NCBI RefSeq assembly: GCF_000179615.1
Contig: NZ_AEDD01000001.1
Coordinates: 496,001-560,000, forward strand
DNA from: Paenibacillus curdlanolyticus YK9
GTDB lineage: Bacteria > Bacillota > Bacilli > Paenibacillales > Paenibacillaceae
Reading direction: 5' to 3'
Length of the DNA: 64,000 nt
Within the stretch, counting starts at the first letter, position 1. Each line of letters opens with the position of its first letter. The notes beneath the pieces are model-generated. The model ran no database searches, was not told the DNA's origin, and saw only the letters and a program-made list of their open reading frames with translations. Positions 1 through 64,000 of this stretch are shown here, piece by piece. Both the position numbers and the translations under genes were made by a program.

Positions 1-1
1 C

Positions 2-1192
2 GGCGGAATTGCAGCCTATAAAGGAGCTGCCTTGTGCAGCAAGCTCGTACAAGCCGGATTTGATGTGCATGTCATCATGACCGAAGGCGCTTGTCAGTTT
101 ATAACGCCGCTTACGCTGCAGACGCTCTCGCGCAATCCTGTATATACAGATACGTTCGACGAGCGGGATCCGTCTGTCGTGTCCCATATTGACCTTGCTG
201 ATCGCGCGGATCTTGTGCTCGTAGCGCCAGCGACTGCGAATACGATTGCGAAGATGGCCAATGGCTTGGCAGATGATATGCTGAGTACCACGCTGCTGGC
301 AGCGACCTGTCCGATTATCGTTGCGCCAGCTATGAACGTACATATGTATGACCATCCTGCTGTAATTCGCAACATTCAGCTGTTGGCTGAGCGGAGCGTT
401 CGATTTATCGAGCCGGAGACGGGGCAATTAGCTTGCGGCTATGTTGCCAAAGGGCGATTAGCAGAGCCTGAGTCTATCGTTGCTTTCGTTAGCGATATGA
501 TGCGCGAAGGCGCCCATAAGCCATTGGCAGGCAAGAAGGTGCTCATTACGGCAGGCGGAACGATAGAACGACTAGATCCCGTCCGTTATTTGACGAATGA
601 TTCCTCAGGGAAAATGGGCTTCGCTCTGGCTGCGTCAGCCAGAGATTCAGGTGCAGAGGTTACGCTCGTAATGGGCAGGACGTCCGAGCTGCCGCCAGAC
701 GGCGTCGCTCTTGTCCGCGTGGAGTCCGCGCAAGAGATGCTTGAGGCTGTGTTGGAACGGTATGCACAAACGGATTTGGTCATTAAATCGGCTGCAGTTG
801 CCGACTATCGCCCTGTTTTTCGTGCAGATAAGAAGATCAAGAAGTCTGGGGAACGGCTCGTGCTTGAATTGGAGAAGACAACGGACATCCTGCAGACGCT
901 TGGCGAGCTTAAAACGAAGCAGTATTTGATCGGGTTCGCTGCGGAGACGGGCGATCTGGACCGCTATGCGATGGACAAGCTTCAGCGCAAGCATTGCGAT
1001 CTTATCGTCGGCAATGATGTGAGCCAAGCGGGCGCGGGCTTTAACTCCGATACGAACATTATCCGCATTTATGATAAAGCTGGAATCGTGGAATCCTTGC
1101 CGCTCATGTCCAAGCTCGAAACGGCACGCCGAATTTTAGCTGTAGCAGCTGAGCGAATGGCCCATTTAGAGTCAGGGAAGGAAGTCCGATGA
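2..1192 (+). CDS. coaBC: Bifunctional CoaBC (PPC decarboxylase / phosphopantothenate-cysteine ligase), 5'-truncated by window
   Basis: Couples phosphopantothenate to cysteine (CoaB half) and decarboxylates the product to 4'-phosphopantetheine (CoaC half) in CoA synthesis. The frame is open from base 2 and reads GGIAAYKGAALCSKLV before the first in-frame TTG/ATG, which is the usual flavoprotein N-terminus, so only about 10 residues are missing upstream. The CoaC half shows SHIDLADRADL with the catalytic His, APATANT, and APAMNVHMY. GQLACGYVAKGRL is the Cys-containing flap. The CoaB half shows ITAGGT, NDSSGKMG, KSAAVADYRP and GFAAETG. The stop overlaps the priA ATG by 4 bp (ATGA), so translation is coupled, as in other Bacillales. 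Confidence 0.96.
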   Translation, partial: GGIAAYKGAALCSKLVQAGFDVHVIMTEGACQFITPLTLQTLSRNPVYTDTFDERDPSVVSHIDLADRADLVLVAPATANTIAKMANGLADDMLSTTLLAATCPIIVAPAMNVHMYDHPAVIRNIQLLAERSVRFIEPETGQLACGYVAKGRLAEPESIVAFVSDMMREGAHKPLAGKKVLITAGGTIERLDPVRYLTNDSSGKMGFALAASARDSGAEVTLVMGRTSELPPDGVALVRVESAQEMLEAVLERYAQTDLVIKSAAVADYRPVFRADKKIKKSGERLVLELEKTTDILQTLGELKTKQYLIGFAAETGDLDRYAMDKLQRKHCDLIVGNDVSQAGAGFNSDTNIIRIYDKAGIVESLPLMSKLETARRILAVAAERMAHLESGKEVR

Positions 1193-3717
1193 TCGCTCGC
1201 GTCATCGTTGATGTGCCGAGTCGGCAAACCGACCGGCCGTTTGATTACGAGGTGCCGTTGGCGCTTGAAGGCTGGGTCGAGGCTGGCAGCCGAGTGGGGG
1301 TTCCCTTCGGCGGGCGCGTGCTTCAAGGGTTTGTTGTGGGCGTCATCCCATCGGAAGCATCGGAAGTTGACATGTCGAAGATCAAGCCGATCGCTGAATT
1401 GCTGGACCCGCTTCCTCCGCTGAGGCCTGATCTGATTGAGCTCGCAAGCTGGCTTAGCGTCAAATATTGCTGCACGATGATTGCAGCGCTGCAGGCGATG
1501 CTTCCGGCTGCGCTTAAGGGGAAGGCGGAGAGAACAGTCCGGTTAAGCGAGTCGTTCGAGGAGCAGGAGCCCGAAGCAGCTGCAGCGGTGCTGCTGCCAG
1601 ATGGCCTGCGAGAGTGGCTGAGACGAAGCGGTCCCGTCAAGCTGGATACGCTTCGTGAACGATTCCCAGATGCAGGCGCTTATGTCAAGGCAGCGATTCG
1701 AATAGGATTGTTAGAGGAACAGGTAGCCATCCGGGATAAGGTGAGCATTCGCAAGGTGCAGACCGTCATTCCTCCCGTGGATCGGGAAGGAGCGGCGGAG
1801 GCGCTTGCGGCCTGGCCTGCGCGGGCGGGCAAGCAGCGAGATGTTCTCGCGTTTATGCTGGATGCGGAAGGCCCGGTTCCGCTGCAGAAGCTGCTTGCTG
1901 ACACTGGCACGACAGGATCTACAGTGAAAGCGCTCGTGGACAAAGGCTGGCTAACGATGCGAGAGGTAGAAGCCTCGCGCGACCCTTACGCTGGGCGTAC
2001 GTTTCAGCGAACCGAGCCGCTGCCGCTAACAGAGGGACAGCAGGAAGTGCTGAAGTGGATCGTTGCTTCCATCGATGCCCGTGAACCGAAGCCATATTTG
2101 CTGCACGGCGTAACGGGAAGCGGAAAAACAGAAGTCTATTTGCAGGCGATCCAGCGCTGCTTGGATCAAGGGCTGCAAGCCATCGTGCTTGTCCCGGAAA
2201 TTTCGCTAACGCCGCAGATGGTGGAGCGATTCAAAGGTCGCTTCGGAGATGCTGTCGCTGTGCTGCACAGCCGTCTTTCGACGGGCGAACGTTATGATGA
2301 GTGGCGTAAAATTCGTGAGCGCCGCGCACAGGTCGCTGTCGGCGCTCGCTCCGCGATCTTTGCCCCGTTTGAATCCATCGGGCTGATGATTATCGATGAA
2401 GAGCACGAGTCCAGCTACAAGCAAGAGGAAAGCCCGAAATATCATGCCCGGGACGTGGCCATCATGCGGGCAAAGCAGCATGGGGCTACCGTCGTATTGG
2501 GCTCTGCTACGCCATCGCTGGAATCATTTGCTGCGGCTACAGCCGTACGCCCTTCAGGCAATAACGGAGCCGGGGGCGGCGCTCCGCTTCTGCTCGCTAT
2601 GCCCGACCGTGTCGCAGGACGCCCTATGCCGCCGGTCACCGTCGTCGATATGCGCGAGGAGCTGCAAGGGGGCAATCGCTCCATGTTCAGTCGAACGTTA
2701 TATGCAGGCCTTGCTGACCGACTTGAGCGCGGCGAGCAATCGGTGCTTTTGTTGAATCGCCGAGGGTATTCGACGTTTGTGATGTGCCGCTCCTGCGGCT
2801 ACACAGCGGCGTGTCCGCATTGCGATATTTCGTTAACCTATCATCAAAAAACACGGGTGCTGCGCTGTCATTATTGCGGCCATTCCGAGAATGCCCCGTC
2901 CGCGTGTCCATCCTGCGAGAGCGAGCATATCCGTTTTTTTGGAACCGGAACGCAGAAGGTGGAGGAAGAACTGGCGAAGCTGTTCCCTGGTATACGCGTT
3001 ATTCGAATGGATGTCGACACGACGACCGAGAAAGGCTCGCACGAAAAGCTGCTGAAGCAGTTCGGAGAACGAAAAGCCGATGTGCTGCTCGGAACGCAAA
3101 TGGTCGCGAAAGGGCTTGATTTTCCTTATGTAACGCTTGTCGGCGTTGTTGCTGCCGATACTTCGCTGCATCTGCCGGATTTTCGATCGGCAGAGCGTAC
3201 GTTCCAATTGCTTACGCAAGTGGCGGGGCGCGCGGGAAGGCATGAGCTTCCAGGCGAGGTTGTCGTCCAGTCGTATGCCCCGGAACATTACGCGATCCAA
3301 ACGGCGCAGCATCATGATTATGATGCTTTCGTGCGGGAAGAGCTGGCGCATCGCCGGGCAATGGGGTATCCGCCCTATTGCCGGCTTATTCTGGTTACGA
3401 TGTCCCATGAGCAGCTTCCATTGTTAACCGAGGTTGGCGACCGATTCGCCCAGCGACTGAGAGATGCGGCTTTGGCCGCTGGCGTATATGGACGCGTCGA
3501 TGGCACAAGCGGGCCGAGGGCGCTAGATGTGCTTGGGCCGGTCGCATCGCCGATTGCTCGGATGAAAGATCGCTACCGTTTTCAATGTATGATAAAATAT
3601 CGTGGAAACGTTGATGCTACAGCGTTGCTACGCGAAACGATCCGCCCGTTCATGGAAGGCTCGGAAGGCAGAGGCGTACAGTTCGGGATTGACGTTGACC
3701 CTCATATGATTTTATAA
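1189..3717 (+). CDS. priA: Primosomal protein N', replication-restart helicase PriA
   Basis: Superfamily 2 DNA helicase that recognises stalled forks and reloads the replicative helicase. It has 842 residues, slightly longer than the usual 730-810. The N-terminal DNA-binding domain begins IARVIVDVPSRQTDRPFDY. Walker A is GVTGSGKTEVY and motif II is DEEH. The zinc region has four paired cysteines (CRSC, CPHC, CHYC, CPSC), followed by helicase motifs around GTQMVAKGLDFP and QVAGRAGR. The start overlaps the coaBC stop by 4 bp. The length excess sits in a variable Ala/Gly/Pro-rich insert near residues 445-470, between the motif III region (LGSATPSLESF) and VTVVDMR. Confidence 0.97.
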   Translation: MIARVIVDVPSRQTDRPFDYEVPLALEGWVEAGSRVGVPFGGRVLQGFVVGVIPSEASEVDMSKIKPIAELLDPLPPLRPDLIELASWLSVKYCCTMIAALQAMLPAALKGKAERTVRLSESFEEQEPEAAAAVLLPDGLREWLRRSGPVKLDTLRERFPDAGAYVKAAIRIGLLEEQVAIRDKVSIRKVQTVIPPVDREGAAEALAAWPARAGKQRDVLAFMLDAEGPVPLQKLLADTGTTGSTVKALVDKGWLTMREVEASRDPYAGRTFQRTEPLPLTEGQQEVLKWIVASIDAREPKPYLLHGVTGSGKTEVYLQAIQRCLDQGLQAIVLVPEISLTPQMVERFKGRFGDAVAVLHSRLSTGERYDEWRKIRERRAQVAVGARSAIFAPFESIGLMIIDEEHESSYKQEESPKYHARDVAIMRAKQHGATVVLGSATPSLESFAAATAVRPSGNNGAGGGAPLLLAMPDRVAGRPMPPVTVVDMREELQGGNRSMFSRTLYAGLADRLERGEQSVLLLNRRGYSTFVMCRSCGYTAACPHCDISLTYHQKTRVLRCHYCGHSENAPSACPSCESEHIRFFGTGTQKVEEELAKLFPGIRVIRMDVDTTTEKGSHEKLLKQFGERKADVLLGTQMVAKGLDFPYVTLVGVVAADTSLHLPDFRSAERTFQLLTQVAGRAGRHELPGEVVVQSYAPEHYAIQTAQHHDYDAFVREELAHRRAMGYPPYCRLILVTMSHEQLPLLTEVGDRFAQRLRDAALAAGVYGRVDGTSGPRALDVLGPVASPIARMKDRYRFQCMIKYRGNVDATALLRETIRPFMEGSEGRGVQFGIDVDPHMIL

Positions 3718-3784
3718 ATCCATTGCTGAACACTGCCGCTTGATACGGCGAATTATCAATCATCCAAGAAAGAAGGAATCGAAT

Positions 3785-4282
3785 ATGTCCATTCGAATTA
3801 TTGTGAAAGAGCCAGATCCCGTGCTTCGCGAAGTGGCGAAGGAAGTGACCAAGTTTACGCCTAATCTTCATAAGCTGCTGAATGACATGGCTGACACGAT
3901 GTACGATGCGGAAGGCGTGGGCCTTGCTGCGCCGCAGATCGGCATTTCCAAACGTGTAATCGTCGTAGATATCGGGGAAGAAGAAAGCGGCCTGATCGAG
4001 GTTGTCAATCCCGTTATCGTGTTGAGCGAAGGCGAGCAGTTCGGCCCCGAAGGGTGCTTAAGCATTCCGAATTTGAACGGTGACGTTAGCCGTGCGGACC
4101 GCGTGAAGGTGGCTGGCCAGGATCGCAACGGCAATCCGATCGAGGTAGATGCATCGGGATTCCTCGCACGCGCGTTCCAGCATGAGATCGACCATTTGAA
4201 CGGAATTCTTTTCACGGATTTGGCGGAAAATGTATATGACATTACGCAGCAGCAGTCTCGCCGTCGGAAGAGCGGGGAGTGA
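3785..4282 (+). CDS. def: Peptide deformylase
   Basis: Removes the formyl group from the N-terminal Met of nascent chains in the cytosol. All three metal-site motifs are present: GVGLAAPQIG, EGCLSIP (Cys ligand) and FQHEIDHLNG (two His ligands and the catalytic Glu). The start at 3785 (MSIRIIVKEPDPVLREV) gives 165 residues, normal for type 1 deformylases. It has a good Shine-Dalgarno (AAGAAGGAA) about 8 nt upstream; the in-frame ATG at 3740 adds 15 residues without homology and was not chosen. It sits directly before fmt, the usual pairing of the formylation and deformylation enzymes. Confidence 0.97.
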   Translation: MSIRIIVKEPDPVLREVAKEVTKFTPNLHKLLNDMADTMYDAEGVGLAAPQIGISKRVIVVDIGEEESGLIEVVNPVIVLSEGEQFGPEGCLSIPNLNGDVSRADRVKVAGQDRNGNPIEVDASGFLARAFQHEIDHLNGILFTDLAENVYDITQQQSRRRKSGE

Positions 4283-4289
4283 GCTAGGC

Positions 4290-5246
4290 ATGAAAATCGT
4301 ATTTATGGGGACCCCATCGTTTGCGGTCCCTTCCTTAGAACGCGTATTGGCCAGCGGCCATGAAGTCGTCGCTGTTATTACGCAGCCTGACCGGCCGAAG
4401 GGTCGGAAGCGCGAGCTGGCGCCGCCCCCTGTGAAAGAGGCAGCGCTGGCGCACGGAATTCCGGTCTACCAGCCGGAGAGGATGCGAAGCGAGGAAGCGA
4501 TCGCGCTGGTCGCTTCGCTAGCGCCGGAACTCATTATAACGGCCGCTTATGGCCAAATTTTGCCGAAGGCGGTACTTGATGTACCGCCGCTCGGCTGTAT
4601 TAACGTCCATGGCTCGCTCCTGCCGAAATATCGAGGCGGAGCGCCTATTCAGCGATCCATCATTAATGGGGAGTCCGTCACGGGCGTAACCATTATGTAC
4701 ATGGCCGAAGGGCTGGATACGGGAGACATGATCAGCCGCATAGAAGTGCCGATCGATGAGGCGGATACATCGGGCACGCTGTTCGAAAAGCTAAGCGCAG
4801 CGGGTGCTGACCTGCTCATGCAGACGCTTCCTTCCATCGAGGCGGGCACCGTGCAAGCCGTTCCGCAGCAGCATGAGGATGCGTCCTACGCCCCGAATCT
4901 GACGCGGGATGACGAACGTATAGATTGGACGCGTTCAGCGCGTCAGCTGTATGACCAAGTGCGCGGGCTGTCGCCTATGGCAGGAGCGTTCACGCAATGG
5001 AATGGCGAGCCGTTCAAAATTTGGCGATGCCAGCCCGTCGCAGCGAAGGGAAGCGGGGCGCCAGCTGCCGCGACTCCGGGGACGGTGCTGTCGGCGTCAG
5101 CCGAAGGAATTACGGTACAGACAGGAGAAGGCGCACTTCTTCTACTGGACATTCAGCCTTCGGGCAAACGGGCTATGCCTGCTTCGGACTGGTTGAAGGG
5201 CGCTAGGCTTGAGCCCGGAGCGCAATTCGGCGGAGGTTTGCAATGA
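4290..5246 (+). CDS. fmt: Methionyl-tRNA formyltransferase
   Basis: Formylates initiator Met-tRNA using 10-formyl-THF. The start at 4290 gives the canonical N-terminus MKIVFMGTPSFAVPSL and 318 residues. The 10-formyl-THF site motif VHGSLLPKYRGGAPIQRSI lies near residues 108-126, followed by GVTIMYMAEGLDTGD and a C-terminal OB-fold tRNA-binding region. The start lies 7 bp after the def stop; an upstream in-frame ATG at 4230 lies inside def and is unlikely. The stop overlaps the rsmB start by 4 bp. Confidence 0.97.
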   Translation: MKIVFMGTPSFAVPSLERVLASGHEVVAVITQPDRPKGRKRELAPPPVKEAALAHGIPVYQPERMRSEEAIALVASLAPELIITAAYGQILPKAVLDVPPLGCINVHGSLLPKYRGGAPIQRSIINGESVTGVTIMYMAEGLDTGDMISRIEVPIDEADTSGTLFEKLSAAGADLLMQTLPSIEAGTVQAVPQQHEDASYAPNLTRDDERIDWTRSARQLYDQVRGLSPMAGAFTQWNGEPFKIWRCQPVAAKGSGAPAAATPGTVLSASAEGITVQTGEGALLLLDIQPSGKRAMPASDWLKGARLEPGAQFGGGLQ

Positions 5247-6808
5247 GCGGGCCGACGGAGGGCAACAACGGGAGCGCGCTTCGCAATAAGGCGAAGCGGC
5301 AGGGTGAGCAGCCGCGGCAGCAGAACGCTAGCCCGGCTGGGACGAAGAAGCGAGCGGGGCATACGGCGCAATCGGCTGGCGCGAAAAAAGCCGGAGGCGC
5401 ACAGTCTGCTGCCGCGCCTCGTGTTCAACGACCGGCTACCGCGCGCGAGGTTGCATTAGAGGCGCTTGTTAAGATCGAACGGGAGGAAGCGTTTAGCAAC
5501 CTTGTCCTGAACAGTGCCTTGCAGCATGCGGAATTGTCCCGTGCCGACGCCGGGTTGGCTACGGAACTGGTGTATGGAACGCTCCAGCGCCGTCTATCGC
5601 TGGACCATGCGCTGTCGGCGCTTGCTGCCAAAGGGCTCGGAAAGCTTGAGCCTTGGGTGCTGCAGCTGCTGCGGTTAAGCGCGTATCAGCTCTTATTCCT
5701 GGATCGCATTCCCGCGCATGCGGCAGTAAACGAGGCGGTTGCGATCGCCAAGCGACGCGGCCATTCCGGCATCTCCGGCATGGTCAACGGCATGCTCCGC
5801 AATCTGCTGCGCCGCCGTGACGAGCTCGCGCCCGAGGCCGCAGCCGAATCGGCTGCGCGTCCGGCGCTTCGCATCGCGCTTCGCCACTCGTATCCCGAGT
5901 GGCTCGTCGCGCGGTGGATCGCCGCCTATGGCGAAGCGGCGGCGGAACAAATCTGTGCGGCGGGCAATGCGCCGCCGCATGCCAGCATTCGCGTCAATCG
6001 CTTGCGCGCGACGCGAGAGGAAGCGATCGCGATACTCGCCGAATCCGGCATCGAGGCAGCGAAGTCTGCCGTATCGCCTGCTGGCGTCGTCGCGCAGCGC
6101 GGCGGCAGCCTTGCCGATACGATTGGGTTTCGCGACGGCCGCTGGACGATCCAAGACGAGAGCTCAATGCTTGTTGCGCAAGCCGCAAGGCCTGCTGCCG
6201 GCATGACCGTACTGGATTGCTGCGCGGCGCCTGGCGGCAAGACGACCCATCTTGCAGAGCTGATGGGCAATGAGGGACGTGTCATCGCCAACGACGTGCA
6301 CCCGCATAAGCAGGCGCTCATCGAGCAGCAAGCGGAGCGGCTTGGCCTTACGTGCGTGGAGGCGGTAACTGGCGATGCAGCGGAGCTCGGCGAGCGGTAT
6401 TCCTCGGAGTCGTTCGACCTCGTGCTGCTCGATGCCCCGTGCTCGGGCTTAGGCGTTATTGCGCGCAAGCCGGAGATCAAGTGGACGAAGTCAGAAGGCG
6501 ATATCCGAGAGATCGCTGCGATTCAGAAGAAGCTGATCAACGGCGTTGCGGGGCTTGTTAAGCCAGATGGAAGGCTTGTGTACAGTACCTGTACGATTGA
6601 TCGCGACGAGAACGATCGTCAAATCAGCCAGTTCCTCAAGGACCACCCGGAATATACGCTCGATGCTGAATGGCCAGCCGAGCTGCTGGAATCTCTGCGG
6701 TCGGCTGGCGCGGTGCAAGGCGAGTTTACCGGGGCGCTGCAGCTGCTTCCGAACCATTTTGGCAGCGACGGCTTCTATATTGCTACGCTCCGCAAACGCA
6801 CGGTATAG
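5243..6808 (+). CDS. rsmB: 16S rRNA m5C967 methyltransferase RsmB
   Basis: SAM-dependent cytosine-5 methyltransferase of 16S rRNA. An NusB-like RNA-binding domain (about residues 68-205) precedes the catalytic domain. The SAM loop is DCCAAPGGKTTHL; the DAPCSGLG and YSTCTI motifs carry the two catalytic cysteines. At 521 residues it is longer than the usual 430-460, because of a 60-residue Ala/Gly/Lys/Arg/Gln-rich N-terminal extension that looks disordered and may be a nonspecific RNA-binding tail. The ATG overlaps the fmt stop, which fixes the start unless translation begins inside the low-complexity tail. Confidence 0.95.
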   Translation: MSGPTEGNNGSALRNKAKRQGEQPRQQNASPAGTKKRAGHTAQSAGAKKAGGAQSAAAPRVQRPATAREVALEALVKIEREEAFSNLVLNSALQHAELSRADAGLATELVYGTLQRRLSLDHALSALAAKGLGKLEPWVLQLLRLSAYQLLFLDRIPAHAAVNEAVAIAKRRGHSGISGMVNGMLRNLLRRRDELAPEAAAESAARPALRIALRHSYPEWLVARWIAAYGEAAAEQICAAGNAPPHASIRVNRLRATREEAIAILAESGIEAAKSAVSPAGVVAQRGGSLADTIGFRDGRWTIQDESSMLVAQAARPAAGMTVLDCCAAPGGKTTHLAELMGNEGRVIANDVHPHKQALIEQQAERLGLTCVEAVTGDAAELGERYSSESFDLVLLDAPCSGLGVIARKPEIKWTKSEGDIREIAAIQKKLINGVAGLVKPDGRLVYSTCTIDRDENDRQISQFLKDHPEYTLDAEWPAELLESLRSAGAVQGEFTGALQLLPNHFGSDGFYIATLRKRTV

Positions 6809-6907
6809 GCCGCTTGTAGTCTGGCATGGGCGTTTGTGGTAAAATAAGCGACAACGGATACGATGACTCGTGTCCGTATTATTTTAAGGTTTAGGTGTGA
6901 TAAACAG

Positions 6908-7978
6908 ATGGGCGAACAGATACAAGAACAGACGAAACCTTTCATTTATGACTATACGCTGGAAGAGCTTCAGGCATGGGTCAAAGACAACGGCGAACCG
7001 GCGTTTCGCGCTGGCCAATTGTTTGATTGGCTTTATGTGAAGCGGGTGCGCAGCTTTGACGAGATGTCGAACCTTCCGAAGGCTTTCCGGCAAAAGCTGG
7101 ATGACCAATTCGCGTTCGTGACGCTTTCCGAAATTACGAAATTCGAATCGAAGGACGGCACGGTCAAGTTTTTATTCGGGCTGCATGACAACCATGCGAT
7201 TGAAACGGTCGTTATGCGCCACAACTACGGCAACAGCATATGCGTAACGACGCAGGTCGGCTGTCGGGTTGGCTGTACGTTTTGCGCATCGACCCTTGGC
7301 GGGCTGAAACGCAATCTGACGGCTGGCGAGATCGTCGCGCAAGTCGTTTGGGCGCAGCAGCTGCTGGATGCGACGAATGAGCGCGTCTCAAGCATCGTGA
7401 TTATGGGAACGGGTGAGCCTTTCGAAAATTATGAGCCGACGATGAATTTCCTTCGGATCATGATTCACGAAAAAGGGCTCAATATTGGCCAACGGCACAT
7501 TACGGTGTCAACAAGCGGCATCGTGCCGAATATTTATAAATTTGCGGATGAGAATACGCAAATTAACTTGGCGATTTCGATTCACGCGCCGAACGATGCG
7601 CTGCGTTCGAAGCTGATGCCGGTTAACCGTCGATTCCCGTTCAATGACGTGATGGAGTCGCTTCGTTACTACATCGCGAAGACGGGACGCCGCATTACGT
7701 TCGAATATGCGCTGATCGGCGGCGTCAATGACCGTCCCGAGCATGCGGAGGAGCTCGCGCAGGTGCTGCAAGGCATGCTTTGCCACGTCAATCTCATTCC
7801 GGTTAACCACGTGCCGGAGCGGAATTACGTGCGTACGCCGCGCGACGACATTTTTGAATTCCAGCGTATTTTGGAGAAGCACAAAATCAATGCAACGATC
7901 CGCAGGGAGCAAGGCCATGATATAGCCGCAGCATGCGGTCAGCTGCGTGCGAAGCATATGGAATCCACGGCGAGGTGA
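6908..7978 (+). CDS. rlmN: Dual-specificity 23S rRNA/tRNA A2503 C2-methyltransferase RlmN
   Basis: Radical-SAM enzyme that methylates C2 of A2503 in 23S rRNA and A37 of some tRNAs. The [4Fe-4S] motif reads [12 protein letters not shown], the SAM-binding region is [13 protein letters not shown], and the resolving cysteine lies in [11 protein letters not shown] near the C-terminus. The start at 6908 ([18 protein letters not shown]) gives 356 residues, normal for the family; the ATG at 6863 adds 15 residues without family resemblance. The 3' end overlaps no gene: the next gene's TTG start is 7 bp downstream. Confidence 0.96.
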
Positions 7979-7985
7979 TCCGGAT

Positions 7986-8741
7986 TTGAATACGGCTAAC
8001 CGGACGGATATCGGACGCGTCCGACAGGAGAATGAGGACAGTCACTGGGTTGGGGAGCTGCAGGGAGGAATCGTTGCTGCAGTAGTTGCTGACGGCATGG
8101 GCGGACATCTCGCAGGCGAGGTGGCAAGCAAGCTGACCGTCGATGCGCTTAGCGCGTCGCTCGGCGCGGTTGCGCCCGGCATGTCTAACGAGGATTGTGA
8201 AGCGCTGCTGCGTTCGGCGATCAAGTCAGCCAACGAGATCGTATTTGATACAGCCTCGGGCAATGAACGCTACAGCAATATGGGAACAACGGTCGTCGTC
8301 GCAGTAATCGAGGGCGAACGGGCTGTTATTGGCCATGTCGGCGACAGTCGGATTTATCGATTGGATGCGGACGGACTCATTCAGCTTACAGACGATCATA
8401 CGCTTGTGAACGAACTTCTGAAGTCAGGCCAGATTACGGCTGAAGAAGCAGCGCATCACCCCCGACGCAACGTAATCATGCGGGCTGTGGGCACCGATCC
8501 CGAGGTTGAGGCGGACGTTTCCATTACCAGCTTGTCGTCGTCAGATCTGTTAATGCTTTGCAGCGACGGGCTTACGGATATGGTTAGTCACGAGCAGATG
8601 CTCGCAACGCTGCAATCGGAGACGCTCGATCTTGATGGCAAGGCGGATCGTCTCATTCAACTGGCACTGCAAGCAGGCGGCGATGATAATATTACCGTCA
8701 TTTTGCTGCAAGGAGCTGCCAGTAAGAATCGAGAGGGGTGA
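7986..8741 (+). CDS. stp: PP2C-type Ser/Thr protein phosphatase (Stp/PrpC)
   Basis: Metal-dependent phosphatase that opposes the adjacent PASTA kinase. The predicted start is TTG at 7986, giving MNTANRTDIGRVRQENEDS and 251 residues, preceded by GAGGTGATCC; the first in-frame ATG (7947) lies inside rlmN. Metal ligands are visible in RQENEDS, VVADGMGGH, LCSDGLTD and GGDDNITVI. The kinase gene starts at or just after the stop codon. Together the pair is the conserved Bacillales prpC-prkC module acting on translation factors, cell-wall synthesis and spore germination. Confidence 0.95.
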   Translation: MNTANRTDIGRVRQENEDSHWVGELQGGIVAAVVADGMGGHLAGEVASKLTVDALSASLGAVAPGMSNEDCEALLRSAIKSANEIVFDTASGNERYSNMGTTVVVAVIEGERAVIGHVGDSRIYRLDADGLIQLTDDHTLVNELLKSGQITAEEAAHHPRRNVIMRAVGTDPEVEADVSITSLSSSDLLMLCSDGLTDMVSHEQMLATLQSETLDLDGKADRLIQLALQAGGDDNITVILLQGAASKNREG

Positions 8742-8746
8742 CGAAT

Positions 8747-10918
8747 TTGATCGGACATGAACTTGGAGGACGCTACGAAATTATTACCCGGATCGGCGGC
8801 GGCGGCATGGCGCTTGTTTATAAAGCGCATGACCTGCTGCTGAACCGGAAGGTTGCGGTCAAGGTGCTGCGCCAGCAATTCGTTCACGATGAGGAGTTTA
8901 TTCGACGGTTCCGCCGGGAGGCGCAATCGGCGGCTTCTCTCTCTCATCCGAACGTAGTCAGCATTTACGATGTAGGCCAAGAGGATGAAGTGCACTACAT
9001 CGTCATGGAATACGTCGAAGGCAGCAACTTGAACGAAATTATTCAAGAGCGCGCGCCGCTTCAGCCGGACGAAGCTATACATATCGCTGCACAGATTTGC
9101 GATGCGTTAGTGAATGCTCATCAGAACCAAATTATTCATCGCGATATTAAGCCGCATAATATTCTTATTGGCAACAACGGCAGGGTGAAAGTGACCGATT
9201 TCGGCATTGCGCGCGCTGTCACAGCTTCAACCATTACGCAAACCGGCTCCGTGGTAGGGTCTGTGCACTATTTCTCGCCGGAGCATGCCAAAGGGACAAG
9301 CACGGGCGAGAAGTCGGACCTGTATTCGCTCGGCATCGTGATGTATCAAATGTTAACGGGCAAGCTTCCTTTTCAGGGCGAAAGCCCGATCAGCGTAGCT
9401 TTAAAGCATTTGCAGGAATCGTTCGTCGAGCCTCGCGCGATTAACCCGCTTATTCCGCAGAGCGTTGAAAACGTCATTTTGCGGGCAATGCGCAAAAACC
9501 CGAACGAGCGTTATGCCTCAGCAAGCGCGATGCTGAAGGATTTGGAGACATCCCTTCAAGCGCAGCGGCTGCATGAGCCGAAGGCGACGTTCTTCAGCGA
9601 GTCGGATGACTTGGACGAGACGCGTGTCATGCCGGCTATACGGCCAGCAGCGGCGCCGGAGGCTCGCACGGCTGCCGAGGAGCGCCCTGCTTCTCGCGAG
9701 CGTGCGTCAGCTCAGCAGGCAGCTTCAAACACGCAGACGATTGAGTGGGAGGACGAGAAGCCTAAGCGCCCTAAGCCGTGGTGGAAACGCCCGATGCCGA
9801 TGATCATTGTGACGCTGGTCGTCATAGCAGGCCTCTATTTCGCGGTCAAAGCCGTTTCGAACAGCTTGGACGTTCCGGAAGTCTCCGTTCCTTATGTGGT
9901 GAATATGGAGGAAGCAGAGGCAGTTCGCACGATTGAGGAAGCGGGCCTGCTGATCGAGCAGCCGATCGTTCGCGAATTCAGCGATAAGGTTGAGAATGGA
10001 TTCGTCTATGAGCAATCGAAGGCCAATATGAAGGTGAAGAAGGGCGCTTCTATCCGGATATACGTGAGCAAGGGCGCAGAATTAGCGGGTATGGAGGATT
10101 ACACAGGCAGGCAGCTAACGGCAGCTATGGAGGAGCTTGAGGCGCTGGGCGTAGCCAAGGCGCGCATAAGCAACGAACCGCAGTTTAGCGATGAGGATCC
10201 GGGCACGATTTTGTCGCAGACGCCTGCTTCTGGCGAGTCCTTTGATCCCAAAACCGTTACCATCCGATTCACGGTAAGCAAGGGGAAAGAGACGGTAGAG
10301 ATGCCGGATCTGATCGGCAAGAAGGAAGCGGAAGCGAAAGTGCTGCTAAGCCAGCAAGGGCTGAAGCTGTCGGAGGATAATATCGTCCGTGAGCCAAGCT
10401 ACGAGCCGGAAGGTACGGTGCTGGGGCAGTTTCCTTACGAGAAAGGCGAGCAAGTGGGCAAGGGCGCTGAGGTGTCGATCACGGTCAGCTCCGGCTTGCC
10501 GTCGGATGCGGTACAGCGGAAGCAGCCTATCGTCATATCGCCTGCTCAGGCGGGCCATTCGAGCGAAATCCGGATTGTCTATTCCGACGCGACCGGGGAA
10601 AACATCGAGTGGGGCAAACGGAAAATTAAAGATACGCAACGATTCTCGATCAATGTCATCGTAGCTCCGAATAAGGATGCAACGATCATGGTGTTCCGTG
10701 ACGGACAGCTGGTTGATTCGTTCCCGGTAACGTATGATTCGGGTAACGAGCCATCGGAGCAAACGGTGCCTGGCAAGGAAGAGCCGCCGCCGGTCGTTGA
10801 CCAGCCTACACAAGGCGAGGTTCAACCGACAGATCCGAAAACCACTGGAACTGATCCTAACACGAATACTGCTCCAGATACCGGAAGTGAGGACAATCAG
10901 CCAGATGCCCAACAATAA
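8747..10918 (+). CDS. prkC: PASTA-domain membrane Ser/Thr protein kinase PrkC
   Basis: Membrane kinase that senses muropeptides and, in Bacillus, triggers germination. The kinase domain covers about residues 8-265, with the P-loop GGGGMALVYKA, catalytic HRDIKPHNIL and DFG. One transmembrane helix (MIIVTLVVIAGLYFAVKAV) lies near residue 350. Three PASTA repeats follow (about 375-585), then a further C-terminal beta domain and a Pro/Thr/Asp-rich tail. TTG at 8747 is preferred because GAGAGGGG lies 8 nt upstream; GTG at 8738, overlapping the stp stop, is the alternative (726 aa). The 3' end overlaps the rsgA start by 14 bp. Confidence 0.96.
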   Translation: MIGHELGGRYEIITRIGGGGMALVYKAHDLLLNRKVAVKVLRQQFVHDEEFIRRFRREAQSAASLSHPNVVSIYDVGQEDEVHYIVMEYVEGSNLNEIIQERAPLQPDEAIHIAAQICDALVNAHQNQIIHRDIKPHNILIGNNGRVKVTDFGIARAVTASTITQTGSVVGSVHYFSPEHAKGTSTGEKSDLYSLGIVMYQMLTGKLPFQGESPISVALKHLQESFVEPRAINPLIPQSVENVILRAMRKNPNERYASASAMLKDLETSLQAQRLHEPKATFFSESDDLDETRVMPAIRPAAAPEARTAAEERPASRERASAQQAASNTQTIEWEDEKPKRPKPWWKRPMPMIIVTLVVIAGLYFAVKAVSNSLDVPEVSVPYVVNMEEAEAVRTIEEAGLLIEQPIVREFSDKVENGFVYEQSKANMKVKKGASIRIYVSKGAELAGMEDYTGRQLTAAMEELEALGVAKARISNEPQFSDEDPGTILSQTPASGESFDPKTVTIRFTVSKGKETVEMPDLIGKKEAEAKVLLSQQGLKLSEDNIVREPSYEPEGTVLGQFPYEKGEQVGKGAEVSITVSSGLPSDAVQRKQPIVISPAQAGHSSEIRIVYSDATGENIEWGKRKIKDTQRFSINVIVAPNKDATIMVFRDGQLVDSFPVTYDSGNEPSEQTVPGKEEPPPVVDQPTQGEVQPTDPKTTGTDPNTNTAPDTGSEDNQPDAQQ

Positions 10919-11831
10919 TGAATTAAACGGTACGATCGTCAAAGCGCTGGCTGGTTTTTACTACGTTCAACCGGAAATCAGGCAAGAGCAACCGATTCAG
11001 TGCCGCGCACGTGGGATATTCAAGAAACGGGGCGAATCGCCGCTCGTCGGCGATCGCGTCGTCTACTCCCTTACGGATAATGGCGAAGGAACGGTTGAAC
11101 AAATATTGCCTCGCTCGTCGGAGTTGATTCGCCCGCCAGTTGCTAACATTGAGCTCGCGGTGCTCGTCTTCTCGGTAACGGAGCCGGAGTTGAATTTCCA
11201 GTTGTTGGACAAGTTCCTCGTCCATATTGAGCATGCAGGATTGGACACGGTCATTTGCTTGAGCAAAAGCGATCTGGCATCTGCCGAAGGCAAGGAAGGC
11301 GAAAGCGCCCGCGAAGCGCTGCGCCGCGTTCGAGCGGTATATGAGCCGCTCGGTTACGAAGTCTTCGAGACAAGCTCTCGCCTGTCGGAAGGCTGTGATC
11401 CGCTTCAGCAGCGGCTGAATCATCGGCTGTCTGTCTTCGCGGGGCAATCAGGCGTCGGCAAATCGTCACTTCTCAATGCGCTCGTTCCGGGTCTTACGTT
11501 AGAAACCAATGCCATTAGCAATCGCCTCGGGCGCGGGAAGCATACGACGCGGCATGTTGAGCTAATTGAGACAGGGATTGGCGGCTTCGTTGCGGACACG
11601 CCTGGATTTAGCCAGCTGGACTTCGAGGAGCTTGGCATCGAAGATTTGAGCTACTGTTTCCGCGAAATGCGGGAGCTGTCTCCATCCTGCAAATTCCGCG
11701 GCTGCACGCATGATCATGAGCCTGGCTGCGCGGTGCTTGATGCGTTGGAGGCAGGAGAGGTTGACGCGGGACGCCACGCTCATTACTTGGCGTTCATGGA
11801 AGAAATGAAAGAGAAAAAACGGAGGTACTAA
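10905..11831 (+). CDS. rsgA: Ribosome small-subunit-dependent GTPase RsgA (YloQ)
   Basis: Circularly permuted GTPase that checks late 30S assembly. G4 (CLSKSDL) precedes G1 (GQSGVGKSSLLNAL), and G3 is DTPG, the order diagnostic of the family. The C-terminal zinc motif uses Cys and His residues around CKFRGCTHDHEPGC. The N-terminal OB-fold starts MPNNNELNGTIVKALAGFYYV. The start at 10905 has GGAAGTGAGGA upstream and gives 308 residues. An upstream in-frame ATG at 10734 is inside prkC in another frame and was rejected. Confidence 0.96.
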   Translation: MPNNNELNGTIVKALAGFYYVQPEIRQEQPIQCRARGIFKKRGESPLVGDRVVYSLTDNGEGTVEQILPRSSELIRPPVANIELAVLVFSVTEPELNFQLLDKFLVHIEHAGLDTVICLSKSDLASAEGKEGESAREALRRVRAVYEPLGYEVFETSSRLSEGCDPLQQRLNHRLSVFAGQSGVGKSSLLNALVPGLTLETNAISNRLGRGKHTTRHVELIETGIGGFVADTPGFSQLDFEELGIEDLSYCFREMRELSPSCKFRGCTHDHEPGCAVLDALEAGEVDAGRHAHYLAFMEEMKEKKRRY

Positions 11832-11834
11832 CGC

Positions 11835-12479
11835 ATGACCATTATTGCACCGTCGATTTTATCGGCTAATTTCTCGAAGCTAGGGGAGGATGTCCAATCG
11901 GCTGAGAAGGCCGGCGGAGATTGGATTCACATCGATGTCATGGACGGCCATTTCGTGCCAAACCTGACGTTCGGTCCGATCGTGGTAGAGTCGGTTCGCC
12001 CTTATACCAAGCTGCCCTTTGACGTTCATCTGATGATTGAGAAGCCGGAGCTGTACATCCCGGCCTTCGTCAAAGCGGGAGCAGATCGCATTACGGTGCA
12101 CGCGGAGGCGTGCGTTCATTTGCATCGTGTCGTTCATCTGATCAAAGAGCATGGCTTGCCTGCAGGCGTGGCCATCAATCCAGGCACGCCGCTGTCGGCG
12201 GTTGAACCTGTGCTGGATGATCTTGATCTGGTTCTCATTATGACCGTTAATCCGGGCTTCGGGGGGCAGTCGTTTATTCCGCAGTCGGTCGGCAGAATTC
12301 GTCAGCTGCGCACGATGCTGCAGGAACGCGGCCTGGAGCACATGAACGTACAGGTAGACGGCGGCATGAATGCCGAGACGGCAAAGCTTGTGCGCGACGC
12401 TGGAGCGAATGTGCTTGTCGCTGGCAGCTATGTATATGGAGCGGCGGATCGTGCAGCTGCTGTAGCTTCGCTTCGTTAG
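11835..12479 (+). CDS. rpe: Ribulose-phosphate 3-epimerase
   Basis: Interconverts ribulose-5-P and xylulose-5-P in the pentose phosphate pathway. The TIM-barrel motifs are complete: [21 protein letters not shown] (metal His and catalytic Asp), [16 protein letters not shown] and VDGGMN. Length is 214 residues, as expected. The ATG lies 3 bp after rsgA with GGAGGTACTAACGC as ribosome-binding site. In B. subtilis this gene is followed by thiN; here a small membrane protein occupies that place. Confidence 0.97.
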
Positions 12480-12503
12480 ATCGAATTTCATCCTTTAATC
12501 GTG

Positions 12504-12526
12504 AGCCGGCCTTATGGCTGGCTTTT
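12504..12526 (+). terminator. Rho-independent terminator after rpe
   Basis: AGCCGGCC-TTAT-GGCTGGCT forms an 8-bp stem with one G-T pair, followed by TTTT. It would end the coaBC-rpe transcript or attenuate into the next ORF. Confidence 0.65.
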
Positions 12527-12549
12527 CGTTTGAAGACAGGAGGCGCTTC

Positions 12550-12831
12550 GTGGAGAAGTTTGAAGATCTGGATCGCAAGCCGCGTACAGGGTTATTCGTT
12601 GCTTTCTTTAGTTGGCTTTGCGGTATTTGCTTAATGTTGTTCGCGACGGTGAATGGGCCGATTCGTTTCGTGTTTTCTTTGCTGGCGCTCGTTATCGTGA
12701 TCCGCTCGTTCGGCAAGATCGACAAGGTGGCTCCGCGGGTGTGGTTTATTGTGCTCGCTATCGTCTGGTATTTGCTGCTCACGATCATTGTGACGATTGC
12801 GACCTACGATCCTCCCCCCGCAGCGAGTTAG
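12550..12831 (+). CDS. Small hydrophobic membrane protein of unknown function
   Basis: Not recognised. From the GTG at 12550 (GGAGG six nt upstream) it encodes 93 residues: a charged N-terminus (EKFEDLDRKPRTG) followed by three hydrophobic stretches (FVAFFSWLCGICLMLFA, FVFSLLALVIVI, VWFIVLAIVWYLLLTIIV). The ATG at 12514 lies on the rpe terminator and has no ribosome-binding site. It sits between rpe and spoVM. Whether it is conserved cannot be judged from the sequence alone. Confidence 0.65.
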   Translation: MEKFEDLDRKPRTGLFVAFFSWLCGICLMLFATVNGPIRFVFSLLALVIVIRSFGKIDKVAPRVWFIVLAIVWYLLLTIIVTIATYDPPPAAS

Positions 12832-12862
12832 GCTGGGCGCGCTGGAATAGGACGACTTGATT

Positions 12863-12929
12863 ACGCATAGGATGGTTACATGAACGATGGTTCCGCGAAG
12901 ATCCGAGGTTCTTGTAACCATTTGTGCGT
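12863..12929. repeat. Imperfect inverted repeat upstream of spoVM
   Basis: ATGGTTACA at 12872-12880 pairs perfectly with TGTAACCAT at 12913-12921, and the outer flanks (ACGCA and TGCGT) extend the match. The arms are 32 nt apart. It could be a leader structure or an operator for spoVM; no known motif was recognised. Confidence 0.45.
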
Positions 12930-12977
12930 TATGAAGGCGACGATCATCCGATGAGCGCGTTTGAGGAGGGATGGGGC

Positions 12978-13058
12978 ATGAAATTTTACACGATCAAGCT
13001 GCCTAAATTTCTAGGCGGTTTCGTCAAGGCCATCTTGAATACGTTCCAAAAAAGCTGA
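12978..13058 (+). CDS. spoVM: Stage V sporulation protein SpoVM (26 aa)
   Basis: An amphipathic helical peptide that inserts on the convex outer forespore membrane, anchors SpoIVA and starts coat assembly; it also inhibits the FtsH protease. The reading frame encodes MKFYTIKLPKFLGGFVKAI then LNTFQKS, 26 residues like the B. subtilis protein, whose first 14 residues as I recall them (MKFYTIKLPKFLGG) are the same. Pro9, essential for curvature sensing in B. subtilis, is conserved. GAGGAGGG lies about 8 nt upstream. The position between rpe and rpmB is the same as in B. subtilis. Small size makes it easy for gene callers to miss. Confidence 0.95.
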   Translation: MKFYTIKLPKFLGGFVKAILNTFQKS

Positions 13059-13095
13059 TGCGGCCGAGCTGACGATAGTTCGATCGTGGAAGCAA

Positions 13096-13151
13096 GCCTA
13101 TACCGACTGTATTTTGCATATGCAGAGTACAGTCGTTTTATATGTATAGGC
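13096..13151. repeat. 56-nt long palindrome downstream of spoVM
   Basis: Outer arms GCCTATAC and GTATAGGC, inner arms CGACTGTA and TACAGTCG, and a central perfect palindrome TGCATATGCA make a near-complete cruciform, with one 8-nt bulge (TTTTATAT) on the right arm. There is no T-run, so it is not a typical terminator. It lies between spoVM and the rpmB terminator. Confidence 0.7.
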
Positions 13152-13160
13152 GAGCCATAC

Positions 13161-13190
13161 AAAAAAGACCGTGTCATAAGACACGGTCTT
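13161..13190 (-). terminator. rpmB terminator
   Basis: On the minus strand, AAGACCGTGTC-TTAT-GACACGGTCTT is a perfect 11-bp stem followed by TTTT. It lies 30 bp past the rpmB stop codon. Confidence 0.9.
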
Positions 13191-13220
13191 CTGCTGGCTG
13201 CGACCGTAGGGTCGGGCCTA

Positions 13221-13409
13221 TTATACGCGGGTTACTTTGCCGGATTTCAGCGCGCGGGCGCTAACCCATACGCGTTTCGGTTTGCCGTCGACGAGGATAC
13301 GCACTTTTTGAACGTTAACGCCCCAAGAACGACGGTTCTTGTTGTTCGCGTGAGATACGTGGTTGCCTGTACCAGGCGCTTTGCCCGTAATTGCACATTT
13401 GCGAGACAT
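13221..13409 (-). CDS. rpmB: 50S ribosomal protein L28
   Basis: Ribosomal protein of the large subunit, 62 residues, beginning [20 protein letters not shown] and continuing with the typical [13 protein letters not shown]. The ribosome-binding site GGAGG lies 6-7 nt upstream on the minus strand. It has its own terminator and runs opposite to its neighbours, exactly as in B. subtilis between spoVM and yloU. Confidence 0.97.
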
Positions 13410-13419
13410 GGATACACCT

Positions 13420-13969
13420 CCTTAATCGATGCGGAGCATCTGGCTTCGCAAGCATCCGCTCATTAGGCGGAGCGTAACAGCATGGAAAGCTTCCGCTGAA
13501 GTAGCTAGTCATACGTCTTCATGGTAACTCGGCTTCTCGTCACAAGAAGCGCATATAAACATACTTGAGTATCGTATCACAACTGCCTTTTCTTTGTCTA
13601 GTCCCAGCTCATTTTGAAAAGGGAGCTGGGAAGAAGAGATCGCAAATAGCTCCGTTTCAGCTTGTTTTGGGAAGAAAATCACTAGTAGGATGCAATTTGC
13701 GTCCACTATCTTCGTAATGCTATAGATAATTGTCGAAAAACATTGTAAAATGGCGATAATGTTACTCGAATCCACGGTATTCGGCTGACAGGAACGTCTG
13801 GGAGATGGCGCTCAAAGCATTGCCGCATAATCCCGTCACTTATGGATGCGTTTTCATAGTGACCTCACGAGGGCTAGCCCTGTTTGGCGCGCTTCTATAA
13901 CGTCAAGGATTATAGTACAATGTTGAAAAGTCCACAATAGAGATACATACGGAAAAGGAGCGGATCTCC
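13420..13969. other. Intergenic region between divergent rpmB and yloU
   Basis: About 550 bp with no convincing gene. It must hold the promoters of both genes, but no clean -35/-10 pair stands out. It contains three inverted repeats: CCCAGCTC/GAGCTGGG at 13603-13630, GTCAC-TATG/CATA-GTGAC at 13835-13863, and the 12-bp perfect palindrome AGGGCTAGCCCT at 13870-13881. The short minus-strand ORF at 13509-13775 has no good ribosome-binding site and no recognisable domain. Confidence 0.5.
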
Positions 13970-14329
13970 ATGCCACTGCAGCTCAGCACCGAGCTCGGAA
14001 AAGTACTCATTACAGACGAATGCATAGCCGTCATCGCAGGCTCTGCGGCATTGGAATGCTACGGATTGGTCGGTATGGCGTCCCGCAAGCAGCTGAAGGA
14101 TGGCATTGCAGAGCTGCTAGGCCGAGACAATCTGTCTCGCGGCGTGGAAGTGCGCCGAGACAACGATAGCCTCCACATAGACCTTCATATTATCGTAAGC
14201 TATGGAACCAAAATATCCGAAGTCGCGCATAACATTCAAACGAAAGTCCAATATGTGCTTAACGATGTAATTGGATTAGAGGTGGACCTCGTTAATATCT
14301 ACGTCCAAGGCGTGCGGGTACTCAAGTAG
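13970..14329 (+). CDS. yloU: Asp23/Gls24 family envelope-stress protein (YloU)
   Basis: A small cytoplasmic protein family linked to envelope homeostasis; the precise role is unclear. The 119 residues show the family pattern: GKVLITDECIAVIAG near the start, GMASR, and a beta strand/helix C-terminus ending IYVQGVRVL. AAAAGGAGCGGATCTCC upstream is a strong ribosome-binding site. It directly precedes fakA (19 bp), the conserved yloU-yloV pair. Confidence 0.93.
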   Translation: MPLQLSTELGKVLITDECIAVIAGSAALECYGLVGMASRKQLKDGIAELLGRDNLSRGVEVRRDNDSLHIDLHIIVSYGTKISEVAHNIQTKVQYVLNDVIGLEVDLVNIYVQGVRVLK

Positions 14330-14348
14330 TTAGGAAGGGGAATCTTTT

Positions 14349-16130
14349 TTGAGCAAACGCATGATTAACGGAACTGATTTTTCCCGCATGGCTGCTGCCG
14401 GTGCGGAGAGCCTACAGCGCAATGCGGAGTACGTAAACGCGTTGAATGTTTTCCCGGTGCCAGACGGCGATACGGGGACGAACATGAACCTGACGATGAC
14501 GTCAGGCATGAAAGAGCTTCAGAGCAAGCCTTCGCCAAGCCTTGGCAAAGCAGCCGAGGCGCTCTCCAAAGGGCTGCTTATGGGCGCTCGGGGCAACTCT
14601 GGCGTTATTTTGTCGCAGCTGTTCCGCGGGTTTTCTAAATCGTTGGCAGCGTTGGACGAGGCAGGTCCGGTTCAATTGGCTGCAGCACTCCAAAATGGCG
14701 TCGATATGGCTTACAAGGCCGTCGTTAAGCCAGTGGAGGGAACGATTCTGACGGTTGCGCGCGAAGCGGCTAAGCATGCCGTCCAGATCGCTCGCCGGAC
14801 CGCTACAGCGGACGAGCTTATGCGCGAAGTGCATGACAAGGCAAATGAGGCGCTTCAGCGTACGCCAGACCAGCTTCCTGTGTTGAAGCAGGTTGGCGTC
14901 GTTGACTCAGGCGGCCAAGGTCTCGTCTTTATATACGAAGGCTTCGCCAAAGTATTGTCGTCGGAAGCGCCAGCGGATGAGCCGATCATCACTGAAGCAG
15001 CATGGCCGGAGGATGTCGGCATGAGCGCCCAGCCAGCCGTTTTGGCAGCGCGTCCAGCTCCAACCTCAGCCCAGTCCAAGCTGGCAACCGGCGATATTGA
15101 ATTCCTGTACGACATGGAATTTTTCATCGACCGCAAGCTGGCGGGCCGTACGGTGCCTGCGTTCGACGAGCGCCGATTCAAGGAAGCGCTCGCGAAGGAC
15201 GGAGATTCGATTCTCGTTATCGAAAGCGATGATGTGATTAAGGTCCATGTCCACTCGCGCAAGCCTGGAGACGTGCTTAATCTTGCTCTCCCTTACGGAG
15301 AACTGATTGATATTCATATTCTGAATATGCGGGAGCAGCATCGCGACTTGCTTGAGGGCGAAGAGCATTCTGCCTCGCAAGCCCATCAGGCGGCAGAAGC
15401 AATGGCAGCTGCTGAGGTGCTGACAGGCGGCGTTGCGCCCCAGTCGGTTCCGCCCGATCACGTGCATGAGCTTGCGCCGTATGGCATCATCGCCGTAGCG
15501 ATGGGCGAAGGCATCGCCGATATTTTGCTGGACAACAATGTCGATATTGTACTGTCGGGCGGACAAACGATGAACCCTAGCACCGAGGACTTCCTGAAAG
15601 CGATTGAAGTGCTGCCGGCTGAGCATATCTATTTGTTGCCGAACAACGGCAATATTATTTTGGCTGCGGAGCAAGCTGCCGAGCTCTCGGGTCGCAGCGT
15701 CAAAGTGATCCCGACCCGTACGGTGCCGCAAGGCCTTGCTGCTGCGCTGGCGTTTAAAGAAGAGGAATCGGTAGAGCGGAACGCCGATTGGATGAAGCGC
15801 GCTGCGGATTCTGTTCGCACCGGGCAAGTGACGCAAGCGGTTCGCGACACGAACATCGACGATGTGAGCATCCGCGAGGGCGATTATATCGGCATTCGCG
15901 AGAAAGCGATCGTTGTATCTACCGCTGACTTGCTGGAAACGTGCCGCACGCTGCTGGATCGTATGCTGGAAGACGGCGGCGATCTAATTACGGTGCTCAC
16001 GGGCGAAGATGCGGACGAGAATGTAACGCAGGAGCTCGTTGCGTGGGCGACGGCTGCGCATGCCGATGTCGAGGTTGAAGTGCTTGCTGGCGGACAGCCG
16101 TTGTATCCGTATTTGTTTGCTATTGAATAA
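14349..16130 (+). CDS. fakA: Fatty-acid kinase catalytic subunit FakA (YloV, DAK2/DhaL domain)
   Basis: Phosphorylates exogenous fatty acids held by a FakB (DegV) protein, feeding phospholipid synthesis. The start is TTG at 14349 after AAGGGGAATC; 593 residues is slightly long for the family. The DhaL ATP-binding domain shows NVFPVPDGDTGTNMNLTM, GARGNSGVILSQ and VDSGGQGL. A middle domain (about 240-340) and a C-terminal DegV-like domain with LSGGQTMNPSTEDF and IPTRTVPQGLAA follow. The next gene is a DegV protein, its likely partner. An Ala/Pro-rich linker near residue 225-240 and another near 340-370 account for extra length. Confidence 0.92.
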   Translation: MSKRMINGTDFSRMAAAGAESLQRNAEYVNALNVFPVPDGDTGTNMNLTMTSGMKELQSKPSPSLGKAAEALSKGLLMGARGNSGVILSQLFRGFSKSLAALDEAGPVQLAAALQNGVDMAYKAVVKPVEGTILTVAREAAKHAVQIARRTATADELMREVHDKANEALQRTPDQLPVLKQVGVVDSGGQGLVFIYEGFAKVLSSEAPADEPIITEAAWPEDVGMSAQPAVLAARPAPTSAQSKLATGDIEFLYDMEFFIDRKLAGRTVPAFDERRFKEALAKDGDSILVIESDDVIKVHVHSRKPGDVLNLALPYGELIDIHILNMREQHRDLLEGEEHSASQAHQAAEAMAAAEVLTGGVAPQSVPPDHVHELAPYGIIAVAMGEGIADILLDNNVDIVLSGGQTMNPSTEDFLKAIEVLPAEHIYLLPNNGNIILAAEQAAELSGRSVKVIPTRTVPQGLAAALAFKEEESVERNADWMKRAADSVRTGQVTQAVRDTNIDDVSIREGDYIGIREKAIVVSTADLLETCRTLLDRMLEDGGDLITVLTGEDADENVTQELVAWATAAHADVEVEVLAGGQPLYPYLFAIE

Positions 16131-16154
16131 CCGTGTAGGAAGGGGGAGGAGCGT

Positions 16155-17018
16155 ATGCCTATGATTCGAATTGTCACAGACAGTACGGCCGATCTTCCGG
16201 CCGAAATAAGAGAGCAGCTGGGGATTGAGATGGTGCCGTTAGAGGTGCTCTTCGGCGAGGAGTCCTACTTGGATTCGGTGACGATTACGCCGGACGATTT
16301 TTATCAGAAGCTGGAGGCTTCGAGCAAGCCGCCGACCACATCGCAGCCAGCCTCTGTTACGTTCGCATCGACATATGAGCGTATTTTGGCCGAACAGCCT
16401 GACACTCAGATTTTGTCCATTCATTTGGCGGCTGCATTAAGCGGTACGTATCAATCGGCTGTGATCGGCTCTTCGATGGTAGAGGGAGAAGGGGCAGCCA
16501 ACATTACCGTATTTGATTCCAAATCCGCGTCCAGCGGCTGCGGCATACTTGTGCTGAAAGCGGCGGAGATGGCACGAATCGGCTGTACGATGGACGAGAT
16601 CGTGGAAGAGATTACGCGTATGCGCAAGGCGACGCACCTGTATTTCCTTGTCGATACGCTTGAATATTTGCAAAAGGGCGGCAGAATCGGGAAAGCATCG
16701 GCACTGATCGGATCCATCCTGAACATCAAGCCGATCCTGACGCTGGATGAAGACGGCGTCGTTACTTCGGTTGATAAAGTCCGCGGGCAGAAGAAAGCGA
16801 TGAATCGGATCGTTGAGCTGTTTGGCAATGATTTCGGCACGCAGGAGCCTGTCGCCGTAACGGTTGCTTATGCGCAGCATACTGGCGTTGCGGATGAGCT
16901 ATGCGCGCTGCTGAAGGCGACTTTTAACGTCGATCATATTACGTACTACGAGTTAGGGCCGGTCATCGGTACGCATGCCGGTCCAGGCACTGTAGGCCTT
17001 TTTATGCATAGGGTGTGA
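16155..17018 (+). CDS. DegV family fatty-acid-binding protein (FakB-type)
   Basis: Binds a fatty acid and presents it to FakA. The 287 residues show TDSTADLPAEI at the N-terminus, the lipid-pocket motif TTSQPASVTF, LSGTYQSA, and GGRIGKASALIGSILNIKP. The start at 16155 follows GGAAGGGGGAGGAG; an ATG at 16161 is an alternative two residues later. It stands in an operon with fakA and its stop lies against the recG start. Which FakB class (saturated or unsaturated) it belongs to cannot be read here. Confidence 0.93.
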   Translation: MPMIRIVTDSTADLPAEIREQLGIEMVPLEVLFGEESYLDSVTITPDDFYQKLEASSKPPTTSQPASVTFASTYERILAEQPDTQILSIHLAAALSGTYQSAVIGSSMVEGEGAANITVFDSKSASSGCGILVLKAAEMARIGCTMDEIVEEITRMRKATHLYFLVDTLEYLQKGGRIGKASALIGSILNIKPILTLDEDGVVTSVDKVRGQKKAMNRIVELFGNDFGTQEPVAVTVAYAQHTGVADELCALLKATFNVDHITYYELGPVIGTHAGPGTVGLFMHRV

Positions 17019-17024
17019 GTGACA

Positions 17025-19073
17025 ATGAAGCTGGATCAAATACCGGTCCGGCAAGTGAAGGGCGTGAGCGCGCAGAAGGAAGGCGAGCTTCACGCCTTTG
17101 GCGTCCATACGGTTGCTGACTTGCTGGACTATTTTCCGTTTCGTTATGAGGATTATCGACTGCGGGATTTGACGGAAGTGAAGGACGGGGAGAAGGTGAC
17201 CGTTCAGGGCCATATTCGGAGCTTGCCTGCGGTAGCGCGTTTTGGCCGGGGGAAAGCGCGGATGTCCTGCAAGGTGGAAATCGATCATTTCCTTGTAACG
17301 GCTGTTTGGTTTAATCGCGCGTTTCTGCAGGATCAGCTTGTGCTGGGCCGGGAAATAACGCTGACGGGCAAATGGGATGCTAATCGGCATCAGCTGACAG
17401 TATCGGAGTCAGAGTTTCCGGATCGAGGGAAGTCCCGCTCGGGCTCGCTCCAGCCTGTTTATTCGGTAGGCGGCAGCCTGACGCAGCCGTTTATGCGCAA
17501 GGCGATTGGTCAGGCGCTAATTCAATTCGGCGACCTCATCGAAGACAGCTTGCCGCCTCAGTTGATTAGTAAGCATCGGCTAATTCCCCGGCAAGAAGCG
17601 GTTATGCGGATCCATCATCCGGAAGGGGCGGCAGAGGGGCAGGGTGCGCGGCGAAGGCTCGTCTATGAGGAGCTGTTCTGGTTCCAGCTTAAGCTGCAAG
17701 CCTATCGCTCATTATTACGGACGCGTTCGGACGGGATGGCGTTTCCGATCGATAGCGCCGTTATTCGCGATTTTGCGGCTCGGCTGCCATTCGAGCTGAC
17801 GGATTCCCAAAAAAAGGTCGTAAATGAAATTACGCAGGATATGCGCCAGAAGCATGGGATGAACCGGCTGCTGCAGGGGGATGTCGGCTCGGGCAAAACG
17901 GTCGTTGCCGCGATTGCGCTGTATGCCGCAGCGAAAGCGGGCCATCAAGGCGCATTGATGGTGCCGACGGAGATATTGGCCGAGCAGCATCTTCGGTCGC
18001 TTCAGCGATTGTTTGACGGCACCGGGGTCGAGGTCGGCCTGCTGACGGGCAGCGTCACGGCTCGCAAAAGGCGCGATATTCTTGCTGGCCTCCAGATGGG
18101 GATGATCGACATTGCAATCGGTACGCATGCCTTAATTCAGGACGATGTGATCTTCCGCTCGCTTGGTCTGGTGGTCACGGATGAGCAGCATCGCTTCGGG
18201 GTCAATCAGCGGAGCGTGCTGCGCCGGAAGGGGCTTAGCCCGGATGTGCTGACGATGACGGCAACGCCGATTCCGCGTACGCTTGCCATTACGGCATTTG
18301 GGGATATGGACGTATCGACGCTGCGCGAGCGGCCGAAGGGCCGCAAGCCAATCAAGACGCACTGGACGAAGCCTTCGGCGATGGATCGGGTGTTCGAGTT
18401 TATTCAACGCGAAGCCGATCAAGGCCGTCAGGCGTATGTGATCTGTCCGCTCATTGAGGAATCCGAAAAGCTGGATGTGCAGAATGCGATCGATATGCAC
18501 GCCACGATCGCGATGTCGCTTCCAAAGCTGAAGGTCGGCTTGCTGCACGGCCGCATGACAACAGCGGAGAAGGATGAGGCGATGCGGGCGTTCGGGGCGA
18601 ACGAGACGCAGGTGCTCGTCGCGACGACCGTCGTTGAAGTCGGCGTTGACGTGCCCAATGCGACGCTTATCGTCATCATTGACGCGGAACGGTTCGGTTT
18701 GTCGCAACTGCATCAGCTTCGCGGCAGGGTCGGGCGCGGCGAGCATCAGTCCCACTGCATACTCGTTGCTGATCCGAAGTCGGAGACCGGAAGAGAGCGA
18801 ATGAAGGTCATGACCGAGACGGATGACGGCTTCGAGGTGGCGCGCAAGGATCTGGAGCTGCGGGGACCGGGCGACTTCTTCGGTACGAAGCAGAGCGGGG
18901 TGCCGGAATTTAAGCTTGCGGACATGGTTGCGGATTTCGAGACGCTGGAGGAAGCTAGAGAGGATGCGGCGGAGCTGACGAGCGAGCCTGATTTTTGGAC
19001 CGCCTCCGCCTATGCCGATCTCCGCCAGCGGCTGCTCAAGGATCCGTTATTCCAAGGGGAGCAGATTGATTAA
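17025..19073 (+). CDS. recG: ATP-dependent DNA helicase RecG
   Basis: Branch-migrating helicase for Holliday junctions and stalled forks. A wedge/OB domain (about residues 50-160) precedes the helicase core, with Walker A LQGDVGSGKTVVAA, DEQHRFGV as motif II, and TATPIPRTLA as motif III. The TRG region reads QLHQLRGRVGRGEHQSHC, and the C-terminus contains ARKDLELRGPGDFFGTKQSG. About 682 residues, as usual. The ATG at 17025 is assumed; GTG at 17019, overlapping the degV stop, would add two residues. Confidence 0.97.
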   Translation: MKLDQIPVRQVKGVSAQKEGELHAFGVHTVADLLDYFPFRYEDYRLRDLTEVKDGEKVTVQGHIRSLPAVARFGRGKARMSCKVEIDHFLVTAVWFNRAFLQDQLVLGREITLTGKWDANRHQLTVSESEFPDRGKSRSGSLQPVYSVGGSLTQPFMRKAIGQALIQFGDLIEDSLPPQLISKHRLIPRQEAVMRIHHPEGAAEGQGARRRLVYEELFWFQLKLQAYRSLLRTRSDGMAFPIDSAVIRDFAARLPFELTDSQKKVVNEITQDMRQKHGMNRLLQGDVGSGKTVVAAIALYAAAKAGHQGALMVPTEILAEQHLRSLQRLFDGTGVEVGLLTGSVTARKRRDILAGLQMGMIDIAIGTHALIQDDVIFRSLGLVVTDEQHRFGVNQRSVLRRKGLSPDVLTMTATPIPRTLAITAFGDMDVSTLRERPKGRKPIKTHWTKPSAMDRVFEFIQREADQGRQAYVICPLIEESEKLDVQNAIDMHATIAMSLPKLKVGLLHGRMTTAEKDEAMRAFGANETQVLVATTVVEVGVDVPNATLIVIIDAERFGLSQLHQLRGRVGRGEHQSHCILVADPKSETGRERMKVMTETDDGFEVARKDLELRGPGDFFGTKQSGVPEFKLADMVADFETLEEAREDAAELTSEPDFWTASAYADLRQRLLKDPLFQGEQID

Positions 19074-19165
19074 AAGAAGGTAACTTTCATGGGCACTCGG
19101 CATATGTATAAGCGATTGCCAGTCTCGGCGGGCGGACGCAGCACTGCCAGATGGAGGTGCCTTCG

Positions 19166-19453
19166 ATGAGCTATCAAAAATACGGAATCCGGCCAGATCT
19201 TGTGGAGCGGGTAAAGTACAAAATGAAAAATCCGGTCGTCAAGGACCGGATGAAGCAGATGTTAAGCACGGTAACGAAGTATGATTTGCAGGATCGCATG
19301 AAAGTGCGCAAGCTGGTAAAGTCTGCAGCGGCAGCTTTATCAGAGAAGCTGACAGAGACGCAAGAGGAACAGATTATTGCATTCATCATCGGTCAAAAAA
19401 TTGATCCAAACAATACGTTTCACTTGTTGAAGCTGTGGGCGACATTCCGGTAG
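19166..19453 (+). CDS. Stage VI sporulation protein F (SpoVIF)-like protein
   Basis: 95 residues starting MSYQKYGIRPDLVERVKYKM, with GGAGGTG 6 nt upstream. The central VRKLVKSAAAALSEKLT and QEEQIIAFIIGQKIDPN resemble the C-terminal helical region of SpoVIF, a small spore-coat assembly factor, with a C-terminus of HLLKLWATFR. The protein is helical and charged with no membrane segment. The assignment rests on remembered family patterns and is moderate; a generic small sporulation protein is the alternative. It is monocistronic, ending at a strong bidirectional terminator. Confidence 0.65.
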   Translation: MSYQKYGIRPDLVERVKYKMKNPVVKDRMKQMLSTVTKYDLQDRMKVRKLVKSAAAALSEKLTETQEEQIIAFIIGQKIDPNNTFHLLKLWATFR

Positions 19454-19487
19454 TTGGCGGATTGGCCGAAGCAGCGGCTGCAAGCGA

Positions 19488-19527
19488 CAAAGAAAGGCGG
19501 TCCCGCTGAAGGGGCTGCCTTTCTTTG
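19488..19527. terminator. Bidirectional terminator between convergent genes
   Basis: A 17-bp stem, CAAAGAAAGGCGGTCCC against GGGGCTGCCTTTCTTTG with two wobble/mismatch positions and a 6-nt loop. It lies between the convergent spoVIF-like and GyrI-like genes. There are T-rich flanks on both sides. Confidence 0.85.
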
Positions 19528-19536
19528 TTGAAAAAT

Positions 19537-20076
19537 TTAAGCTGGAAGCTCGATGGGGAACCAGATTTCAAATATCGATTTCTCGTCTGCACGATCCGTG
19601 TACCGCTCATCATACAGCTCGAACTCCGGACGGCTGCACGCGTAACGGTAGTTCGATGAAGGCAGCCAGGTGCCATGGAAATAGTCAAAAATCGAGTGGA
19701 TCCCATCGATTGGGCCTTGATAGGTGACAACGGCATATTGTCCGCCAGGCATAGGCCTCGTTTCCAGATCTTCAGGCAGCTGGGCAAGAGCGGTTGAATT
19801 AACGGCAGCCATATAATCGAATGGGTCGCCTGGGCGAGCGTCGGGGGAGCTGAAGCAAATGCCATAACGGGCGATAGGCTTGTCCGACGGGCGAAGCAGC
19901 TCGGTTAGTCGAGGGGCGAAATCATCCCAAAGCTTGGCGATCGGGTTGATGGAAGCTTGCTCGTCGTTTCTAGGGGAAAACAAAATGATTCGGCCTGCTG
20001 CTACGAATGGGAACTGCGAGGAAATATGAGTGCTGACAATCATCGTGAAATTCACGCATCCTTTCGAAATGGGCAA
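19537..20076 (-). CDS. GyrI-like/AraC effector-binding-domain protein
   Basis: A stand-alone small-molecule-binding domain of the kind found at the C-terminus of multidrug regulators. The pattern NPIAKLWDDFAPRL, ARYGICFSS, FDYMAAV, PGGQYAVVTYQGP, HGTWLPSSNYRY and FELYDERY is typical of the GyrI-like fold. There is no HTH in the 179 residues. The start is uncertain: the ATG at 20076 lacks a clear ribosome-binding site, and GTG at 20055 (GAAAGGA close upstream) or ATG at 20043 are alternatives. The ligand is unknown. Confidence 0.75.
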   Translation of the reverse strand: MPISKGCVNFTMIVSTHISSQFPFVAAGRIILFSPRNDEQASINPIAKLWDDFAPRLTELLRPSDKPIARYGICFSSPDARPGDPFDYMAAVNSTALAQLPEDLETRPMPGGQYAVVTYQGPIDGIHSIFDYFHGTWLPSSNYRYACSRPEFELYDERYTDRADEKSIFEIWFPIELPA

Positions 20077-20235
20077 TGTAGAAAATTGCTGTTCTCGCTG
20101 ACGACAGGATCATATGTTCGCAATTTGTATATCAAGGTAATTCGTTCCATATGGTGGAATTCCTGCTCTGCTGGCGAAAAATAATTTGGATTTAAGCAGA
20201 GCGCTAGAGGAATGGTGGGAGAGCGGCGAAGGCGG

Positions 20236-20919
20236 CTAACGCGCCGCCTCCAGCGGTTCGATCAGAGCAGGCGAGTCGTTGCGGACGCTGCCCACCGCCG
20301 GCGATACCGGATAGGCATCCATCAGCGAAGCGTCGAATGGCGCGAATAGCGGCTGGAGCCGCTGCGGATCGCGGATCGAACGATCGAGCCAAAGCTGCTC
20401 GTCCCTCGGATGAAGCAGCACGGGCATCCGATTATGAATCGGCGCCATCAGCTCGTTCGGGGAAGTCGTCAGTACGGTGCAGGTGCTGAGCTTGGAGCCG
20501 TCCGGCGAGATCCAGGTCTCATACAAGCCAGCCATTGCAAAAGGCTCGCCGTTTCGCAAGCGGATGCGCATGGGCTGCTTGGTGCCATCAGGCCGCACCT
20601 GCCATTCATAGAAGCTGTCAGCTGGAATGAGGCAGCGCTTGCGGCGGATCGCTTCACGGAACGCGGGCTTGTCAGGCGCGGTTTCGGCGCGGGCATTCAG
20701 CATTTTGGAGCCGATCTTCGGATCGTCGGCCCATGGCGGAACAAGTCCCCATTTGAGCTCGCCTAAACGGTTGGAAGTGCCGTCGTTCACGACAGCCATG
20801 ACGAGCTGCGTCGGCGCAATATTATACCGCGGCTGGTGGTAAGGCACGGAGGTTTGCTCGATCATGAATCGGAGCATCATCTCCTCAAGCGAGATGGTAA
20901 GCGTGTAGCGACCGCACAT
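20236..20919 (-). CDS. SOS response-associated peptidase (SRAP/HMCES/YedK family)
   Basis: Forms a protective covalent link to abasic sites in single-stranded DNA through the cysteine that becomes N-terminal. The start at 20919 gives MCGRYTLT with the catalytic Cys2, after AAGGAGG; the ATG at 20949 would bury Cys2 and was rejected. Other family signatures are PRYNIAPTQ (active-site Asn), NARAETAPDKPAFR, CLIPADSFYEW (catalytic Glu) and the His-containing IHNRMPVLL. 227 residues, normal length. No LexA box was noticed upstream. Confidence 0.93.
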   Translation of the reverse strand: MCGRYTLTISLEEMMLRFMIEQTSVPYHQPRYNIAPTQLVMAVVNDGTSNRLGELKWGLVPPWADDPKIGSKMLNARAETAPDKPAFREAIRRKRCLIPADSFYEWQVRPDGTKQPMRIRLRNGEPFAMAGLYETWISPDGSKLSTCTVLTTSPNELMAPIHNRMPVLLHPRDEQLWLDRSIRDPQRLQPLFAPFDASLMDAYPVSPAVGSVRNDSPALIEPLEAAR

Positions 20920-21089
20920 CGGGCAGCCTCCTTCCTCTTTCGCATGCATTGTTTTTATGATTGTTTTTTATTATACATGCCGGAGGCTTGCTTCGCACGG
21001 TTTAGCGCGCGCGTCTGATGCGGATAATGAATAGCATATAAAGGATTGTGTGGGCGGAAGATTACGTCCAAGGAAAGGAGATGACTCGA

Positions 21090-22616
21090 ATGCTGAATCG
21101 GCTGAGCCCAGCTGCGGCTGCTGCTTGGCGAGCGTGCGCCGCCGCAGGGGCCGGCGCGCTGCGCCTGCTGCGGCTCCCCGCTGAGGCCACCGCGTATGCG
21201 GCAGCTTACGCGGTGGGCAAATGGCACGCCATCGCGGCTTCGCATGCGATGGCTGCTGCCGCTTCGCCGCCGGTGCTTGACCCGGCGGCGACAGCGGCGC
21301 TGGCTGCGGCGTGGCGCAAGCTGGAGCGCACGCCGCCGCAGCAGCCTGGCCCGACCGGGAGCGCGGCGAATCAGCCGCTCCCGGCGGGCGCGTGGGACAC
21401 CGAAGCGGCTGCATCGCCGCTCGGTGCCCCGCAGGCTGCCAAGCCCGGGGGAGAGGCACTCCCCGGGCTCGGCAGCGACAGCGCCGGCGTGGCCGGCGGG
21501 TGCTGGAGCGCCGCGGAGCAGGCGCTCATCGGGCGCATCCGCGAGGAGACCGCGTGGATGAATCGCAACAACGTGACGCGGACGGCCGCTTATTATGCCG
21601 TCTATGTGCGCCGGCCCGAGCTGCACTGGGCGCTGCTCGCGCATCTCGTGTCGCGCAACGGCGGATGGAACATGACGGATTTGCAAGCCGAATGGGTTCC
21701 GCGGCTGCTTGGAACGTCGAAGCGCGAGGATGTATTTGCGTTTCTTGAGCGGGCGAATTCGCTTATTTTTGGCGATGCGTATCCGCAGCTGCTGCTCTAC
21801 GAGCACAGCATGAAGCACGGCCGTCCGTTGTTTCATTTGCTGCCGGCATTTGGCGTATCCCGCTTCATGGCGCCTGCATGGGAGCGGTTCTGGGCAAGCC
21901 GGGAAAGCGCGCTGCTGACGGTTGCGCTTATCGTGAACGAGCAGCACTTTATCGAGGACCGCGTCGTGCGCCATCCTCATTACCGCAAGCGAGTCATCGA
22001 TACGCTGTTTTTCGGCATGCAGTCGTTCCTGCAGCTTAATGCCGTCGTCATCCCTTATAGCATTAGCAATGGTGATGGCGATAGCGGAGAAACGCCAAGC
22101 GACATGCGGCTCGCGGGGCTCATCATTGAGCGGTTCGCGAGCATACGCGAACGCATTGAGTTCGGCAAGCGGCTGTACGCTATCTTGTTTGGCGTACCGA
22201 CGGTTCATGAGGGCGTACGGGCATTCGTGCGGGAGGTGCGGCATACCGGCTCGCGCGCGGATTTCGCGCCCCAGCTGTTCAGCCGAATCCGGCATGGGCT
22301 TCCGGAGCGGCCTTATAATGCCCGACTGCAAGGCGGCAAGCTGAAACCCGGAGCGGAGCGCCCCTATAGCCCGACGCTTGCGGCGGCGTGGCCGGAGCGG
22401 CCTGTTGCTCCGCCAGAGCCGGGGGATTGGTTCGTGCGAGCGGCGGATGTCTTGCTTTATTTTGAGCGGCTGCCGCTGCCGGGAACGTTCGAGCTGACGA
22501 ATGAATACGGCTTTCTGCTCGACAAGCTGGAGCTTGCTGCGGAAGCCTCCCATCGCGTGGATGGGCCGGAAGGGTTGGACGCTGTATCCGCTATGCCCAC
22601 ATCAACGGCGGATTGA
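21090..22616 (+). CDS. DUF2515 family protein (YppC-like)
   Basis: Function unknown. The core, from about residue 150, has LIGRIREETAWMNRNNVTRT, followed by helical sequence with EDVFAFLERAN and NEQHFIEDRV, which I recognise as DUF2515. The first 150 residues are strongly Ala/Pro/Gly-rich and unusually GC-rich compared with the neighbours, probably a disordered or poorly conserved tail. ATG at 21090 is preferred (GGAAAGGAG 9 nt upstream); ATG at 21081 touches the ribosome-binding site. The stop codon overlaps the -35 box of the tyrS promoter. Confidence 0.75.
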   Translation: MLNRLSPAAAAAWRACAAAGAGALRLLRLPAEATAYAAAYAVGKWHAIAASHAMAAAASPPVLDPAATAALAAAWRKLERTPPQQPGPTGSAANQPLPAGAWDTEAAASPLGAPQAAKPGGEALPGLGSDSAGVAGGCWSAAEQALIGRIREETAWMNRNNVTRTAAYYAVYVRRPELHWALLAHLVSRNGGWNMTDLQAEWVPRLLGTSKREDVFAFLERANSLIFGDAYPQLLLYEHSMKHGRPLFHLLPAFGVSRFMAPAWERFWASRESALLTVALIVNEQHFIEDRVVRHPHYRKRVIDTLFFGMQSFLQLNAVVIPYSISNGDGDSGETPSDMRLAGLIIERFASIRERIEFGKRLYAILFGVPTVHEGVRAFVREVRHTGSRADFAPQLFSRIRHGLPERPYNARLQGGKLKPGAERPYSPTLAAAWPERPVAPPEPGDWFVRAADVLLYFERLPLPGTFELTNEYGFLLDKLELAAEASHRVDGPEGLDAVSAMPTSTAD

Positions 22617-22641
22617 CACCTCGCTGCAACAATGTTATAAA
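22613..22641 (+). promoter_or_regulatory. Sigma-A promoter of the tyrS T-box leader
   Basis: TTGACA at 22613-22618 and TATAAA at 22636-22641 are separated by 17 bp, a near-consensus housekeeping promoter. The -35 box overlaps the stop codon of the upstream DUF2515 gene. Confidence 0.85.
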
Positions 22642-22649
22642 AGTATTTA

Positions 22650-22910
22650 TACACAAGAAGCAACGAAGGGAATCAGTAGGATCTGTCACTTGGTGTTTCA
22701 GAGAGTCGGCGGTTGGTGCAAGCCGGTACACATGCAGATGCGAATTACGTCCTGGAGCGTTTTCGCCCGAACCCGCGCATTGGCGGAAGGGGAAGACGGC
22801 TGTCGACCGTTATCCGACATGAAGTGGAATATGCGAATGCGGCATGTTCAATTAGGGTGGTACCGCGATGACTCGTCCCTGTCTAATCGACAGAGGCGGG
22901 TCTTTTTTGA
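22650..22910 (+). promoter_or_regulatory. T-box riboswitch controlling tyrS
   Basis: The leader senses uncharged tRNA-Tyr and prevents termination. Stem I elements are visible (AGTAGGATC, CAGAGAGTCGGCGGTTGGTG). The likely specifier is TAC (Tyr) at 22746-22748, in GAATTACG just before CCTGGAGC; a second TAC at 22727-22729 is less well placed. The T-box core AGGGTGGTACCGCG occupies 22854-22867. The competing terminator is a 14-bp stem (22870-22883 with 22889-22902) followed by six T. Specifier choice is inference; the rest is direct. Confidence 0.93.
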
Positions 22911-22978
22911 TTTTATGCCCTTCCGCATTGCGTTTCGTATCCATTGCTTGCAACTTACCTACAAGGAGAGATGTTTTT

Positions 22979-24265
22979 ATGACGCAGCCTACTGCTACGA
23001 ACCAAACCTTCGACCTGTTGGAGGATCTGGAATACCGCGGCTTGGTTCACCAAGTGACGCATCGCGAAGGGCTTCATGAGAAGCTGCAAAAGGAGCCGAT
23101 CACGTTGTACTGCGGCTTCGACCCGACGGCGGACAGCCTGCATATCGGCAGCCTGCTCCCGATTTTATGCTTGATGCGTTTCCAAAAAGCCGGCCATAAT
23201 CCGATCGCTCTCGTTGGCGGCGGCACGGGCTTGATCGGCGATCCGAGCGGACGTACGTCGGAGCGCTCGCTTAACACGGACGAAACCGTTGCGAGCTGGA
23301 CGGCGAGCCTGCAGCGCCAGCTGTCGCGCTTCCTCGATTTCGATACGCAGGCTAACCCGGCGAAGCTCGTCAGCAACTACGACTGGCTGGCATCGATGAA
23401 CATTATTTCGTTCCTGCGCGATGTGGGCAAGTACTTCACTGTCAACTACATGCTGGCCAAAGATTCCGTAGACTCGCGCTTGGCGAACGGGATTTCGTTT
23501 ACGGAGTTCAGCTACATGATCATGCAAGCTTACGATTTCAGCGTGCTGCGCGAGCAGCATGACTGTGCGCTGCAAATCGGCGGCAGCGACCAATGGGGCA
23601 ACATCACGGCGGGTCTTGACCTGATCGGCAAATTGGGCGGCGGCGAATCGTTCGGCCTGACCATGCCGCTCGTGACCAAGAGCGACGGCAAGAAATTCGG
23701 CAAATCCGAATCTGGCGCGATTTGGCTGGACTCCAGCAAAACATCGGTGTACACGTTCTACCAGTTCTGGATCAACACCGACGATAGCGATGTAATCAAG
23801 TTCCTGAAATACTTCACGTTCTTAAGCCGCGAGCGCATCGCGGAGCTGGAAGCCGAGCTTCAAGCGCATCCAGAGAAGCGTGCGGCACAGCGTGAGCTGG
23901 CGCGCGAAGTAACGCGGCTCGTGCATGGCGCGGACGCGCTGGCTAGCGCAGAGAAAATTACGGAGGCGCTCTTCTCCGGCGACGTGACGCAATTGAATGA
24001 GGCGGAGCTCGTCGAAGCGCTGGAAGGCATGCCGACCGTTGTACTGGCTGACGAAGAGATCGCGCTGATGGATCTGCTGATTGCAGCGAAAGCAGCGCCG
24101 TCCAAGCGTCAAGCGCGCCAAGACATCGAGAGCGGCGCGGTATACATCAATGGCGAGCGGAACACAGCCGTCGATGCCGTTCTGACGAAGGAGCAGCGCC
24201 TGCACAATCAATACCTCGTGCTGCGCCGCGGCAAAAAGAACTACTACCTCGTGCGCTTTGAATAA
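22979..24265 (+). CDS. tyrS: Tyrosyl-tRNA synthetase
   Basis: Class I synthetase that charges tRNA-Tyr. The start at 22979 (MTQPTATNQTFDLLEDLEYR) follows AAGGAGAG and gives 428 residues. The HIGH-type motif is in FDPTADSLHIGSLLP and the KMSKS-type motif is KFGKS, the TyrS (rather than TyrZ) form. Tyr-site residues are in QAYDFSVL and QIGGSDQWGNI. A C-terminal S4 RNA-binding domain (about residues 360-425) contains APSKRQARQDIESGAVYING. Expression is set by the upstream T-box. Confidence 0.97.
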   Translation: MTQPTATNQTFDLLEDLEYRGLVHQVTHREGLHEKLQKEPITLYCGFDPTADSLHIGSLLPILCLMRFQKAGHNPIALVGGGTGLIGDPSGRTSERSLNTDETVASWTASLQRQLSRFLDFDTQANPAKLVSNYDWLASMNIISFLRDVGKYFTVNYMLAKDSVDSRLANGISFTEFSYMIMQAYDFSVLREQHDCALQIGGSDQWGNITAGLDLIGKLGGGESFGLTMPLVTKSDGKKFGKSESGAIWLDSSKTSVYTFYQFWINTDDSDVIKFLKYFTFLSRERIAELEAELQAHPEKRAAQRELAREVTRLVHGADALASAEKITEALFSGDVTQLNEAELVEALEGMPTVVLADEEIALMDLLIAAKAAPSKRQARQDIESGAVYINGERNTAVDAVLTKEQRLHNQYLVLRRGKKNYYLVRFE

Positions 24266-24318
24266 AACTGCATAACGAGACAGGACAATGGAGCGGTTGC
24301 TCACGTTGAACCTAATGG

Positions 24319-24354
24319 AAGGCTGCGCAGGCATTTCGAACTGCGTAGCCTTTT
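24319..24354 (+). terminator. tyrS terminator
   Basis: AAGGCTGCGCAG and CTGCGTAGCCTT form a 12-bp stem around a 10-nt loop, followed by TTTT. It lies 54 bp past the tyrS stop. Confidence 0.85.
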
Positions 24355-24488
24355 CTGCGTTTCCGATAGCTGTAAAGAGCGGCATCAGCATTCGCAGTTC
24401 TGATGTATTTCACCTTGCTCCGCAGCGCACACGCAATCGCTTGACACACGTAACTTTTCAGCGCGCGTCCTACCTCTCCTCCAGGCTT

Positions 24489-24880
24489 CATTGCACCTTA
24501 TACAACGAGAATGGTCCATAGCATCTCATTGAGTGTTTGTCATTGCATTTTGCGCAATGAGGTAGGGCCGAGAAGTATGTTATTAGCCTGGGGCAACGAC
24601 AAGGCGGCTTTCTCGTTGCAGAGAATGCAATGGGAGCTGCCAAGCCGTCTGCGTGAGCTCGTGTCGTTGTACAAAATACAATGGGGTGGCTGCCTGCTCA
24701 AGCCGGATTTACGCGACATACACGACATATGCAACACGCTGCATACTCAATCCATTGAATGGAATGATAGAATAATAGCGTCGCTGTCTAGATTCCCTAC
24801 ACTCTTTTATGTGGCGCGAATTCCAGTATCCGTACGGTCAATGCGTGTTGGGAAGGCATCATTGCATTTCGAACAATTCA
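24489..24880. repeat. Cluster of five 21-nt quasi-palindromic repeats
   Basis: Copies lie at 24489-24509 (+), 24541-24561 (+), 24612-24632 (-), 24663-24683 (-) and 24860-24880 (+, weakest). Oriented alike they read approximately CATTGCATTTTGTACAACG followed by AG. Each copy is itself an imperfect palindrome (CATTG...CAAYG). Within each pair of like orientation the spacing is 51-52 nt. Translated in various frames they give recurring HCILYNE/LQRMQW-like peptides, which explains the short spurious ORFs here. No known element family is recognised. Confidence 0.8.
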
Positions 24881-24914
24881 AACAATTGTAGTAAACCCTG
24901 AACTTCAAAGAGGC

Positions 24915-25220
24915 ATGATTTATTATCGTCAGGTCTCCAAAAAAGAGACGGAATATTATTATGAACCACAACCAGTTACCCTTCCCGTAACGAAGCCAAA
25001 GGATCAAGAAGTAGCCCAAAAAGCATCAGCTCCTGATTTTAAGGGCTCCATTAAACTAGGAGTAATCATTGTGGGTGCAGGAATTATTATATATGAAGGT
25101 TTTAAATGGTCGGCAGCGGTAATATTGGCACCGGAAACTGGTGGTGCATCGTTGCTGGGTGCTGCCTCAAGCATCAATTTAAATATTGAACTTGAGGCAG
25201 TATCCTATTTCATTTTCTAA
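24915..25220 (+). CDS. Hypothetical membrane-segment protein, possibly a 5'-truncated remnant
   Basis: 101 residues, not recognised: a polar N-terminus (SKKETEYYYEPQPV) and a hydrophobic stretch LGVIIVGAGIIIYEGF near residue 48-64. The spacing from AGAGG to the ATG is only one base, so initiation is doubtful. The same frame stays open upstream through 24860 (reading TIVVNPELQRG just before the Met), up to the last 21-nt repeat copy. This suggests the 3' end of a longer gene cut by a rearrangement. The composition is clearly more AT-rich than the DNA to the left. Confidence 0.4.
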   Translation: MIYYRQVSKKETEYYYEPQPVTLPVTKPKDQEVAQKASAPDFKGSIKLGVIIVGAGIIIYEGFKWSAAVILAPETGGASLLGAASSINLNIELEAVSYFIF

Positions 25221-25235
25221 AGGTGGTATGCAGTG

Positions 25236-26129
25236 ATGAGAAAACTTATTTACGATAAGGCCATGCATTTCAGTGTACTGACTTATGAGAAATTGGCGGG
25301 TAAAGGGGAACTCCTAATTTCAATCATCAATGAGCTGTTAGACACCTTCGTTAAACCGCATAATATTGAATTAAAGATCGATATTCAGAAATATGACTTG
25401 CGATATACGAAAATGAAGTTGAATGACAAGAACCTGAAAAAGGTGTATTCCTTATTGGAAAAAGGAGAAGTTTTATCGTTAATCATGAATGATAACCCTA
25501 ACGGTTCAATGCCGTTTTATCCCGAGGATGATGACGATGATAGGGCCTTCGAAGTTATTCCACGTATCGTTCTAGGGGTTAATTGTTATGATGCTGAGCC
25601 TGTTCCTGTAGGAAAGTATAATGAAATAACATTGTCATTAAGTGAAAAATTGTTTGAAGGAACGATTCCGATAGAGATCCAAGAGCAAATGATTGCTGCA
25701 TTTAAAAGCATTATTAAAAAGACTAATGGCGTTACAGGTTCAATTTCATATGATACAAGAGTAGCTGCCCCGAAAGGTGCTACATACTTTGAAGGGTTTC
25801 ATAATATCCTTCCGTTCCAAAATCCCAGCTTCAATGACCATATTCGTGGATATTTCTGGGCCAATTGGCTGTCTGCTTCACATATTGAACGATTAGGCGG
25901 GATTGAGGGCGTGTCTAGCCATTCGCCATGTTATAAGATTGAGATCATGGAGGTTAATGGACAGCAAGGAGCATATCTCCAGCTTACTCCTGACATTAAT
26001 GCATATGACGATGAGAAGCTATCCGCCCTTCGCACTTATCTACTTCCACTGCTCTTCTTTGGCGATCCGCAGTCACCGAAGAACAATACTTACAAGCCTG
26101 GAGAAGTTCATCGGTTAGTGGAGCGATAG
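25236..26129 (+). CDS. Hypothetical protein, possibly a type VI-immunity-like (DUF3396-like) protein
   Basis: 297 residues from ATG 25236 (GTG at 25233 possible), with AAGGTGG upstream. Cytoplasmic, no signal or membrane segment, acidic patch PEDDDDDRAFE near residue 98. The C-terminal half has GYFWANWLSASHIERLGG and AYLQLTPDINAYDD, then LRTYLLPLLFF, which faintly resembles DUF3396 immunity proteins of polymorphic toxins; this is only pattern memory. AT-rich codon use differs from the housekeeping genes. It follows the membrane ORF by 12 bp, so the two probably form one transferred unit. Confidence 0.55.
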   Translation: MRKLIYDKAMHFSVLTYEKLAGKGELLISIINELLDTFVKPHNIELKIDIQKYDLRYTKMKLNDKNLKKVYSLLEKGEVLSLIMNDNPNGSMPFYPEDDDDDRAFEVIPRIVLGVNCYDAEPVPVGKYNEITLSLSEKLFEGTIPIEIQEQMIAAFKSIIKKTNGVTGSISYDTRVAAPKGATYFEGFHNILPFQNPSFNDHIRGYFWANWLSASHIERLGGIEGVSSHSPCYKIEIMEVNGQQGAYLQLTPDINAYDDEKLSALRTYLLPLLFFGDPQSPKNNTYKPGEVHRLVER

Positions 26130-26231
26130 CAGTATATGGTTCCGAGTCCGACAGCAGCGGTGGGAACGGGAGAATAAAGTTATGAGTTGGAGCTGCTATC
26201 TAATTAGAGAGTAAATAAAAATGAACTGTAA

Positions 26232-26277
26232 CCCGTAAGATGGACACTTTTAAAAAAGTGACCTCTTACGGGTTTTT
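26232..26277 (+). terminator. Terminator-like hairpin at the left end of the IS remnant
   Basis: CCCGTAAGA (26232-26240) pairs perfectly with TCTTACGGG (26264-26272), with an inner CACTTTT/AAAAGTG stem, and TTTTT follows. It probably ends transcription from the gene at 25236. Confidence 0.75.
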
Positions 26278-26418
26278 GTGTGGGATTTAGGATCGAATTA
26301 CTTGGTCAGAGCACACCTAAAGAATGCCTCTATCGCTGGAGGGAGACTTAGCAGAAGAGAAACTGAAACAAGCGGAAGCTCGAATTAAGCTCCTCGAAGC
26401 GGAGAATGGAGCTGCGTC

Positions 26419-26520
26419 TACGTCAATAAGTACATAACCCATTACAATTCTGAACGTTACCAATGGACATTAAGAAAGATGACTCCTGATGAATTCAGAA
26501 GCCATCTCCTAGCTGCTTAA
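26419..26520 (+). pseudogene. IS3-family transposase OrfB C-terminal fragment
   Basis: The 34-codon tail reads YVNKYITHYNSERYQWTLRK and then MTPDEFRSHLLAA before the stop, the typical end of IS3/IS150-group integrase-type transposases (the HYNSERYQ/MTPDEFR pattern). The catalytic DDE domain and the start are missing. Confidence 0.8.
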
Positions 26521-26654
26521 GACTAATCGTTTTTCAAAACTGTCCATAAATGAGGTTACAGTTCGCACTGTGCCGCCATTTTTTATTTCATCAGAATGAA
26601 GTTAAACTGGAATGAACCCTGCCAAGCCCCAACCCATATACTGCATCAGTAACA

Positions 26655-27686
26655 TTAGTGCGTATGCAAGTACTGCGCATACTGCAGGGGCCGTTCATAA
26701 ACGGCTATTTGGTTGCGAATGCCATCATACAAATCTTTTTGCGGCTTGCCGTTCAGTTCAATGATCCACAGATGATCTTCGTTATCCAAAGCGAGATCAA
26801 CGCTAAATTCGCCTAGATGGTAGGCTTTGTTCTCATCCATGATTTCTGCGGACCTGAGACTAATGTTATAGACGGATTGCATGACAGCATGAACCCGATC
26901 GGGCGGATACAGTTGATGGAGTACTTCCTCTGTCAAACAAACGTTTTCGCAGATGCTGGTATTATAGCTCCCTTTGTGCGCTACCCGGCTAATGACATTC
27001 GTTACGGACCATAGCCCTTTATCGTTTTTTTGCACAAGCGCTCTGATATCGAAAATGTTATTTTTTACTTGTCGGATAGGGACCCCTCTCTGAATGATAT
27101 AGGGCGTGGAGCCGACTAGTTCTTGCATGCGCTCCTCGAGCTGTTTGGTGTCTCTTACAATGATTGTAGGTGCGAAATAGTGGAGGCTAATTTGGATTTC
27201 TTCAGCGCTCTTCTTCTCCACACGATAGACGCCCTGCCCTTTGTTTCCGCAGGAAGGCTTTAAGTACAGGACTTCATGCGTTTCTAGCAAATGGACGGCA
27301 GTCTCGGTGCTAAAGGGAACCGTGTCCGGTAAATATTCAGCGAGCCATCTGCTTAAATTCGTATAAATCTCGTGCTTATCGAATTGATTAATATGATTAA
27401 AGCATTTATCCTTACCGATTACTGCACCCAGCCGGCCGATTAACTCTTGATTGGTTTCGTAACAACGGTTGTAAACCACTTTGGGGAACGGAAACTTGCT
27501 TAGGACCCATTTTCCGTGTGAACGATGAAGTCCGATGATGCTTTTGTTTTTCCACATGATGGAGCTAGGCGTGAAGCAGAACAATTTTAAGTTGGTCTTG
27601 TTAAATCGTAGATATTGCTTGAGTACATTCTTTCTTTGGATACGGTTCGAAACTAGAATGCCGACAAAACCGTGATCTTTGTTCAT
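26655..27686 (-). CDS. YheC/YheD-family endospore coat-associated ATP-grasp protein
   Basis: 343 residues, start MNKDHGFVGILVSN after TGGAGGC on the minus strand. The ATP-grasp core is visible: LYLKPSCGNKGQGVYRV (nucleotide-binding loop), YIIQRGVPIRQVKNNIFDIR, and the metal site LWIIELNGKPQKDL. These proteins associate with the spore coat in Bacillus; their ligation substrate is unknown. It is divergent from the collagen-like spore-surface gene, sharing a 235-bp intergenic region, which suggests coordinated late sporulation control. Confidence 0.9.
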   Translation of the reverse strand: MNKDHGFVGILVSNRIQRKNVLKQYLRFNKTNLKLFCFTPSSIMWKNKSIIGLHRSHGKWVLSKFPFPKVVYNRCYETNQELIGRLGAVIGKDKCFNHINQFDKHEIYTNLSRWLAEYLPDTVPFSTETAVHLLETHEVLYLKPSCGNKGQGVYRVEKKSAEEIQISLHYFAPTIIVRDTKQLEERMQELVGSTPYIIQRGVPIRQVKNNIFDIRALVQKNDKGLWSVTNVISRVAHKGSYNTSICENVCLTEEVLHQLYPPDRVHAVMQSVYNISLRSAEIMDENKAYHLGEFSVDLALDNEDHLWIIELNGKPQKDLYDGIRNQIAVYERPLQYAQYLHTH

Positions 27687-27921
27687 TGCTTGCCTCCATT
27701 TATCTTATAAAGAGAGTCATAGTAGTAGGGTATGTCACTGGAAATAGAAATGCATGGTCAACCATACAAGCATTAGGAATTTATTTTTTACATAGTTACT
27801 GCACAAGATGCAGAACGGCGGAATAAGATTAGGCGGGGATGAATATTACTCTGGCACAGGGTAACTTACCCAATGGCGATCATGAAGCTCTTAACTTTAT
27901 AAAGAGGAGTGTCACAACTCA

Positions 27922-28533
27922 ATGGGTAGAATACCAGGTCCTCCGGGACCTCCGGGACCGCAAGGTCCACAAGGCCCACAAGGCCCCCAAGGTCCACAAG
28001 GGTTGCAAGGTCTGCAAGGTCCACAAGGACCGCAAGGCCCACAGGGTCCACAAGGCCCACAAGGACCGCAAGGGCCTGCTGGCGGCATCTCCAGCTTTGC
28101 ATTTCTTTGCAGCACAGAAGAACAGAACGTAGCTCAAGCTCCCGTCCCAGGCGGGCTTGGGGAAGCTGTAACCTTTAACGATTCCCTCATCAATGGAACT
28201 GCAATTACGTTTGCTCCGCCGTCGACTATTTTGATCAATGAGACCGGCATATACAACATCAGCTGGGAAGTGTTCCCTACTCCCGGGAATAGCGCGTTCG
28301 GATTGTTTTTCGACCCGGCTGGAGTAACTTCAGCTTCATTAGTTCCTTGCAGCAACTACGGCTCAAGCGCAGGAAATAATCCTTACCAAGGGCAAGTCGT
28401 GACGCAATTAACGGCAGGCGGCATTTTGACCTTGCACCGTATCGATAACATGGGCAATTTAGTATTGCAGAACGCTATCGGCGGAGGAACTCCTACGGTT
28501 AGCGCATCTATTGTTATCGAAAAATTAGCTTGA
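27922..28533 (+). CDS. Collagen-like repeat protein, BclA/exosporium type
   Basis: 203 residues. The N-terminus is a short G-X-Y tract (about residues 5-54) of GPP, GPQ and GLQ triplets, able to form a collagen triple helix. It is followed by a beta-rich C-terminal domain of about 150 residues ([19 protein letters not shown], then [16 protein letters not shown]), resembling the TNF-like trimerisation domain of BclA-type spore filaments. AGAGGAG lies about 15 nt upstream of the ATG. There is no signal peptide, as expected for mother-cell-made spore-surface proteins. The near-identical triplets make the tract prone to length change. Confidence 0.85.
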
Positions 28534-28573
28534 TCATAGAGAAGCTGATCTAACGGAAAACTGAATCCGCTAA

Positions 28574-28602
28574 GAAAAAGGCCCATTCCATGGGTCTTTT
28601 TC
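28574..28602 (+). terminator. Terminator after the collagen-like gene
   Basis: AAAAAGGCCCAT and ATGGGTCTTTTT form a 12-bp A/T-flanked stem around TCC, about 40 bp past the stop codon. Confidence 0.85.
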
Positions 28603-28661
28603 CTGTTATTAAGGGTAGTGCGCGACTTACCCAGGCTCATCCCAGTAATTGGCGTGGAATA

Positions 28662-28699
28662 AGAACGCGTGTTCTGTATATAATAAGAACATATGTTTG
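28662..28699 (+). promoter_or_regulatory. Two DinR/LexA boxes flanking a -10 element
   Basis: AGAACGCGTGTTCT (28662-28675) is a perfect palindrome of the Gram-positive SOS box form GAAC-N4-GTTC. AGAACATATGTTTG (28686-28699) is a second copy with one change. TATAAT at 28679-28684 lies exactly between them, so LexA would occlude RNA polymerase. The -35 box is weak (TGGAAT, 18-bp spacing). Confidence 0.85.
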
Positions 28700-28717
28700 T
28701 GTAGGAGGCTGTTAGTG

Positions 28718-28822
28718 ATGGCAATGAGAAGAAGGCCGCATCCGAAACGCACAGCTGGCATCACTAGCAAAGATTCGGTCAAGGGGACGCGTCGTCCGGT
28801 GAGTGCGATTGCCGGCTGCTAA
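28718..28822 (+). CDS. 34-aa leader ORF of the SOS polymerase operon
   Basis: Reads MAMRRRPHPKRTAGITSKDS with a basic, Arg/Lys/Pro-rich composition, ending SAIAGC. TAGGAGG is about 9 nt upstream, stronger than any site before the polymerase. It overlaps the first 20 bases of the polymerase gene in another frame, so it may be a leader that couples translation. It could also be a spurious ORF whose ribosome-binding site is incidental. Confidence 0.4.
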   Translation: MAMRRRPHPKRTAGITSKDSVKGTRRPVSAIAGC

Positions 28823-30083
28823 ACCGAAACGGACCGTTATGCTCGCCGATTGCCAGTCGTTCTATGCGAGCGTAGAGAAGGCGCAGAATCCGGAGTATAC
28901 CGGGAAGCCGGTCGTAGTAGCGGGCGATCCCGAGCGGCGATCCGGCATCGTGCTGGCGGCTTGTCCGCTGGCCAAAGCCAAGGGGGTGACGACAGCCCAG
29001 CGGCTCGGCGAGGCGATTGCCCAATGTCCCGACGTGGTGATCGTGCGTCCGCGAATGGCGGAGTATATTCGAGTTTCGCTGCAAATTTCGGACATTTATC
29101 GCTCGTATACCGATCTGGTGGAGCCGTACAGCATCGACGAGCAGTTTCTGGACGTGACAGGCACGCTGCATTTGCACGGCGGCAGCCCGGAGGAGATGGC
29201 GCAGAGCATGCAGCGGCAGGTGCTGGCGGAGACGGGCATCTACTGCCGAATCGGTATTGCAGAGAATAAGATTTTGGCGAAAACAGCCTGTGACAACTAT
29301 GCCAAAAAAAATGAATCAGGCCTATATGTGCTGCACAAAAATGGCTTGGAGAACACGTTGTGGACGCTGCCGATCCATAAGCTGTTCATGTCCGGCAACC
29401 GGATGACACATCATTTTCAGTCGATGGGAATCGAGACGATCGGCCAGCTCGCTAAGACGCCGCTGGATCGGCTGAAGGGAATGATGCGCCGGAAATTCGG
29501 CAAAAACTCGGATATTAACGCGGAATTATATTGGCGCATTGCGAACGGGGAGGATGACAGCCCGGTCACGCCCCAGACGCATGAAGCGCCGCCGCAGTCA
29601 ATCGGCCATCAGATGACGCTGCCTCGGGATTACGGCAGCCTGGAGGAAATCAAGGTGGTGCTGCTGGAGCTGACGGAGCTGGTCTGCCAGCGCTGCCGCG
29701 GCAAAGGGTTTATGGGCCAGGTCGTTGCGGTGGGCTGCCAAGGCGCGGATTTTGACCGTCCTACCGGATTTTTCCGCCAGCAGAAGATGATGGATCCTAC
29801 GAATGTGACGAATCAGGTATACCGGGCGGCCGTCCAACTGCTTGAACGGCATTGGGACGGCCAGCCCGTTCGCAAGGTAGGCGTTACGCTGGCGCAATTC
29901 CAGGATAGCGGGCAGTATCAGCTCGCCATGTTTGACGACCGCGAGCGTGCGATGGCGCTGGAACGGGCGACGGATGCGTTAAAGGAGAAATACGGAGATT
30001 CGATCATTATGCGCGCGGTTTCGGTAACCGCTGCAGGCCAAGCGCGGGATCGCTCCGGCAAAATCGGAGGTCACTACAAATGA
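28803..30083 (+). CDS. Y-family DNA polymerase, UvrX/YqjW type
   Basis: Error-prone translesion polymerase. The start is GTG at 28803 (MRLPAAKPKRTVMLADCQSF); ATG at 28839 is an alternative. Catalytic acidic residues are in MLADCQSFYASVE and YSIDEQFLDVT. The C-terminal little-finger domain contains the likely sliding-clamp motif QLAMF near residue 374. At 426 residues it fits the YqjW/UvrX subgroup rather than DinB1. The downstream YolD-like gene overlaps by 4 bp, the typical pairing. Two LexA boxes upstream predict DNA-damage induction. Confidence 0.92.
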   Translation: MRLPAAKPKRTVMLADCQSFYASVEKAQNPEYTGKPVVVAGDPERRSGIVLAACPLAKAKGVTTAQRLGEAIAQCPDVVIVRPRMAEYIRVSLQISDIYRSYTDLVEPYSIDEQFLDVTGTLHLHGGSPEEMAQSMQRQVLAETGIYCRIGIAENKILAKTACDNYAKKNESGLYVLHKNGLENTLWTLPIHKLFMSGNRMTHHFQSMGIETIGQLAKTPLDRLKGMMRRKFGKNSDINAELYWRIANGEDDSPVTPQTHEAPPQSIGHQMTLPRDYGSLEEIKVVLLELTELVCQRCRGKGFMGQVVAVGCQGADFDRPTGFFRQQKMMDPTNVTNQVYRAAVQLLERHWDGQPVRKVGVTLAQFQDSGQYQLAMFDDRERAMALERATDALKEKYGDSIIMRAVSVTAAGQARDRSGKIGGHYK

Positions 30084-30418
30084 GCAAAAAACTTCAAGGA
30101 AACGGCCTATGGGAATCGAGCCGGATGATGCTGCCCGAGCATAAGCTCGAACTGATTAATAGCGCAAAAACCGCGGGGGTCAGGCTGCCGATCGAGCTTG
30201 ACGAGCACGAATGGGAACGGATTGCGCGCGCGATGTCGGAGTCGCTCCAGCTGCGCAAGCCTATCGCGCTAAGGATGTATCATGCCTACGAGGAGTCCAA
30301 GGTCATTGGCATGATCGACCGGATTGACAGCTTCCGCGGACGCTTTATGGTGGATGGGGAGTGGTTTGATATTCGGCAAATTGAAGGCGTCGAGCGAGAT
30401 GGAGAGGATTGGGAATAG
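30080..30418 (+). CDS. YolD-like protein (YqjX type)
   Basis: 112-residue partner of Y-family polymerases in Bacillales; thought to act with them in translesion synthesis, by analogy with UmuD. Recognised by WESSRMMLPEHKLELI at the N-terminus and the C-terminal YolD pattern VIGMIDRIDSFRGRFMVDG ending in an acidic tail. The ATG overlaps the polymerase stop. The hairpin at 30433-30463 ends the operon. Confidence 0.88.
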   Translation: MSKKLQGNGLWESSRMMLPEHKLELINSAKTAGVRLPIELDEHEWERIARAMSESLQLRKPIALRMYHAYEESKVIGMIDRIDSFRGRFMVDGEWFDIRQIEGVERDGEDWE

Positions 30419-30432
30419 GTGCTTTGATGAAA

Positions 30433-30463
30433 CAGAGCCCTGTATGTATCATACAGGGCTCTG
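30433..30463. terminator. Bidirectional terminator between convergent genes
   Basis: A perfect 14-bp stem, CAGAGCCCTGTATG-TAT-CATACAGGGCTCTG, between the YolD-like gene and the convergent Gln-rich gene. T-runs are modest on both sides. Confidence 0.8.
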
Positions 30464-30471
30464 CGCTTATT

Positions 30472-30879
30472 TTATTGCATCGATCTGAAGCCCGAGTTAA
30501 AGCCGTTATTGATGCCGGCGTTCGCATTATAATCGTTAAAGTGCTGTGGAGTGAAGCCCGTATGCAGCGGGGCGTTTTGATAATTTTGCGGAATGGATGC
30601 GTTGAATTGACCTTGCGCCAATTGTTCGACCTGTCTGCATAGATTGGCTGCTTGCTGCAATTGCTGAATTGCGGTTTGATGGCCCTGAAGAGCCGTTTGG
30701 ATGATTTGCGAAGCTTGCTGCTCCCGCTGAGCCAATTCCTGAAGTCGTTGAACATTTTGCTGCTCTTGCTGGAGCAGCCTTTGATAGTTTTGGCTTGCTT
30801 GCTGCGTTTGATTCACCAGCTGCTGAATGATCTGTTCGCATTGCTGCAGCGATTGGCTGAGTTGATTGTTGGTTTGCAT
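30472..30879 (-). CDS. Gln-rich coiled-coil protein of unknown function
   Basis: 135 residues; about residues 1-90 are a Gln-dense heptad coiled coil (LQQCEQIIQQLVNQTQQASQ and similar), and the tail is Asn/Phe/Gly-rich (NAGINNGFNSGF). AAAGGAGG precedes the ATG on the minus strand, so it is a real gene. There is no signal or transmembrane segment. Composition recalls small spore-coat or spore-associated proteins, but no family is recognised. Confidence 0.75.
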   Translation of the reverse strand: MQTNNQLSQSLQQCEQIIQQLVNQTQQASQNYQRLLQQEQQNVQRLQELAQREQQASQIIQTALQGHQTAIQQLQQAANLCRQVEQLAQGQFNASIPQNYQNAPLHTGFTPQHFNDYNANAGINNGFNSGFRSMQ

Positions 30880-31040
30880 GTTAAATTCCTCCTTTTTTAA
30901 GTACCGGGTTATGATTGCAATCGCTCAGCTTTTTTATGCATGCCAGCAAAACATTTGGCTGCCAGAATAATTTTATTGGCGTAAGCCCACCTTAATGTGC
31001 GGACCAAGTCGAATGTGAACTCAGGAGGCTTACAGCGCTA

Positions 31041-32237
31041 ATGGAGAATAAGAAGAAACGGGACTTGGCGGCTATCGCTTCCATTCCATTAATGATGACG
31101 CTGGCAAACTCCATGCTCATACCGGTACTTCCAGCGATACAGAAAGTGCTTGGGATCAATTCGTTCAAAACAAGCCTTATCATTACTTCATATGCTGTAA
31201 TCGCCATTTTTTTTATTCCAGTAGCGGGCTACTTATCGGACTTATGGGGAAGAAAAAAAGTCATCCTTCCCGGCTTAATCATCGTCGCTGCAGCAGGCGC
31301 ACTGTCCGGCTGGGCGTCGATTGCGATGGAAAAACCGTATACGATGATTATGATCGGCCGATTATTTCAGGGACTAGGCGCCTCGGCTTGCTTTCCGGTG
31401 GTCTTGCCGCTTGTGGGTGACTTGTTCAAGAGCGAGGATGACGTAAGCACGGGGCTTGGCATCGTGGAAACGGCCAATACGTTCGGCAAGGTGCTCAGTC
31501 CGATTCTTGGATCGGCTCTGGCGATGTGGGCGTGGTATATTCCATTTTGGTCGATTCCCGTCTTCAGCTTGATATCGATCATTCTGATTTCGATTTGGGT
31601 AAAGGTCCCTCCGGATAAAAACCAGAAGCCGATATCATTCGGCGAATTTATGCGGTCAATTAAAGATTTATTTCGTATGCAAGGAAAGTGGCTATGGGGC
31701 GTGTTTTCTTCTGGAGGATTGAATATGTTTGTGATGTTCGCCTCTTTATTTTACCTGTCAGAAATGCTGGAGGACCGCCATATTGACGGAATTGCCAAAG
31801 GCGGGCTCGTAGCCATTCCGTTGGCCGCTTTATGTGCGACATCATTTGGCATAGGGAAGTGGATCGGACAGAATCGTGCGCTAATGAAATGGATTAGCGT
31901 GATCGGCTTCTTGATCGCGACGGCATGCATGGCATACCTCGCTTTAACGGGGAAGAAGTCAACGGCTTCGCTCCTCGTCTTCTTATTCATAGGGTTCGCA
32001 GGCTTAGGGGCAGTTCTTCCCAGTCTGGATGCGCTCATTACGGAAGGAATAAAAAAGGAACAAAGAGGGACCGTAACGTCCTTCTATAGCAGCATTCGCT
32101 TTATCGGCGTAGCGATGGGTCCTCCGCTGGCTGCGTTAATAAACAAATTTTCCGCATTGTTTTGGCTGTTGTCGATATCGTGCTTAGCCGCATCGCTTGT
32201 CGTCCTCTGGTCAATTAAGCCGAAGCGGGCGGCATAG
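31041..32237 (+). CDS. MFS transporter, drug-efflux type
   Basis: Twelve-helix major facilitator of 398 residues. The loop 2-3 signature is GYLSDLWGRKKVI, helix 4 contains MIMIGRLFQGLGASACFPV, and a motif-C-like stretch follows in helix 5 (TFGKVLSPILGSALAMW). These support an exporter of the 12-TMS drug:proton antiporter group; the substrate is unknown. AGGAGG lies 12 nt upstream of the ATG. It stands alone between the Gln-rich gene and the DUF2935 gene. Confidence 0.88.
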   Translation: MENKKKRDLAAIASIPLMMTLANSMLIPVLPAIQKVLGINSFKTSLIITSYAVIAIFFIPVAGYLSDLWGRKKVILPGLIIVAAAGALSGWASIAMEKPYTMIMIGRLFQGLGASACFPVVLPLVGDLFKSEDDVSTGLGIVETANTFGKVLSPILGSALAMWAWYIPFWSIPVFSLISIILISIWVKVPPDKNQKPISFGEFMRSIKDLFRMQGKWLWGVFSSGGLNMFVMFASLFYLSEMLEDRHIDGIAKGGLVAIPLAALCATSFGIGKWIGQNRALMKWISVIGFLIATACMAYLALTGKKSTASLLVFLFIGFAGLGAVLPSLDALITEGIKKEQRGTVTSFYSSIRFIGVAMGPPLAALINKFSALFWLLSISCLAASLVVLWSIKPKRAA

Positions 32238-32305
32238 CGACGTATAAACCGCTTAGACCCTGCATACTTTCCGAAGAGAAGCATTCATCTCAAGGAGGGA
32301 CCGCA

Positions 32306-33103
32306 GTGGCTCAATCCGCGCTTTATGAGCATCGCTTTTGGCTGCAGATACTAGGGGATCACGCTCGATTTATTTTTAATACGCTCTCGCCGATCGAAAC
32401 AAAGGATGTCCAGCTTGCCGGGGCTTTTATGCAAGCATTTGACCGTCTGCTTGAGCAAGCTCGCCAAGCGAAGTCAGAAGCGGATTCCGGTCCGCTCAGC
32501 AAACAGGCGTATGATCAAACAATTGCCTTCCGGTCGTTTAAGCTCGATTTGCTTCGAAGAGCTGTGCTTGGAAAAGTCGTCATAGGCTTAACGCCTACCT
32601 TTCTCAATCATATGGTGAATGAGCTAGAAGAATATTTGCGTATTTTGACCGATTTAATCGCAGGAAAACCCGTACCGACATTTGATGCTCTGCACCATGA
32701 TTTTCTATGGCTGCCCGATGCGGCAGGCCACGCGGCAGCGATAGCGAGTGATCTGGATAGTGTCGAGAAGCGTTTGATTGAGACAAGCGAGCGGTTCGAG
32801 AAGCATTTTGAACACCTCTATCTGAAGGCCATTGAAATGGCTGGTTATATGCGAACCAATCTCAAGGATTTTCCTGCATTTCGAAGGCTGCATAAGGAAG
32901 TTGACATGGAGATGAAGCTATTCGTCGGGTTGTTGCACGAGCTGGAGGAAATGGAGTTAACTGCGGAAGTGTTGGATAGAATTCATCCCCTCATGCCGGA
33001 TCATATGATGCGGGAGGAGTGTTATTATTTGACAAAGCTAGCCCAACTCGGTTTGGTTTCGAATCCGAACTGCCAAGCGGATAAACCGAGAATCCAATCC
33101 TAA
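32306..33103 (+). CDS. DUF2935 domain-containing protein
   Basis: 265 residues from a GTG start at 32306 (MAQSALYEHRFWLQILGDHA) with AAGGAGGG upstream. All-helical, probably two four-helix ferritin-like bundles. Repeated His/Glu-bearing helices (YEHRFWLQILGDHARFI at the start; KEVDMEMKLFVGLLHEL in the second half) could bind metal. The molecular function is not known. It ends at a clear terminator. Confidence 0.85.
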   Translation: MAQSALYEHRFWLQILGDHARFIFNTLSPIETKDVQLAGAFMQAFDRLLEQARQAKSEADSGPLSKQAYDQTIAFRSFKLDLLRRAVLGKVVIGLTPTFLNHMVNELEEYLRILTDLIAGKPVPTFDALHHDFLWLPDAAGHAAAIASDLDSVEKRLIETSERFEKHFEHLYLKAIEMAGYMRTNLKDFPAFRRLHKEVDMEMKLFVGLLHELEEMELTAEVLDRIHPLMPDHMMREECYYLTKLAQLGLVSNPNCQADKPRIQS

Positions 33104-33151
33104 AGCTAGCAGGCTGACGTTTGATAGCCTAACCTATCGGCCAATGAAAAT

Positions 33152-33183
33152 CGGTTCTCCGCATCTGGAGAAGCGGTTTTTTT
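33152..33183 (+). terminator. Terminator after the DUF2935 gene
   Basis: CGGTTCTCC-GCATCT-GGAGAAGCG stem with one internal mismatch, then a run of seven T. Confidence 0.75.
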
Positions 33184-33205
33184 GTTTTTTGGCGAGTACA
33201 CGAAC

Positions 33206-33234
33206 AAAAGACGGCCACTTGCGCTGGCCGCCTT
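33206..33234 (-). terminator. Terminator of the Rieske flavoprotein gene
   Basis: On the minus strand GGCGGCCA-GCGCAAG-TGGCCGTC forms an 8-bp stem with one wobble, followed by TTTT, just past the stop at 33243. Confidence 0.75.
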
Positions 33235-33242
33235 TTCACCAT

Positions 33243-34778
33243 TTACGTGTATGTTTTTAACGGCTTCTTGGCAGGCCCTTCCATAACTTCGCCGGTGTAA
33301 GAGAAGCGTGAGCCATGACAAGGACAATCCCATGTCCGATCGCCGTTATTCCATTCAACCTCGCAGCCCATATGGGTGCAAGTCGTGTCTACAAGATGAA
33401 GGGTGCCGTCTGGCTCCCGGTACGCGCCTGCCCGTTTACCGTCGACCTGCACGACGGATCCTTCGCCGCATTCGACTTCATCGGGATGGCGGCGTACCCA
33501 TTCCAGCTTGCCTTCTAATAGATGCAAGGCGACGTTGGCATTTTGCGTAATGAAGGTTTTGACCGAAGGATCTGCGTAAAATCGAGATGGCGTAAAGAGC
33601 TCTTCGTAGCGATTTTCGTTGCCCATGATCAGATCCTTTAATAGCAACGCAGCAGCCGTGCCGGTTGTCATTCCCCATTTGCGATAGCCGGTAGCGACGA
33701 ATGCATGGGGCTCATCCTTGGAAGCGCGTCCGATGTATGGGATTTTATCAAGTGTCGTAAGGTCTTGAGCCGACCAGCGGTAGGCAATCTCACAATCCCG
33801 GCCGAACGTTTCGCGAGCGAATTGCTCCAGCGCCTCATAATGCTTAATGGTACATATGCCTTGTCCGGTCTTATGCCGTTCTCCCCCGACCACGAGGATG
33901 GATTCCCCGTTGTAGGTGACGTTTCGAATCGAGCGAGGAGGATCATCTGCGCTTAGATACATGCCGCCGGGATATTCGTTTTTCAGGCGCAAGCCCAGTG
34001 CGTAGGAACGTTCGGCATACATGCGCGCAAAATAAAAGCCGCGAACGCCATAGAAGGGAAAATGCGTGCAGGATACGACATCGTCGCAAGCAATCGTATA
34101 GCCAGTGCTTGTATTCACGATGGACAGCGGGGAGCCGTGCTCCACGCTCAACGCGGTTGTTTGTTCATAGACAAGCCCGCCTTTATCGATGAATCTTTGA
34201 AGCAGGTGCTTTAAATACGCAACGGGATGGAATCTTGCCTGATTCGTCATGACGACGGCGGCCCTGCTATTGATTCGGAATGGAAGGCGATCCTCGCGAC
34301 GGCCAGGTATGCCGAGGCGTTCGTACGCGGCCCACTCCTTGTCAATCTTGGCTGCATTCGCGTCTGAGGTTGTATACACATAAGCATCCTCTTCTGCGAA
34401 ATCGCATGGGATGCGATGCTCCGCCACCTGGTTTCGGATAAAAGCGAGCGCCTCTGCATTGGCATCAAAATAAAGCTTAGCCATCTCATCGCCGGCATGA
34501 TGGCATAGCTCATCATAAATCAGATCATGCTGGGCCGTTATTTTGGCTGTGGTATGGCCAGTCGTGCCCTTCAATAGCCGATCGGCTTCTACGAGCGCGA
34601 CCTTCTTTCCTTCTTCCACCAAAAGCAGGGCAAGCGTGATTCCCGTAATGCCCCCGCCTACGACGGCGACGTCTACGGTGGTATCTTCGGCAATGGAAGA
34701 GAATGCCGTTTGTTCAGTCGATGCAAGCCAATAAGACTGAGGGGTTTCGGGAAGCTGGGAATGCTGGGTTGAATCCAT
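33243..34778 (-). CDS. FAD-dependent oxidoreductase with C-terminal Rieske [2Fe-2S] domain (YhfW-like)
   Basis: 511 residues. The N-terminal DAO-type FAD domain has the dinucleotide motif VAVVGGGITGITLALLLVEE and TTGHTTAKITAQH. The C-terminal Rieske domain binds a [2Fe-2S] cluster with Cys/His pairs CTHMGC (residues 467-472) and CPCHGSRF (485-492). This architecture matches B. subtilis YhfW. The natural substrate is unknown. Single-gene unit on the minus strand. Confidence 0.92.
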   Translation of the reverse strand: MDSTQHSQLPETPQSYWLASTEQTAFSSIAEDTTVDVAVVGGGITGITLALLLVEEGKKVALVEADRLLKGTTGHTTAKITAQHDLIYDELCHHAGDEMAKLYFDANAEALAFIRNQVAEHRIPCDFAEEDAYVYTTSDANAAKIDKEWAAYERLGIPGRREDRLPFRINSRAAVVMTNQARFHPVAYLKHLLQRFIDKGGLVYEQTTALSVEHGSPLSIVNTSTGYTIACDDVVSCTHFPFYGVRGFYFARMYAERSYALGLRLKNEYPGGMYLSADDPPRSIRNVTYNGESILVVGGERHKTGQGICTIKHYEALEQFARETFGRDCEIAYRWSAQDLTTLDKIPYIGRASKDEPHAFVATGYRKWGMTTGTAAALLLKDLIMGNENRYEELFTPSRFYADPSVKTFITQNANVALHLLEGKLEWVRRHPDEVECGEGSVVQVDGKRAGAYREPDGTLHLVDTTCTHMGCEVEWNNGDRTWDCPCHGSRFSYTGEVMEGPAKKPLKTYT

Positions 34779-34917
34779 TAGGCATCATACTCCTTCTGTC
34801 GGTGACTATTTACGTTATTGTGCCAACCTTCCCATTTATTTATAACGTACATAATTACCGCCCCTTTCACCCAAAATAAGAATTAGCTGGAAATCCATCC
34901 GGTGAGGAGGGAAGCGC

Positions 34918-36471
34918 ATGTTTGGAAAACGGAGTAAGGATGACGGGAACACACCATTAAAGAGCAGAAAGCAGATTCATTCCAAGACGCCGCTCGCCGC
35001 GAATATGGCGGCTAACCTCCAGACGCTTAGCGAGAAGCTTGGCGGCAGCAGCGATTTCGTTATTCGGCAGCTCCGCTGCGACGCGATGCCAGGCGTAGAG
35101 ATGGCGGTTGCCTATATCAAAGGAATTGTGGAAGAAGAAACGATTCACGACAACGTCGTGAATCCGGTCATGAGCTGGTCGGCTCCGCTCGGGAAGGGCA
35201 GCTGGACGGAGACGCTGCGCCAGCGGATCGTGACGACAGGATATACGAAGCCGGTAAGTTTGGTGGAGGATGCGCTAAATAAGCTGTTGGACGGCGAATG
35301 CCTGATTTTCACCAACGGGCTGCGCGAGGCGGTAGCTGCCGATACGAGCGGCGGGGAACAGCGGTCGGTGGCCGAGCCGAATACGCAAACGGTCATTCGC
35401 GGACCGCAATACAGCTTTACGGAGAATATATCGACGAATGTCGGACTATTGCGGCGCATCATTCGCTCGCCTGATTTTCGGATCCGCACCTATACGGTCG
35501 GTCGGAAGACGAGGACGCGAGTTGAGCTGTTATATGTGCACAATATCGCCAATCCCAAAGTCGTAGAGGAAATCGACAAGCGAATTCGGGATATCGATAT
35601 TGATGGCATACTGGAAAGCAATTATATCGAGGAGTTTATTTCGGACCAGACGTTCACGCCGTTTCCTACGATGATGAACACGGAAAGGCCGGATACGGCA
35701 GCAGCAGCGATGCTAGACGGGCAGCTTATCATCTTGGTAGACGGCACGCCGTTTGTGCTGGTCGGCCCGGCCACTTTTTTTCATTTTTTTCGCTCGGCGG
35801 AGGACAATTACCAGCGATTCGATATTTCAACGTTTCTGCGGCTGCTTCGGTATTGCGCGTTTCTTGTGTCCGTTATTCTGCCGTCGCTCTTTATTGCCAT
35901 TACGACCTTCCATCAGGAAATGCTGCCGACGACGCTGCTCATTAGCTTGGCCGCTCAGCGAGAGGGCATTCCGTTTCCAGCGCTTGTGGAAGCTTTGCTG
36001 ATGGAGCTGACGTTCGAGACGCTGCGGGAAGCGGGCGTTCGCATGCCGCGGGCGATCGGCCCAGCGATTTCGATCGTTGGAGCGCTCGTCCTCGGCCAAT
36101 CGGCGGTGCAGGCGGGGGTGGTGTCGCCAGCAATGGTCATTGTCGTGTCGTTTACGGCCATCTCGAATTTCGTGACGCCCCAGATCAGCATGGCTACCGC
36201 CTCGCGGCTTATCCGGTTCACTCTCATGCTGCTTGCAGGCTTTCTAGGTATTTTCGGGATTATGGCCGGCCTTCTGTTTCTTGTCATCCATATGACGGGG
36301 CTGCGTTCATTCGGCGTGCCTTATATGTCGCCATACGCGCCAGTAACGAAGGAAACGTGGCTGGACATGATCGTGCGGATGCCTTGGTGGGCGAGGGTTT
36401 ACCGTCTCGTCGCAATCAGTTCCGTGAATCCGCATCGGCAGAGAGGCGGCAGGCCGCGCCATCAAAAATAA
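34918..36471 (+). CDS. Spore germinant receptor A subunit (GerA/GerKA family)
   Basis: Inner-membrane germinant receptor subunit, 517 residues. A cytosolic N-terminal domain (about 1-300) has GSSDFVIRQL, LGKGSWTE-like and PQYSFTENISTNVGLLRRII sequences, then DQTFTPFPTMMNTERPD. Five or six membrane helices follow, with PTTLLISLAAQREGIPFPAL and FETLREAGVRMPRAIGPAIS, diagnostic for the family. GGTGAGGAGGG precedes the ATG. It heads an A-C-B-B operon. The germinant cannot be predicted. Confidence 0.95.
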   Translation: MFGKRSKDDGNTPLKSRKQIHSKTPLAANMAANLQTLSEKLGGSSDFVIRQLRCDAMPGVEMAVAYIKGIVEEETIHDNVVNPVMSWSAPLGKGSWTETLRQRIVTTGYTKPVSLVEDALNKLLDGECLIFTNGLREAVAADTSGGEQRSVAEPNTQTVIRGPQYSFTENISTNVGLLRRIIRSPDFRIRTYTVGRKTRTRVELLYVHNIANPKVVEEIDKRIRDIDIDGILESNYIEEFISDQTFTPFPTMMNTERPDTAAAAMLDGQLIILVDGTPFVLVGPATFFHFFRSAEDNYQRFDISTFLRLLRYCAFLVSVILPSLFIAITTFHQEMLPTTLLISLAAQREGIPFPALVEALLMELTFETLREAGVRMPRAIGPAISIVGALVLGQSAVQAGVVSPAMVIVVSFTAISNFVTPQISMATASRLIRFTLMLLAGFLGIFGIMAGLLFLVIHMTGLRSFGVPYMSPYAPVTKETWLDMIVRMPWWARVYRLVAISSVNPHRQRGGRPRHQK

Positions 36472-36500
36472 CGCCAGCACGAGAGGAAGGAGAGACCGCG

Positions 36501-37721
36501 ATGCGTTGGGAATGGAGCCGTAGAGCCGGCGTGCTGCTGCTCGCTATGCTGTGCTTCGCTGCAGCCGGCTGCGGCAATCGAACCGAGCTGAACGATATTA
36601 GTATCGTCTCGGCATCTGGCGTTGACTGGAAGGATGGCAAATGGGTCGTTTCGTACCAGCTTGTGCTTCCGCAAGCGATCGCAAGCCATGGTTCAGGGGC
36701 GACGACGGGCTCATCGCCGGTCAACGTGTTTTCAACGTCAGGCGATAGCATACGCGGCGCGGTGAGCAAATCGAGCTTCGAGATGTCGCGGCGGCTTTAT
36801 TTTTCGCAAAATCAAATCGTTGTCATTAGCGAGCAGGCGGCGAAGCATGGCTTAACCAGCTTATTCGACGTTTATTTGCGCAATCTCGATTCTCGGGAAA
36901 CGGTCAGCGTCTTTCTGACGAAGCGGAGCGCTCGCGAGGTGCTGGAGCATCTCATCCCGTTGGAGGAAATTCCGGGAGCAGCGATTGAACGCATGATCAA
37001 CAATGAAGAAAAGAATGGATCGACGCTGCCGCATATGTCTGTTTATAATGTGCTGCTTGAGCTGCTCGGACCGACGAAAGTGGCAGGCATTCCAAGCTTG
37101 CAAATCGCCGGAGAAGATCCGTTGGATTCGCTTGACAAGACAAAAAAAACGTATTCAAGCTCCAAAATTAAATTGGCGCAGCTTGGCGTATTGCATGAAG
37201 ACAAGCTGGTCGGCTGGTTAAATCATGAGCAAAGCTACGGCGCCATGTGGATACGAGATCAGATTCGCAAAAGCACCGTCTGGTTTCCTTGCGATAAGGA
37301 AAAGCCGAATGAAATTGCTGTGCTTGGCATCAATATGACGAACACAAAAATAAAGGCACAGAAGGACGGGGACAGCTGGAAGCTGAAGGTGCACGTCAAA
37401 GCGAGAGGTACGCTGATGGAATACCCATGCCAGGCGGACTTAAGCAAGCCGGAGAGTATTTCGGCATTGGAAAAGCAGGCGGAACAAAAAATCGCGATGA
37501 TTGTGAAGGACGGCTTTACGGCTACGCAGGGCATGAAGGCGGATATGCTGGGGTTCGGCAATGCCGTTCGGCTGAAGTACCCGAAGCAGTGGGCTAAAAT
37601 AGCAAAAGACTGGAACGAAGATGTTTTCCCCAATACAACCGTGGAACCGAATGTCGATGTCGTGATCGAACGGACGGGCATGAGCACGGATTCATTCAGT
37701 AAGCTGCAGCATAAAAGCTAG
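36501..37721 (+). CDS. Spore germinant receptor C subunit, lipoprotein (GerAC/GerKC family)
   Basis: 406 residues from ATG 36501 (GGAAGGAGAG upstream); earlier in-frame ATGs lie in the A-subunit gene. A lipoprotein signal peptide ends in the lipobox FAAAGC. Family patterns include the early TELNDISIVSASGVDW and the mid-protein IPLEEIPGAAIERMI. The C-terminal GerAC domain has KVHVKARGTLMEY and, near the end, PNTTVEPNVDVVIERTGMS. Anchored in the outer leaflet of the spore inner membrane beside the A and B subunits. Confidence 0.94.
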   Translation: MRWEWSRRAGVLLLAMLCFAAAGCGNRTELNDISIVSASGVDWKDGKWVVSYQLVLPQAIASHGSGATTGSSPVNVFSTSGDSIRGAVSKSSFEMSRRLYFSQNQIVVISEQAAKHGLTSLFDVYLRNLDSRETVSVFLTKRSAREVLEHLIPLEEIPGAAIERMINNEEKNGSTLPHMSVYNVLLELLGPTKVAGIPSLQIAGEDPLDSLDKTKKTYSSSKIKLAQLGVLHEDKLVGWLNHEQSYGAMWIRDQIRKSTVWFPCDKEKPNEIAVLGINMTNTKIKAQKDGDSWKLKVHVKARGTLMEYPCQADLSKPESISALEKQAEQKIAMIVKDGFTATQGMKADMLGFGNAVRLKYPKQWAKIAKDWNEDVFPNTTVEPNVDVVIERTGMSTDSFSKLQHKS

Positions 37722-37749
37722 CACGTAAAAGGAAGAGAGGGGGCTGCAA

Positions 37750-38868
37750 ATGTCGAAAATCGGGACGTACTCGTTGTTCGTCATGATTATGATGTTCCAT
37801 ATCGGCAGTACCCCCCTGTTCCTGCTGGGGAGTAAAGCGAAGCAGGACTCCTGGCTTGCGGTATTATTGGGAGCGCTCATTGGCTTGGTGATGATGGCGG
37901 CCTTGCTCATGCTGCATCGGAAGCAGCCGGATGCCGGGCTGGTCGGACTGCTGCGGCTGACGGTAGGATCGTGGGGAACGGGGCTGATCGGGATGCTGTA
38001 CGTCATTTATTTTGCTTATCAATCGATGCGGAACGTGCGCGACTTTGGCGAGCTTACATCGTTATCGCTGCTGCAGAACCGACCGCAATGGTTGATCATG
38101 GGCATAATCGTCGTGATTGCCTGGTACACGGTGCTGCAAGGGAATGAATCGTTTTTTCGGACGAGCCAGCTGCTGTTTATCGCCACGATGTCCAGCTATT
38201 TGCTGTTAGCGGCGCTAATCGTCATGAAGGGGATGCCGAAATTGCAGCACGTAAGGCCGATCATGGAGATGGGATTCAAGCCGATTTTTCATGCGGCTGT
38301 TCCTGACATCGTGTCGTTTCCGTTTACGCAGGGCGTCCTGCTTCTCGTTTTCTGGAAAGAAGCGGCGGACCGCAGCGCAGTAAGCCGAGCGACGTATGGC
38401 GGTTACATCGCAGGCGCTTTGTTTATCGTTCTGATGAATTTCCTGGTTGTGTCCGTTCTTGGGCCGCTTGCCCCAATCCCGTCGCTGCCGTTTCTGGAGA
38501 TGGTTCAGCTGGTCCAAATCGCCAACTTCCTGGAGCGCCTTGATATAATCGTTACGCTATTATTGTTTATAGGCTTGTATATCAAGCTGACGGCGTTCTA
38601 TCTGGGAGCGACGCTAGTGCTTCGAGAGCTTGTGAACGTCCGCTATTGGCGGCTATCGGCGCTCGTTGGCGCAGCAATCTATGCTGCTGCGTTTTTGGAG
38701 CGAAACAATACGACGCATCTATGGATCGGGCTTGGCATCAGCCTGAAAGTGAGCCTGATCATGCAGGTAGGCATCCCGCTGCTGCTTTTGCTGCTGGCGC
38801 TCATTCGATTGGGCGGCGCCAAACATCAACCTGCCACAGCCGTGGCTTCCGAAGAGCAGGGGGGCTAG
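37750..38868 (+). CDS. Spore germinant receptor B subunit (GerAB permease family), first copy
   Basis: 372 residues, about ten membrane helices, of the amino-acid permease-like GerAB family. Starts MSKIGTYSLFVMIMMFHIGS and has SMRNVRDFGELTSLSLLQ and VPDIVSFPFTQGVLLLV. In known receptors the B subunit binds the germinant. GAGAGGGGG precedes the ATG. Its stop is separated by one base from the next gene, a paralogue. Confidence 0.94.
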   Translation: MSKIGTYSLFVMIMMFHIGSTPLFLLGSKAKQDSWLAVLLGALIGLVMMAALLMLHRKQPDAGLVGLLRLTVGSWGTGLIGMLYVIYFAYQSMRNVRDFGELTSLSLLQNRPQWLIMGIIVVIAWYTVLQGNESFFRTSQLLFIATMSSYLLLAALIVMKGMPKLQHVRPIMEMGFKPIFHAAVPDIVSFPFTQGVLLLVFWKEAADRSAVSRATYGGYIAGALFIVLMNFLVVSVLGPLAPIPSLPFLEMVQLVQIANFLERLDIIVTLLLFIGLYIKLTAFYLGATLVLRELVNVRYWRLSALVGAAIYAAAFLERNNTTHLWIGLGISLKVSLIMQVGIPLLLLLLALIRLGGAKHQPATAVASEEQGG

Positions 38869-38869
38869 G

Positions 38870-39982
38870 ATGGAGCGAATCGGATCAAATCAGCTGTTTG
38901 TAGGCGTTATTATGTTCATCCTTGGAAGCGCTCCGTTGTTCGAGCTTGGGATCAAGGCAGAGCAGAATGCATGGATCGCTATGTTTGTAGGGGCAATGGC
39001 CGGGCTTGCGCTGGCGGGTATGTATTTGTTTTTGCATCAACGTGCGCCGGATGCGGGGTTTACAGAGCTGTATCGCCTGCATTTTGGCCTGTGGCTGGGC
39101 AGCGGCATTGCGTTTATTCATGGCCTGGAGCAAGCCTATGAAGCGATGCGGCTCGTACGCGACTATGGCGAATTGACGGCTTTGACGCTTCTGGAGAACA
39201 CGCCGATATGGCTGACTAATTTGATTGTCTGTTTGCTGGCGGGATATACAGTGGCCAAAGGCGTCGAGGTGCTGTTTCGCGTAATCGAGCTCCTGTTTCC
39301 AATCGCATTCGTCAGCTACTGCGCGCTCGCGGTCATGCTGTACATCAACAAGCTGCCTGACTGGCATCGGTTGTTCCCGCTTGTGAACTTCTCGACGATT
39401 GTGAAGGCGGCTATTCCGGACATTATGGTGTTCCCGTACGGGCAGATCATCTCGTTTCTTGCCATTTGGCATTGTGTCAAAGAAAAACATAAAGTGACCA
39501 AAACCTCGATTTTGGCCTATTTGTCGGTGACGCTTATGCTGGTATATGGCAACCTGATGATTATGGAGGTGCTCGGTCCCCGGCTGTCCGCAGCCTCGGC
39601 TATCCCCTTGCTGGAAGTCGTGCAGCTCATTCGGATGGGGGGCTTTCTCGAGCGGCTGGATATCGTGGCGACGCTGCTATTGTTCTTGGGACTCTATGTC
39701 AAGCTATCGATTCTATTCCTGGCAGCCGTGCTGCTGCTTCAGCCGATATTGCACTGCAATCGCGCTGTGTGCGCAATTATCGTAGGCACTCTTATGTTTG
39801 TTGCATCGTTCTGGGAGCGAAATCAGACGGTGCATACGGCGATCGGGCTTCATTTTACGCTGCGAATGGTGTTGATCTTCCAGTTGGTGATTCCGATCAT
39901 CATGCTCGTCATCGGGGTGCGCCGCAAGGCCAAACAAAAGCTGGCAAAGAAGCAGAAGCCCAGCAGCGAACCAATCTATTAA
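38870..39982 (+). CDS. Spore germinant receptor B subunit (GerAB permease family), second copy
   Basis: 370 residues, clearly paralogous to the preceding gene (same GSNQLFVGVIMFILGSAPLF-type start, AMRLVRDYGELTALTLLENT, IPDIMVFPYGQIIS, and ERLDIVATLLLFLGLYVKLS). It diverges enough to suggest an old duplication with different ligand specificity. It starts one base after the first B subunit, so the two are co-expressed. A C-terminal Lys-rich tail (RRKAKQKLAKKQK) is cytosolic. Confidence 0.93.
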   Translation: MERIGSNQLFVGVIMFILGSAPLFELGIKAEQNAWIAMFVGAMAGLALAGMYLFLHQRAPDAGFTELYRLHFGLWLGSGIAFIHGLEQAYEAMRLVRDYGELTALTLLENTPIWLTNLIVCLLAGYTVAKGVEVLFRVIELLFPIAFVSYCALAVMLYINKLPDWHRLFPLVNFSTIVKAAIPDIMVFPYGQIISFLAIWHCVKEKHKVTKTSILAYLSVTLMLVYGNLMIMEVLGPRLSAASAIPLLEVVQLIRMGGFLERLDIVATLLLFLGLYVKLSILFLAAVLLLQPILHCNRAVCAIIVGTLMFVASFWERNQTVHTAIGLHFTLRMVLIFQLVIPIIMLVIGVRRKAKQKLAKKQKPSSEPIY

Positions 39983-40075
39983 TAAAATAAGCAAATCTAC
40001 CATGTAAGTTGTCCAATCGGACCAGCTGCGGTCGCCATATTCTATTGTATCTTGAATCACAGGAGGTGAATCGCA

Positions 40076-40501
40076 ATGGGTACTTTCTTGGATATGAGAA
40101 GTTCCATGAACGCGAATGCATCTGGCTCGATCGGCGTCAGCTTGACGACAACTCCACAATTGTTTGGCATCATTGGCTTGCAAACGAGAAACGTCGCTAA
40201 TCCGATTGTTACGCTGGCTGGTACGATCGGTATCAGCGGCGGCGCACTTGGCAACACATTCACGGTTGAAATCGTTCGTGGAGTAACAGGCGGCGCAACG
40301 ATTTACACGGCAGAAATGGCTATCGCTTTGAACGTATTGAACGGCAACGCGCTCTACAGCTTCAACGCACAAGACCTCAACGCTCCAGCAGCAGAAGAAA
40401 CAGTTTACACGGCATTTATTTCCGGCGGCCCGCTCGCTGTCCTCACAGGCGCGCGCAACGGTCCTGAAACGTTCTACGGCACAGCTTCCTCCACAGTTTA
40501 A
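40076..40501 (+). CDS. Small Ser/Thr-rich beta-strand protein, possible spore-surface or glycoprotein substrate
   Basis: 141 residues, not recognised. Starts MGTFLDMRSSMNANASGSIG after AGGAGGTGA, so initiation should be strong. The sequence is rich in Ala, Gly, Thr, Ser and Val with alternating hydrophobic strands (NPIVTLAGTIGISGG, NTFTVEIVRGV) and no charged clusters, cysteine or signal peptide, resembling self-assembling surface domains. CATATTCTA at 40036-40044 fits the -10 of mother-cell sigma-K promoters, without a clear -35. It lies between the germination operon and the glycan cluster and may be the cluster's protein target; this is inference. Confidence 0.7.
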   Translation: MGTFLDMRSSMNANASGSIGVSLTTTPQLFGIIGLQTRNVANPIVTLAGTIGISGGALGNTFTVEIVRGVTGGATIYTAEMAIALNVLNGNALYSFNAQDLNAPAAEETVYTAFISGGPLAVLTGARNGPETFYGTASSTV

Positions 40502-40518
40502 TCATTCGCAGCACACAA

Positions 40519-40553
40519 AACATGTGCCCCGCAAGGGGCGCATGTTTTTTTTT
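40519..40553 (+). terminator. Strong terminator after the small beta protein gene
   Basis: AACATGTGCCCC-GCAA-GGGGCGCATGTT is a 12-bp stem followed by a nine-T run. It isolates the small gene from the downstream glycan cluster. Confidence 0.92.
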
Positions 40554-40638
40554 GTTGGATTGTTACCTAAGTGTCCAAACCGAACAGGGGCCGCGCGCAT
40601 ACGATAGACACAACCTATGTCGCGTAAGGAGGGCTCCT

Positions 40639-41772
40639 GTGATTACGATTAGCCTATGCATGATTGTCAAGAACGAGGAAGAGGTGCTGGCGAGGTGCCT
40701 TGACTCGGTGGCAGATCTTGTAGATGAAATCAATATCATCGATACGGGCTCGACGGACGGAACGAAAGAGATTGCGGCGCGATACACCGACCGTATCTTT
40801 GACTTTGAATGGATCGACGACTTTGCGGCAGCGCGCAACTATTCATTCGCCCAAGCGACGTGCTCGCACATTATGTGGCTGGATGCAGATGACATTGTGT
40901 TCGAGAAGGATCGCGAACTGCTCAAAGCGCTCAAGGAGGAGATGCCCGCAGATATCGATTCCATCATCATGTCGTACCATCTGGCCTTCGATCAGGAGGG
41001 CAATGCGGCGGCAGGCGCAAGGCGGAATCGGATCGTCAGGCGGGAGAAGGGCTATCGCTGGCATAACCCGATTCATGAATATCTGGAGGTGCTGGAAGGC
41101 CAGATCTACGTATCGGAAGCGGCGATTTCCCACAAGCGAATGGGTGATCATTCGGCAAGGAACATGGCGATCTTTGAAAAAAAGCTGCTGAATAACGCGG
41201 AAAGGCTGGAAGGGCGGAACCTGTTCTATTATGCCAATGAGCTTGTCGATCAAGGCATGCATGCGGAAGCAGCCGACCATTATGAGCGGTTCGTACGGCA
41301 GCCGGGCGATGCGCAGGCTGACCTGATGCTTGCGTATAGCAAGCTGGCGGAAAGCTATCATCATTTGGGACGAATGGATGAGAAGCTGCGATCGCTGCTG
41401 CTCGGGCTGCAGTTTGACAAGCCGCGCGCGGATTTCTGCTGCTCGATTGGCTACTGTTTCGAGGAGAGGCAGCAGTATGAAGCGGCGATCTATTGGTATG
41501 AGACGGCGCTTACGCTGCCCAAGCCGGCTTTTCATATGGGATTGTTGAATCTCGTTTGCTGGACGTGGATGCCGCATGTGCAGCTATGCATTTGCTATGC
41601 CAAATTGGGCGGGCTGGAGAAGGCATATGAGCACAATGAGAAGGCGCTGGCTTATTTGCCTAACGACACCAACTTATTGGATAACAAGCGCAAGCTGGAG
41701 CAAGCGCTCGGGTTGGACGCTGTGCCGGAGGTTGTCCAGCAACCCGCCGACAAGGAAGATCCGATATGCTGA
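40639..41772 (+). CDS. Family 2 glycosyltransferase with C-terminal TPR repeats
   Basis: 377 residues from GTG 40639 (TAAGGAGGG upstream). The GT-A domain starts MITISLCMIVKNEEEVLARC and contains IDTGSTDGTKEIA and the DxD-type MWLDADDIVF. From about residue 205 helical TPR-like repeats follow (YANELVDQGMHAEAADHY, CFEERQQYEAAIYWYETAL). This architecture is common in enzymes that glycosylate proteins or peptides (SunS-like). It opens the cluster and overlaps the next gene by 7 bp, implying translational coupling. Confidence 0.9.
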   Translation: MITISLCMIVKNEEEVLARCLDSVADLVDEINIIDTGSTDGTKEIAARYTDRIFDFEWIDDFAAARNYSFAQATCSHIMWLDADDIVFEKDRELLKALKEEMPADIDSIIMSYHLAFDQEGNAAAGARRNRIVRREKGYRWHNPIHEYLEVLEGQIYVSEAAISHKRMGDHSARNMAIFEKKLLNNAERLEGRNLFYYANELVDQGMHAEAADHYERFVRQPGDAQADLMLAYSKLAESYHHLGRMDEKLRSLLLGLQFDKPRADFCCSIGYCFEERQQYEAAIYWYETALTLPKPAFHMGLLNLVCWTWMPHVQLCICYAKLGGLEKAYEHNEKALAYLPNDTNLLDNKRKLEQALGLDAVPEVVQQPADKEDPIC

Positions 41773-44060
41773 CGAGCATCATTCTGGTTACGTATAACAA
41801 GCTGGATTACACGAAGCAGTGCATCGACAGCATCCGCCAACGGACCGATGAGGGTCGATACGAGCTGATCGTCGTCGATAACGGCTCAATGGACGGCACG
41901 CAGGAATGGCTCGCTGCACAGCCGGATATTCGATTAATCGCCAATTCGGACAATGCGGGATTCCCCCGCGCGTGCAATCAAGGGTTGGCCGCTGCCGCTG
42001 GCGATCTGCTTATGCTGCTTAACAACGACACGGTCGTAACCCCTTCGTGGCTGGAAGGGCTGACAACCGCGCTATTAAGCGCGACGGATATCGGCGCGGT
42101 CGGCCCGGTTACGAACGCGGCTTCGTATTTAACGAGCATTCCGGTGCCTTATGCGACGATGGATGAGATGGAGGCGTTCGCCGAGGCGCATAATCGCCCG
42201 GATCCTGCGAAGTGGGAAGAGCGGGTGAAGCTGATCGGCTATTGCCTCCTAATGAAACGGGAAGCGTACGAGCAAGTGGGTGAGCTTGATGAGCAGTTCG
42301 GCATCGGCAATTTCGAGGATGACGATTTCTGCCTGCGGATGCGACTGGCGGGCTATAAGCTGCTGCTGTGCCGGGATACGTTTATTCATCATTACGGCAG
42401 CGTCTCCTTCAGCGCGGATCGGACGCTGTTCCAGCAGGTGCTGTCGGAGAACACCGAGTTGTTTAAGCGCAAATGGGGATTTGATCCAGCAATCGCGACG
42501 ACGATTCGGGTTGACCTGCTGGACGTCGTGAAGGATCAGACGGCGGACGGCGAGCGACTGCGCGTTCTGGAGGTTGGCTGCGGCTGCGGCGGGACTTTGC
42601 TGGCGCTGAAATACCGTTGCCCAAGCGCAGTGTTATTCGGCGCCGAGCGAAACGAGCAGGCTAGAGGCATTGCGGAAGCGGTCGGCGTTACGATGTTCAG
42701 CTCCGGCCGCCCGGATGACTGGCAGCTAATAGAGGACGGGACGCTGGACGTCATTCTCATAGGAGAAGCCCATGCGTATACGGCGGTGCCGACACAGCTT
42801 ACGCGCATGATTCGCAAGCTGCGGCCGGGCGGCTGGCTCGTGGCTGGATTTATGAACGCGAAGTTTTATCGGTATGCGAATCGGCTTGCGGACGGGGAGA
42901 CGCTGGACGATAAACCGTGGCTCACGAGCGAGAAAGCGGGAGCGATGCTTGCAGCGGCAGGCGTATCCGAGCTTCGGATTACGCATGCCGTGGAGCCGGA
43001 GCACGATCGGGACGATGCGGGGCTGGAGCGAGCGGTAGAGCGCGCTGGCGCGGGAGCTGACCAGCTTGTGCTGAAAGCGGCCTATTTCCTTCTTCACGGG
43101 CACCGTATGGCGGCCCCTGCGCTAACTGCTAAGCCAAGCGTTGGCAGAGGAGGCAGCGGAAGCAGGAGCAGAGGAGACCGAGTCGCTAGCAATCGGCAGC
43201 CGGAGCAGAAGCAGGAGCAGGAGCCGGAGGTGCGGGAGCAATTGCCAGCGGCATTGGCGGGTGAAGCAGCGGATGACCGGGCGCAGCCTGCGGTATTGAA
43301 GGAACAGAACGACGTCGCTTTCACCGGCGAGCGGCTTGTTGTGAATTCGGATGTCAAATCGCAGTTCCGCGATGTGTACGATGAGCATATGGTGCGGTAT
43401 GAGGCTGCTGCGGAATATGTGCATGGACTGCATGTGCTTGATGCGGCATGCGGAGCGGGATACGGCACCCGAATGCTGCATGATGCGGGAGCGGCTTCGG
43501 TCACCGGCGTCGATATCGACCCGGAGTCGGTCGAGCTTGCGCAGCGTGACTATGGGCATCCGGGCATGCTGTTCATGCAAGGGGATGTGCTGTGCCTGCC
43601 GTTCGCGAGCGAAACGTTTGATGCGGTCGTTTCCTTCGAGACGATCGAGCATGTCGCGTCAGGAGCGGCTTGGATTCGCGAAGCGGCCCGCGTGCTGAAG
43701 CCGGGAGGGCTGTTTATCGTTTCGACGCCCAACCGCGCGGTGACGAATGCCTCGAACTATTTTGAAGAGCAGCCGTTTAATCCGCATCATCGGTTCGAGT
43801 ACCGAACGAGCGAATTGATCGGAGATTTGCTGCCTATGTTCACGTTGGAGGAGCTGTACGGCCAGAACTGGATTGACGATTCGCAATTCGCCGCTATGCG
43901 CTGGCTGCGGCAAACGAACGGCATGGCGCTGGAGCGGGAAGAGCGGCTGCGAATTGAGCAGACGGGCAGCGAGCTGCTGCCATTCCATGCGTTTCGGAGC
44001 GGTGAACCGATGTATGTCGTCGCGGTATGCAGGAAACGGATCGGAGGCGTTGACGGATGA
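41766..44060 (+). CDS. Tri-domain glycosyltransferase-methyltransferase-methyltransferase fusion
   Basis: 764 residues. Residues 1-230 are a GT2 domain (SIILVTYNKLDYTKQCIDS, VVDNGSMDGTQEW, LLNNDTVV). Residues 265-450 form a SAM methyltransferase domain (VLEVGCGCGGTLLALK). A Gly/Ser/Arg then Gln/Glu-rich linker spans about 455-515. A second methyltransferase domain covers about 520-700 (VVSFETIEHVASG and LDAACGAGYGTRM). The linker looks like a fusion joint. A single polypeptide that both adds and methylates a sugar is plausible. Overlaps both neighbours (7 bp and 4 bp). Confidence 0.88.
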   Translation: MLTSIILVTYNKLDYTKQCIDSIRQRTDEGRYELIVVDNGSMDGTQEWLAAQPDIRLIANSDNAGFPRACNQGLAAAAGDLLMLLNNDTVVTPSWLEGLTTALLSATDIGAVGPVTNAASYLTSIPVPYATMDEMEAFAEAHNRPDPAKWEERVKLIGYCLLMKREAYEQVGELDEQFGIGNFEDDDFCLRMRLAGYKLLLCRDTFIHHYGSVSFSADRTLFQQVLSENTELFKRKWGFDPAIATTIRVDLLDVVKDQTADGERLRVLEVGCGCGGTLLALKYRCPSAVLFGAERNEQARGIAEAVGVTMFSSGRPDDWQLIEDGTLDVILIGEAHAYTAVPTQLTRMIRKLRPGGWLVAGFMNAKFYRYANRLADGETLDDKPWLTSEKAGAMLAAAGVSELRITHAVEPEHDRDDAGLERAVERAGAGADQLVLKAAYFLLHGHRMAAPALTAKPSVGRGGSGSRSRGDRVASNRQPEQKQEQEPEVREQLPAALAGEAADDRAQPAVLKEQNDVAFTGERLVVNSDVKSQFRDVYDEHMVRYEAAAEYVHGLHVLDAACGAGYGTRMLHDAGAASVTGVDIDPESVELAQRDYGHPGMLFMQGDVLCLPFASETFDAVVSFETIEHVASGAAWIREAARVLKPGGLFIVSTPNRAVTNASNYFEEQPFNPHHRFEYRTSELIGDLLPMFTLEELYGQNWIDDSQFAAMRWLRQTNGMALEREERLRIEQTGSELLPFHAFRSGEPMYVVAVCRKRIGGVDG

Positions 44061-44851
44061 AGGTCGTTATTTTGGCCGGAGGGTTAGGTACACGCATAAG
44101 CGAGGAATCGCATCTGAGGCCAAAGCCGATGATCGAGATCGGCGGACGCCCGATCCTGTGGCATATTATGAAAATTTATGCGCATCACGGCTTTAATGAC
44201 TTCATCGTCTGCCTCGGGTACAAAGGGTACGTGGTCAAAGAGTATTTTGACCATTATCTGCTGCATGAATCCGATGTCACCTATGATTTTCGCAACAGCG
44301 AGCGTTCGGTGAAAAAAATTCACCGCCATCAAGCGGAGCCGTGGCGCGTCACGTTGGTGGATACGGGCATGGATACGATGACCGGCGGGCGGCTGAAGCG
44401 CATTGCGCCTTATTTGGAAGACGAGACCTTCATGCTGACCTATGGCGATGGGTTGACGGATCTCAATTTGCAGCAATTGCTCCATTACCACCGCGCGCAT
44501 GGAAAGCTGGCGACGGTCACTGCGGTCCAGCCAGTCGGACGGTTCGGAACGCTCATTATGAATGAGGACCAGTCAGTCGCGACGTTCGCGGAGAAGCCGC
44601 GCGGGGATGGGCACTGGGTAAGCGGCGGATTTTTCGTGCTGGAGCCCGACATGCTCGCGCATATTGACGGCGACGACACGATGCTGGAGCGAGAACCGCT
44701 GGAGCGGTTGGCGGACGCAGGCGAGCTGAAAGCTTATCGGCATACGGGCTTCTGGCAATCGATGGATACGATGCGGGATAAAGCGCTTCTGGAGGAGCGT
44801 TGGCGAACGGGCGGAGCGCCTTGGAAAATCTGGAACCGGGACTCGATCTGA
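44057..44851 (+). CDS. rfbF: Glucose-1-phosphate cytidylyltransferase
   Basis: Makes CDP-glucose from CTP and glucose-1-P. 264 residues with the nucleotidyltransferase start MKVVILAGGLGTRISEESHL, then RPKPMIEIGGRPILWHIMK, YGDGLTDLNL (metal Asp), VTAVQPVGRFGTL, and GFWQSMDTMRDK. These are specific to the CDP-glucose enzyme rather than RmlA. ATG overlaps the preceding stop by 4 bp. With rfbG it commits the cluster to CDP-6-deoxyhexoses. Confidence 0.95.
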   Translation: MKVVILAGGLGTRISEESHLRPKPMIEIGGRPILWHIMKIYAHHGFNDFIVCLGYKGYVVKEYFDHYLLHESDVTYDFRNSERSVKKIHRHQAEPWRVTLVDTGMDTMTGGRLKRIAPYLEDETFMLTYGDGLTDLNLQQLLHYHRAHGKLATVTAVQPVGRFGTLIMNEDQSVATFAEKPRGDGHWVSGGFFVLEPDMLAHIDGDDTMLEREPLERLADAGELKAYRHTGFWQSMDTMRDKALLEERWRTGGAPWKIWNRDSI

Positions 44852-44932
44852 CGGTGGCGGGCAGCTGATTGCATGGGGAAGCGGGATACAGGATGATGCA
44901 GGATACGATGGATGAGCAGGGAGGACGGCAGG

Positions 44933-46090
44933 GTGAGCGGCGGTCATCGGTTTTGGCAAGGAAAACGCGTGTTGATTACAGGGCATTCTGGCTTCAAGGG
45001 GACATGGTTGGTGTTGTGGCTGCGCAGGCTCGGAGCTGAGGTGATCGGATACAGCAATGATTTGCCGTCTGCGCCGTCGATGTATCGACTGTGCGGCTTG
45101 GAGCATGACACGGCTTGGGTGCGCGGCGACATCAGGGACGAAGGAAAACTGCTGCAAACGGTATTGGCAGCTAAGCCGGAGATCGTCTTTCATCTGGCTG
45201 CGCAGCCGCTTGTCAGACGTTCGTATGCGGAGCCGATCGAGACGATTGCCGTCAATGTCGTAGGCACTGCGAACGTGCTAAATGCGATACGTTCCGCGCC
45301 CTCCGTACGCTCGGTCATTATTGCGACCTCAGACAAATGTTATGCCAATACGAAGCAGGAGCAAGCGCACGGCCATGTGCTGAAGGAAACCGACCGATTA
45401 GGCGGCCGGGACCCCTATTCGGCGAGCAAAGCAAGCGCGGAGCTCATCGTTGACGCGTATCGTCATTCCTATTTTCAAGCTAGGCAAGCAGGAAGCGGGC
45501 AAAGGGCGCTAGCGGTTGCGACAGTCCGCGCCGGCAATGTCATTGGCGGAGGGGACTTCGCGATCGATCGCATCGTTCCCGATTGCGTTCGCGCTGCACA
45601 GCATGGCTGGGCTCCCCTGCTCCGCAATCCCGATGCGGTCCGCCCGTGGCAGCATGTGCTTGAGCCGCTTTCGGGCTATATGATGCTGGCGGAGAGGCTG
45701 TTTGATGCAGCAGGAGCAGGGGACGATACGCTGGCGGAAGCCTGGAATTTCGGCCCTGAGGCAGGGCAAGAGATGACGGTAGGCGAGCTTGCGCATCGGA
45801 TAAGCGGCTGGGTGGGAGCGTCCGGGCCTATCGTTTCGAGCGATTCGGAAGGTCCGTATGAGGCAGCGATGCTGCGCATCGATAGCAGCAAAGCGCATTC
45901 GCGGCTAGGCTGGCAGCCGGTGTGGAGCACGCAGGAGGCGGTTGAGAAAACCGGGGAATGGTATCAGCAGTGGCGGAAGGGCGCTTCCATGCGAGCGGTG
46001 ACGGATCGCCAAATTCAAGCGTATGAGCAGGCCCTGGCAGCCCGGCAGCCGGTTCAGGAGGTGGATGCAACGGATGAGCAAGGAGCGTGA
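44933..46090 (+). CDS. rfbG: CDP-glucose 4,6-dehydratase
   Basis: Converts CDP-glucose to CDP-4-keto-6-deoxyglucose with bound NAD. From GTG 44933 (AGGGAGG 8 nt upstream) the N-terminus reads SGGHRFWQGKRVLITGHSGF and the protein has 385 residues; ATG 44912 would add seven residues. The NAD motif is GHSGFKGTWL, HLAAQPLVRRSY follows, and the active-site Tyr/Lys are in RDPYSASKASAEL. The 3' end overlaps the C-methyltransferase start. Confidence 0.95.
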   Translation: MSGGHRFWQGKRVLITGHSGFKGTWLVLWLRRLGAEVIGYSNDLPSAPSMYRLCGLEHDTAWVRGDIRDEGKLLQTVLAAKPEIVFHLAAQPLVRRSYAEPIETIAVNVVGTANVLNAIRSAPSVRSVIIATSDKCYANTKQEQAHGHVLKETDRLGGRDPYSASKASAELIVDAYRHSYFQARQAGSGQRALAVATVRAGNVIGGGDFAIDRIVPDCVRAAQHGWAPLLRNPDAVRPWQHVLEPLSGYMMLAERLFDAAGAGDDTLAEAWNFGPEAGQEMTVGELAHRISGWVGASGPIVSSDSEGPYEAAMLRIDSSKAHSRLGWQPVWSTQEAVEKTGEWYQQWRKGASMRAVTDRQIQAYEQALAARQPVQEVDATDEQGA

Positions 46091-47348
46091 GGCTGGAGAC
46101 GGGCCGCATCGTGACGCTAAGCGGGATGAAATGCAGCAAGGGGGAGCGGCGCGATGCCGCGTTTGCGGCGGCGGGCCGCTTCACCGATGGGTTCATCTGC
46201 CTGACATGCCGCTGACAGAGGAGCTGCATCCGCCCGCGCATGCCGGAAAGCCATTTCTCGCCGATATTGACGTGTACGTTTGCGAGGCATGCGGCGTATC
46301 GCAAACGGTCGGCATGCGGGACTTGTCTCCCTATTACATCGACTACGGGTATACCGTTGGCCAATCGGCGTTCGCATCGCTGTTTATGGAGCGGCTGGCG
46401 GTGGCGGTGCGTGACCGTTATGGCTTGAAGCCCGGGTTTTCCGTCGTTGAGATCGGGTCGGGCGACGGCGTCCAGCTCAAAAGCTTTGAACGGGCCGGGG
46501 CTCGCGTGTACGGGGTGGAGCCGTCGGCGTCGCTATGCCAAGCAAGCAGGGCGCGAGGCATTCCGGTGATGGAGGCGTTGTTCGAGCCGGCAACGGCAGC
46601 GCTCTTGCCTGAGGCTTTCCGCAGTGCGGATGTGCTGCTTCTGACCTACACGTTCGATCATTTGCCCGATCCGTCGGGCATGCTTGAGGCGGCGCGCCAG
46701 ACGCTGCATCCCGGCCGAGGCTTGCTCGTGCTGGAGGTGCATGATCTGGATCAAATCGTGGAGCGCCGCGAATATTGCTTGTTTGAGCACGAGCATTACA
46801 CCTATTGGACGAAGGAAACGCTCAAGGGCGCTTTGGGGCGATGCGGATTTCGCATGCTGACCTCAGAGCTGCTGCCTGCGTCGCAGCGTCGCGGAAATTC
46901 GCTGCTCATCGTCGCTGCGCCAATGGACGCTGCCCATGTTCCGGATGGGAGAGCGGAGGCGGATCGAATCGGGACAACGATCGATTATAGCGGCTTTCAG
47001 ACGGAGCTCGACAGCGGAATTGCGGCGCTGGATGCATTCGTTGCTGCGGAATCCGCTGCTGGGCGCAAGGTAGCGGGCTATGGAGGAGGAGGTCGCGGCG
47101 TTATGACGCTGGCTGCTATGTCGACCGCCGGGCAGATCGCATATGTATGCGACGCCAATAAAGCGCTGCACGGAAGACTAGCGCCCAAATCGCAGGTCCC
47201 CGTCGTCGACATTGCGCGACTAGCCGAACAGCCGGTCGACACGTTGATCGTTTTCAGCTACGGCTACATGGCGGAAATTCAAGAGGCTGTGAGGAAGCAG
47301 CCGAATGCGCCGCAGCGGATCGTCTCGATGCTTGAGCTATTGAAATGA
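46074..47348 (+). CDS. Sugar C-methyltransferase (NDP-hexose C-methyltransferase type)
   Basis: 424 residues; three domains as in TylC3/NovU-type enzymes. An N-terminal zinc site uses CRVC (near residue 29) and CEAC, the SAM domain has VVEIGSGDGVQLKSF, and the C-terminal domain has YGGGGRGVMTLAAM. Such enzymes add a methyl group beside a keto group of NDP-4-keto sugars, giving a branched C-methyl sugar. The start is uncertain: AGGAGGT at 46056-46062 is 12 nt from ATG 46074 and 3 nt from ATG 46065. It overlaps both neighbours. Confidence 0.88.
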   Translation: MSKEREAGDGPHRDAKRDEMQQGGAARCRVCGGGPLHRWVHLPDMPLTEELHPPAHAGKPFLADIDVYVCEACGVSQTVGMRDLSPYYIDYGYTVGQSAFASLFMERLAVAVRDRYGLKPGFSVVEIGSGDGVQLKSFERAGARVYGVEPSASLCQASRARGIPVMEALFEPATAALLPEAFRSADVLLLTYTFDHLPDPSGMLEAARQTLHPGRGLLVLEVHDLDQIVERREYCLFEHEHYTYWTKETLKGALGRCGFRMLTSELLPASQRRGNSLLIVAAPMDAAHVPDGRAEADRIGTTIDYSGFQTELDSGIAALDAFVAAESAAGRKVAGYGGGGRGVMTLAAMSTAGQIAYVCDANKALHGRLAPKSQVPVVDIARLAEQPVDTLIVFSYGYMAEIQEAVRKQPNAPQRIVSMLELLK

Positions 47349-49261
47349 GGAGACGCGCCATGGAAGAGGAACAGATGCATAACGCAAGCGCGTCGCCTGC
47401 CGCAGTCGTGACCGGCGCTGCTGGATTCATCGGCGCGGCGGTATGCCGCCAGCTCCTCGAGAGAGGCTGGCATGTTTATGCCGTCATTCGCCCCGGCTCA
47501 GCTGCAAGCCGATTGCCGCAGCATGAACGGCTGCGCCTGGTGGAAGGCGATTTGATGGAGGTTTCGGAATGGGCGTGCCGGCTGGAAGAGGCGGCTGCGG
47601 AAGGGGCGGCGTTTGCGGCATGGCTGCATTTGGGGTGGGCTGGTGTCGCGGGCGAGGCCCGCAATGATGCGGCGCAGCATCATAATGTCGCGGCGGCGGT
47701 TGAAACGGTGCGGCTAGCCGGCAAGCTTGGCTGCGCGAATTGGATCGGGGCGGGGTCGCAAGCCGAGTATGGGCGGCTTGCGGGGCGAGCCGACGAGACG
47801 GCAGACGAAGCGCCGACGACGGCTTATGGGCGAGCAAAGCTTGCCGCAGGCAGGCAAGCTTTGGCGGAAGCGTCCAGCTTAGGCATGAGCGGAAGCTGGG
47901 TTCGCGTCTTTAGCGTTTACGGGCCGGAGGATGGCGTCGGATGGCTCATTCCCGGCCTTGTCCGGCAGTTGATGGCAGGCGCGAGTCCGGCGCTAACGGC
48001 AGGCGAACAGCGGTGGGATTATTTGTACGTAGAGGATGCGGCTGCGGCGTTCGTTGCGCTGGCGGAACGCGGCGTATCGGAGGGGGCGGCAGCATCAGCA
48101 CTAGCGGAAATGCCGGAAATTCAGCGATGGCAGGCATCCGGCAGCGATAGCGGCAACGGCATGGTTGCTGGCGTTGGCGGAGTCTACAATTTGGGCTCTG
48201 GCGCGAGCCGCCCGATCCGCGACATTGCAGCGCTCGTGCGGCAGGCGGTGGCATGCCGATTGCCGCGCGCAATTGCAGGCGGGAGGCTGGAGCCGCCGCC
48301 GCTGCGGCTCGGCGCTGTACCCTACCGCGAAGACCAAGTGATGCTGCTGGAAGCGGACATTGGGAAGCTGACCGGCGCGACGGGCTGGAAGCCGGCTGTA
48401 ACGCTAGAGGACGGGATCGAGCGGACGGTTGCGGCATATGTAGCGCGAATCGAGCAAGAACGCAGACTAACGGTGAAACGAACGATTGTGACGATGGCTT
48501 ATCGCTCCCAATCGTCGCATGTTGGCGCGGCCTTGTCGGTGGCGGATATCCTGCTTGCGCTTTATTTTCACGTGCTTCGCGTTGACGCTGCCCGGCCGGA
48601 TGATCCGCGTCGCGATAAGCTGGTTTTCTCCAAAGCGCATGCCTCGACTGCTCTATACGCCGCATTAGCTGAACGCGGGTTTTTCTCGCGCCAAGTGTTG
48701 GAAGGATACGCGATAGACGGCGGGCGGTTGCCTGGCCATCTCGATCGCAAGTCAGTGCCGGGCATTGATGCTTCGGCTGGCTCGCTCGGACACGGCTTAT
48801 CGATAGGAGCAGGCTTTGCATTGGCGGATCGCTTGGCGGGCCGCGACAGCCGGACGTTCGTCGTGCTTGGAGATGGCGAGTGCAACGAAGGGGCGATCTG
48901 GGAAGCGGCGCTTGTCGCCTCCTCGCAGCAGCTGCGCGGATTGCGCGTTATTGTCGATTGCAACGGCTGGCAGGGTTTCGGCCGCACGGATGAGCTGTCG
49001 CCGCTTGCTGCGCTGAGCGACAAGTGGCGCGCGTTCGGCTGGGAGGTCGTCGAGACGGATGGCCATGACCTAACAAAGCTGACAGCGGCGCTTGATGCAC
49101 CAAGCTTAAGCGGCAAGCCCGCGGCAGTGCTGGCGCGGACGGTCAAAGGCTTCGGCGTCGATTTTATGGCGGATACGCTGGAGTGGCATTACAAGTCGCC
49201 AAGCAAGGCGCAATGGGAAGCGGCGCTGCTGCAGCTGGGCGGCAAGGGGGAAGCCGAATGA
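47345..49261 (+). CDS. Fusion of NAD-dependent sugar epimerase/dehydratase with transketolase N-terminal half
   Basis: 638 residues. Residues about 15-368 form an extended SDR: NAD motif VVTGAAGFIGAAVC, catalytic YGRAK near residue 160, and VYNLGSGASRPIRDIA. With no linker, residues about 373-638 are the ThDP-binding half of transketolase: MAYRSQSSHVGAALSVADIL, FSKAHAS, SLGHGLSIGAGFALA, and the ThDP/Mg motif GDGECNEG near residue 509 with VDCNGWQ. The C-terminal half follows as a separate gene overlapping by 4 bp. The SDR part may be an epimerase or reductase acting on the same sugar. The frame is continuous with no internal stop. Confidence 0.9.
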   Translation: MRRRAMEEEQMHNASASPAAVVTGAAGFIGAAVCRQLLERGWHVYAVIRPGSAASRLPQHERLRLVEGDLMEVSEWACRLEEAAAEGAAFAAWLHLGWAGVAGEARNDAAQHHNVAAAVETVRLAGKLGCANWIGAGSQAEYGRLAGRADETADEAPTTAYGRAKLAAGRQALAEASSLGMSGSWVRVFSVYGPEDGVGWLIPGLVRQLMAGASPALTAGEQRWDYLYVEDAAAAFVALAERGVSEGAAASALAEMPEIQRWQASGSDSGNGMVAGVGGVYNLGSGASRPIRDIAALVRQAVACRLPRAIAGGRLEPPPLRLGAVPYREDQVMLLEADIGKLTGATGWKPAVTLEDGIERTVAAYVARIEQERRLTVKRTIVTMAYRSQSSHVGAALSVADILLALYFHVLRVDAARPDDPRRDKLVFSKAHASTALYAALAERGFFSRQVLEGYAIDGGRLPGHLDRKSVPGIDASAGSLGHGLSIGAGFALADRLAGRDSRTFVVLGDGECNEGAIWEAALVASSQQLRGLRVIVDCNGWQGFGRTDELSPLAALSDKWRAFGWEVVETDGHDLTKLTAALDAPSLSGKPAAVLARTVKGFGVDFMADTLEWHYKSPSKAQWEAALLQLGGKGEAE

Positions 49262-50187
49262 GAAACGCATTCGTTCGTGAGCTGCTGCAGCGGGCGGAGA
49301 CGGACCCGCGCATCGTCGTGATTACGCCGGATCTCGGCTTTTCCGTATGGGAGCCGTTCCGTGACCGTTTCCCAGATCGGCTGCTTAATGCGGGCATTGC
49401 GGAGCAAAACGCCGTCGGCATGGCGGCGGGATTGGCGTTATCCGGTCATGTTGCATACGTATACAGCATCATACCATTCGTAACGATGCGAGCCTACGAG
49501 CAAGTTCGCATCGATGCGGCTTATATGAATGCGCCTGTGCGCTTGATCGGAGTCGGCGCAGGCTTCGCCTACGGCGGCCAAGGGCCGACGCATCATGGGC
49601 TGGAGGATGTCTCGCTTATGCGCTCGCTGCCCAACATGACGGTATGCTGTCCTGGCGATGATATCGAGGCGCGGGAGCTGACGCAAGCGAGCTTCGAGCA
49701 TCCGGGTCCTATGTATATTCGACTTGGCAAATCAGGCGAGCCGCGCGTGCACGACGCTGCAACGCGGCTTGCGCTAGGCGAGGCGATTGAGCTCATTTCC
49801 GGCGCCCAAGCGGTTGTGTTCGCATCGGGCACGGCGCTCGCCCGTGCGAAGGATTGGGTGCTCCGCCTGCGTGAGGAAGCGAGGCCGATCGAGGCGGCGC
49901 TGGTCAGCGTCCCGACGGTGAAGCCGTTTCCTGAGGATGTGGTGCTGCGCTATGCGAAGCGAGGGATGCCAATCATCACCGTTGAGGAGCACAGCGTGAT
50001 CGGCGGCTTAGGGAGCGCAGCGGCGGAGGTGCTGGCCGAAAGCGGCGCTGCCGCCGTGTTGAGGCGGTTCGGCCTGCCGGACGCTTTTTGCCGGGAAGTC
50101 GGCAGCCATTCGTATTTGCTCGAGCGATCGGGCTTTCATTATGATCGGTTTCACCAAATGATGAGGGGAGTGTGCGACGGGCTATGA
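49258..50187 (+). CDS. Transketolase C-terminal half (pyrimidine-binding and C-terminal domains)
   Basis: 309 residues from ATG 49258 (ATGA overlap with the preceding gene; the ATG at 49183 is in the previous gene and was rejected). Catalytic Glu lies in GIAEQNAVGMAAGLAL, followed by YGGQGPTHHGLEDV and a C-terminal domain with ITVEEHSVIGGLG. It must pair with the N-terminal half fused to the SDR. Split transketolases occur in secondary sugar pathways, where they attach a two-carbon branch; that role here is inferred from context. Overlaps the next gene. Confidence 0.92.
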   Translation: MRNAFVRELLQRAETDPRIVVITPDLGFSVWEPFRDRFPDRLLNAGIAEQNAVGMAAGLALSGHVAYVYSIIPFVTMRAYEQVRIDAAYMNAPVRLIGVGAGFAYGGQGPTHHGLEDVSLMRSLPNMTVCCPGDDIEARELTQASFEHPGPMYIRLGKSGEPRVHDAATRLALGEAIELISGAQAVVFASGTALARAKDWVLRLREEARPIEAALVSVPTVKPFPEDVVLRYAKRGMPIITVEEHSVIGGLGSAAAEVLAESGAAAVLRRFGLPDAFCREVGSHSYLLERSGFHYDRFHQMMRGVCDGL

Positions 50188-50945
50188 CGGATTCTTATAA
50201 ACCGATGGGGATGATCAGCAAGCATCATCGGCCCTCGGACTTTGAAGCATATCGGCTGACGGAGGAGACGTTCGAGCAATCGCAGCTGTCGGTGTTCAAC
50301 AAGCTGGAGGCATTTCCGCGTTTCGCAACGAAACGGAGTTTGGCAAAATTTTTGTGCCGCTACGAAATATTCAAGCATGTGCTGAACACGACCGGCAACA
50401 TCGTTGAATGCGGCGTATTTAACGGCGGCGGCTTGTTCACATGGGCGCAGCTGTCGAACATTTATGAGCCTTCCAACCATACGCGCAAGATCATCGGTTT
50501 CGATACCTTTGCGGGCTTTCCCTCTGTGGCTGAGGAGGATCGAGAGCCCGACGACGAGTTTAAAGCAGGCGATCTGAAGGGCGAGACGCTGGAGCAATTG
50601 GAGCTGTCGGTTGAGAAATATAACGCGGAGCGCTATTTGTCGCATATCCCGAATGTAGAGCTTGTACAGGGCGATTTTATGGCAACGAGCGAAGCTTATA
50701 TGGAACGGAACAAGCATATGCTGATTGCGCTGCTGTACTTGGACTTCGACCTGTATGAGCCGACGAAGAAGGCGCTGGAAGTGTTCCTTCCCCGCATGGG
50801 CAAAGGCTCCATCATTTGCTTCGACGAGCTGAACTGCGCTTCTTTCCCTGGCGAGACTTCGGCGCTGCTCGAAATGCTGCCGATCCGCGACACGGCGATT
50901 CGGCGATTCCCGACGGATCCGTGGGTATCCTATGTCATTTTGTAA
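50184..50945 (+). CDS. TylF/MycF-family sugar O-methyltransferase
   Basis: 253 residues from ATG 50184, which overlaps the transketolase stop by 4 bp. Family patterns: VECGVFNGGGLFTWAQLS (SAM site), IIGFDTFAGFPS, and metal-ligand Asp-rich LLYLDFDLYEPTK with ICFDELN. Macrocin-type enzymes O-methylate deoxysugars (often 3-OH), after or before transfer. Its place after the sugar-modifying genes fits a late tailoring step. Confidence 0.9.
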   Translation: MTDSYKPMGMISKHHRPSDFEAYRLTEETFEQSQLSVFNKLEAFPRFATKRSLAKFLCRYEIFKHVLNTTGNIVECGVFNGGGLFTWAQLSNIYEPSNHTRKIIGFDTFAGFPSVAEEDREPDDEFKAGDLKGETLEQLELSVEKYNAERYLSHIPNVELVQGDFMATSEAYMERNKHMLIALLYLDFDLYEPTKKALEVFLPRMGKGSIICFDELNCASFPGETSALLEMLPIRDTAIRRFPTDPWVSYVIL

Positions 50946-50963
50946 CAAAGCGGGGCATGTGTG

Positions 50964-52625
50964 ATGAGCGGCTCCCATGATGCTGGGCATAGTTCGCAGA
51001 ATGAGCAGCTTAGTGAGGGAACTGACAAATCTGTTGAAATAGACGCAGGAGTGGAGCCGGAAGCAAGTGCGTCTACTGATGTTGCCGCACATGTAGTTGA
51101 GACAGCGGAAACAGTAGAGGCAGCCGACACGGCTGACACCACCGACGCTGCAACTGATTCACATGGCTTCTACCATCTGGGGCAAAACACGGTCATTGAA
51201 GCGGGCTCCCAAATGCACGGGATGCCGGAAATGTCGATCGGCAGCGGCGTGTTCATGCGTACGGGCGCGTGGTTCAACATTTGTACCGAGGTGACGGGTG
51301 AGCGCCCGAAAATTATCGTGGGAGACGGCTGCCAATTTAACGTTGGCGTCTCGGTATCCGCGGCAAATCGGATCGTGCTCGAACGTTTTTCGATCTATGG
51401 CCATCATTCGTATATAACCGATACGCAGCATGAATACCGCCAAATTGGCATTCCGATCATTATGCAAGGCATTACGCGCGTGGACGATGAGACGATCATC
51501 GGCGAAGGAACCTGGGTAGGCGCTAACTGCATTATAGGAGGCGGCATCCGAATTGGCAGAGGGTCCGTCATCGGTGCGAACAGCGTCGTAACTCGCAGCC
51601 TGCCGGATTATTGCGTAGCCGTCGGCTCGCCGGCGCGAATCGTCAAGATGTTCGATACGGAAGCTGCCGATTGGATTTCGGCACGCACGCCCGAAGAGAT
51701 CGAGGCGGTCATGCGGCGGAGGCGCGAGCGACCGGTATTGTCGATCTGTATTCCGACCTACAATCGGGCGTCGGATTTGCTGCGCTGCCTGCACTCGATC
51801 GTCATGCAAACAGGCGACTGCACGCTCATTGAAATCGTCGTGTCTGACAACGCTTCGCCGGATGGCACGCAGCAGGTGCTCGAGACGTTCGCTGCCCAGC
51901 ACTCAAACTGCAATCTGCGTTACTGGCGCAATGAAGAGAACATCGGCGCGGAGCGCAACATCGTGAAGCTGCTGGACGAGGCGCGAGGCGACTACATGCT
52001 GCTGCATGGCGACGACGATTTTTTCCACGATATGACGATCATGCCGCTCCTTCATTTGATTAACACGAATCGGAGCAGCTCGGTCATATTCATTGACGTG
52101 CTGAACGATAACGCTCAGGTAGAAAGCGGCGAAGGCTTGGATGCGTTCATTGCGAGAGCTTCGATCAACTCGGGCTTCCTGTCCTCCGTTATCCTTGAGC
52201 GTGCCATTTATGAGCAAATGGAGGATAAGTCAGCGTTCATCGGGACGGGATTCAATCATATTTATTTGCAGCTGGAGGCGATTCGGCGCAAACCGGGCTT
52301 TACGGCGATTAATAAATCGATGTTCGCCTATGCGGGCAACGACCCGGCGGGCTATAATTTCGGCGAGTACTTTATAGCGGGTTATTTGCGCATTCTTCGC
52401 CATTTTGAGCAGCGCGGATTATCTGCTGAAGCGTTGAAGCATGAGAAGGGCAACATGCTGGCGTCCACCATACTGCCATGGTACAAACGGATCGTGGAGC
52501 AGGGATTGGGGACGGACCTTACGGGATTTGAGGACATTTATACGGCGCATTATAAGGATGAACCGTATTACGAGGCGGTATTGGCGTGGATTCGTGACGT
52601 CAAACGACCGGAGCAGGCAGAATAA
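50964..52625 (+). CDS. Hexapeptide acyltransferase-glycosyltransferase fusion
   Basis: 553 residues from ATG 50964 (GTG 50961 possible). Residues 1-62 are Ala/Asp/Glu/Thr-rich and probably disordered. Residues about 75-235 are a left-handed beta-helix acyltransferase: ISIYGHHSYI-like strands, IGEGTWVGANCIIGGGIRIG, and the end motif SLPDYCVAVGSPARIVK. From residue 256 a GT2 domain begins (LSICIPTYNRASDLL, VVSDNASPDGTQQV) with LLHGDDDFF as its DxD-like motif. It ends the cluster. Which acyl group and sugar it uses cannot be read from the sequence. Confidence 0.88.
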   Translation: MSGSHDAGHSSQNEQLSEGTDKSVEIDAGVEPEASASTDVAAHVVETAETVEAADTADTTDAATDSHGFYHLGQNTVIEAGSQMHGMPEMSIGSGVFMRTGAWFNICTEVTGERPKIIVGDGCQFNVGVSVSAANRIVLERFSIYGHHSYITDTQHEYRQIGIPIIMQGITRVDDETIIGEGTWVGANCIIGGGIRIGRGSVIGANSVVTRSLPDYCVAVGSPARIVKMFDTEAADWISARTPEEIEAVMRRRRERPVLSICIPTYNRASDLLRCLHSIVMQTGDCTLIEIVVSDNASPDGTQQVLETFAAQHSNCNLRYWRNEENIGAERNIVKLLDEARGDYMLLHGDDDFFHDMTIMPLLHLINTNRSSSVIFIDVLNDNAQVESGEGLDAFIARASINSGFLSSVILERAIYEQMEDKSAFIGTGFNHIYLQLEAIRRKPGFTAINKSMFAYAGNDPAGYNFGEYFIAGYLRILRHFEQRGLSAEALKHEKGNMLASTILPWYKRIVEQGLGTDLTGFEDIYTAHYKDEPYYEAVLAWIRDVKRPEQAE

Positions 52626-52699
52626 ATCGGATAAGTGCTTAAAAAACGAACGTTACAACAAATTTCGACAAAAATCGTATAGTTTTTCTAGCTCTCCTT

Positions 52700-52708
52700 T
52701 GTTATAAT
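52700..52708 (+). promoter_or_regulatory. Extended -10 promoter of the thiamine operon
   Basis: TGT followed by TATAAT at 52703-52708 is an extended -10 element about 25 nt upstream of the riboswitch. The -35 region (TAGTTT at 52680-52685) is poor, as expected for an extended -10 promoter. Confidence 0.6.
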
Positions 52709-52727
52709 GAAGGGCAGCGAACAATCG

Positions 52728-52830
52728 AATAGGCCTGGGGAGCTGGACATTTGGCCGGCTGAGAGGAGACGCCTCACGTCTCGACCCAATAACCTGATCT
52801 GGATAATGCCAGCGTAGGAATCGGCAATGG
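52728..52830 (+). promoter_or_regulatory. TPP riboswitch (THI element)
   Basis: The aptamer shows the conserved GGCTGAGAGG, ACCTGATCTGGATAATGCC and AGCGTAGGAA stretches in order. Thiamine pyrophosphate binding favours the downstream terminator. It controls the transporter operon that follows. Confidence 0.95.
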
Positions 52831-52897
52831 AGCGATGATGGAAGCTGTCCGCGAGGGCCGGCGGAAACTTGTCGCGACACGAAATCTGCATGACGAC

Positions 52898-52928
52898 GGC
52901 GTCTTCCTCACAGGAAGGCGTCTTTTTT
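52898..52928 (+). terminator. Riboswitch-controlled terminator
   Basis: GGCGTCTTCC-TCACA-GGAAGGCGTC forms a 10-bp stem with two G-T pairs, then six T, about 70 nt after the TPP aptamer and before the first gene. Confidence 0.85.
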
Positions 52929-53004
52929 GATGCCGTGGGGACGGAAGCTTACCAGAGTAGGTTATGGCATTCGCAATACGAGAGATAAGAGGAGTGGCGC
53001 AAGG

Positions 53005-54036
53005 ATGAGTATGGTGAACAGCAAGCGGAGAAGAACATGGGGACTGGCAATGATCGCACTGCTAATTGTGCTCGCGGCATGCGGCAAAGCGGATAAAACG
53101 GAGCCGTCGACGGAGCCGGCTGCGGCGGACAAGCCATTGACGAAAGTAAAGGTTGTGCTTGACTGGACGCCAAACACGAACCATACAGGACTGTATGTCG
53201 CGCGTGACCAAGGCTTTTTCAAGGCGCAAGGGCTGGACGTGACGATCGTGCAGCCGGGCGAAGCGGGCGCAGATGCGATGGTCGCTTCGGGTGAAGCGGA
53301 ATTCGGCGTCAGCTACCAAGAAGGGGTCACGCTGGCTCGCACGCAAGGCGTGCCGCTCGTATCGATTGCTGCGGTCATTCAGCATAATACGTCCGGCTTT
53401 GCATCGCCGGTGGCGAAGAACATTAAGACGCCGAAAGATTTTGAAGGAAAAACCTATGGCGGCTGGGGCTCTCCTGTGGAGGAGGAAGTGATCGGGTCGC
53501 TTATGCAGGAAGACAAGGCGGATGTGTCCAAGGTGAAAATCGTTAGCACGGGCGATGTTGACTTCTTCACGTCAGTGAAACGCGACATCGACTTTGCATG
53601 GATCTACTATGCTTGGACAGGCGTTGAAGCCGAGCTGCGAGGCGAGAAGCTGAACATGATGTATTTGACCGATTATTCGGACAAGCTGGACTACTATACG
53701 CCGGTGCTCGCAACGAGCGAGAAAATGATTGCGGACAAGCCGGATATCGTCAAGGCGTTCGTAGCTGGCGCGGCAGCAGGCTATCAATTTGCAATCGATA
53801 AGCCGGAAGCGGCTGCGGACATTCTCATTAAGGCGGAGCCGGATTTGAATGCGGAGCTGGTGAAAGCGAGCCAGAAGTGGCTGAGCCCGAAATATACGGA
53901 TGATGCGCCGCGTTGGGGCGAGCAGAAACAAGCCGTTTGGGAAAACTATGCGAACTGGATGTATGACCACAAGCTGATGGAGAAGAAGCTGGAAGCAGAT
54001 AAGGCATTCACGAACGATTTCCTGCCGCTGCCTTAA
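53005..54036 (+). CDS. thiY: Pyrimidine/thiamine-precursor ABC transporter substrate-binding lipoprotein (ThiY, NMT1/THI5-like)
   Basis: 343 residues from ATG 53005 (SMVNSKRRRTWGLAMIALL follows; ATG 53011 is also possible). The signal peptide ends in LAAC. The mature protein shows VVLDWTPNTNHTGLYVA, the diagnostic start of NMT1/THI5-like binding proteins, and ASGEAEFGVSYQEGV. ThiY binds N-formyl-aminomethyl pyrimidine from degraded thiamine. First gene after the TPP riboswitch. It captures ligand outside the membrane for ThiX/ThiZ. Confidence 0.93.
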   Translation: MSMVNSKRRRTWGLAMIALLIVLAACGKADKTEPSTEPAAADKPLTKVKVVLDWTPNTNHTGLYVARDQGFFKAQGLDVTIVQPGEAGADAMVASGEAEFGVSYQEGVTLARTQGVPLVSIAAVIQHNTSGFASPVAKNIKTPKDFEGKTYGGWGSPVEEEVIGSLMQEDKADVSKVKIVSTGDVDFFTSVKRDIDFAWIYYAWTGVEAELRGEKLNMMYLTDYSDKLDYYTPVLATSEKMIADKPDIVKAFVAGAAAGYQFAIDKPEAAADILIKAEPDLNAELVKASQKWLSPKYTDDAPRWGEQKQAVWENYANWMYDHKLMEKKLEADKAFTNDFLPLP

Positions 54037-54063
54037 ATTATAGCAAACGAAGGAGAGAGACAG

Positions 54064-54366
54064 ATGGCTAACGCACTTGTAAGCATTCAAATTTTACCGA
54101 CAACGCCAGGCGGGGAGAGCGTTATTCCTTACGTCGACCGCGCGATTGACATTATCAAAGCAGCAGGCGTGCCGTATCGGGTTGCGCCGCTGGAGACGAC
54201 GATGGAAGGCGATCTCGCCCAGCTGTTAGCGGTCGTGCAGCAAATGAGCGAAGAGATGGCGGAGCTGGGCTGCCCTTCGGTCATCTCGCAGGTGAAAATT
54301 TATTATAATCCGGGCAGCGGCGCTTCGATGGGCCGGCTATTGGAGAAGTATCCAGATGGCCAGTAA
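54064..54366 (+). CDS. MTH1187-family thiamine-binding protein
   Basis: 100 residues, start MANALVSIQILPTTPGGESV after AAGGAGAGAG. The pattern VDRAIDIIKAAGVPYRVAPL, then ETTMEGDLAQL, belongs to the small ferredoxin-fold thiamine-binding family (MTH1187/YkoF type). Its place between substrate-binding protein and permease suggests it delivers or senses a thiamine compound in the cytosol. It overlaps the permease gene by 11 bp. Confidence 0.9.
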   Translation: MANALVSIQILPTTPGGESVIPYVDRAIDIIKAAGVPYRVAPLETTMEGDLAQLLAVVQQMSEEMAELGCPSVISQVKIYYNPGSGASMGRLLEKYPDGQ

Positions 54367-55123
54367 TTGGCGCAAAATCGTTCCGCCCGCAATTGTATTG
54401 GCGCTTATCGTTATCGTATGGCAGCTCGTTGTGGATGGAGGGGCAGTCGAGCGTTGGGAGCTGCCGTCCCCGACGGACATCGTGCATGAGGCGGCAAGCA
54501 TCGCGCCTCGGCTGCTTGACCATACGAGCGCGACGCTGCAGCTGGCGCTAATCGGATTTATGATAGGAGCAGCGGCTGGCATTGTGCTGGCCGCTTTCCT
54601 GCATTTAATCCCGGGCGCGCGAGAAGCGATATCGCCGCTGCTCATTTTATCCCAGAATATCCCGATAATCGTGCTCGCGCCGCTGCTTGTGCTCTGGTTT
54701 GGCTTCGGGCTGACGCCCAAAATTGTGCTCGTTACGCTCGTGTGCTTTTTCCCCGTTGCGGTAAGCATGCTGACCGGACTGCGGGAGAGAGATGCGAGGC
54801 TCGCGGAATATCTTCGTATGCTGGGAGCAGGAAGGTGGAGACTGTTCGCATCGCTAGAGCTGCCGTATTCGATTCCTTATGTGTTCAGCGGGCTGAAGAT
54901 CGCTGCAACCTACAGCATGACCTCGGCGGTCGTAGCCGAATGGGTCGGGGCGGATCGCGGCCTGGGTTATTTCATGCAGCTGTCGCGCAAAGGCTTCATG
55001 GCGCCGCGCGTGTTCGCGGCGGTCATTATTATTGTGGCGATTAGCCTGGCGCTGTATAGCGTTATCGTGCTAATTGAACGGCTGATGATCCGTTGGCGGC
55101 CGAAGAAGGAGGAACGCGCATGA
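54356..55123 (+). CDS. thiX: ABC transporter permease (ThiX type)
   Basis: 255 residues with five to six membrane helices. The cytoplasmic EAA-type loop is near residues 148-185 (EYLRMLGAGRWRLFASLELP, then GLKIAATYSMTSAVVAEW), typical of BPD-family permeases. It forms the channel of the thiamine-precursor importer with ThiY and ThiZ. It overlaps its neighbours on both sides by 11 bp and 4 bp. Confidence 0.9.
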   Translation: MASNWRKIVPPAIVLALIVIVWQLVVDGGAVERWELPSPTDIVHEAASIAPRLLDHTSATLQLALIGFMIGAAAGIVLAAFLHLIPGAREAISPLLILSQNIPIIVLAPLLVLWFGFGLTPKIVLVTLVCFFPVAVSMLTGLRERDARLAEYLRMLGAGRWRLFASLELPYSIPYVFSGLKIAATYSMTSAVVAEWVGADRGLGYFMQLSRKGFMAPRVFAAVIIIVAISLALYSVIVLIERLMIRWRPKKEERA

Positions 55124-55971
55124 GTCCGAAGGAAACGGGAACGCTTGACCGAATTGCAATAAATCCGGCTCCTGATCAATCGGCGTCTTCGGCTAGCGGC
55201 CAATCGTCAACGGTCCTTCGTCTGGCGCATGTGCAGAAGATATACGGGAGCCGCAATCGAGCCAAAACGGTCATCGGCGACGTCTCGTTGACCGTTCGAG
55301 AAGGCGAGTTTGTCTCAGTCATCGGACCTTCAGGGAGCGGAAAATCGACGTTGTTCAGGCTCATCGGCGGGCTGGAGAAGCCAACGTCGGGAACGATTGA
55401 GCTGGAAGGACAAGAGGCAGGAGACGGGAAACGCGGGCGTATTGCGTATATGCCGCAGCAGGCGTCATTGCTGCCATGGAAAACCGTTGAAGCGAACATC
55501 GAGCTGGCGCTGACGATTGCGGGCGTTGACCGAAACGAGGCGCGGTCGCTCGTGCAGCAGTGGCTGCCACGCGTAGGCTTGGCCGACTATGCCAAAGCAT
55601 ATCCCCATGTGCTGTCGGGCGGCATGCAGCAGCGTGTCTCGTTCCTCCGCGCATTGTTGTCGCCGCAGCGGCTGATGTGCCTGGACGAGCCGTTCGGCTC
55701 GCTGGATGCGCTGACACGGATTCAAATGCAGCAATGGCTGTTATCGTTATGGGAAGCCTCTCGCCGCTCCGTCTTGTTTGTCACGCATAGCATTGAGGAG
55801 GCCGTCTTCCTGTCGGATCGCATCATTGTACTGTCAGTATCGCCTTCTGTCGTGCTTCGGGAGTTTGAAGTGCCATTCCCGCGCCCGCGTGAGGCGTCGC
55901 TTCGCAATACCGCGGCATTCAATGAGCTGGAGAGCGAGATTTACGCTTTGCTGGACAATGGCATGAGCTGA
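55120..55971 (+). CDS. thiZ: ABC transporter ATP-binding protein (ThiZ type)
   Basis: 283 residues from ATG 55120 (ATGA overlap with the permease). Walker A is GPSGSGKST, the Q-loop MPQQ, signature LSGGMQQR, Walker B LMCLDEPFGSLD, switch His in VTHSIEEAV. Closely resembles the nitrate/taurine/thiamine-precursor transporter ATPases. The first 30 residues are a variable Ser/Ala-rich tail. The next gene starts 24 bp after its stop. Confidence 0.93.
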   Translation: MSPKETGTLDRIAINPAPDQSASSASGQSSTVLRLAHVQKIYGSRNRAKTVIGDVSLTVREGEFVSVIGPSGSGKSTLFRLIGGLEKPTSGTIELEGQEAGDGKRGRIAYMPQQASLLPWKTVEANIELALTIAGVDRNEARSLVQQWLPRVGLADYAKAYPHVLSGGMQQRVSFLRALLSPQRLMCLDEPFGSLDALTRIQMQQWLLSLWEASRRSVLFVTHSIEEAVFLSDRIIVLSVSPSVVLREFEVPFPRPREASLRNTAAFNELESEIYALLDNGMS

Positions 55972-55995
55972 ACAGCCGCTAGGGAGGCGCAAGGT

Positions 55996-56820
55996 ATGAA
56001 GATGAATCAACAGGCAAAACCGAACTGGAGCTGGATGGATGCCCATATTCATTGGGACCGTTATGAGGACGAGCAGCGCGAGCGGATGGCAGCTGAAGCT
56101 CGGGAAGCGGGCTGCGAAGGGCTGGTAGCCGTATCCATGCATTTGGCATCCAGCCAAGCGAATCATGCGTTTGCGCTCCGTGCTCCCGAGTTTGTTATTC
56201 CTGCGTATGGGTTCCATCCGGAGCAGCCAGCGCCGAGCGACGACGAGCTTATGCAGCTGATCGCTTGGATTCGGGAACGGCACCAAGCGGGAGAACGATT
56301 TGCAATTGGGGAGGTCGGTCTTCCGTATTATACGCGAACCGAGCGCGAGGCGGCCGGACATGCATTCGATGAAACGCCTTATCTGCAAATGCTGGAGCAG
56401 TTCGCTGCACTAGCGGCAGAGCTTGACCGTACCCTCGTGCTGCATGCCGTTTATGAGGACGCGGCCAAAGCCTGTGAGCTTCTAGACAAGCATCAGGTGC
56501 GCCGCGCTCATTTTCATTGGTTCAAAGGAGACGCGGAGACGATCGATCGGATGATCCGGACGGGGCGCTATATTTCGATTACGCCCGATGTGCTTTATGA
56601 AGAGGAGATCCGCGAGCTTGTTCGCGTTTATCCGCTTGAGCTGATGATGGCGGAGACGGATGGCCCATGGCCGTTCGAAGGGCCGTTTCAAGGGATGGCG
56701 ACGGCGCCAGTGATGGTAGCGGATGTCGTGCGGGAGATCGCTTTGCTCAAGGGAGTGCCAGTGGCAGAGGCTGCGTCGGTATTGCTTCGTAATACAAGAG
56801 AGCTATATACACGGCGTTAA
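55996..56820 (+). CDS. TatD-type metal-dependent hydrolase in the thiamine operon
   Basis: 274 residues. The TatD metal ligands are all recognisable: MDAHIHWDRYED (HxH), IGEVGLPYY (Glu), LVLHAVYEDA (His), HFHWFKGD (His) and MAETDGPWPF (Asp). Length is close to TatD proteins (about 255-265), but the sequence is divergent. Located directly after ThiZ under the TPP riboswitch, where Bacillus encodes the formyl-aminopyrimidine amidohydrolase YlmB. It may perform that deformylation, or be a nuclease that joined the operon; the first option is inference. Confidence 0.85.
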   Translation: MKMNQQAKPNWSWMDAHIHWDRYEDEQRERMAAEAREAGCEGLVAVSMHLASSQANHAFALRAPEFVIPAYGFHPEQPAPSDDELMQLIAWIRERHQAGERFAIGEVGLPYYTRTEREAAGHAFDETPYLQMLEQFAALAAELDRTLVLHAVYEDAAKACELLDKHQVRRAHFHWFKGDAETIDRMIRTGRYISITPDVLYEEEIRELVRVYPLELMMAETDGPWPFEGPFQGMATAPVMVADVVREIALLKGVPVAEAASVLLRNTRELYTRR

Positions 56821-56844
56821 ATGGATAACGAGTTATGCCACAGA

Positions 56845-56886
56845 AGCTGATGGTCATGCGAATTCGCACTGGCATCGGCTTTTTTG
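56845..56886 (+). terminator. Terminator of the thiamine operon
   Basis: AGCTGATGG pairs with GCATCGGCT except for the last position, around an inner GCGAATTCGC palindrome, followed by TTTTTT. Confidence 0.65.
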
Positions 56887-56974
56887 TTTTTGGGTTGAGG
56901 GAAATCGTGTCATTTATTGCAAGGTTATGGATTGAAGTGGCAATAATAAACGAAACAGAGGAGGGGGAAATGGC

Positions 56975-57634
56975 ATGCAGGCAAAACCGCATGTTCGCAT
57001 CCGAGAAAAATGGCTGCCATTTGGCATTGCCTTGCTCTTCTTAATCGGATTCGGCGGCATCGCGAGCAAAGTTCGAGAAGAAGGGGCATGGATTCAATCC
57101 TTCGATGAGCGGGTGATGACGTTTGCGCGAAAGCTGGAAACCCCGCTGCTGTCAACGATCATGAAAGGGATCACGCATCTGGGCGACAGCTGGCCTGTCG
57201 TCGGCATTGGGATCGTTGCGTTAATTGTGTTGGCATTGCTGCGGTACCGGATCGAGCTGCTGTTTTTTATCGTCGTCAACGGCGGGTCCGCGTGGTTGAA
57301 TACCATCCTCAAGCAGCTATTCCAACGGACGAGGCCAATGGCGGGGAGGCTAGTCGAAGCTGTCGGGTACAGCTTTCCTAGCGGGCACTCGATGGCCGCA
57401 TTTACGCTGTATGGCGTGTTGGCCTATTTGTTATGGAAGCATATGACGCTCAGAGGCTCACGTGCGATATTGGCGGGAGCAGGAACCTTGCTCGTGCTGC
57501 TGATCGGGTTCAGCCGTATTTATGTAGGCGTCCATTACCCGAGCGACGTGGCTGGAGCGTATATGGCAAGCGGCGCATGGCTATGTGTCGCAATCGGGTT
57601 GTTCCGACTGCGACAAGCACGAGTAGGACGCTGA
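56975..57634 (+). CDS. PAP2-family membrane phosphatase
   Basis: 219 residues, five to six membrane helices. The three phosphatase motifs are present: KQLFQRTRP, SFPSGHSM and SRIYVGVHYPSDV (catalytic His residues). Probable substrates are undecaprenyl pyrophosphate or phosphatidic acid; the adjacent polyprenyl-type glycosyltransferase favours the first. GAGGGGGAAATGGC upstream supports the start at 56975. It is convergent with the GT2-GtrA gene, 24 bp away. Confidence 0.9.
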   Translation: MQAKPHVRIREKWLPFGIALLFLIGFGGIASKVREEGAWIQSFDERVMTFARKLETPLLSTIMKGITHLGDSWPVVGIGIVALIVLALLRYRIELLFFIVVNGGSAWLNTILKQLFQRTRPMAGRLVEAVGYSFPSGHSMAAFTLYGVLAYLLWKHMTLRGSRAILAGAGTLLVLLIGFSRIYVGVHYPSDVAGAYMASGAWLCVAIGLFRLRQARVGR

Positions 57635-57658
57635 AGCTAAGCTGCGGCGCTAAGTAAA

Positions 57659-58669
57659 CTAGTAGACGAATTTGCGCTGCGCCCAGTAGCTTAGAACGAA
57701 CAGCACGCCCTCTGTTAGCAGCTTGGCTGGCAGCAAAGCAATCGATAATCGGTCGTGAAGCGTATACAGCAGACCATAATTAAGCGCTAGAATGAGAAGC
57801 ACCAGCGAAAAATAGCGGGGCAGCGAGCGCTGCACCTTCGATTCGGAACCTGAAGCGAACACGAATTTGCGATTCATCGAATAATTGATAATCGAGCTGC
57901 TTACCCGGGCCGCGACGACTGACAGCAGCAGGCTCGAAGTGAGCACATGCACGAGAAATAAAAGCAGGTAATCCACTAACGCAGCGAACAGCGATGAGCA
58001 GCTGAATTTCACGATCGGCATATAGACGCTCATTGAATCGGCAATCGGCCGAAAATGAGACGATTTGTTATCGTCGAGATAAACCGTGTCAATCGGCACT
58101 TCGAGCAAATGGTACCCTTCGGATTGCGCGTCCAGCAGCATGTTCATCTCGTACTCGAATCGATCGCCAGGCACGCGGCATAGCCACTCCAGCATTTCAG
58201 GCGAATAGCCGCGCAATCCCGTCTGCGTGTCATGCAGCGATGTGCCAGTTGTGAAGCCATATACCATGCGCGTAGCGGTATTGCCGAATCGGCTGCGCAG
58301 CGGCACTTTGCCGGTGAAGCGTCTGCTGCCTAATACGATCTGGCAAGGATGCGCCTCGACGGCTTTTGCGATCCGCATAATATCGTCGGGGAGATGCTGG
58401 CCATCGCTGTCCGCACAGATGATCGAGTCGTGCTGGCCGTGCTCCAGCATGTATTGAAAACCGGTTTTCAGCGCGCGGCCTTTCCCGAGATTGATGGCGT
58501 GGGTCAACACTTTGCAGCCGTATCGGGCCGTTTGTTCAAAAATGTCGTGATACCGCTCCCCGCTGCCGTCATCCACGACGATGATATCGTGGTTGCCTGT
58601 CGCCTTTAGCTGAAGGATCAGCTCCAGCAGCCGGTTATCAGGCTCATAGGATGGAATAAGTACAGTCAT
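57659..58669 (-). CDS. Family 2 glycosyltransferase fused to GtrA-type membrane domain
   Basis: 336 residues. The N-terminal GT2 domain (about 1-215) starts MTVLIPSYEPDNRLLELIL, with VVDDGSGERY, NLGKGRALKTGFQ and ADSDGQHLPDD, typical of polyprenyl-phosphate glycosyltransferases. The C-terminal 120 residues are a four-helix GtrA domain (FSCSSLFAALVDYLLLF; INYSMNRKFVF; LNYGLLYTLHD). It probably makes and flips a lipid-linked monosaccharide for envelope polymer decoration. It lies 21 bp downstream of the glycosidase gene on the same strand, likely an operon. Confidence 0.92.
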   Translation of the reverse strand: MTVLIPSYEPDNRLLELILQLKATGNHDIIVVDDGSGERYHDIFEQTARYGCKVLTHAINLGKGRALKTGFQYMLEHGQHDSIICADSDGQHLPDDIMRIAKAVEAHPCQIVLGSRRFTGKVPLRSRFGNTATRMVYGFTTGTSLHDTQTGLRGYSPEMLEWLCRVPGDRFEYEMNMLLDAQSEGYHLLEVPIDTVYLDDNKSSHFRPIADSMSVYMPIVKFSCSSLFAALVDYLLLFLVHVLTSSLLLSVVAARVSSSIINYSMNRKFVFASGSESKVQRSLPRYFSLVLLILALNYGLLYTLHDRLSIALLPAKLLTEGVLFVLSYWAQRKFVY

Positions 58670-58690
58670 CGTTGGTCGCCTCCTGACGGG

Positions 58691-59623
58691 TTAAGCCCCC
58701 ACATAAATAATGTCGCTCACGCCTCGTTCATTGCCTCTGCCTTGGGGGTTGTTCACAACCTTTCCCATAAAGTACATCGTGGAAGAGCCGCCGCCGTCCA
58801 AGTTGTACGCATCCGTACAGCCAAGCTCCTTGAACAGTTGTGCAAACTCGGACAACGTCATGCCCCGGCTCTCCGAGCTGCGGCCATCGACGACGACGAG
58901 CACATAATGGTTAGGGCTAATCATGCCAATGCCCGTTCGCGGGTTCGCCCCCTGGATGGAGTGGTTGCCGAAGTTCGTATCGATCTCGACATGGCTAAAA
59001 TCGCTCGGCACGGCGCCGTCCTTCAATAGAATCGGGCCGAAGGAAAACGTATTCGTTACGTCCTTCGCAACCAGCTCTGAGGAAGAGAGCTGCGTTTCGT
59101 CATAGGAAAGCATCGTGCCGTCCTTGAATAGAGCTAGCCCATCCCGAGCAGGCTCGTCCCGAAATACCGTGCCGTTGCGAATAACGACGCCGTCGCTGCG
59201 GAAGCCGTAATAGTCGCCATTAATGGCGAGTACGGCATTGTTGTTGCTTGCGATCGTCGATGTATTTTCGGTAATGTTGCGGCCGAACGCATTTTTGGCT
59301 AATGCAGATTGCAAGGTTGCGCCGTTGCGCAGCGTCACGTCAGCCACGTAATAGGTGATTTGATCCTCGCCCGAGCCCTTAACGACTTGATCAACATGGA
59401 TCGAAGCATTGTCGCTCTCGTAATTCGAATCGTCGTATTTCGCATTGACGGCGGTTGCCGTTGTCCCCTGTGAAGCGGAGGTAGGCGCGCTCAATCGCAC
59501 CTCCACATGCTCAATAAGATAGCGGTCGGCGAGCTTATACAGCACAGAGCCAATGATGAGGACGGCTGTCAGCGTGACGCCCAGCCAAATTTTCTTTTTA
59601 CGGGTAAGCTTCTTCAATCTCAT
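58691..59623 (-). CDS. Phosphodiester glycosidase family exported protein (NAGPA domain)
   Basis: 310 residues. An N-terminal membrane anchor follows KKLTRKKKIWLG (VTLTAVLIIGSVLYKLA). The exported domain shows AINGDYYGFRSDGVVIRNG, PRTGIGMI, LVVVDGRSSESRGMTLSEFA and NLDGGGSSTMYF, diagnostic of the phosphodiester N-acetylglucosaminidase (NAGPA) fold. It is thought to act on sugar phosphodiesters in exopolysaccharide or teichoic-acid-like polymers. It is the first gene of a two-gene operon with the GT2-GtrA gene. Confidence 0.9.
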   Translation of the reverse strand: MRLKKLTRKKKIWLGVTLTAVLIIGSVLYKLADRYLIEHVEVRLSAPTSASQGTTATAVNAKYDDSNYESDNASIHVDQVVKGSGEDQITYYVADVTLRNGATLQSALAKNAFGRNITENTSTIASNNNAVLAINGDYYGFRSDGVVIRNGTVFRDEPARDGLALFKDGTMLSYDETQLSSSELVAKDVTNTFSFGPILLKDGAVPSDFSHVEIDTNFGNHSIQGANPRTGIGMISPNHYVLVVVDGRSSESRGMTLSEFAQLFKELGCTDAYNLDGGGSSTMYFMGKVVNNPQGRGNERGVSDIIYVGA

Positions 59624-59815
59624 GACCTCGCTTCAACGTTCGTTGTGATGAAGCTATTGTGGCATCAGTGTCTGAATTGGGCTTGAAGCTGGGCTGAACG
59701 CGGGCTGAAAGATTTGGGGAGGGGAGTTGGCGTGCTGGGAAGGACAGGGCAGAGCAGAGGAAACTAAATGGATTTGTGACTCGTTGAGGGAAGAAAGCTG
59801 GAAAGGGGGGTTGAG

Positions 59816-60193
59816 ATGAGGAAAGCAATATATTTTTTAGTTACTCTAATTGTGGTGTCTATTATTGCTTTGGTTCTGATAGTAGGTGGTGAAGAGGAAG
59901 GCATTGGCATCACGATCCATAATCATCTTGATCATAGCTTAACGAACCTGAAGGTTGAATATCCGCAGGGTTCAATCACTGCTGAAGTAGCTGGAGGCGC
60001 GAAAGTGAAGCTGCAAGTATATCCCAAATATTTCGGGGAGGGCGCTGTTACTCTTCAATATGATGCACAAGGCGTGAAGCAACAGGAAACCATATTTGGG
60101 TATATGGAGGACGGATTCAGTGGGGAAGCAGAGATTACGATTAAATCGGTCAAACCAAATGGACAATTAGAGATGCTCGTGCAAGCTGACTAG
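59816..60193 (+). CDS. Small membrane-anchored protein of unknown function
   Basis: 125 residues: an N-terminal hydrophobic anchor (AIYFLVTLIVVSIIALVLIVGG, uncleaved type) followed by a beta-rich extracytoplasmic domain (GITIHNHLDHSLTNLKVEYP; AEVAGGAKVKLQVYPK). GGAAAGGGGGG upstream is a strong ribosome-binding site. No family recognised. Monocistronic and more AT-rich than the neighbours upstream. Confidence 0.7.
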   Translation: MRKAIYFLVTLIVVSIIALVLIVGGEEEGIGITIHNHLDHSLTNLKVEYPQGSITAEVAGGAKVKLQVYPKYFGEGAVTLQYDAQGVKQQETIFGYMEDGFSGEAEITIKSVKPNGQLEMLVQAD

Positions 60194-60357
60194 CCTAACG
60201 GACCGTGGAGCCGCTATTGGGCGGCAAAACAGAAGTTTGTTGCTGATATTGCATAGGAAAGGGGCAGAATGCGGGGAATAGAATCACTGGAGTCCGTTTG
60301 CATTTCAGTCTTTAACGGCGAGCCCATCGACGAGCCTGTTTATCAGCACGGATGGAG

Positions 60358-60386
60358 TCATATTTTATTAATTTGTCCATATACAT
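60358..60386 (+). promoter_or_regulatory. Possible sigma-E-type sporulation promoter
   Basis: TCATATT (60358-60364) and CATATACAT (60378-60386) are 13 bp apart, close to the mother-cell sigma-E consensus (KMATATT and CATACAHT). They lie upstream of the gene at 60428. A sequence match only. Confidence 0.4.
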
Positions 60387-60427
60387 GTTATTGTAAGACA
60401 TCACACAAATGGAAGGAATGAAATTAT

Positions 60428-60760
60428 TTGTCAAGTAAAATCCTTATTTCTAGCGTTACTTCTTCACCAACCCCCCAAGCGGGTCAGTCAAGCCGTTCCA
60501 GCGGGAACTTCTCAACGGATACGCTTCCGCCCAACACAATCAATTTTCAGTGGGAAATATCGTCTTTTGGAAGTGATGACCCGAATACGATTAGTTTCAC
60601 TGTAGCGCAAGATGTAAGCGGCGGCAGCGATCCAACTATTTTTACTAACGTAGTAAACGGTAAGTATACAGATGTTTACGCAAACAGATCTCTTTACATT
60701 GCAAAGCCAAATGGCGCAACAGCGAACTTTGTAGTAAGCGTGTACGCGATCACAAGGTAA
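60428..60760 (+). CDS. Small Ser/Thr/Asn-rich beta protein, possibly spore-associated
   Basis: 110 residues from TTG 60428 (GGAAGGAA about 10 nt upstream). Starts SSKILISSVTSSPTPQAGQS, then alternating beta strands (NTINFQWEISSFG; TISFTVAQDVSGG; SLYIAKPNG; NFVVSVYAITR). There is no signal peptide or cysteine. Size and strand pattern resemble the one-domain jelly-roll subunits of spore appendages, but no family motif is certain. A sigma-E-like promoter upstream supports a sporulation role. Confidence 0.6.
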   Translation: MSSKILISSVTSSPTPQAGQSSRSSGNFSTDTLPPNTINFQWEISSFGSDDPNTISFTVAQDVSGGSDPTIFTNVVNGKYTDVYANRSLYIAKPNGATANFVVSVYAITR

Positions 60761-60785
60761 GAGTACGTAATAAAGCAGCACATAA

Positions 60786-60836
60786 ACAACAACGATCCCC
60801 GCTTAGCCACAATGGCCAGGCGGGGATCGTTGTTGT
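60786..60836. terminator. Long bidirectional terminator
   Basis: A perfect 17-bp stem, ACAACAACGATCCCCGC against GCGGGGATCGTTGTTGT, with a 17-nt loop, between the convergent gene at 60428 and the SET-domain gene. Confidence 0.8.
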
Positions 60837-60912
60837 ATTAAGAAAACCCCTGTTCAATTGGGGGAAGAGTGATTCCTTATACTCTGAGGCTCGTGGCTAC
60901 GGCTGTTTCATT

Positions 60913-61308
60913 CTAGCTTTTCTCTTCAGTTTTGATGTCGAACCACAGCGGATCGTCGCAATCTTCTTCGCCGTTGTAGTTAATCAAAATCTCGTCGCCA
61001 GCTTTGATATCGGTGTACGCATAAAAATCTACGGTGAGGTTCTCGAAATTTAACTGGTAAGTAGCGTTCGGCGTGTACGAATGGTTGAGCAGGCTGCCAT
61101 AGCCGAGCAGAATGGCCGTATGATTAGCGCCATACTGGAACACATAGTCAGCTAATATGGTTTTCTCTACATGCTCATGTTCTTCATTCTCATAAGGAAT
61201 GACTGGCGCTACATGAAATAATGTATCTTTGGCAATATCGCAGGTTGCAAAAACGCCGCGGTTCAATTCTTCTCCATCGTTCAATTTCGATGTCTTTACT
61301 TCAATCAT
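60913..61308 (-). CDS. SET-domain protein (putative lysine methyltransferase)
   Basis: 131 residues that fit a stand-alone SET domain: RGVFATCDIAKDTLF at the start, then YGSLLNHSYTPNATY (the NHS-x-x-PN SAM motif), AYTDIKAGDEILINYNG with the catalytic Tyr. The Cys-rich post-SET zinc motif is absent, as in other bacterial stand-alone SETs. The target is unknown. The ATG has GGAGACGACC upstream on the minus strand. Confidence 0.85.
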   Translation of the reverse strand: MIEVKTSKLNDGEELNRGVFATCDIAKDTLFHVAPVIPYENEEHEHVEKTILADYVFQYGANHTAILLGYGSLLNHSYTPNATYQLNFENLTVDFYAYTDIKAGDEILINYNGEEDCDDPLWFDIKTEEKS

Positions 61309-61469
61309 GGTCGTCTCCTATGCCTTGTGGCTTCTATAGAATATCTCCATGTATTATCTATGAATGATGAGCGGTTTGTCAAAAAAACTAGTCATCCCGC
61401 TGTCCGCGAAGCGGGCTTGTTTGATCGACATGGCAAAGTGGTGCAGCCATAACTTGCATCGTTCGTTCA

Positions 61470-61501
61470 CAAAAGCCCCGCTAGTGGTTGCTGGCGCGGC
61501 T
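61470..61501 (-). terminator. Terminator of the lipoprotein gene
   Basis: Minus strand AGCCGCGCCAG and CTAGCGGGGCT form an 11-bp stem with one mismatch and one wobble, then TTTT, starting just 8 bp past the stop at 61509. Confidence 0.7.
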
Positions 61502-61508
61502 TCTCTTG

Positions 61509-62042
61509 TTATTTAATCTGTTCCAGTGCTTTATTCATTTGTTGTTCATTTGATTTCACGGAATCGCTATTTACCGCATCTTCACCGCGATAAGTGTATT
61601 TGGTGTTCTGGTAGAAATCTAATGCAAATTTATCAATGGGCAACTGTTCAGAATCTTCGTAATGCTTTTCAATGACTACGGACTTGAATATATTGGTGAG
61701 CATGTACTGGTCATTTTTAATATCTTTGAGATATCTTTTATTTTTATGTTCACTCAGTACATAAGTCTCGAATTCTTGTAATTCAGTCTCGGAAACAGTC
61801 TTCGCATATTTCCTGGCCACACCTTCAATCCTGTCTGCCTTTTCAGTTTCAGTTAGATCTGTTGAACCGCTGACTTCATTGATTTGTGCAGCCCAATCCA
61901 CTTTGCTTTCAGAGGCAGTGGTGTTCGATTCGGCAGATTGTTTATTCGTTTCTTTCAAAGTAGCAGTGGAAGGATTCGACTCAACGGTACATCCTGTAAG
62001 GATAGTACCTAACATTAGATAGATGAGTAATGCTTTTTTCAT
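61509..62042 (-). CDS. Hypothetical lipoprotein
   Basis: 177 residues. Signal peptide MKKALLIYLMLGTILTGC with lipobox LTGC. The mature part begins with a Ser/Thr/Asn-rich linker, then a soluble, charged helical region (LTETEKADRIEGVARKYAK; FETYVLSEHKNKRYLKDI). No family recognised. GGAGAAAGAGGAA upstream is a good ribosome-binding site. Low GC suggests acquisition, like its neighbours to 63.1 kb. Confidence 0.8.
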   Translation of the reverse strand: MKKALLIYLMLGTILTGCTVESNPSTATLKETNKQSAESNTTASESKVDWAAQINEVSGSTDLTETEKADRIEGVARKYAKTVSETELQEFETYVLSEHKNKRYLKDIKNDQYMLTNIFKSVVIEKHYEDSEQLPIDKFALDFYQNTKYTYRGEDAVNSDSVKSNEQQMNKALEQIK

Positions 62043-62476
62043 ATTAATTCCTCTTTCTCCTTATAGTAGCATCCGACTCTATTTTGCATTGTATAATGGA
62101 AAAGATAAAAGTGGAATCAGAAAATGCGAAAAACCCGTCAGCTCGTGGAGTAACGGGTTCCGTTTTCGGGTGCAAAGGTCTGTGGGATGGTAAAAGTTAT
62201 CTCTATGCGAATTTTAATGCGAGATACGCTCAAATACACCTTGACCATTCGAAGGGCATTCTATAACTTTTGTTTAGCTATATCGTAATAGGGGGAAAGA
62301 ACGGCCTACTCTTGCACAGCGATTGGGAATCGCAGATAAACAATTTTGAATTAAAGATATTCTATAATACTATGTAACGAAACAAAAAGAGAGCATCACA
62401 TACTGTTGGACTCTCTTGGTTGTGTTCTCTCTGTGCCGTTTTGAAGTTGATGTAAAAAATAAATGGGGTGGGCAAA
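62043..62476. other. Intergenic region between divergent genes
   Basis: 434 bp with no convincing gene. It contains a terminator-like hairpin AACCCGT/ACGGGTT at 62132-62159, without an upstream gene to serve. The ORF at 62084-62266 spans this hairpin and has no ribosome-binding site. A TATAAT at 62363-62368 could be the -10 of the kinase gene, but no -35 is clear. Confidence 0.5.
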
Positions 62477-63055
62477 ATGAATAATGATAGAAACTGGACA
62501 GTTTTATTTATTGGTGGAGCATCGGGAATAGGTAAATCAAGCATTGCTTATGAGATTGCTCGATTTTATGGGGTGAATGTCTTGGAAGTAGATGATGTTC
62601 ACCTATCCGTAAAAACAGTTACAACAAAGGAGCAATTCCCTGCAATTCATTATTGGGATTCTGATATAGATGGGAAATACGTTGGGGTTGACGGCACGTT
62701 AAACTGGCTAATTGATGTCAGCAAAGAAATGATTCCAGTATTAAAAGAGCTTGTAAACAGGCATATTGAAGATAAATTGCCTATCATTATTGAAGGCGAT
62801 TTTATCTACCCCGAATTTACATTATCTTTCGATAACCCGCAGGTGAAATCAATATTTGTACATGAAGCAGATAAAAATCAAATCGTGCAGAATTATTTAG
62901 CAAGAGAAGGTGGCGAATTACAACATGGTAGGGCTGAAGTAAGTATTGCGTATGGAAATTGGATAGCAGACACCTGTAAGAGGAATGGAATGGAATTGAT
63001 TGAAGCAAGACCTTGGAATGCTGCTTTAAGCAGAGTCATAAAGTGCTTGTTGTGA
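62477..63055 (+). CDS. P-loop kinase-like NTPase
   Basis: 192 residues from ATG 62477 (GGGGTGGG upstream; ATG 62468 is possible). Walker A is GGASGIGKSSIA near residue 12; the Asp-containing LEVDDVHLS and IIEGDFIYPEF are candidate catalytic and Walker B sites. This arrangement matches the AAA_33/2-phosphoglycerate kinase-like small-molecule kinases. The substrate is unknown. Low GC. It ends at a terminator at 63135. Confidence 0.7.
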   Translation: MNNDRNWTVLFIGGASGIGKSSIAYEIARFYGVNVLEVDDVHLSVKTVTTKEQFPAIHYWDSDIDGKYVGVDGTLNWLIDVSKEMIPVLKELVNRHIEDKLPIIIEGDFIYPEFTLSFDNPQVKSIFVHEADKNQIVQNYLAREGGELQHGRAEVSIAYGNWIADTCKRNGMELIEARPWNAALSRVIKCLL

Positions 63056-63134
63056 TACGGACAAAAGGATAAACTGATTAACAATGAACATTAAAACCCA
63101 TTGTCATTAAAACCTTTTGCACCTCAAAAAGGAA

Positions 63135-63164
63135 CCCGTTACCGTGGAGGTGACGGGGCTTTTT
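63135..63164 (+). terminator. Terminator after the kinase-like gene
   Basis: CCCGTTACC-GTGGA-GGTGACGGG is a 9-bp stem with one wobble, followed by CTTTTTC. It touches the 3' end of the convergent hicB remnant. Confidence 0.75.
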
Positions 63165-63515
63165 CAGTTGCTTAATTTAAATACAAGATACTGATTCAGA
63201 GAGACACCTTCTAAATCAGCTTTTACTGCGAGCTGTTGGTGAAGCGATTTGGGCAATGGAAGTAGGATTTTCCCATTGTACCCTTCATTCGGTTCAGGAA
63301 TCGGATTAGCGTGATCTAGCTTTACTGCAATCCATCCCGCAAGCGCTTCTTTTAACCCATCTAAATAATGCCTGGATTGTGTCGCCGGTTGATTGACATC
63401 CATCTAATTCAGCATATGTTCCATAATAATAGTGCCCGCTTTCATCCGATATTTCTTTGATAACAAGGTTATAGGGTAATTCAAAATCGACTGGACCTTT
63501 TTCCTTCTTGTGAAA
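63164..63515 (-). pseudogene. Frameshifted HicB-family antitoxin remnant
   Basis: Minus strand, two frames. The upstream frame reads GPVDFELPYNLVIKEISDE and then YYYGTYAELDGCQSTGDTIQ, the HicB N-terminal fold. The other frame continues DGLKEALAGWIAVKLDHANP, IPEPNEGYNGKILLPLP and a ribbon-helix-helix tail ending SLNQYLVFKLSN. The switch must occur near 63360-63380. There is a stop in frame just upstream of 63515, and no start codon in the first frame. No hicA toxin is visible beside it. Confidence 0.75.
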
Positions 63516-63553
63516 TCAACACGCTAATCATTAAAATGTTAATAACTGAATAG

Positions 63554-63584
63554 AAAAAAATCGAGCGCCCCTTTCGGGACGCTC
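63554..63584 (-). terminator. Orphan terminator
   Basis: GAGCGTCCC-GAAA-GGGGCGCTC on the minus strand, a 9-bp stem with one wobble, followed by ATTTTTTT. No intact gene precedes it; it may have ended a lost gene. Confidence 0.65.
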
Positions 63585-63758
63585 TTTCATGGGAGAGGAG
63601 AAACCGGACGAAGAGCTTATGGGGAAACGTAAGTCTTCTCCGCGGTTGTCTACGGCATCTCTCGACGCCGATAATATTATGATTGCCAACATTGGCTTGG
63701 ATATACACGCTTTACCAAAAATAATTTCTTAACATGTTCGCAGAATGAGGTGCCGCTA

Positions 63759-64000
63759 ATGCGAGGATTAATTCTTTTACTGGTGTTTAACGGAGTAGGG
63801 TTGCTGCTTCACGAGGGGGCAGGTGTGCCGCTCCCTTCCAACGTGCTCGGGATGCTGCTTCTGCTGGCAGCCCTGCTCACGAAACTTGTCAAGCTGGAGT
63901 GGGTGGAAGAAACGGCATCGTTTTTCACGAAACATATGATGCTGTTTTTTGCGCCGCTGATCGCGGGGGTGACGGTGTTCGCTCATCAGCTGCAGGAGGC
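63759..64000 (+). CDS. CidA/LrgA family membrane protein, 3'-truncated by window
   Basis: Holin-like protein family thought to influence murein hydrolase export and cell lysis. The frame starts at ATG 63759 (GAGGTG 6 nt upstream), reads MRGLILLLVFNGVGLLLHEG, continues with LPSNVLGMLLLLAALLTKL and VKLEWVEETASFFTKHMMLF, and is open to the end of the window (80 codons). The LEWVE...TKHMMLFF pattern is diagnostic. The partner cidB/lrgB would be expected just beyond the window. Confidence 0.88.
   Translation, partial: MRGLILLLVFNGVGLLLHEGAGVPLPSNVLGMLLLLAALLTKLVKLEWVEETASFFTKHMMLFFAPLIAGVTVFAHQLQE

Follow-up and report, generated by a model that had tools for sequence, protein, structure and literature searches.

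A reductase-like protein fused to half of a split transketolase beside CDP-sugar genes: a candidate route to two-carbon-branched surface sugars

In the yersiniose pathway, YerF is the branch reductase. The branch is installed by YerE, which, in the passages of a 2025 review that treat it, uses pyruvate as the source of activated acetaldehyde and attaches this to CDP-3,6-dideoxy-4-keto-D-glucose (PMC12247030). The passages of the same review on miharamycin and amipurimycin describe split transketolases with a proposed role in moving a hydroxyacetyl group onto a keto sugar, together with 13 further split-transketolase candidates, all from Streptomycetes, with none of the proposed enzymes characterised in vitro (PMC12247030). 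Since this proposal is in print, keto-sugar branching by a split transketolase is not new as an idea. With respect to branch reduction, Pau7 of paulomycin biosynthesis is presented, in the passages of PMC4753412 that deal with it, as an NADPH ketoreductase that converts a C4 acetyl branch to hydroxyethyl. Among solved structures, the split-gene transketolase of Carboxydothermus hydrogenoformans (PDB 6yaj/6yak, alpha2beta2) has separate N and C chains.

The window, a stretch of 64,000 nucleotides from the soil bacterium Paenibacillus curdlanolyticus YK9, likewise carries a transketolase as an N-half (TKN) and a C-half (TKC), and in the PDB both halves match 6yaj/6yak best by sequence, the N-half also by structure. 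The C. hydrogenoformans enzyme, however, has no SDR attached. The operon order is rfbF, rfbG, C-methyltransferase, SDR/TKN, TKC, O-methyltransferase, and glycosyltransferases lie on both sides of this set (Table 1). We favour, with somewhat better than even confidence, the reading that the cassette makes a C2-branched CDP-6-deoxysugar for a surface glycan, with the split transketolase performing the branching and the fused SDR reducing the branch ketone.

Table 1. Features of the sugar operon, with positions in the window
Feature	Position	Strand	Evidence
GT2 glycosyltransferase with TPR-like repeats	40522..41772	+	Pfam, neighbourhood comparison
GT2 glycosyltransferase with methyltransferase-like domains	41766..44060	+	Pfam, neighbourhood comparison
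rfbF, glucose-1-phosphate cytidylyltransferase	44057..44851	+	TIGR02623, 418 bits against a cut-off of 300
rfbG, CDP-glucose 4,6-dehydratase	44912..46090	+	TIGR02622, 440 bits against a cut-off of 278
Sugar C-methyltransferase, start uncertain	46023..47348	+	Pfam; nearest PDB entry 4rv9 (3.7e-37), TcaB9
Fusion gene, extended SDR and transketolase N-half, 638 aa	47345..49261	+	ORF, Pfam, AlphaFold model
SDR part, residues about 18-369, nucleotide-sugar epimerase/dehydratase fold, Arg49 after beta-2	47396..48451	+	
Joint, one continuous predicted helix, residues 354-388	48404..48508	+	alignment, model, dN/dS
Transketolase N-half, residues about 361-633, closest solved structure the N chain of split transketolase 6yak	48425..49243	+	
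ThDP/Mg motif GDG-x28-N, residues 509-540	48869..48964	+	
Transketolase C-half, 309 aa, catalytic Glu in IAEQN	49258..50187	+	Pfam, alignment
TylF-type sugar O-methyltransferase, start uncertain, nearest CalS11	50172..50945	+	Pfam; 3tos/4gf5 (5.6e-36)
Hexapeptide acyltransferase-like domain with GT2 glycosyltransferase	50961..52625	+	Pfam; homologues beside fused genes

A preliminary description of this DNA had read one frame as a full extended SDR followed by the ThDP half of a transketolase, and the next gene, overlapping by 4 bp, as the catalytic-Glu half. Both assignments hold. Inspection of the ORF and its translation shows the frame to be open throughout, the protein contains VTGAAGFIG, YGRAK and GDGECNEG, and Pfam places Epimerase (PF01370, 7.6e-35) on residues 21-243 and Transketolase_N (PF00456, 6.2e-31) on residues 386-615. 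The C-half, with Transket_pyr (2.1e-35) and Transketolase_C (5.8e-14), is counted here from the ATG that overlaps the end of the fusion as ATGA, whereas the ORF list begins it at a GTG at 49183 (334 aa). Judged by sequence, the C-terminal half of the fusion and the next gene are a complete split transketolase with ThDP and catalytic residues. In the AlphaFold model of the fusion (pLDDT 92.6, pTM 0.90), the last helix of the SDR and the first helix of the transketolase form the joint helix; the SDR is attached to the transketolase half covalently and, in the prediction, rigidly. The start of the fusion may be Met6 (47360) rather than 47345, since the ORFs of four of five relatives begin at the Met6 column. 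An internal start yielding a free N-half was considered and rejected: among the six fused genes no start codon is conserved at the joint except Met384, which sits inside the joint helix and is common to unfused proteins at that column.

Homologues of the fusion were sought in 394 genomes of the window's family. Full-length open fusions occur in G299 (79% identity), G297 (66%), G301 (67%), G300 (62% and 71% in two segments of a single frame) and, in another genus, G314 (58% and 63%). Across the genus, whose other members here include Paenibacillus terricola, P. cellulosilyticus, P. xylaniclasticus and Paenibacillus sp. MMS18-CY102, a match was found in all six genomes and was full-length in five; in the sixth (G298) it is cut by a contig end, with the SDR frame open up to there. 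The window's own assembly comprises 5.4 Mb in 39 contigs, and a second P. cellulosilyticus assembly carries the same gene on a complete 509-kb replicon (NZ_CP054609.1), where its product, WP_110042955.1, is annotated just as "SDR family NAD(P)-dependent oxidoreductase". A plasmid search with the whole fusion matched 206 records, one of which (P. cellulosilyticus) covers at least 80% of the fusion; the phage search matched 12 records with the N-half alone as query and is thus blind to fusions. Nei-Gojobori estimates against three genomes (G299, G297, G301) point to constraint. The dN/dS ratios against G299 are about 0.16 (SDR), 0.07 (joint) and 0.12 (TKN), and for the joint (residues 351-392) the dN/dS values, below 1 in each comparison, are 0.12/1.73 against G299, 0.41/1.15 against G297, where it is less constrained, and 0.29/2.05 against G301, all of them noisy because the joint has only 42 codons. 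The SDR also contains an insert (residues about 241-278) whose length varies and which seems to be free of constraint when species are compared (0.64/0.60 against G299). A sequencing or assembly error, which the preliminary description had placed as a stop or frameshift near 48440-48480, or a decaying gene, could in principle mimic a fusion; we found no support for it, and with an open frame, full-length fusions in five genomes of the genus, one in another genus, the second P. cellulosilyticus assembly and the constrained joint against it, we reject it with near certainty.

In a C-half tree of 99 rows, the five fused Paenibacillus rows form one clade (100/99) next to the unfused G001, in which nearly the same gene order contains the SDR (314 aa) and TKN (263 aa) as separate genes; the fusion therefore joined adjacent genes almost end to end. 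A separate SDR-TKN fusion, with an SDR of another subgroup, is present in the nanoarchaeal MAG L111 as one 610-aa frame (SDR 29-308, TKN 353-609) in a single record, and it adjoins an rfbF-like gene and a dehydratase-like gene. The coupling of SDR and transketolase supposed in the preliminary description is strengthened by these two separate fusions, of the Paenibacillus and nanoarchaeal types, and the fusion and the modelled rigid joint suggest possible channelling between the two parts.

With respect to the pathway, RfbF and RfbG, as assigned by family models, should give CDP-4-keto-6-deoxyglucose. With a ketose or hydroxypyruvate as donor, the transketolase would transfer a two-carbon ketol (hydroxyacetyl) unit to the C4 ketone of the CDP-sugar, giving a tertiary alcohol and a mass increase of about 60 Da. 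The fused SDR would then use NADPH to reduce the branch ketone, leaving a 1,2-dihydroxyethyl branch (about +2 Da), and this reduction would pull the ketol transfer forward; being in or next to the same protein and having an NADPH-like site, the SDR is well placed to reduce the new ketone. The closest solved relatives of the C-methyltransferase are sugar 3-C-methyltransferases (D-mycarose 3-C-methyltransferase, TcaB9), and it would methylate either C3, ahead of the branching step, or the branch carbon adjacent to the branch ketone; a methyl on C3 next to a branched C4 would be crowded. The O-methyltransferase would further decorate the sugar. Because the whole genome has no RfbH match over the cut-off, and the rfbG of the window is its only TIGR02622 match over the cut-off, the sugar should keep its 3-OH, and RfbH-type 3-deoxygenation in this genome was rejected.

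Such a scheme would be like that of YerE and YerF in yersiniose synthesis, with the transketolase as the branching enzyme. As far as the review's passages on that pathway describe it, the shared elements are a CDP-glucose route, a ThDP enzyme and a C2 branch at the 4-ketone (PMC12247030). YerE differs in belonging to a pyruvate-using decarboxylase family and in its 3,6-dideoxy sugar substrate, whereas here a transketolase would add hydroxyacetyl in a genome without RfbH over the cut-off. Comparison supports the parallel with YerE-type branching that had been drawn from the sequence, as well as the rfbF/rfbG link and a split transketolase with an intact ThDP site. An enzyme of the acetolactate-synthase or YerE type itself is rejected by domain content: Pfam gives Transketolase_N, Transket_pyr, Transketolase_C and, more weakly, E1_dh, DXP_synthase_N and PFOR_II, and no match to the TPP_enzyme families (decarboxylase type) at E up to 0.001. 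The miharamycin and amipurimycin systems share with our proposal a split transketolase thought to add hydroxyacetyl to a keto sugar, but they are natural-product clusters, and section 2.3 of the review mentions no CDP-sugar genes for them (PMC12247030). Pau7 offers a comparable reduction of a branch ketone with NADPH, although, by the same passages of PMC4753412, it is an aldo-keto reductase rather than an SDR and acts on the glycosylated antibiotic.

The SDR part has the hallmarks of an extended SDR (Rossmann fold, GxxGxxG, YxxxK), and in structure comparison its fold is that of 4-epimerases and 4,6-dehydratases. In SDRs, an Arg after beta-2 indicates NADP(H), and an acidic residue there indicates NAD. 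The acidic residue of NAD-dependent 4-epimerases of the GalE type is not present; Arg49 takes its place and is invariant in all 13 SDRs compared. Near a transketolase, this position is Arg in 32 of 34 SDR listings, or 24 of 26 distinct loci, and the two loci without it are fragments missing that stretch. By this residue, the fused SDR is probably an NADPH reductase rather than an epimerase, and the earlier label "epimerase" is doubtful. The same Arg, which suggests NADPH-driven reduction, and RfbG, which should already supply a 4-ketone, make it rather improbable that the SDR acts first, by oxidation or epimerisation of the CDP-sugar, and thereby directs the ketol to C2 or C3. That order does find some support in the SDR fold and in miharamycin biosynthesis, where, in the passages of the review on that pathway, the ketone is proposed to arise through an oxidoreductase ahead of the split-transketolase step (PMC12247030).

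Genome contigs were scanned with ten TKN sequences, the best 80 of 574 relatives were kept, and neighbours were scored in flanks of up to 8 kb by our own score thresholds. An rfbF or rfbG homologue lies near 51 of these best 80 loci (rfbF 48, rfbG 44, both 41), although some matches are weak (28-46% identity) and may be other nucleotidyltransferases or dehydratases; rfbH lies near 32 of the 80 and a C-methyltransferase-like gene near 16. The co-occurrence with rfbF/rfbG that the preliminary description proposed to map is thus found in 51 of 80 loci, from a sample that leans towards such sets because the ten queries were taken from them, and in none of 20 control split-transketolase loci of the window's family, which also have no rfbH or C-methyltransferase-like gene and which weigh less than 20 since they are closely related (17 of 19 C-halves in one clade). 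Without the eight loci already used, the count is 43 of 72. The two halves are adjacent in 74 of the 80 loci, and 29 of the 80 are without rfbF/rfbG. Among the 51 loci with rfbF/rfbG, 25 have an SDR of either kind compared, some sets having none nearby. RfbH was over the NCBIfam cut-off in all five loci scanned.

Sets of this kind but without the fusion are present in many bacteria and some archaea, and the loci with rfbF/rfbG come from many phyla; Geobacter, Nitrospirae, Thaumarchaeota, Gastranaerophilales, Omnitrophota, Sphingomonas and Bradyrhizobium are represented. For example, in the Omnitrophota MAG L112 the rfbF-rfbG-C-methyltransferase-SDR-TKN-TKC set recurs. Rows of this CDP type carry the signatures LEWHYKSP in the N-half and GVGAG(F/L)xYG..GxTHH in the C-half. 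On the C-half tree, the fused clade falls within a supported group of 35 rows (100/96), 30 of them with rfbF/rfbG, and the rfbF/rfbG label needs 11 changes on the whole tree, so that the association was gained or lost repeatedly. We give a nearly even chance to the broader proposal that split transketolases of this family are widespread, act on CDP-sugar ketones and produce C2-branched sugars of bacterial and archaeal surfaces, and that on two or more occasions the branch reductase became part of a rigid bifunctional enzyme that branches and reduces.

The active site was compared in rows from the 51 loci with rfbF or rfbG, with residues numbered by alignment to E. coli TktA, in which H461 is a canonical phosphate-binding His. 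In the window, the GDG-x28-N motif and the conserved His residues are present in the N chain, and the catalytic Glu (E411) and His473 in the C chain. The loss of ThDP-binding residues that had been raised as a concern is not seen on alignment: Asp155, Asn185, His66, His100 and His261 are kept in all 50 N rows and His26 in 48, and Glu411 and His473 in all 51 C rows. H461, in contrast, is Gly in 50 of the 51 C rows, and D469 is kept in one. With the ThDP and catalytic residues kept and H461 lost, the split transketolase looks catalytically competent with an altered acceptor end. This loss is not specific to CDP-sugar sets, since H461 and D469 are likewise missing from 18 of 19 control C-halves (Ser and Leu in 17). 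Directly after His261, Tyr stands in place of Gly in 50 of 50 rows with rfbF/rfbG, 28 of 29 rows without and 1 of 20 controls. The C. hydrogenoformans enzyme has H and GEDG where the C-half of the window has G and GGQG. A housekeeping role is unlikely, since the genome encodes other transketolase homologues, one in a frame of 684 aa and one a second N-half of the split type, so that the SDR/TKN-TKC pair need not be the housekeeping enzyme.

Of the phosphate-binding set R358, S385, H461 and R520, the window has R, S, G and K; in the C rows R358 is kept in 51 of 51, S385 in 47 of 51, and position 520 is Lys in 30 and Arg in 21. A phosphorylated ligand, perhaps the donor, is therefore possible, and these residues are also what would be kept if the two halves catalysed ordinary C2 transfer to supply a separate precursor, a ketose (phosphate), of a different sugar in that glycan, with the SDR fused only for co-expression or assembly. 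The main support for this reading is locus L096, from a related transketolase clade mostly without rfbF/rfbG, which represents a different use of a split transketolase and has the neighbours expected for sugar chain extension: its set comprises an SDR, a phosphoheptose-isomerase-like (sedoheptulose-7-phosphate-isomerase-like) SIS protein, a 4,6-dehydratase-like SDR, the split transketolase, an APH-type kinase, a methyltransferase and a Zn-alcohol dehydrogenase, and L094, L103 and L120 resemble it in gene sizes, the families having been scanned in L096 only. However, no isomerase or kinase was seen among the window operon genes scanned, His461 is lost, the SDR and transketolase were fused twice, and the pair lies near rfbF/rfbG homologues far more often than the controls do. 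We consider such a precursor role unlikely, though less so than an SDR acting first.

In the open-access literature searched, we found no description of an SDR-transketolase fusion or of a transketolase within a CDP-sugar gene set (CDP-glucose, rfbF/rfbG, CDP-4-keto-6-deoxy or branched-sugar). The words "fusion" and "fused" are absent from the text of PMC12247030, "dihydroxyethyl" has no mention among the matches listed in open-access literature, "transketolase" was not found in the available part of PMC9834719, and the passages of PMC3877843 consist of entries in gene lists and a comment on genes carried by viruses. The view that this enzyme design had not been described thus stands, within those open-access papers, for the fusion and the CDP-sugar gene set and fails for the chemistry, which the passages on miharamycin and amipurimycin had already proposed (PMC12247030). 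If our reading is correct, these loci are ready candidates for ketone-accepting transketolases, the attached reductase would make an assay directly readable with NADPH, and an overlooked class of branched sugars is predicted for glycans on the surface of many bacterial lineages and some archaeal ones.

Several further gene arrangements were observed. In L064 (Thermolongibacillus) and L074 (Anoxybacillus), rfbF-rfbG-rfbH occurs with a weakly methyltransferase-like gene (24-25% identity to that of the window) that precedes the transketolase pair, an arrangement relevant to which position, C3 or the branch, receives the methyl. On a plasmid of Streptomyces sp. CL7 (L155), the split transketolase adjoins a DegT aminotransferase and LysW/argB/argC-type amino-carrier genes. 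In the window, flanked by a GerA/GerAC/spore-permease germination operon on one side and the sugar operon on the other, a gene at 40076-40501 with a strong ribosome-site-like sequence encodes a 141-aa protein that is rich in Thr, Gly and Ala and has no Lys, Cys or Trp. It has no Pfam or PDB match, its structure model has a pLDDT of 31, and the open-access literature searched yielded nothing on spore-crust glycosylation. Homologues 83-89% identical lie at the matching place in four genus-mates, with a 27-residue partial match in a fifth, and the protein is perhaps the spore-surface acceptor of the glycan.
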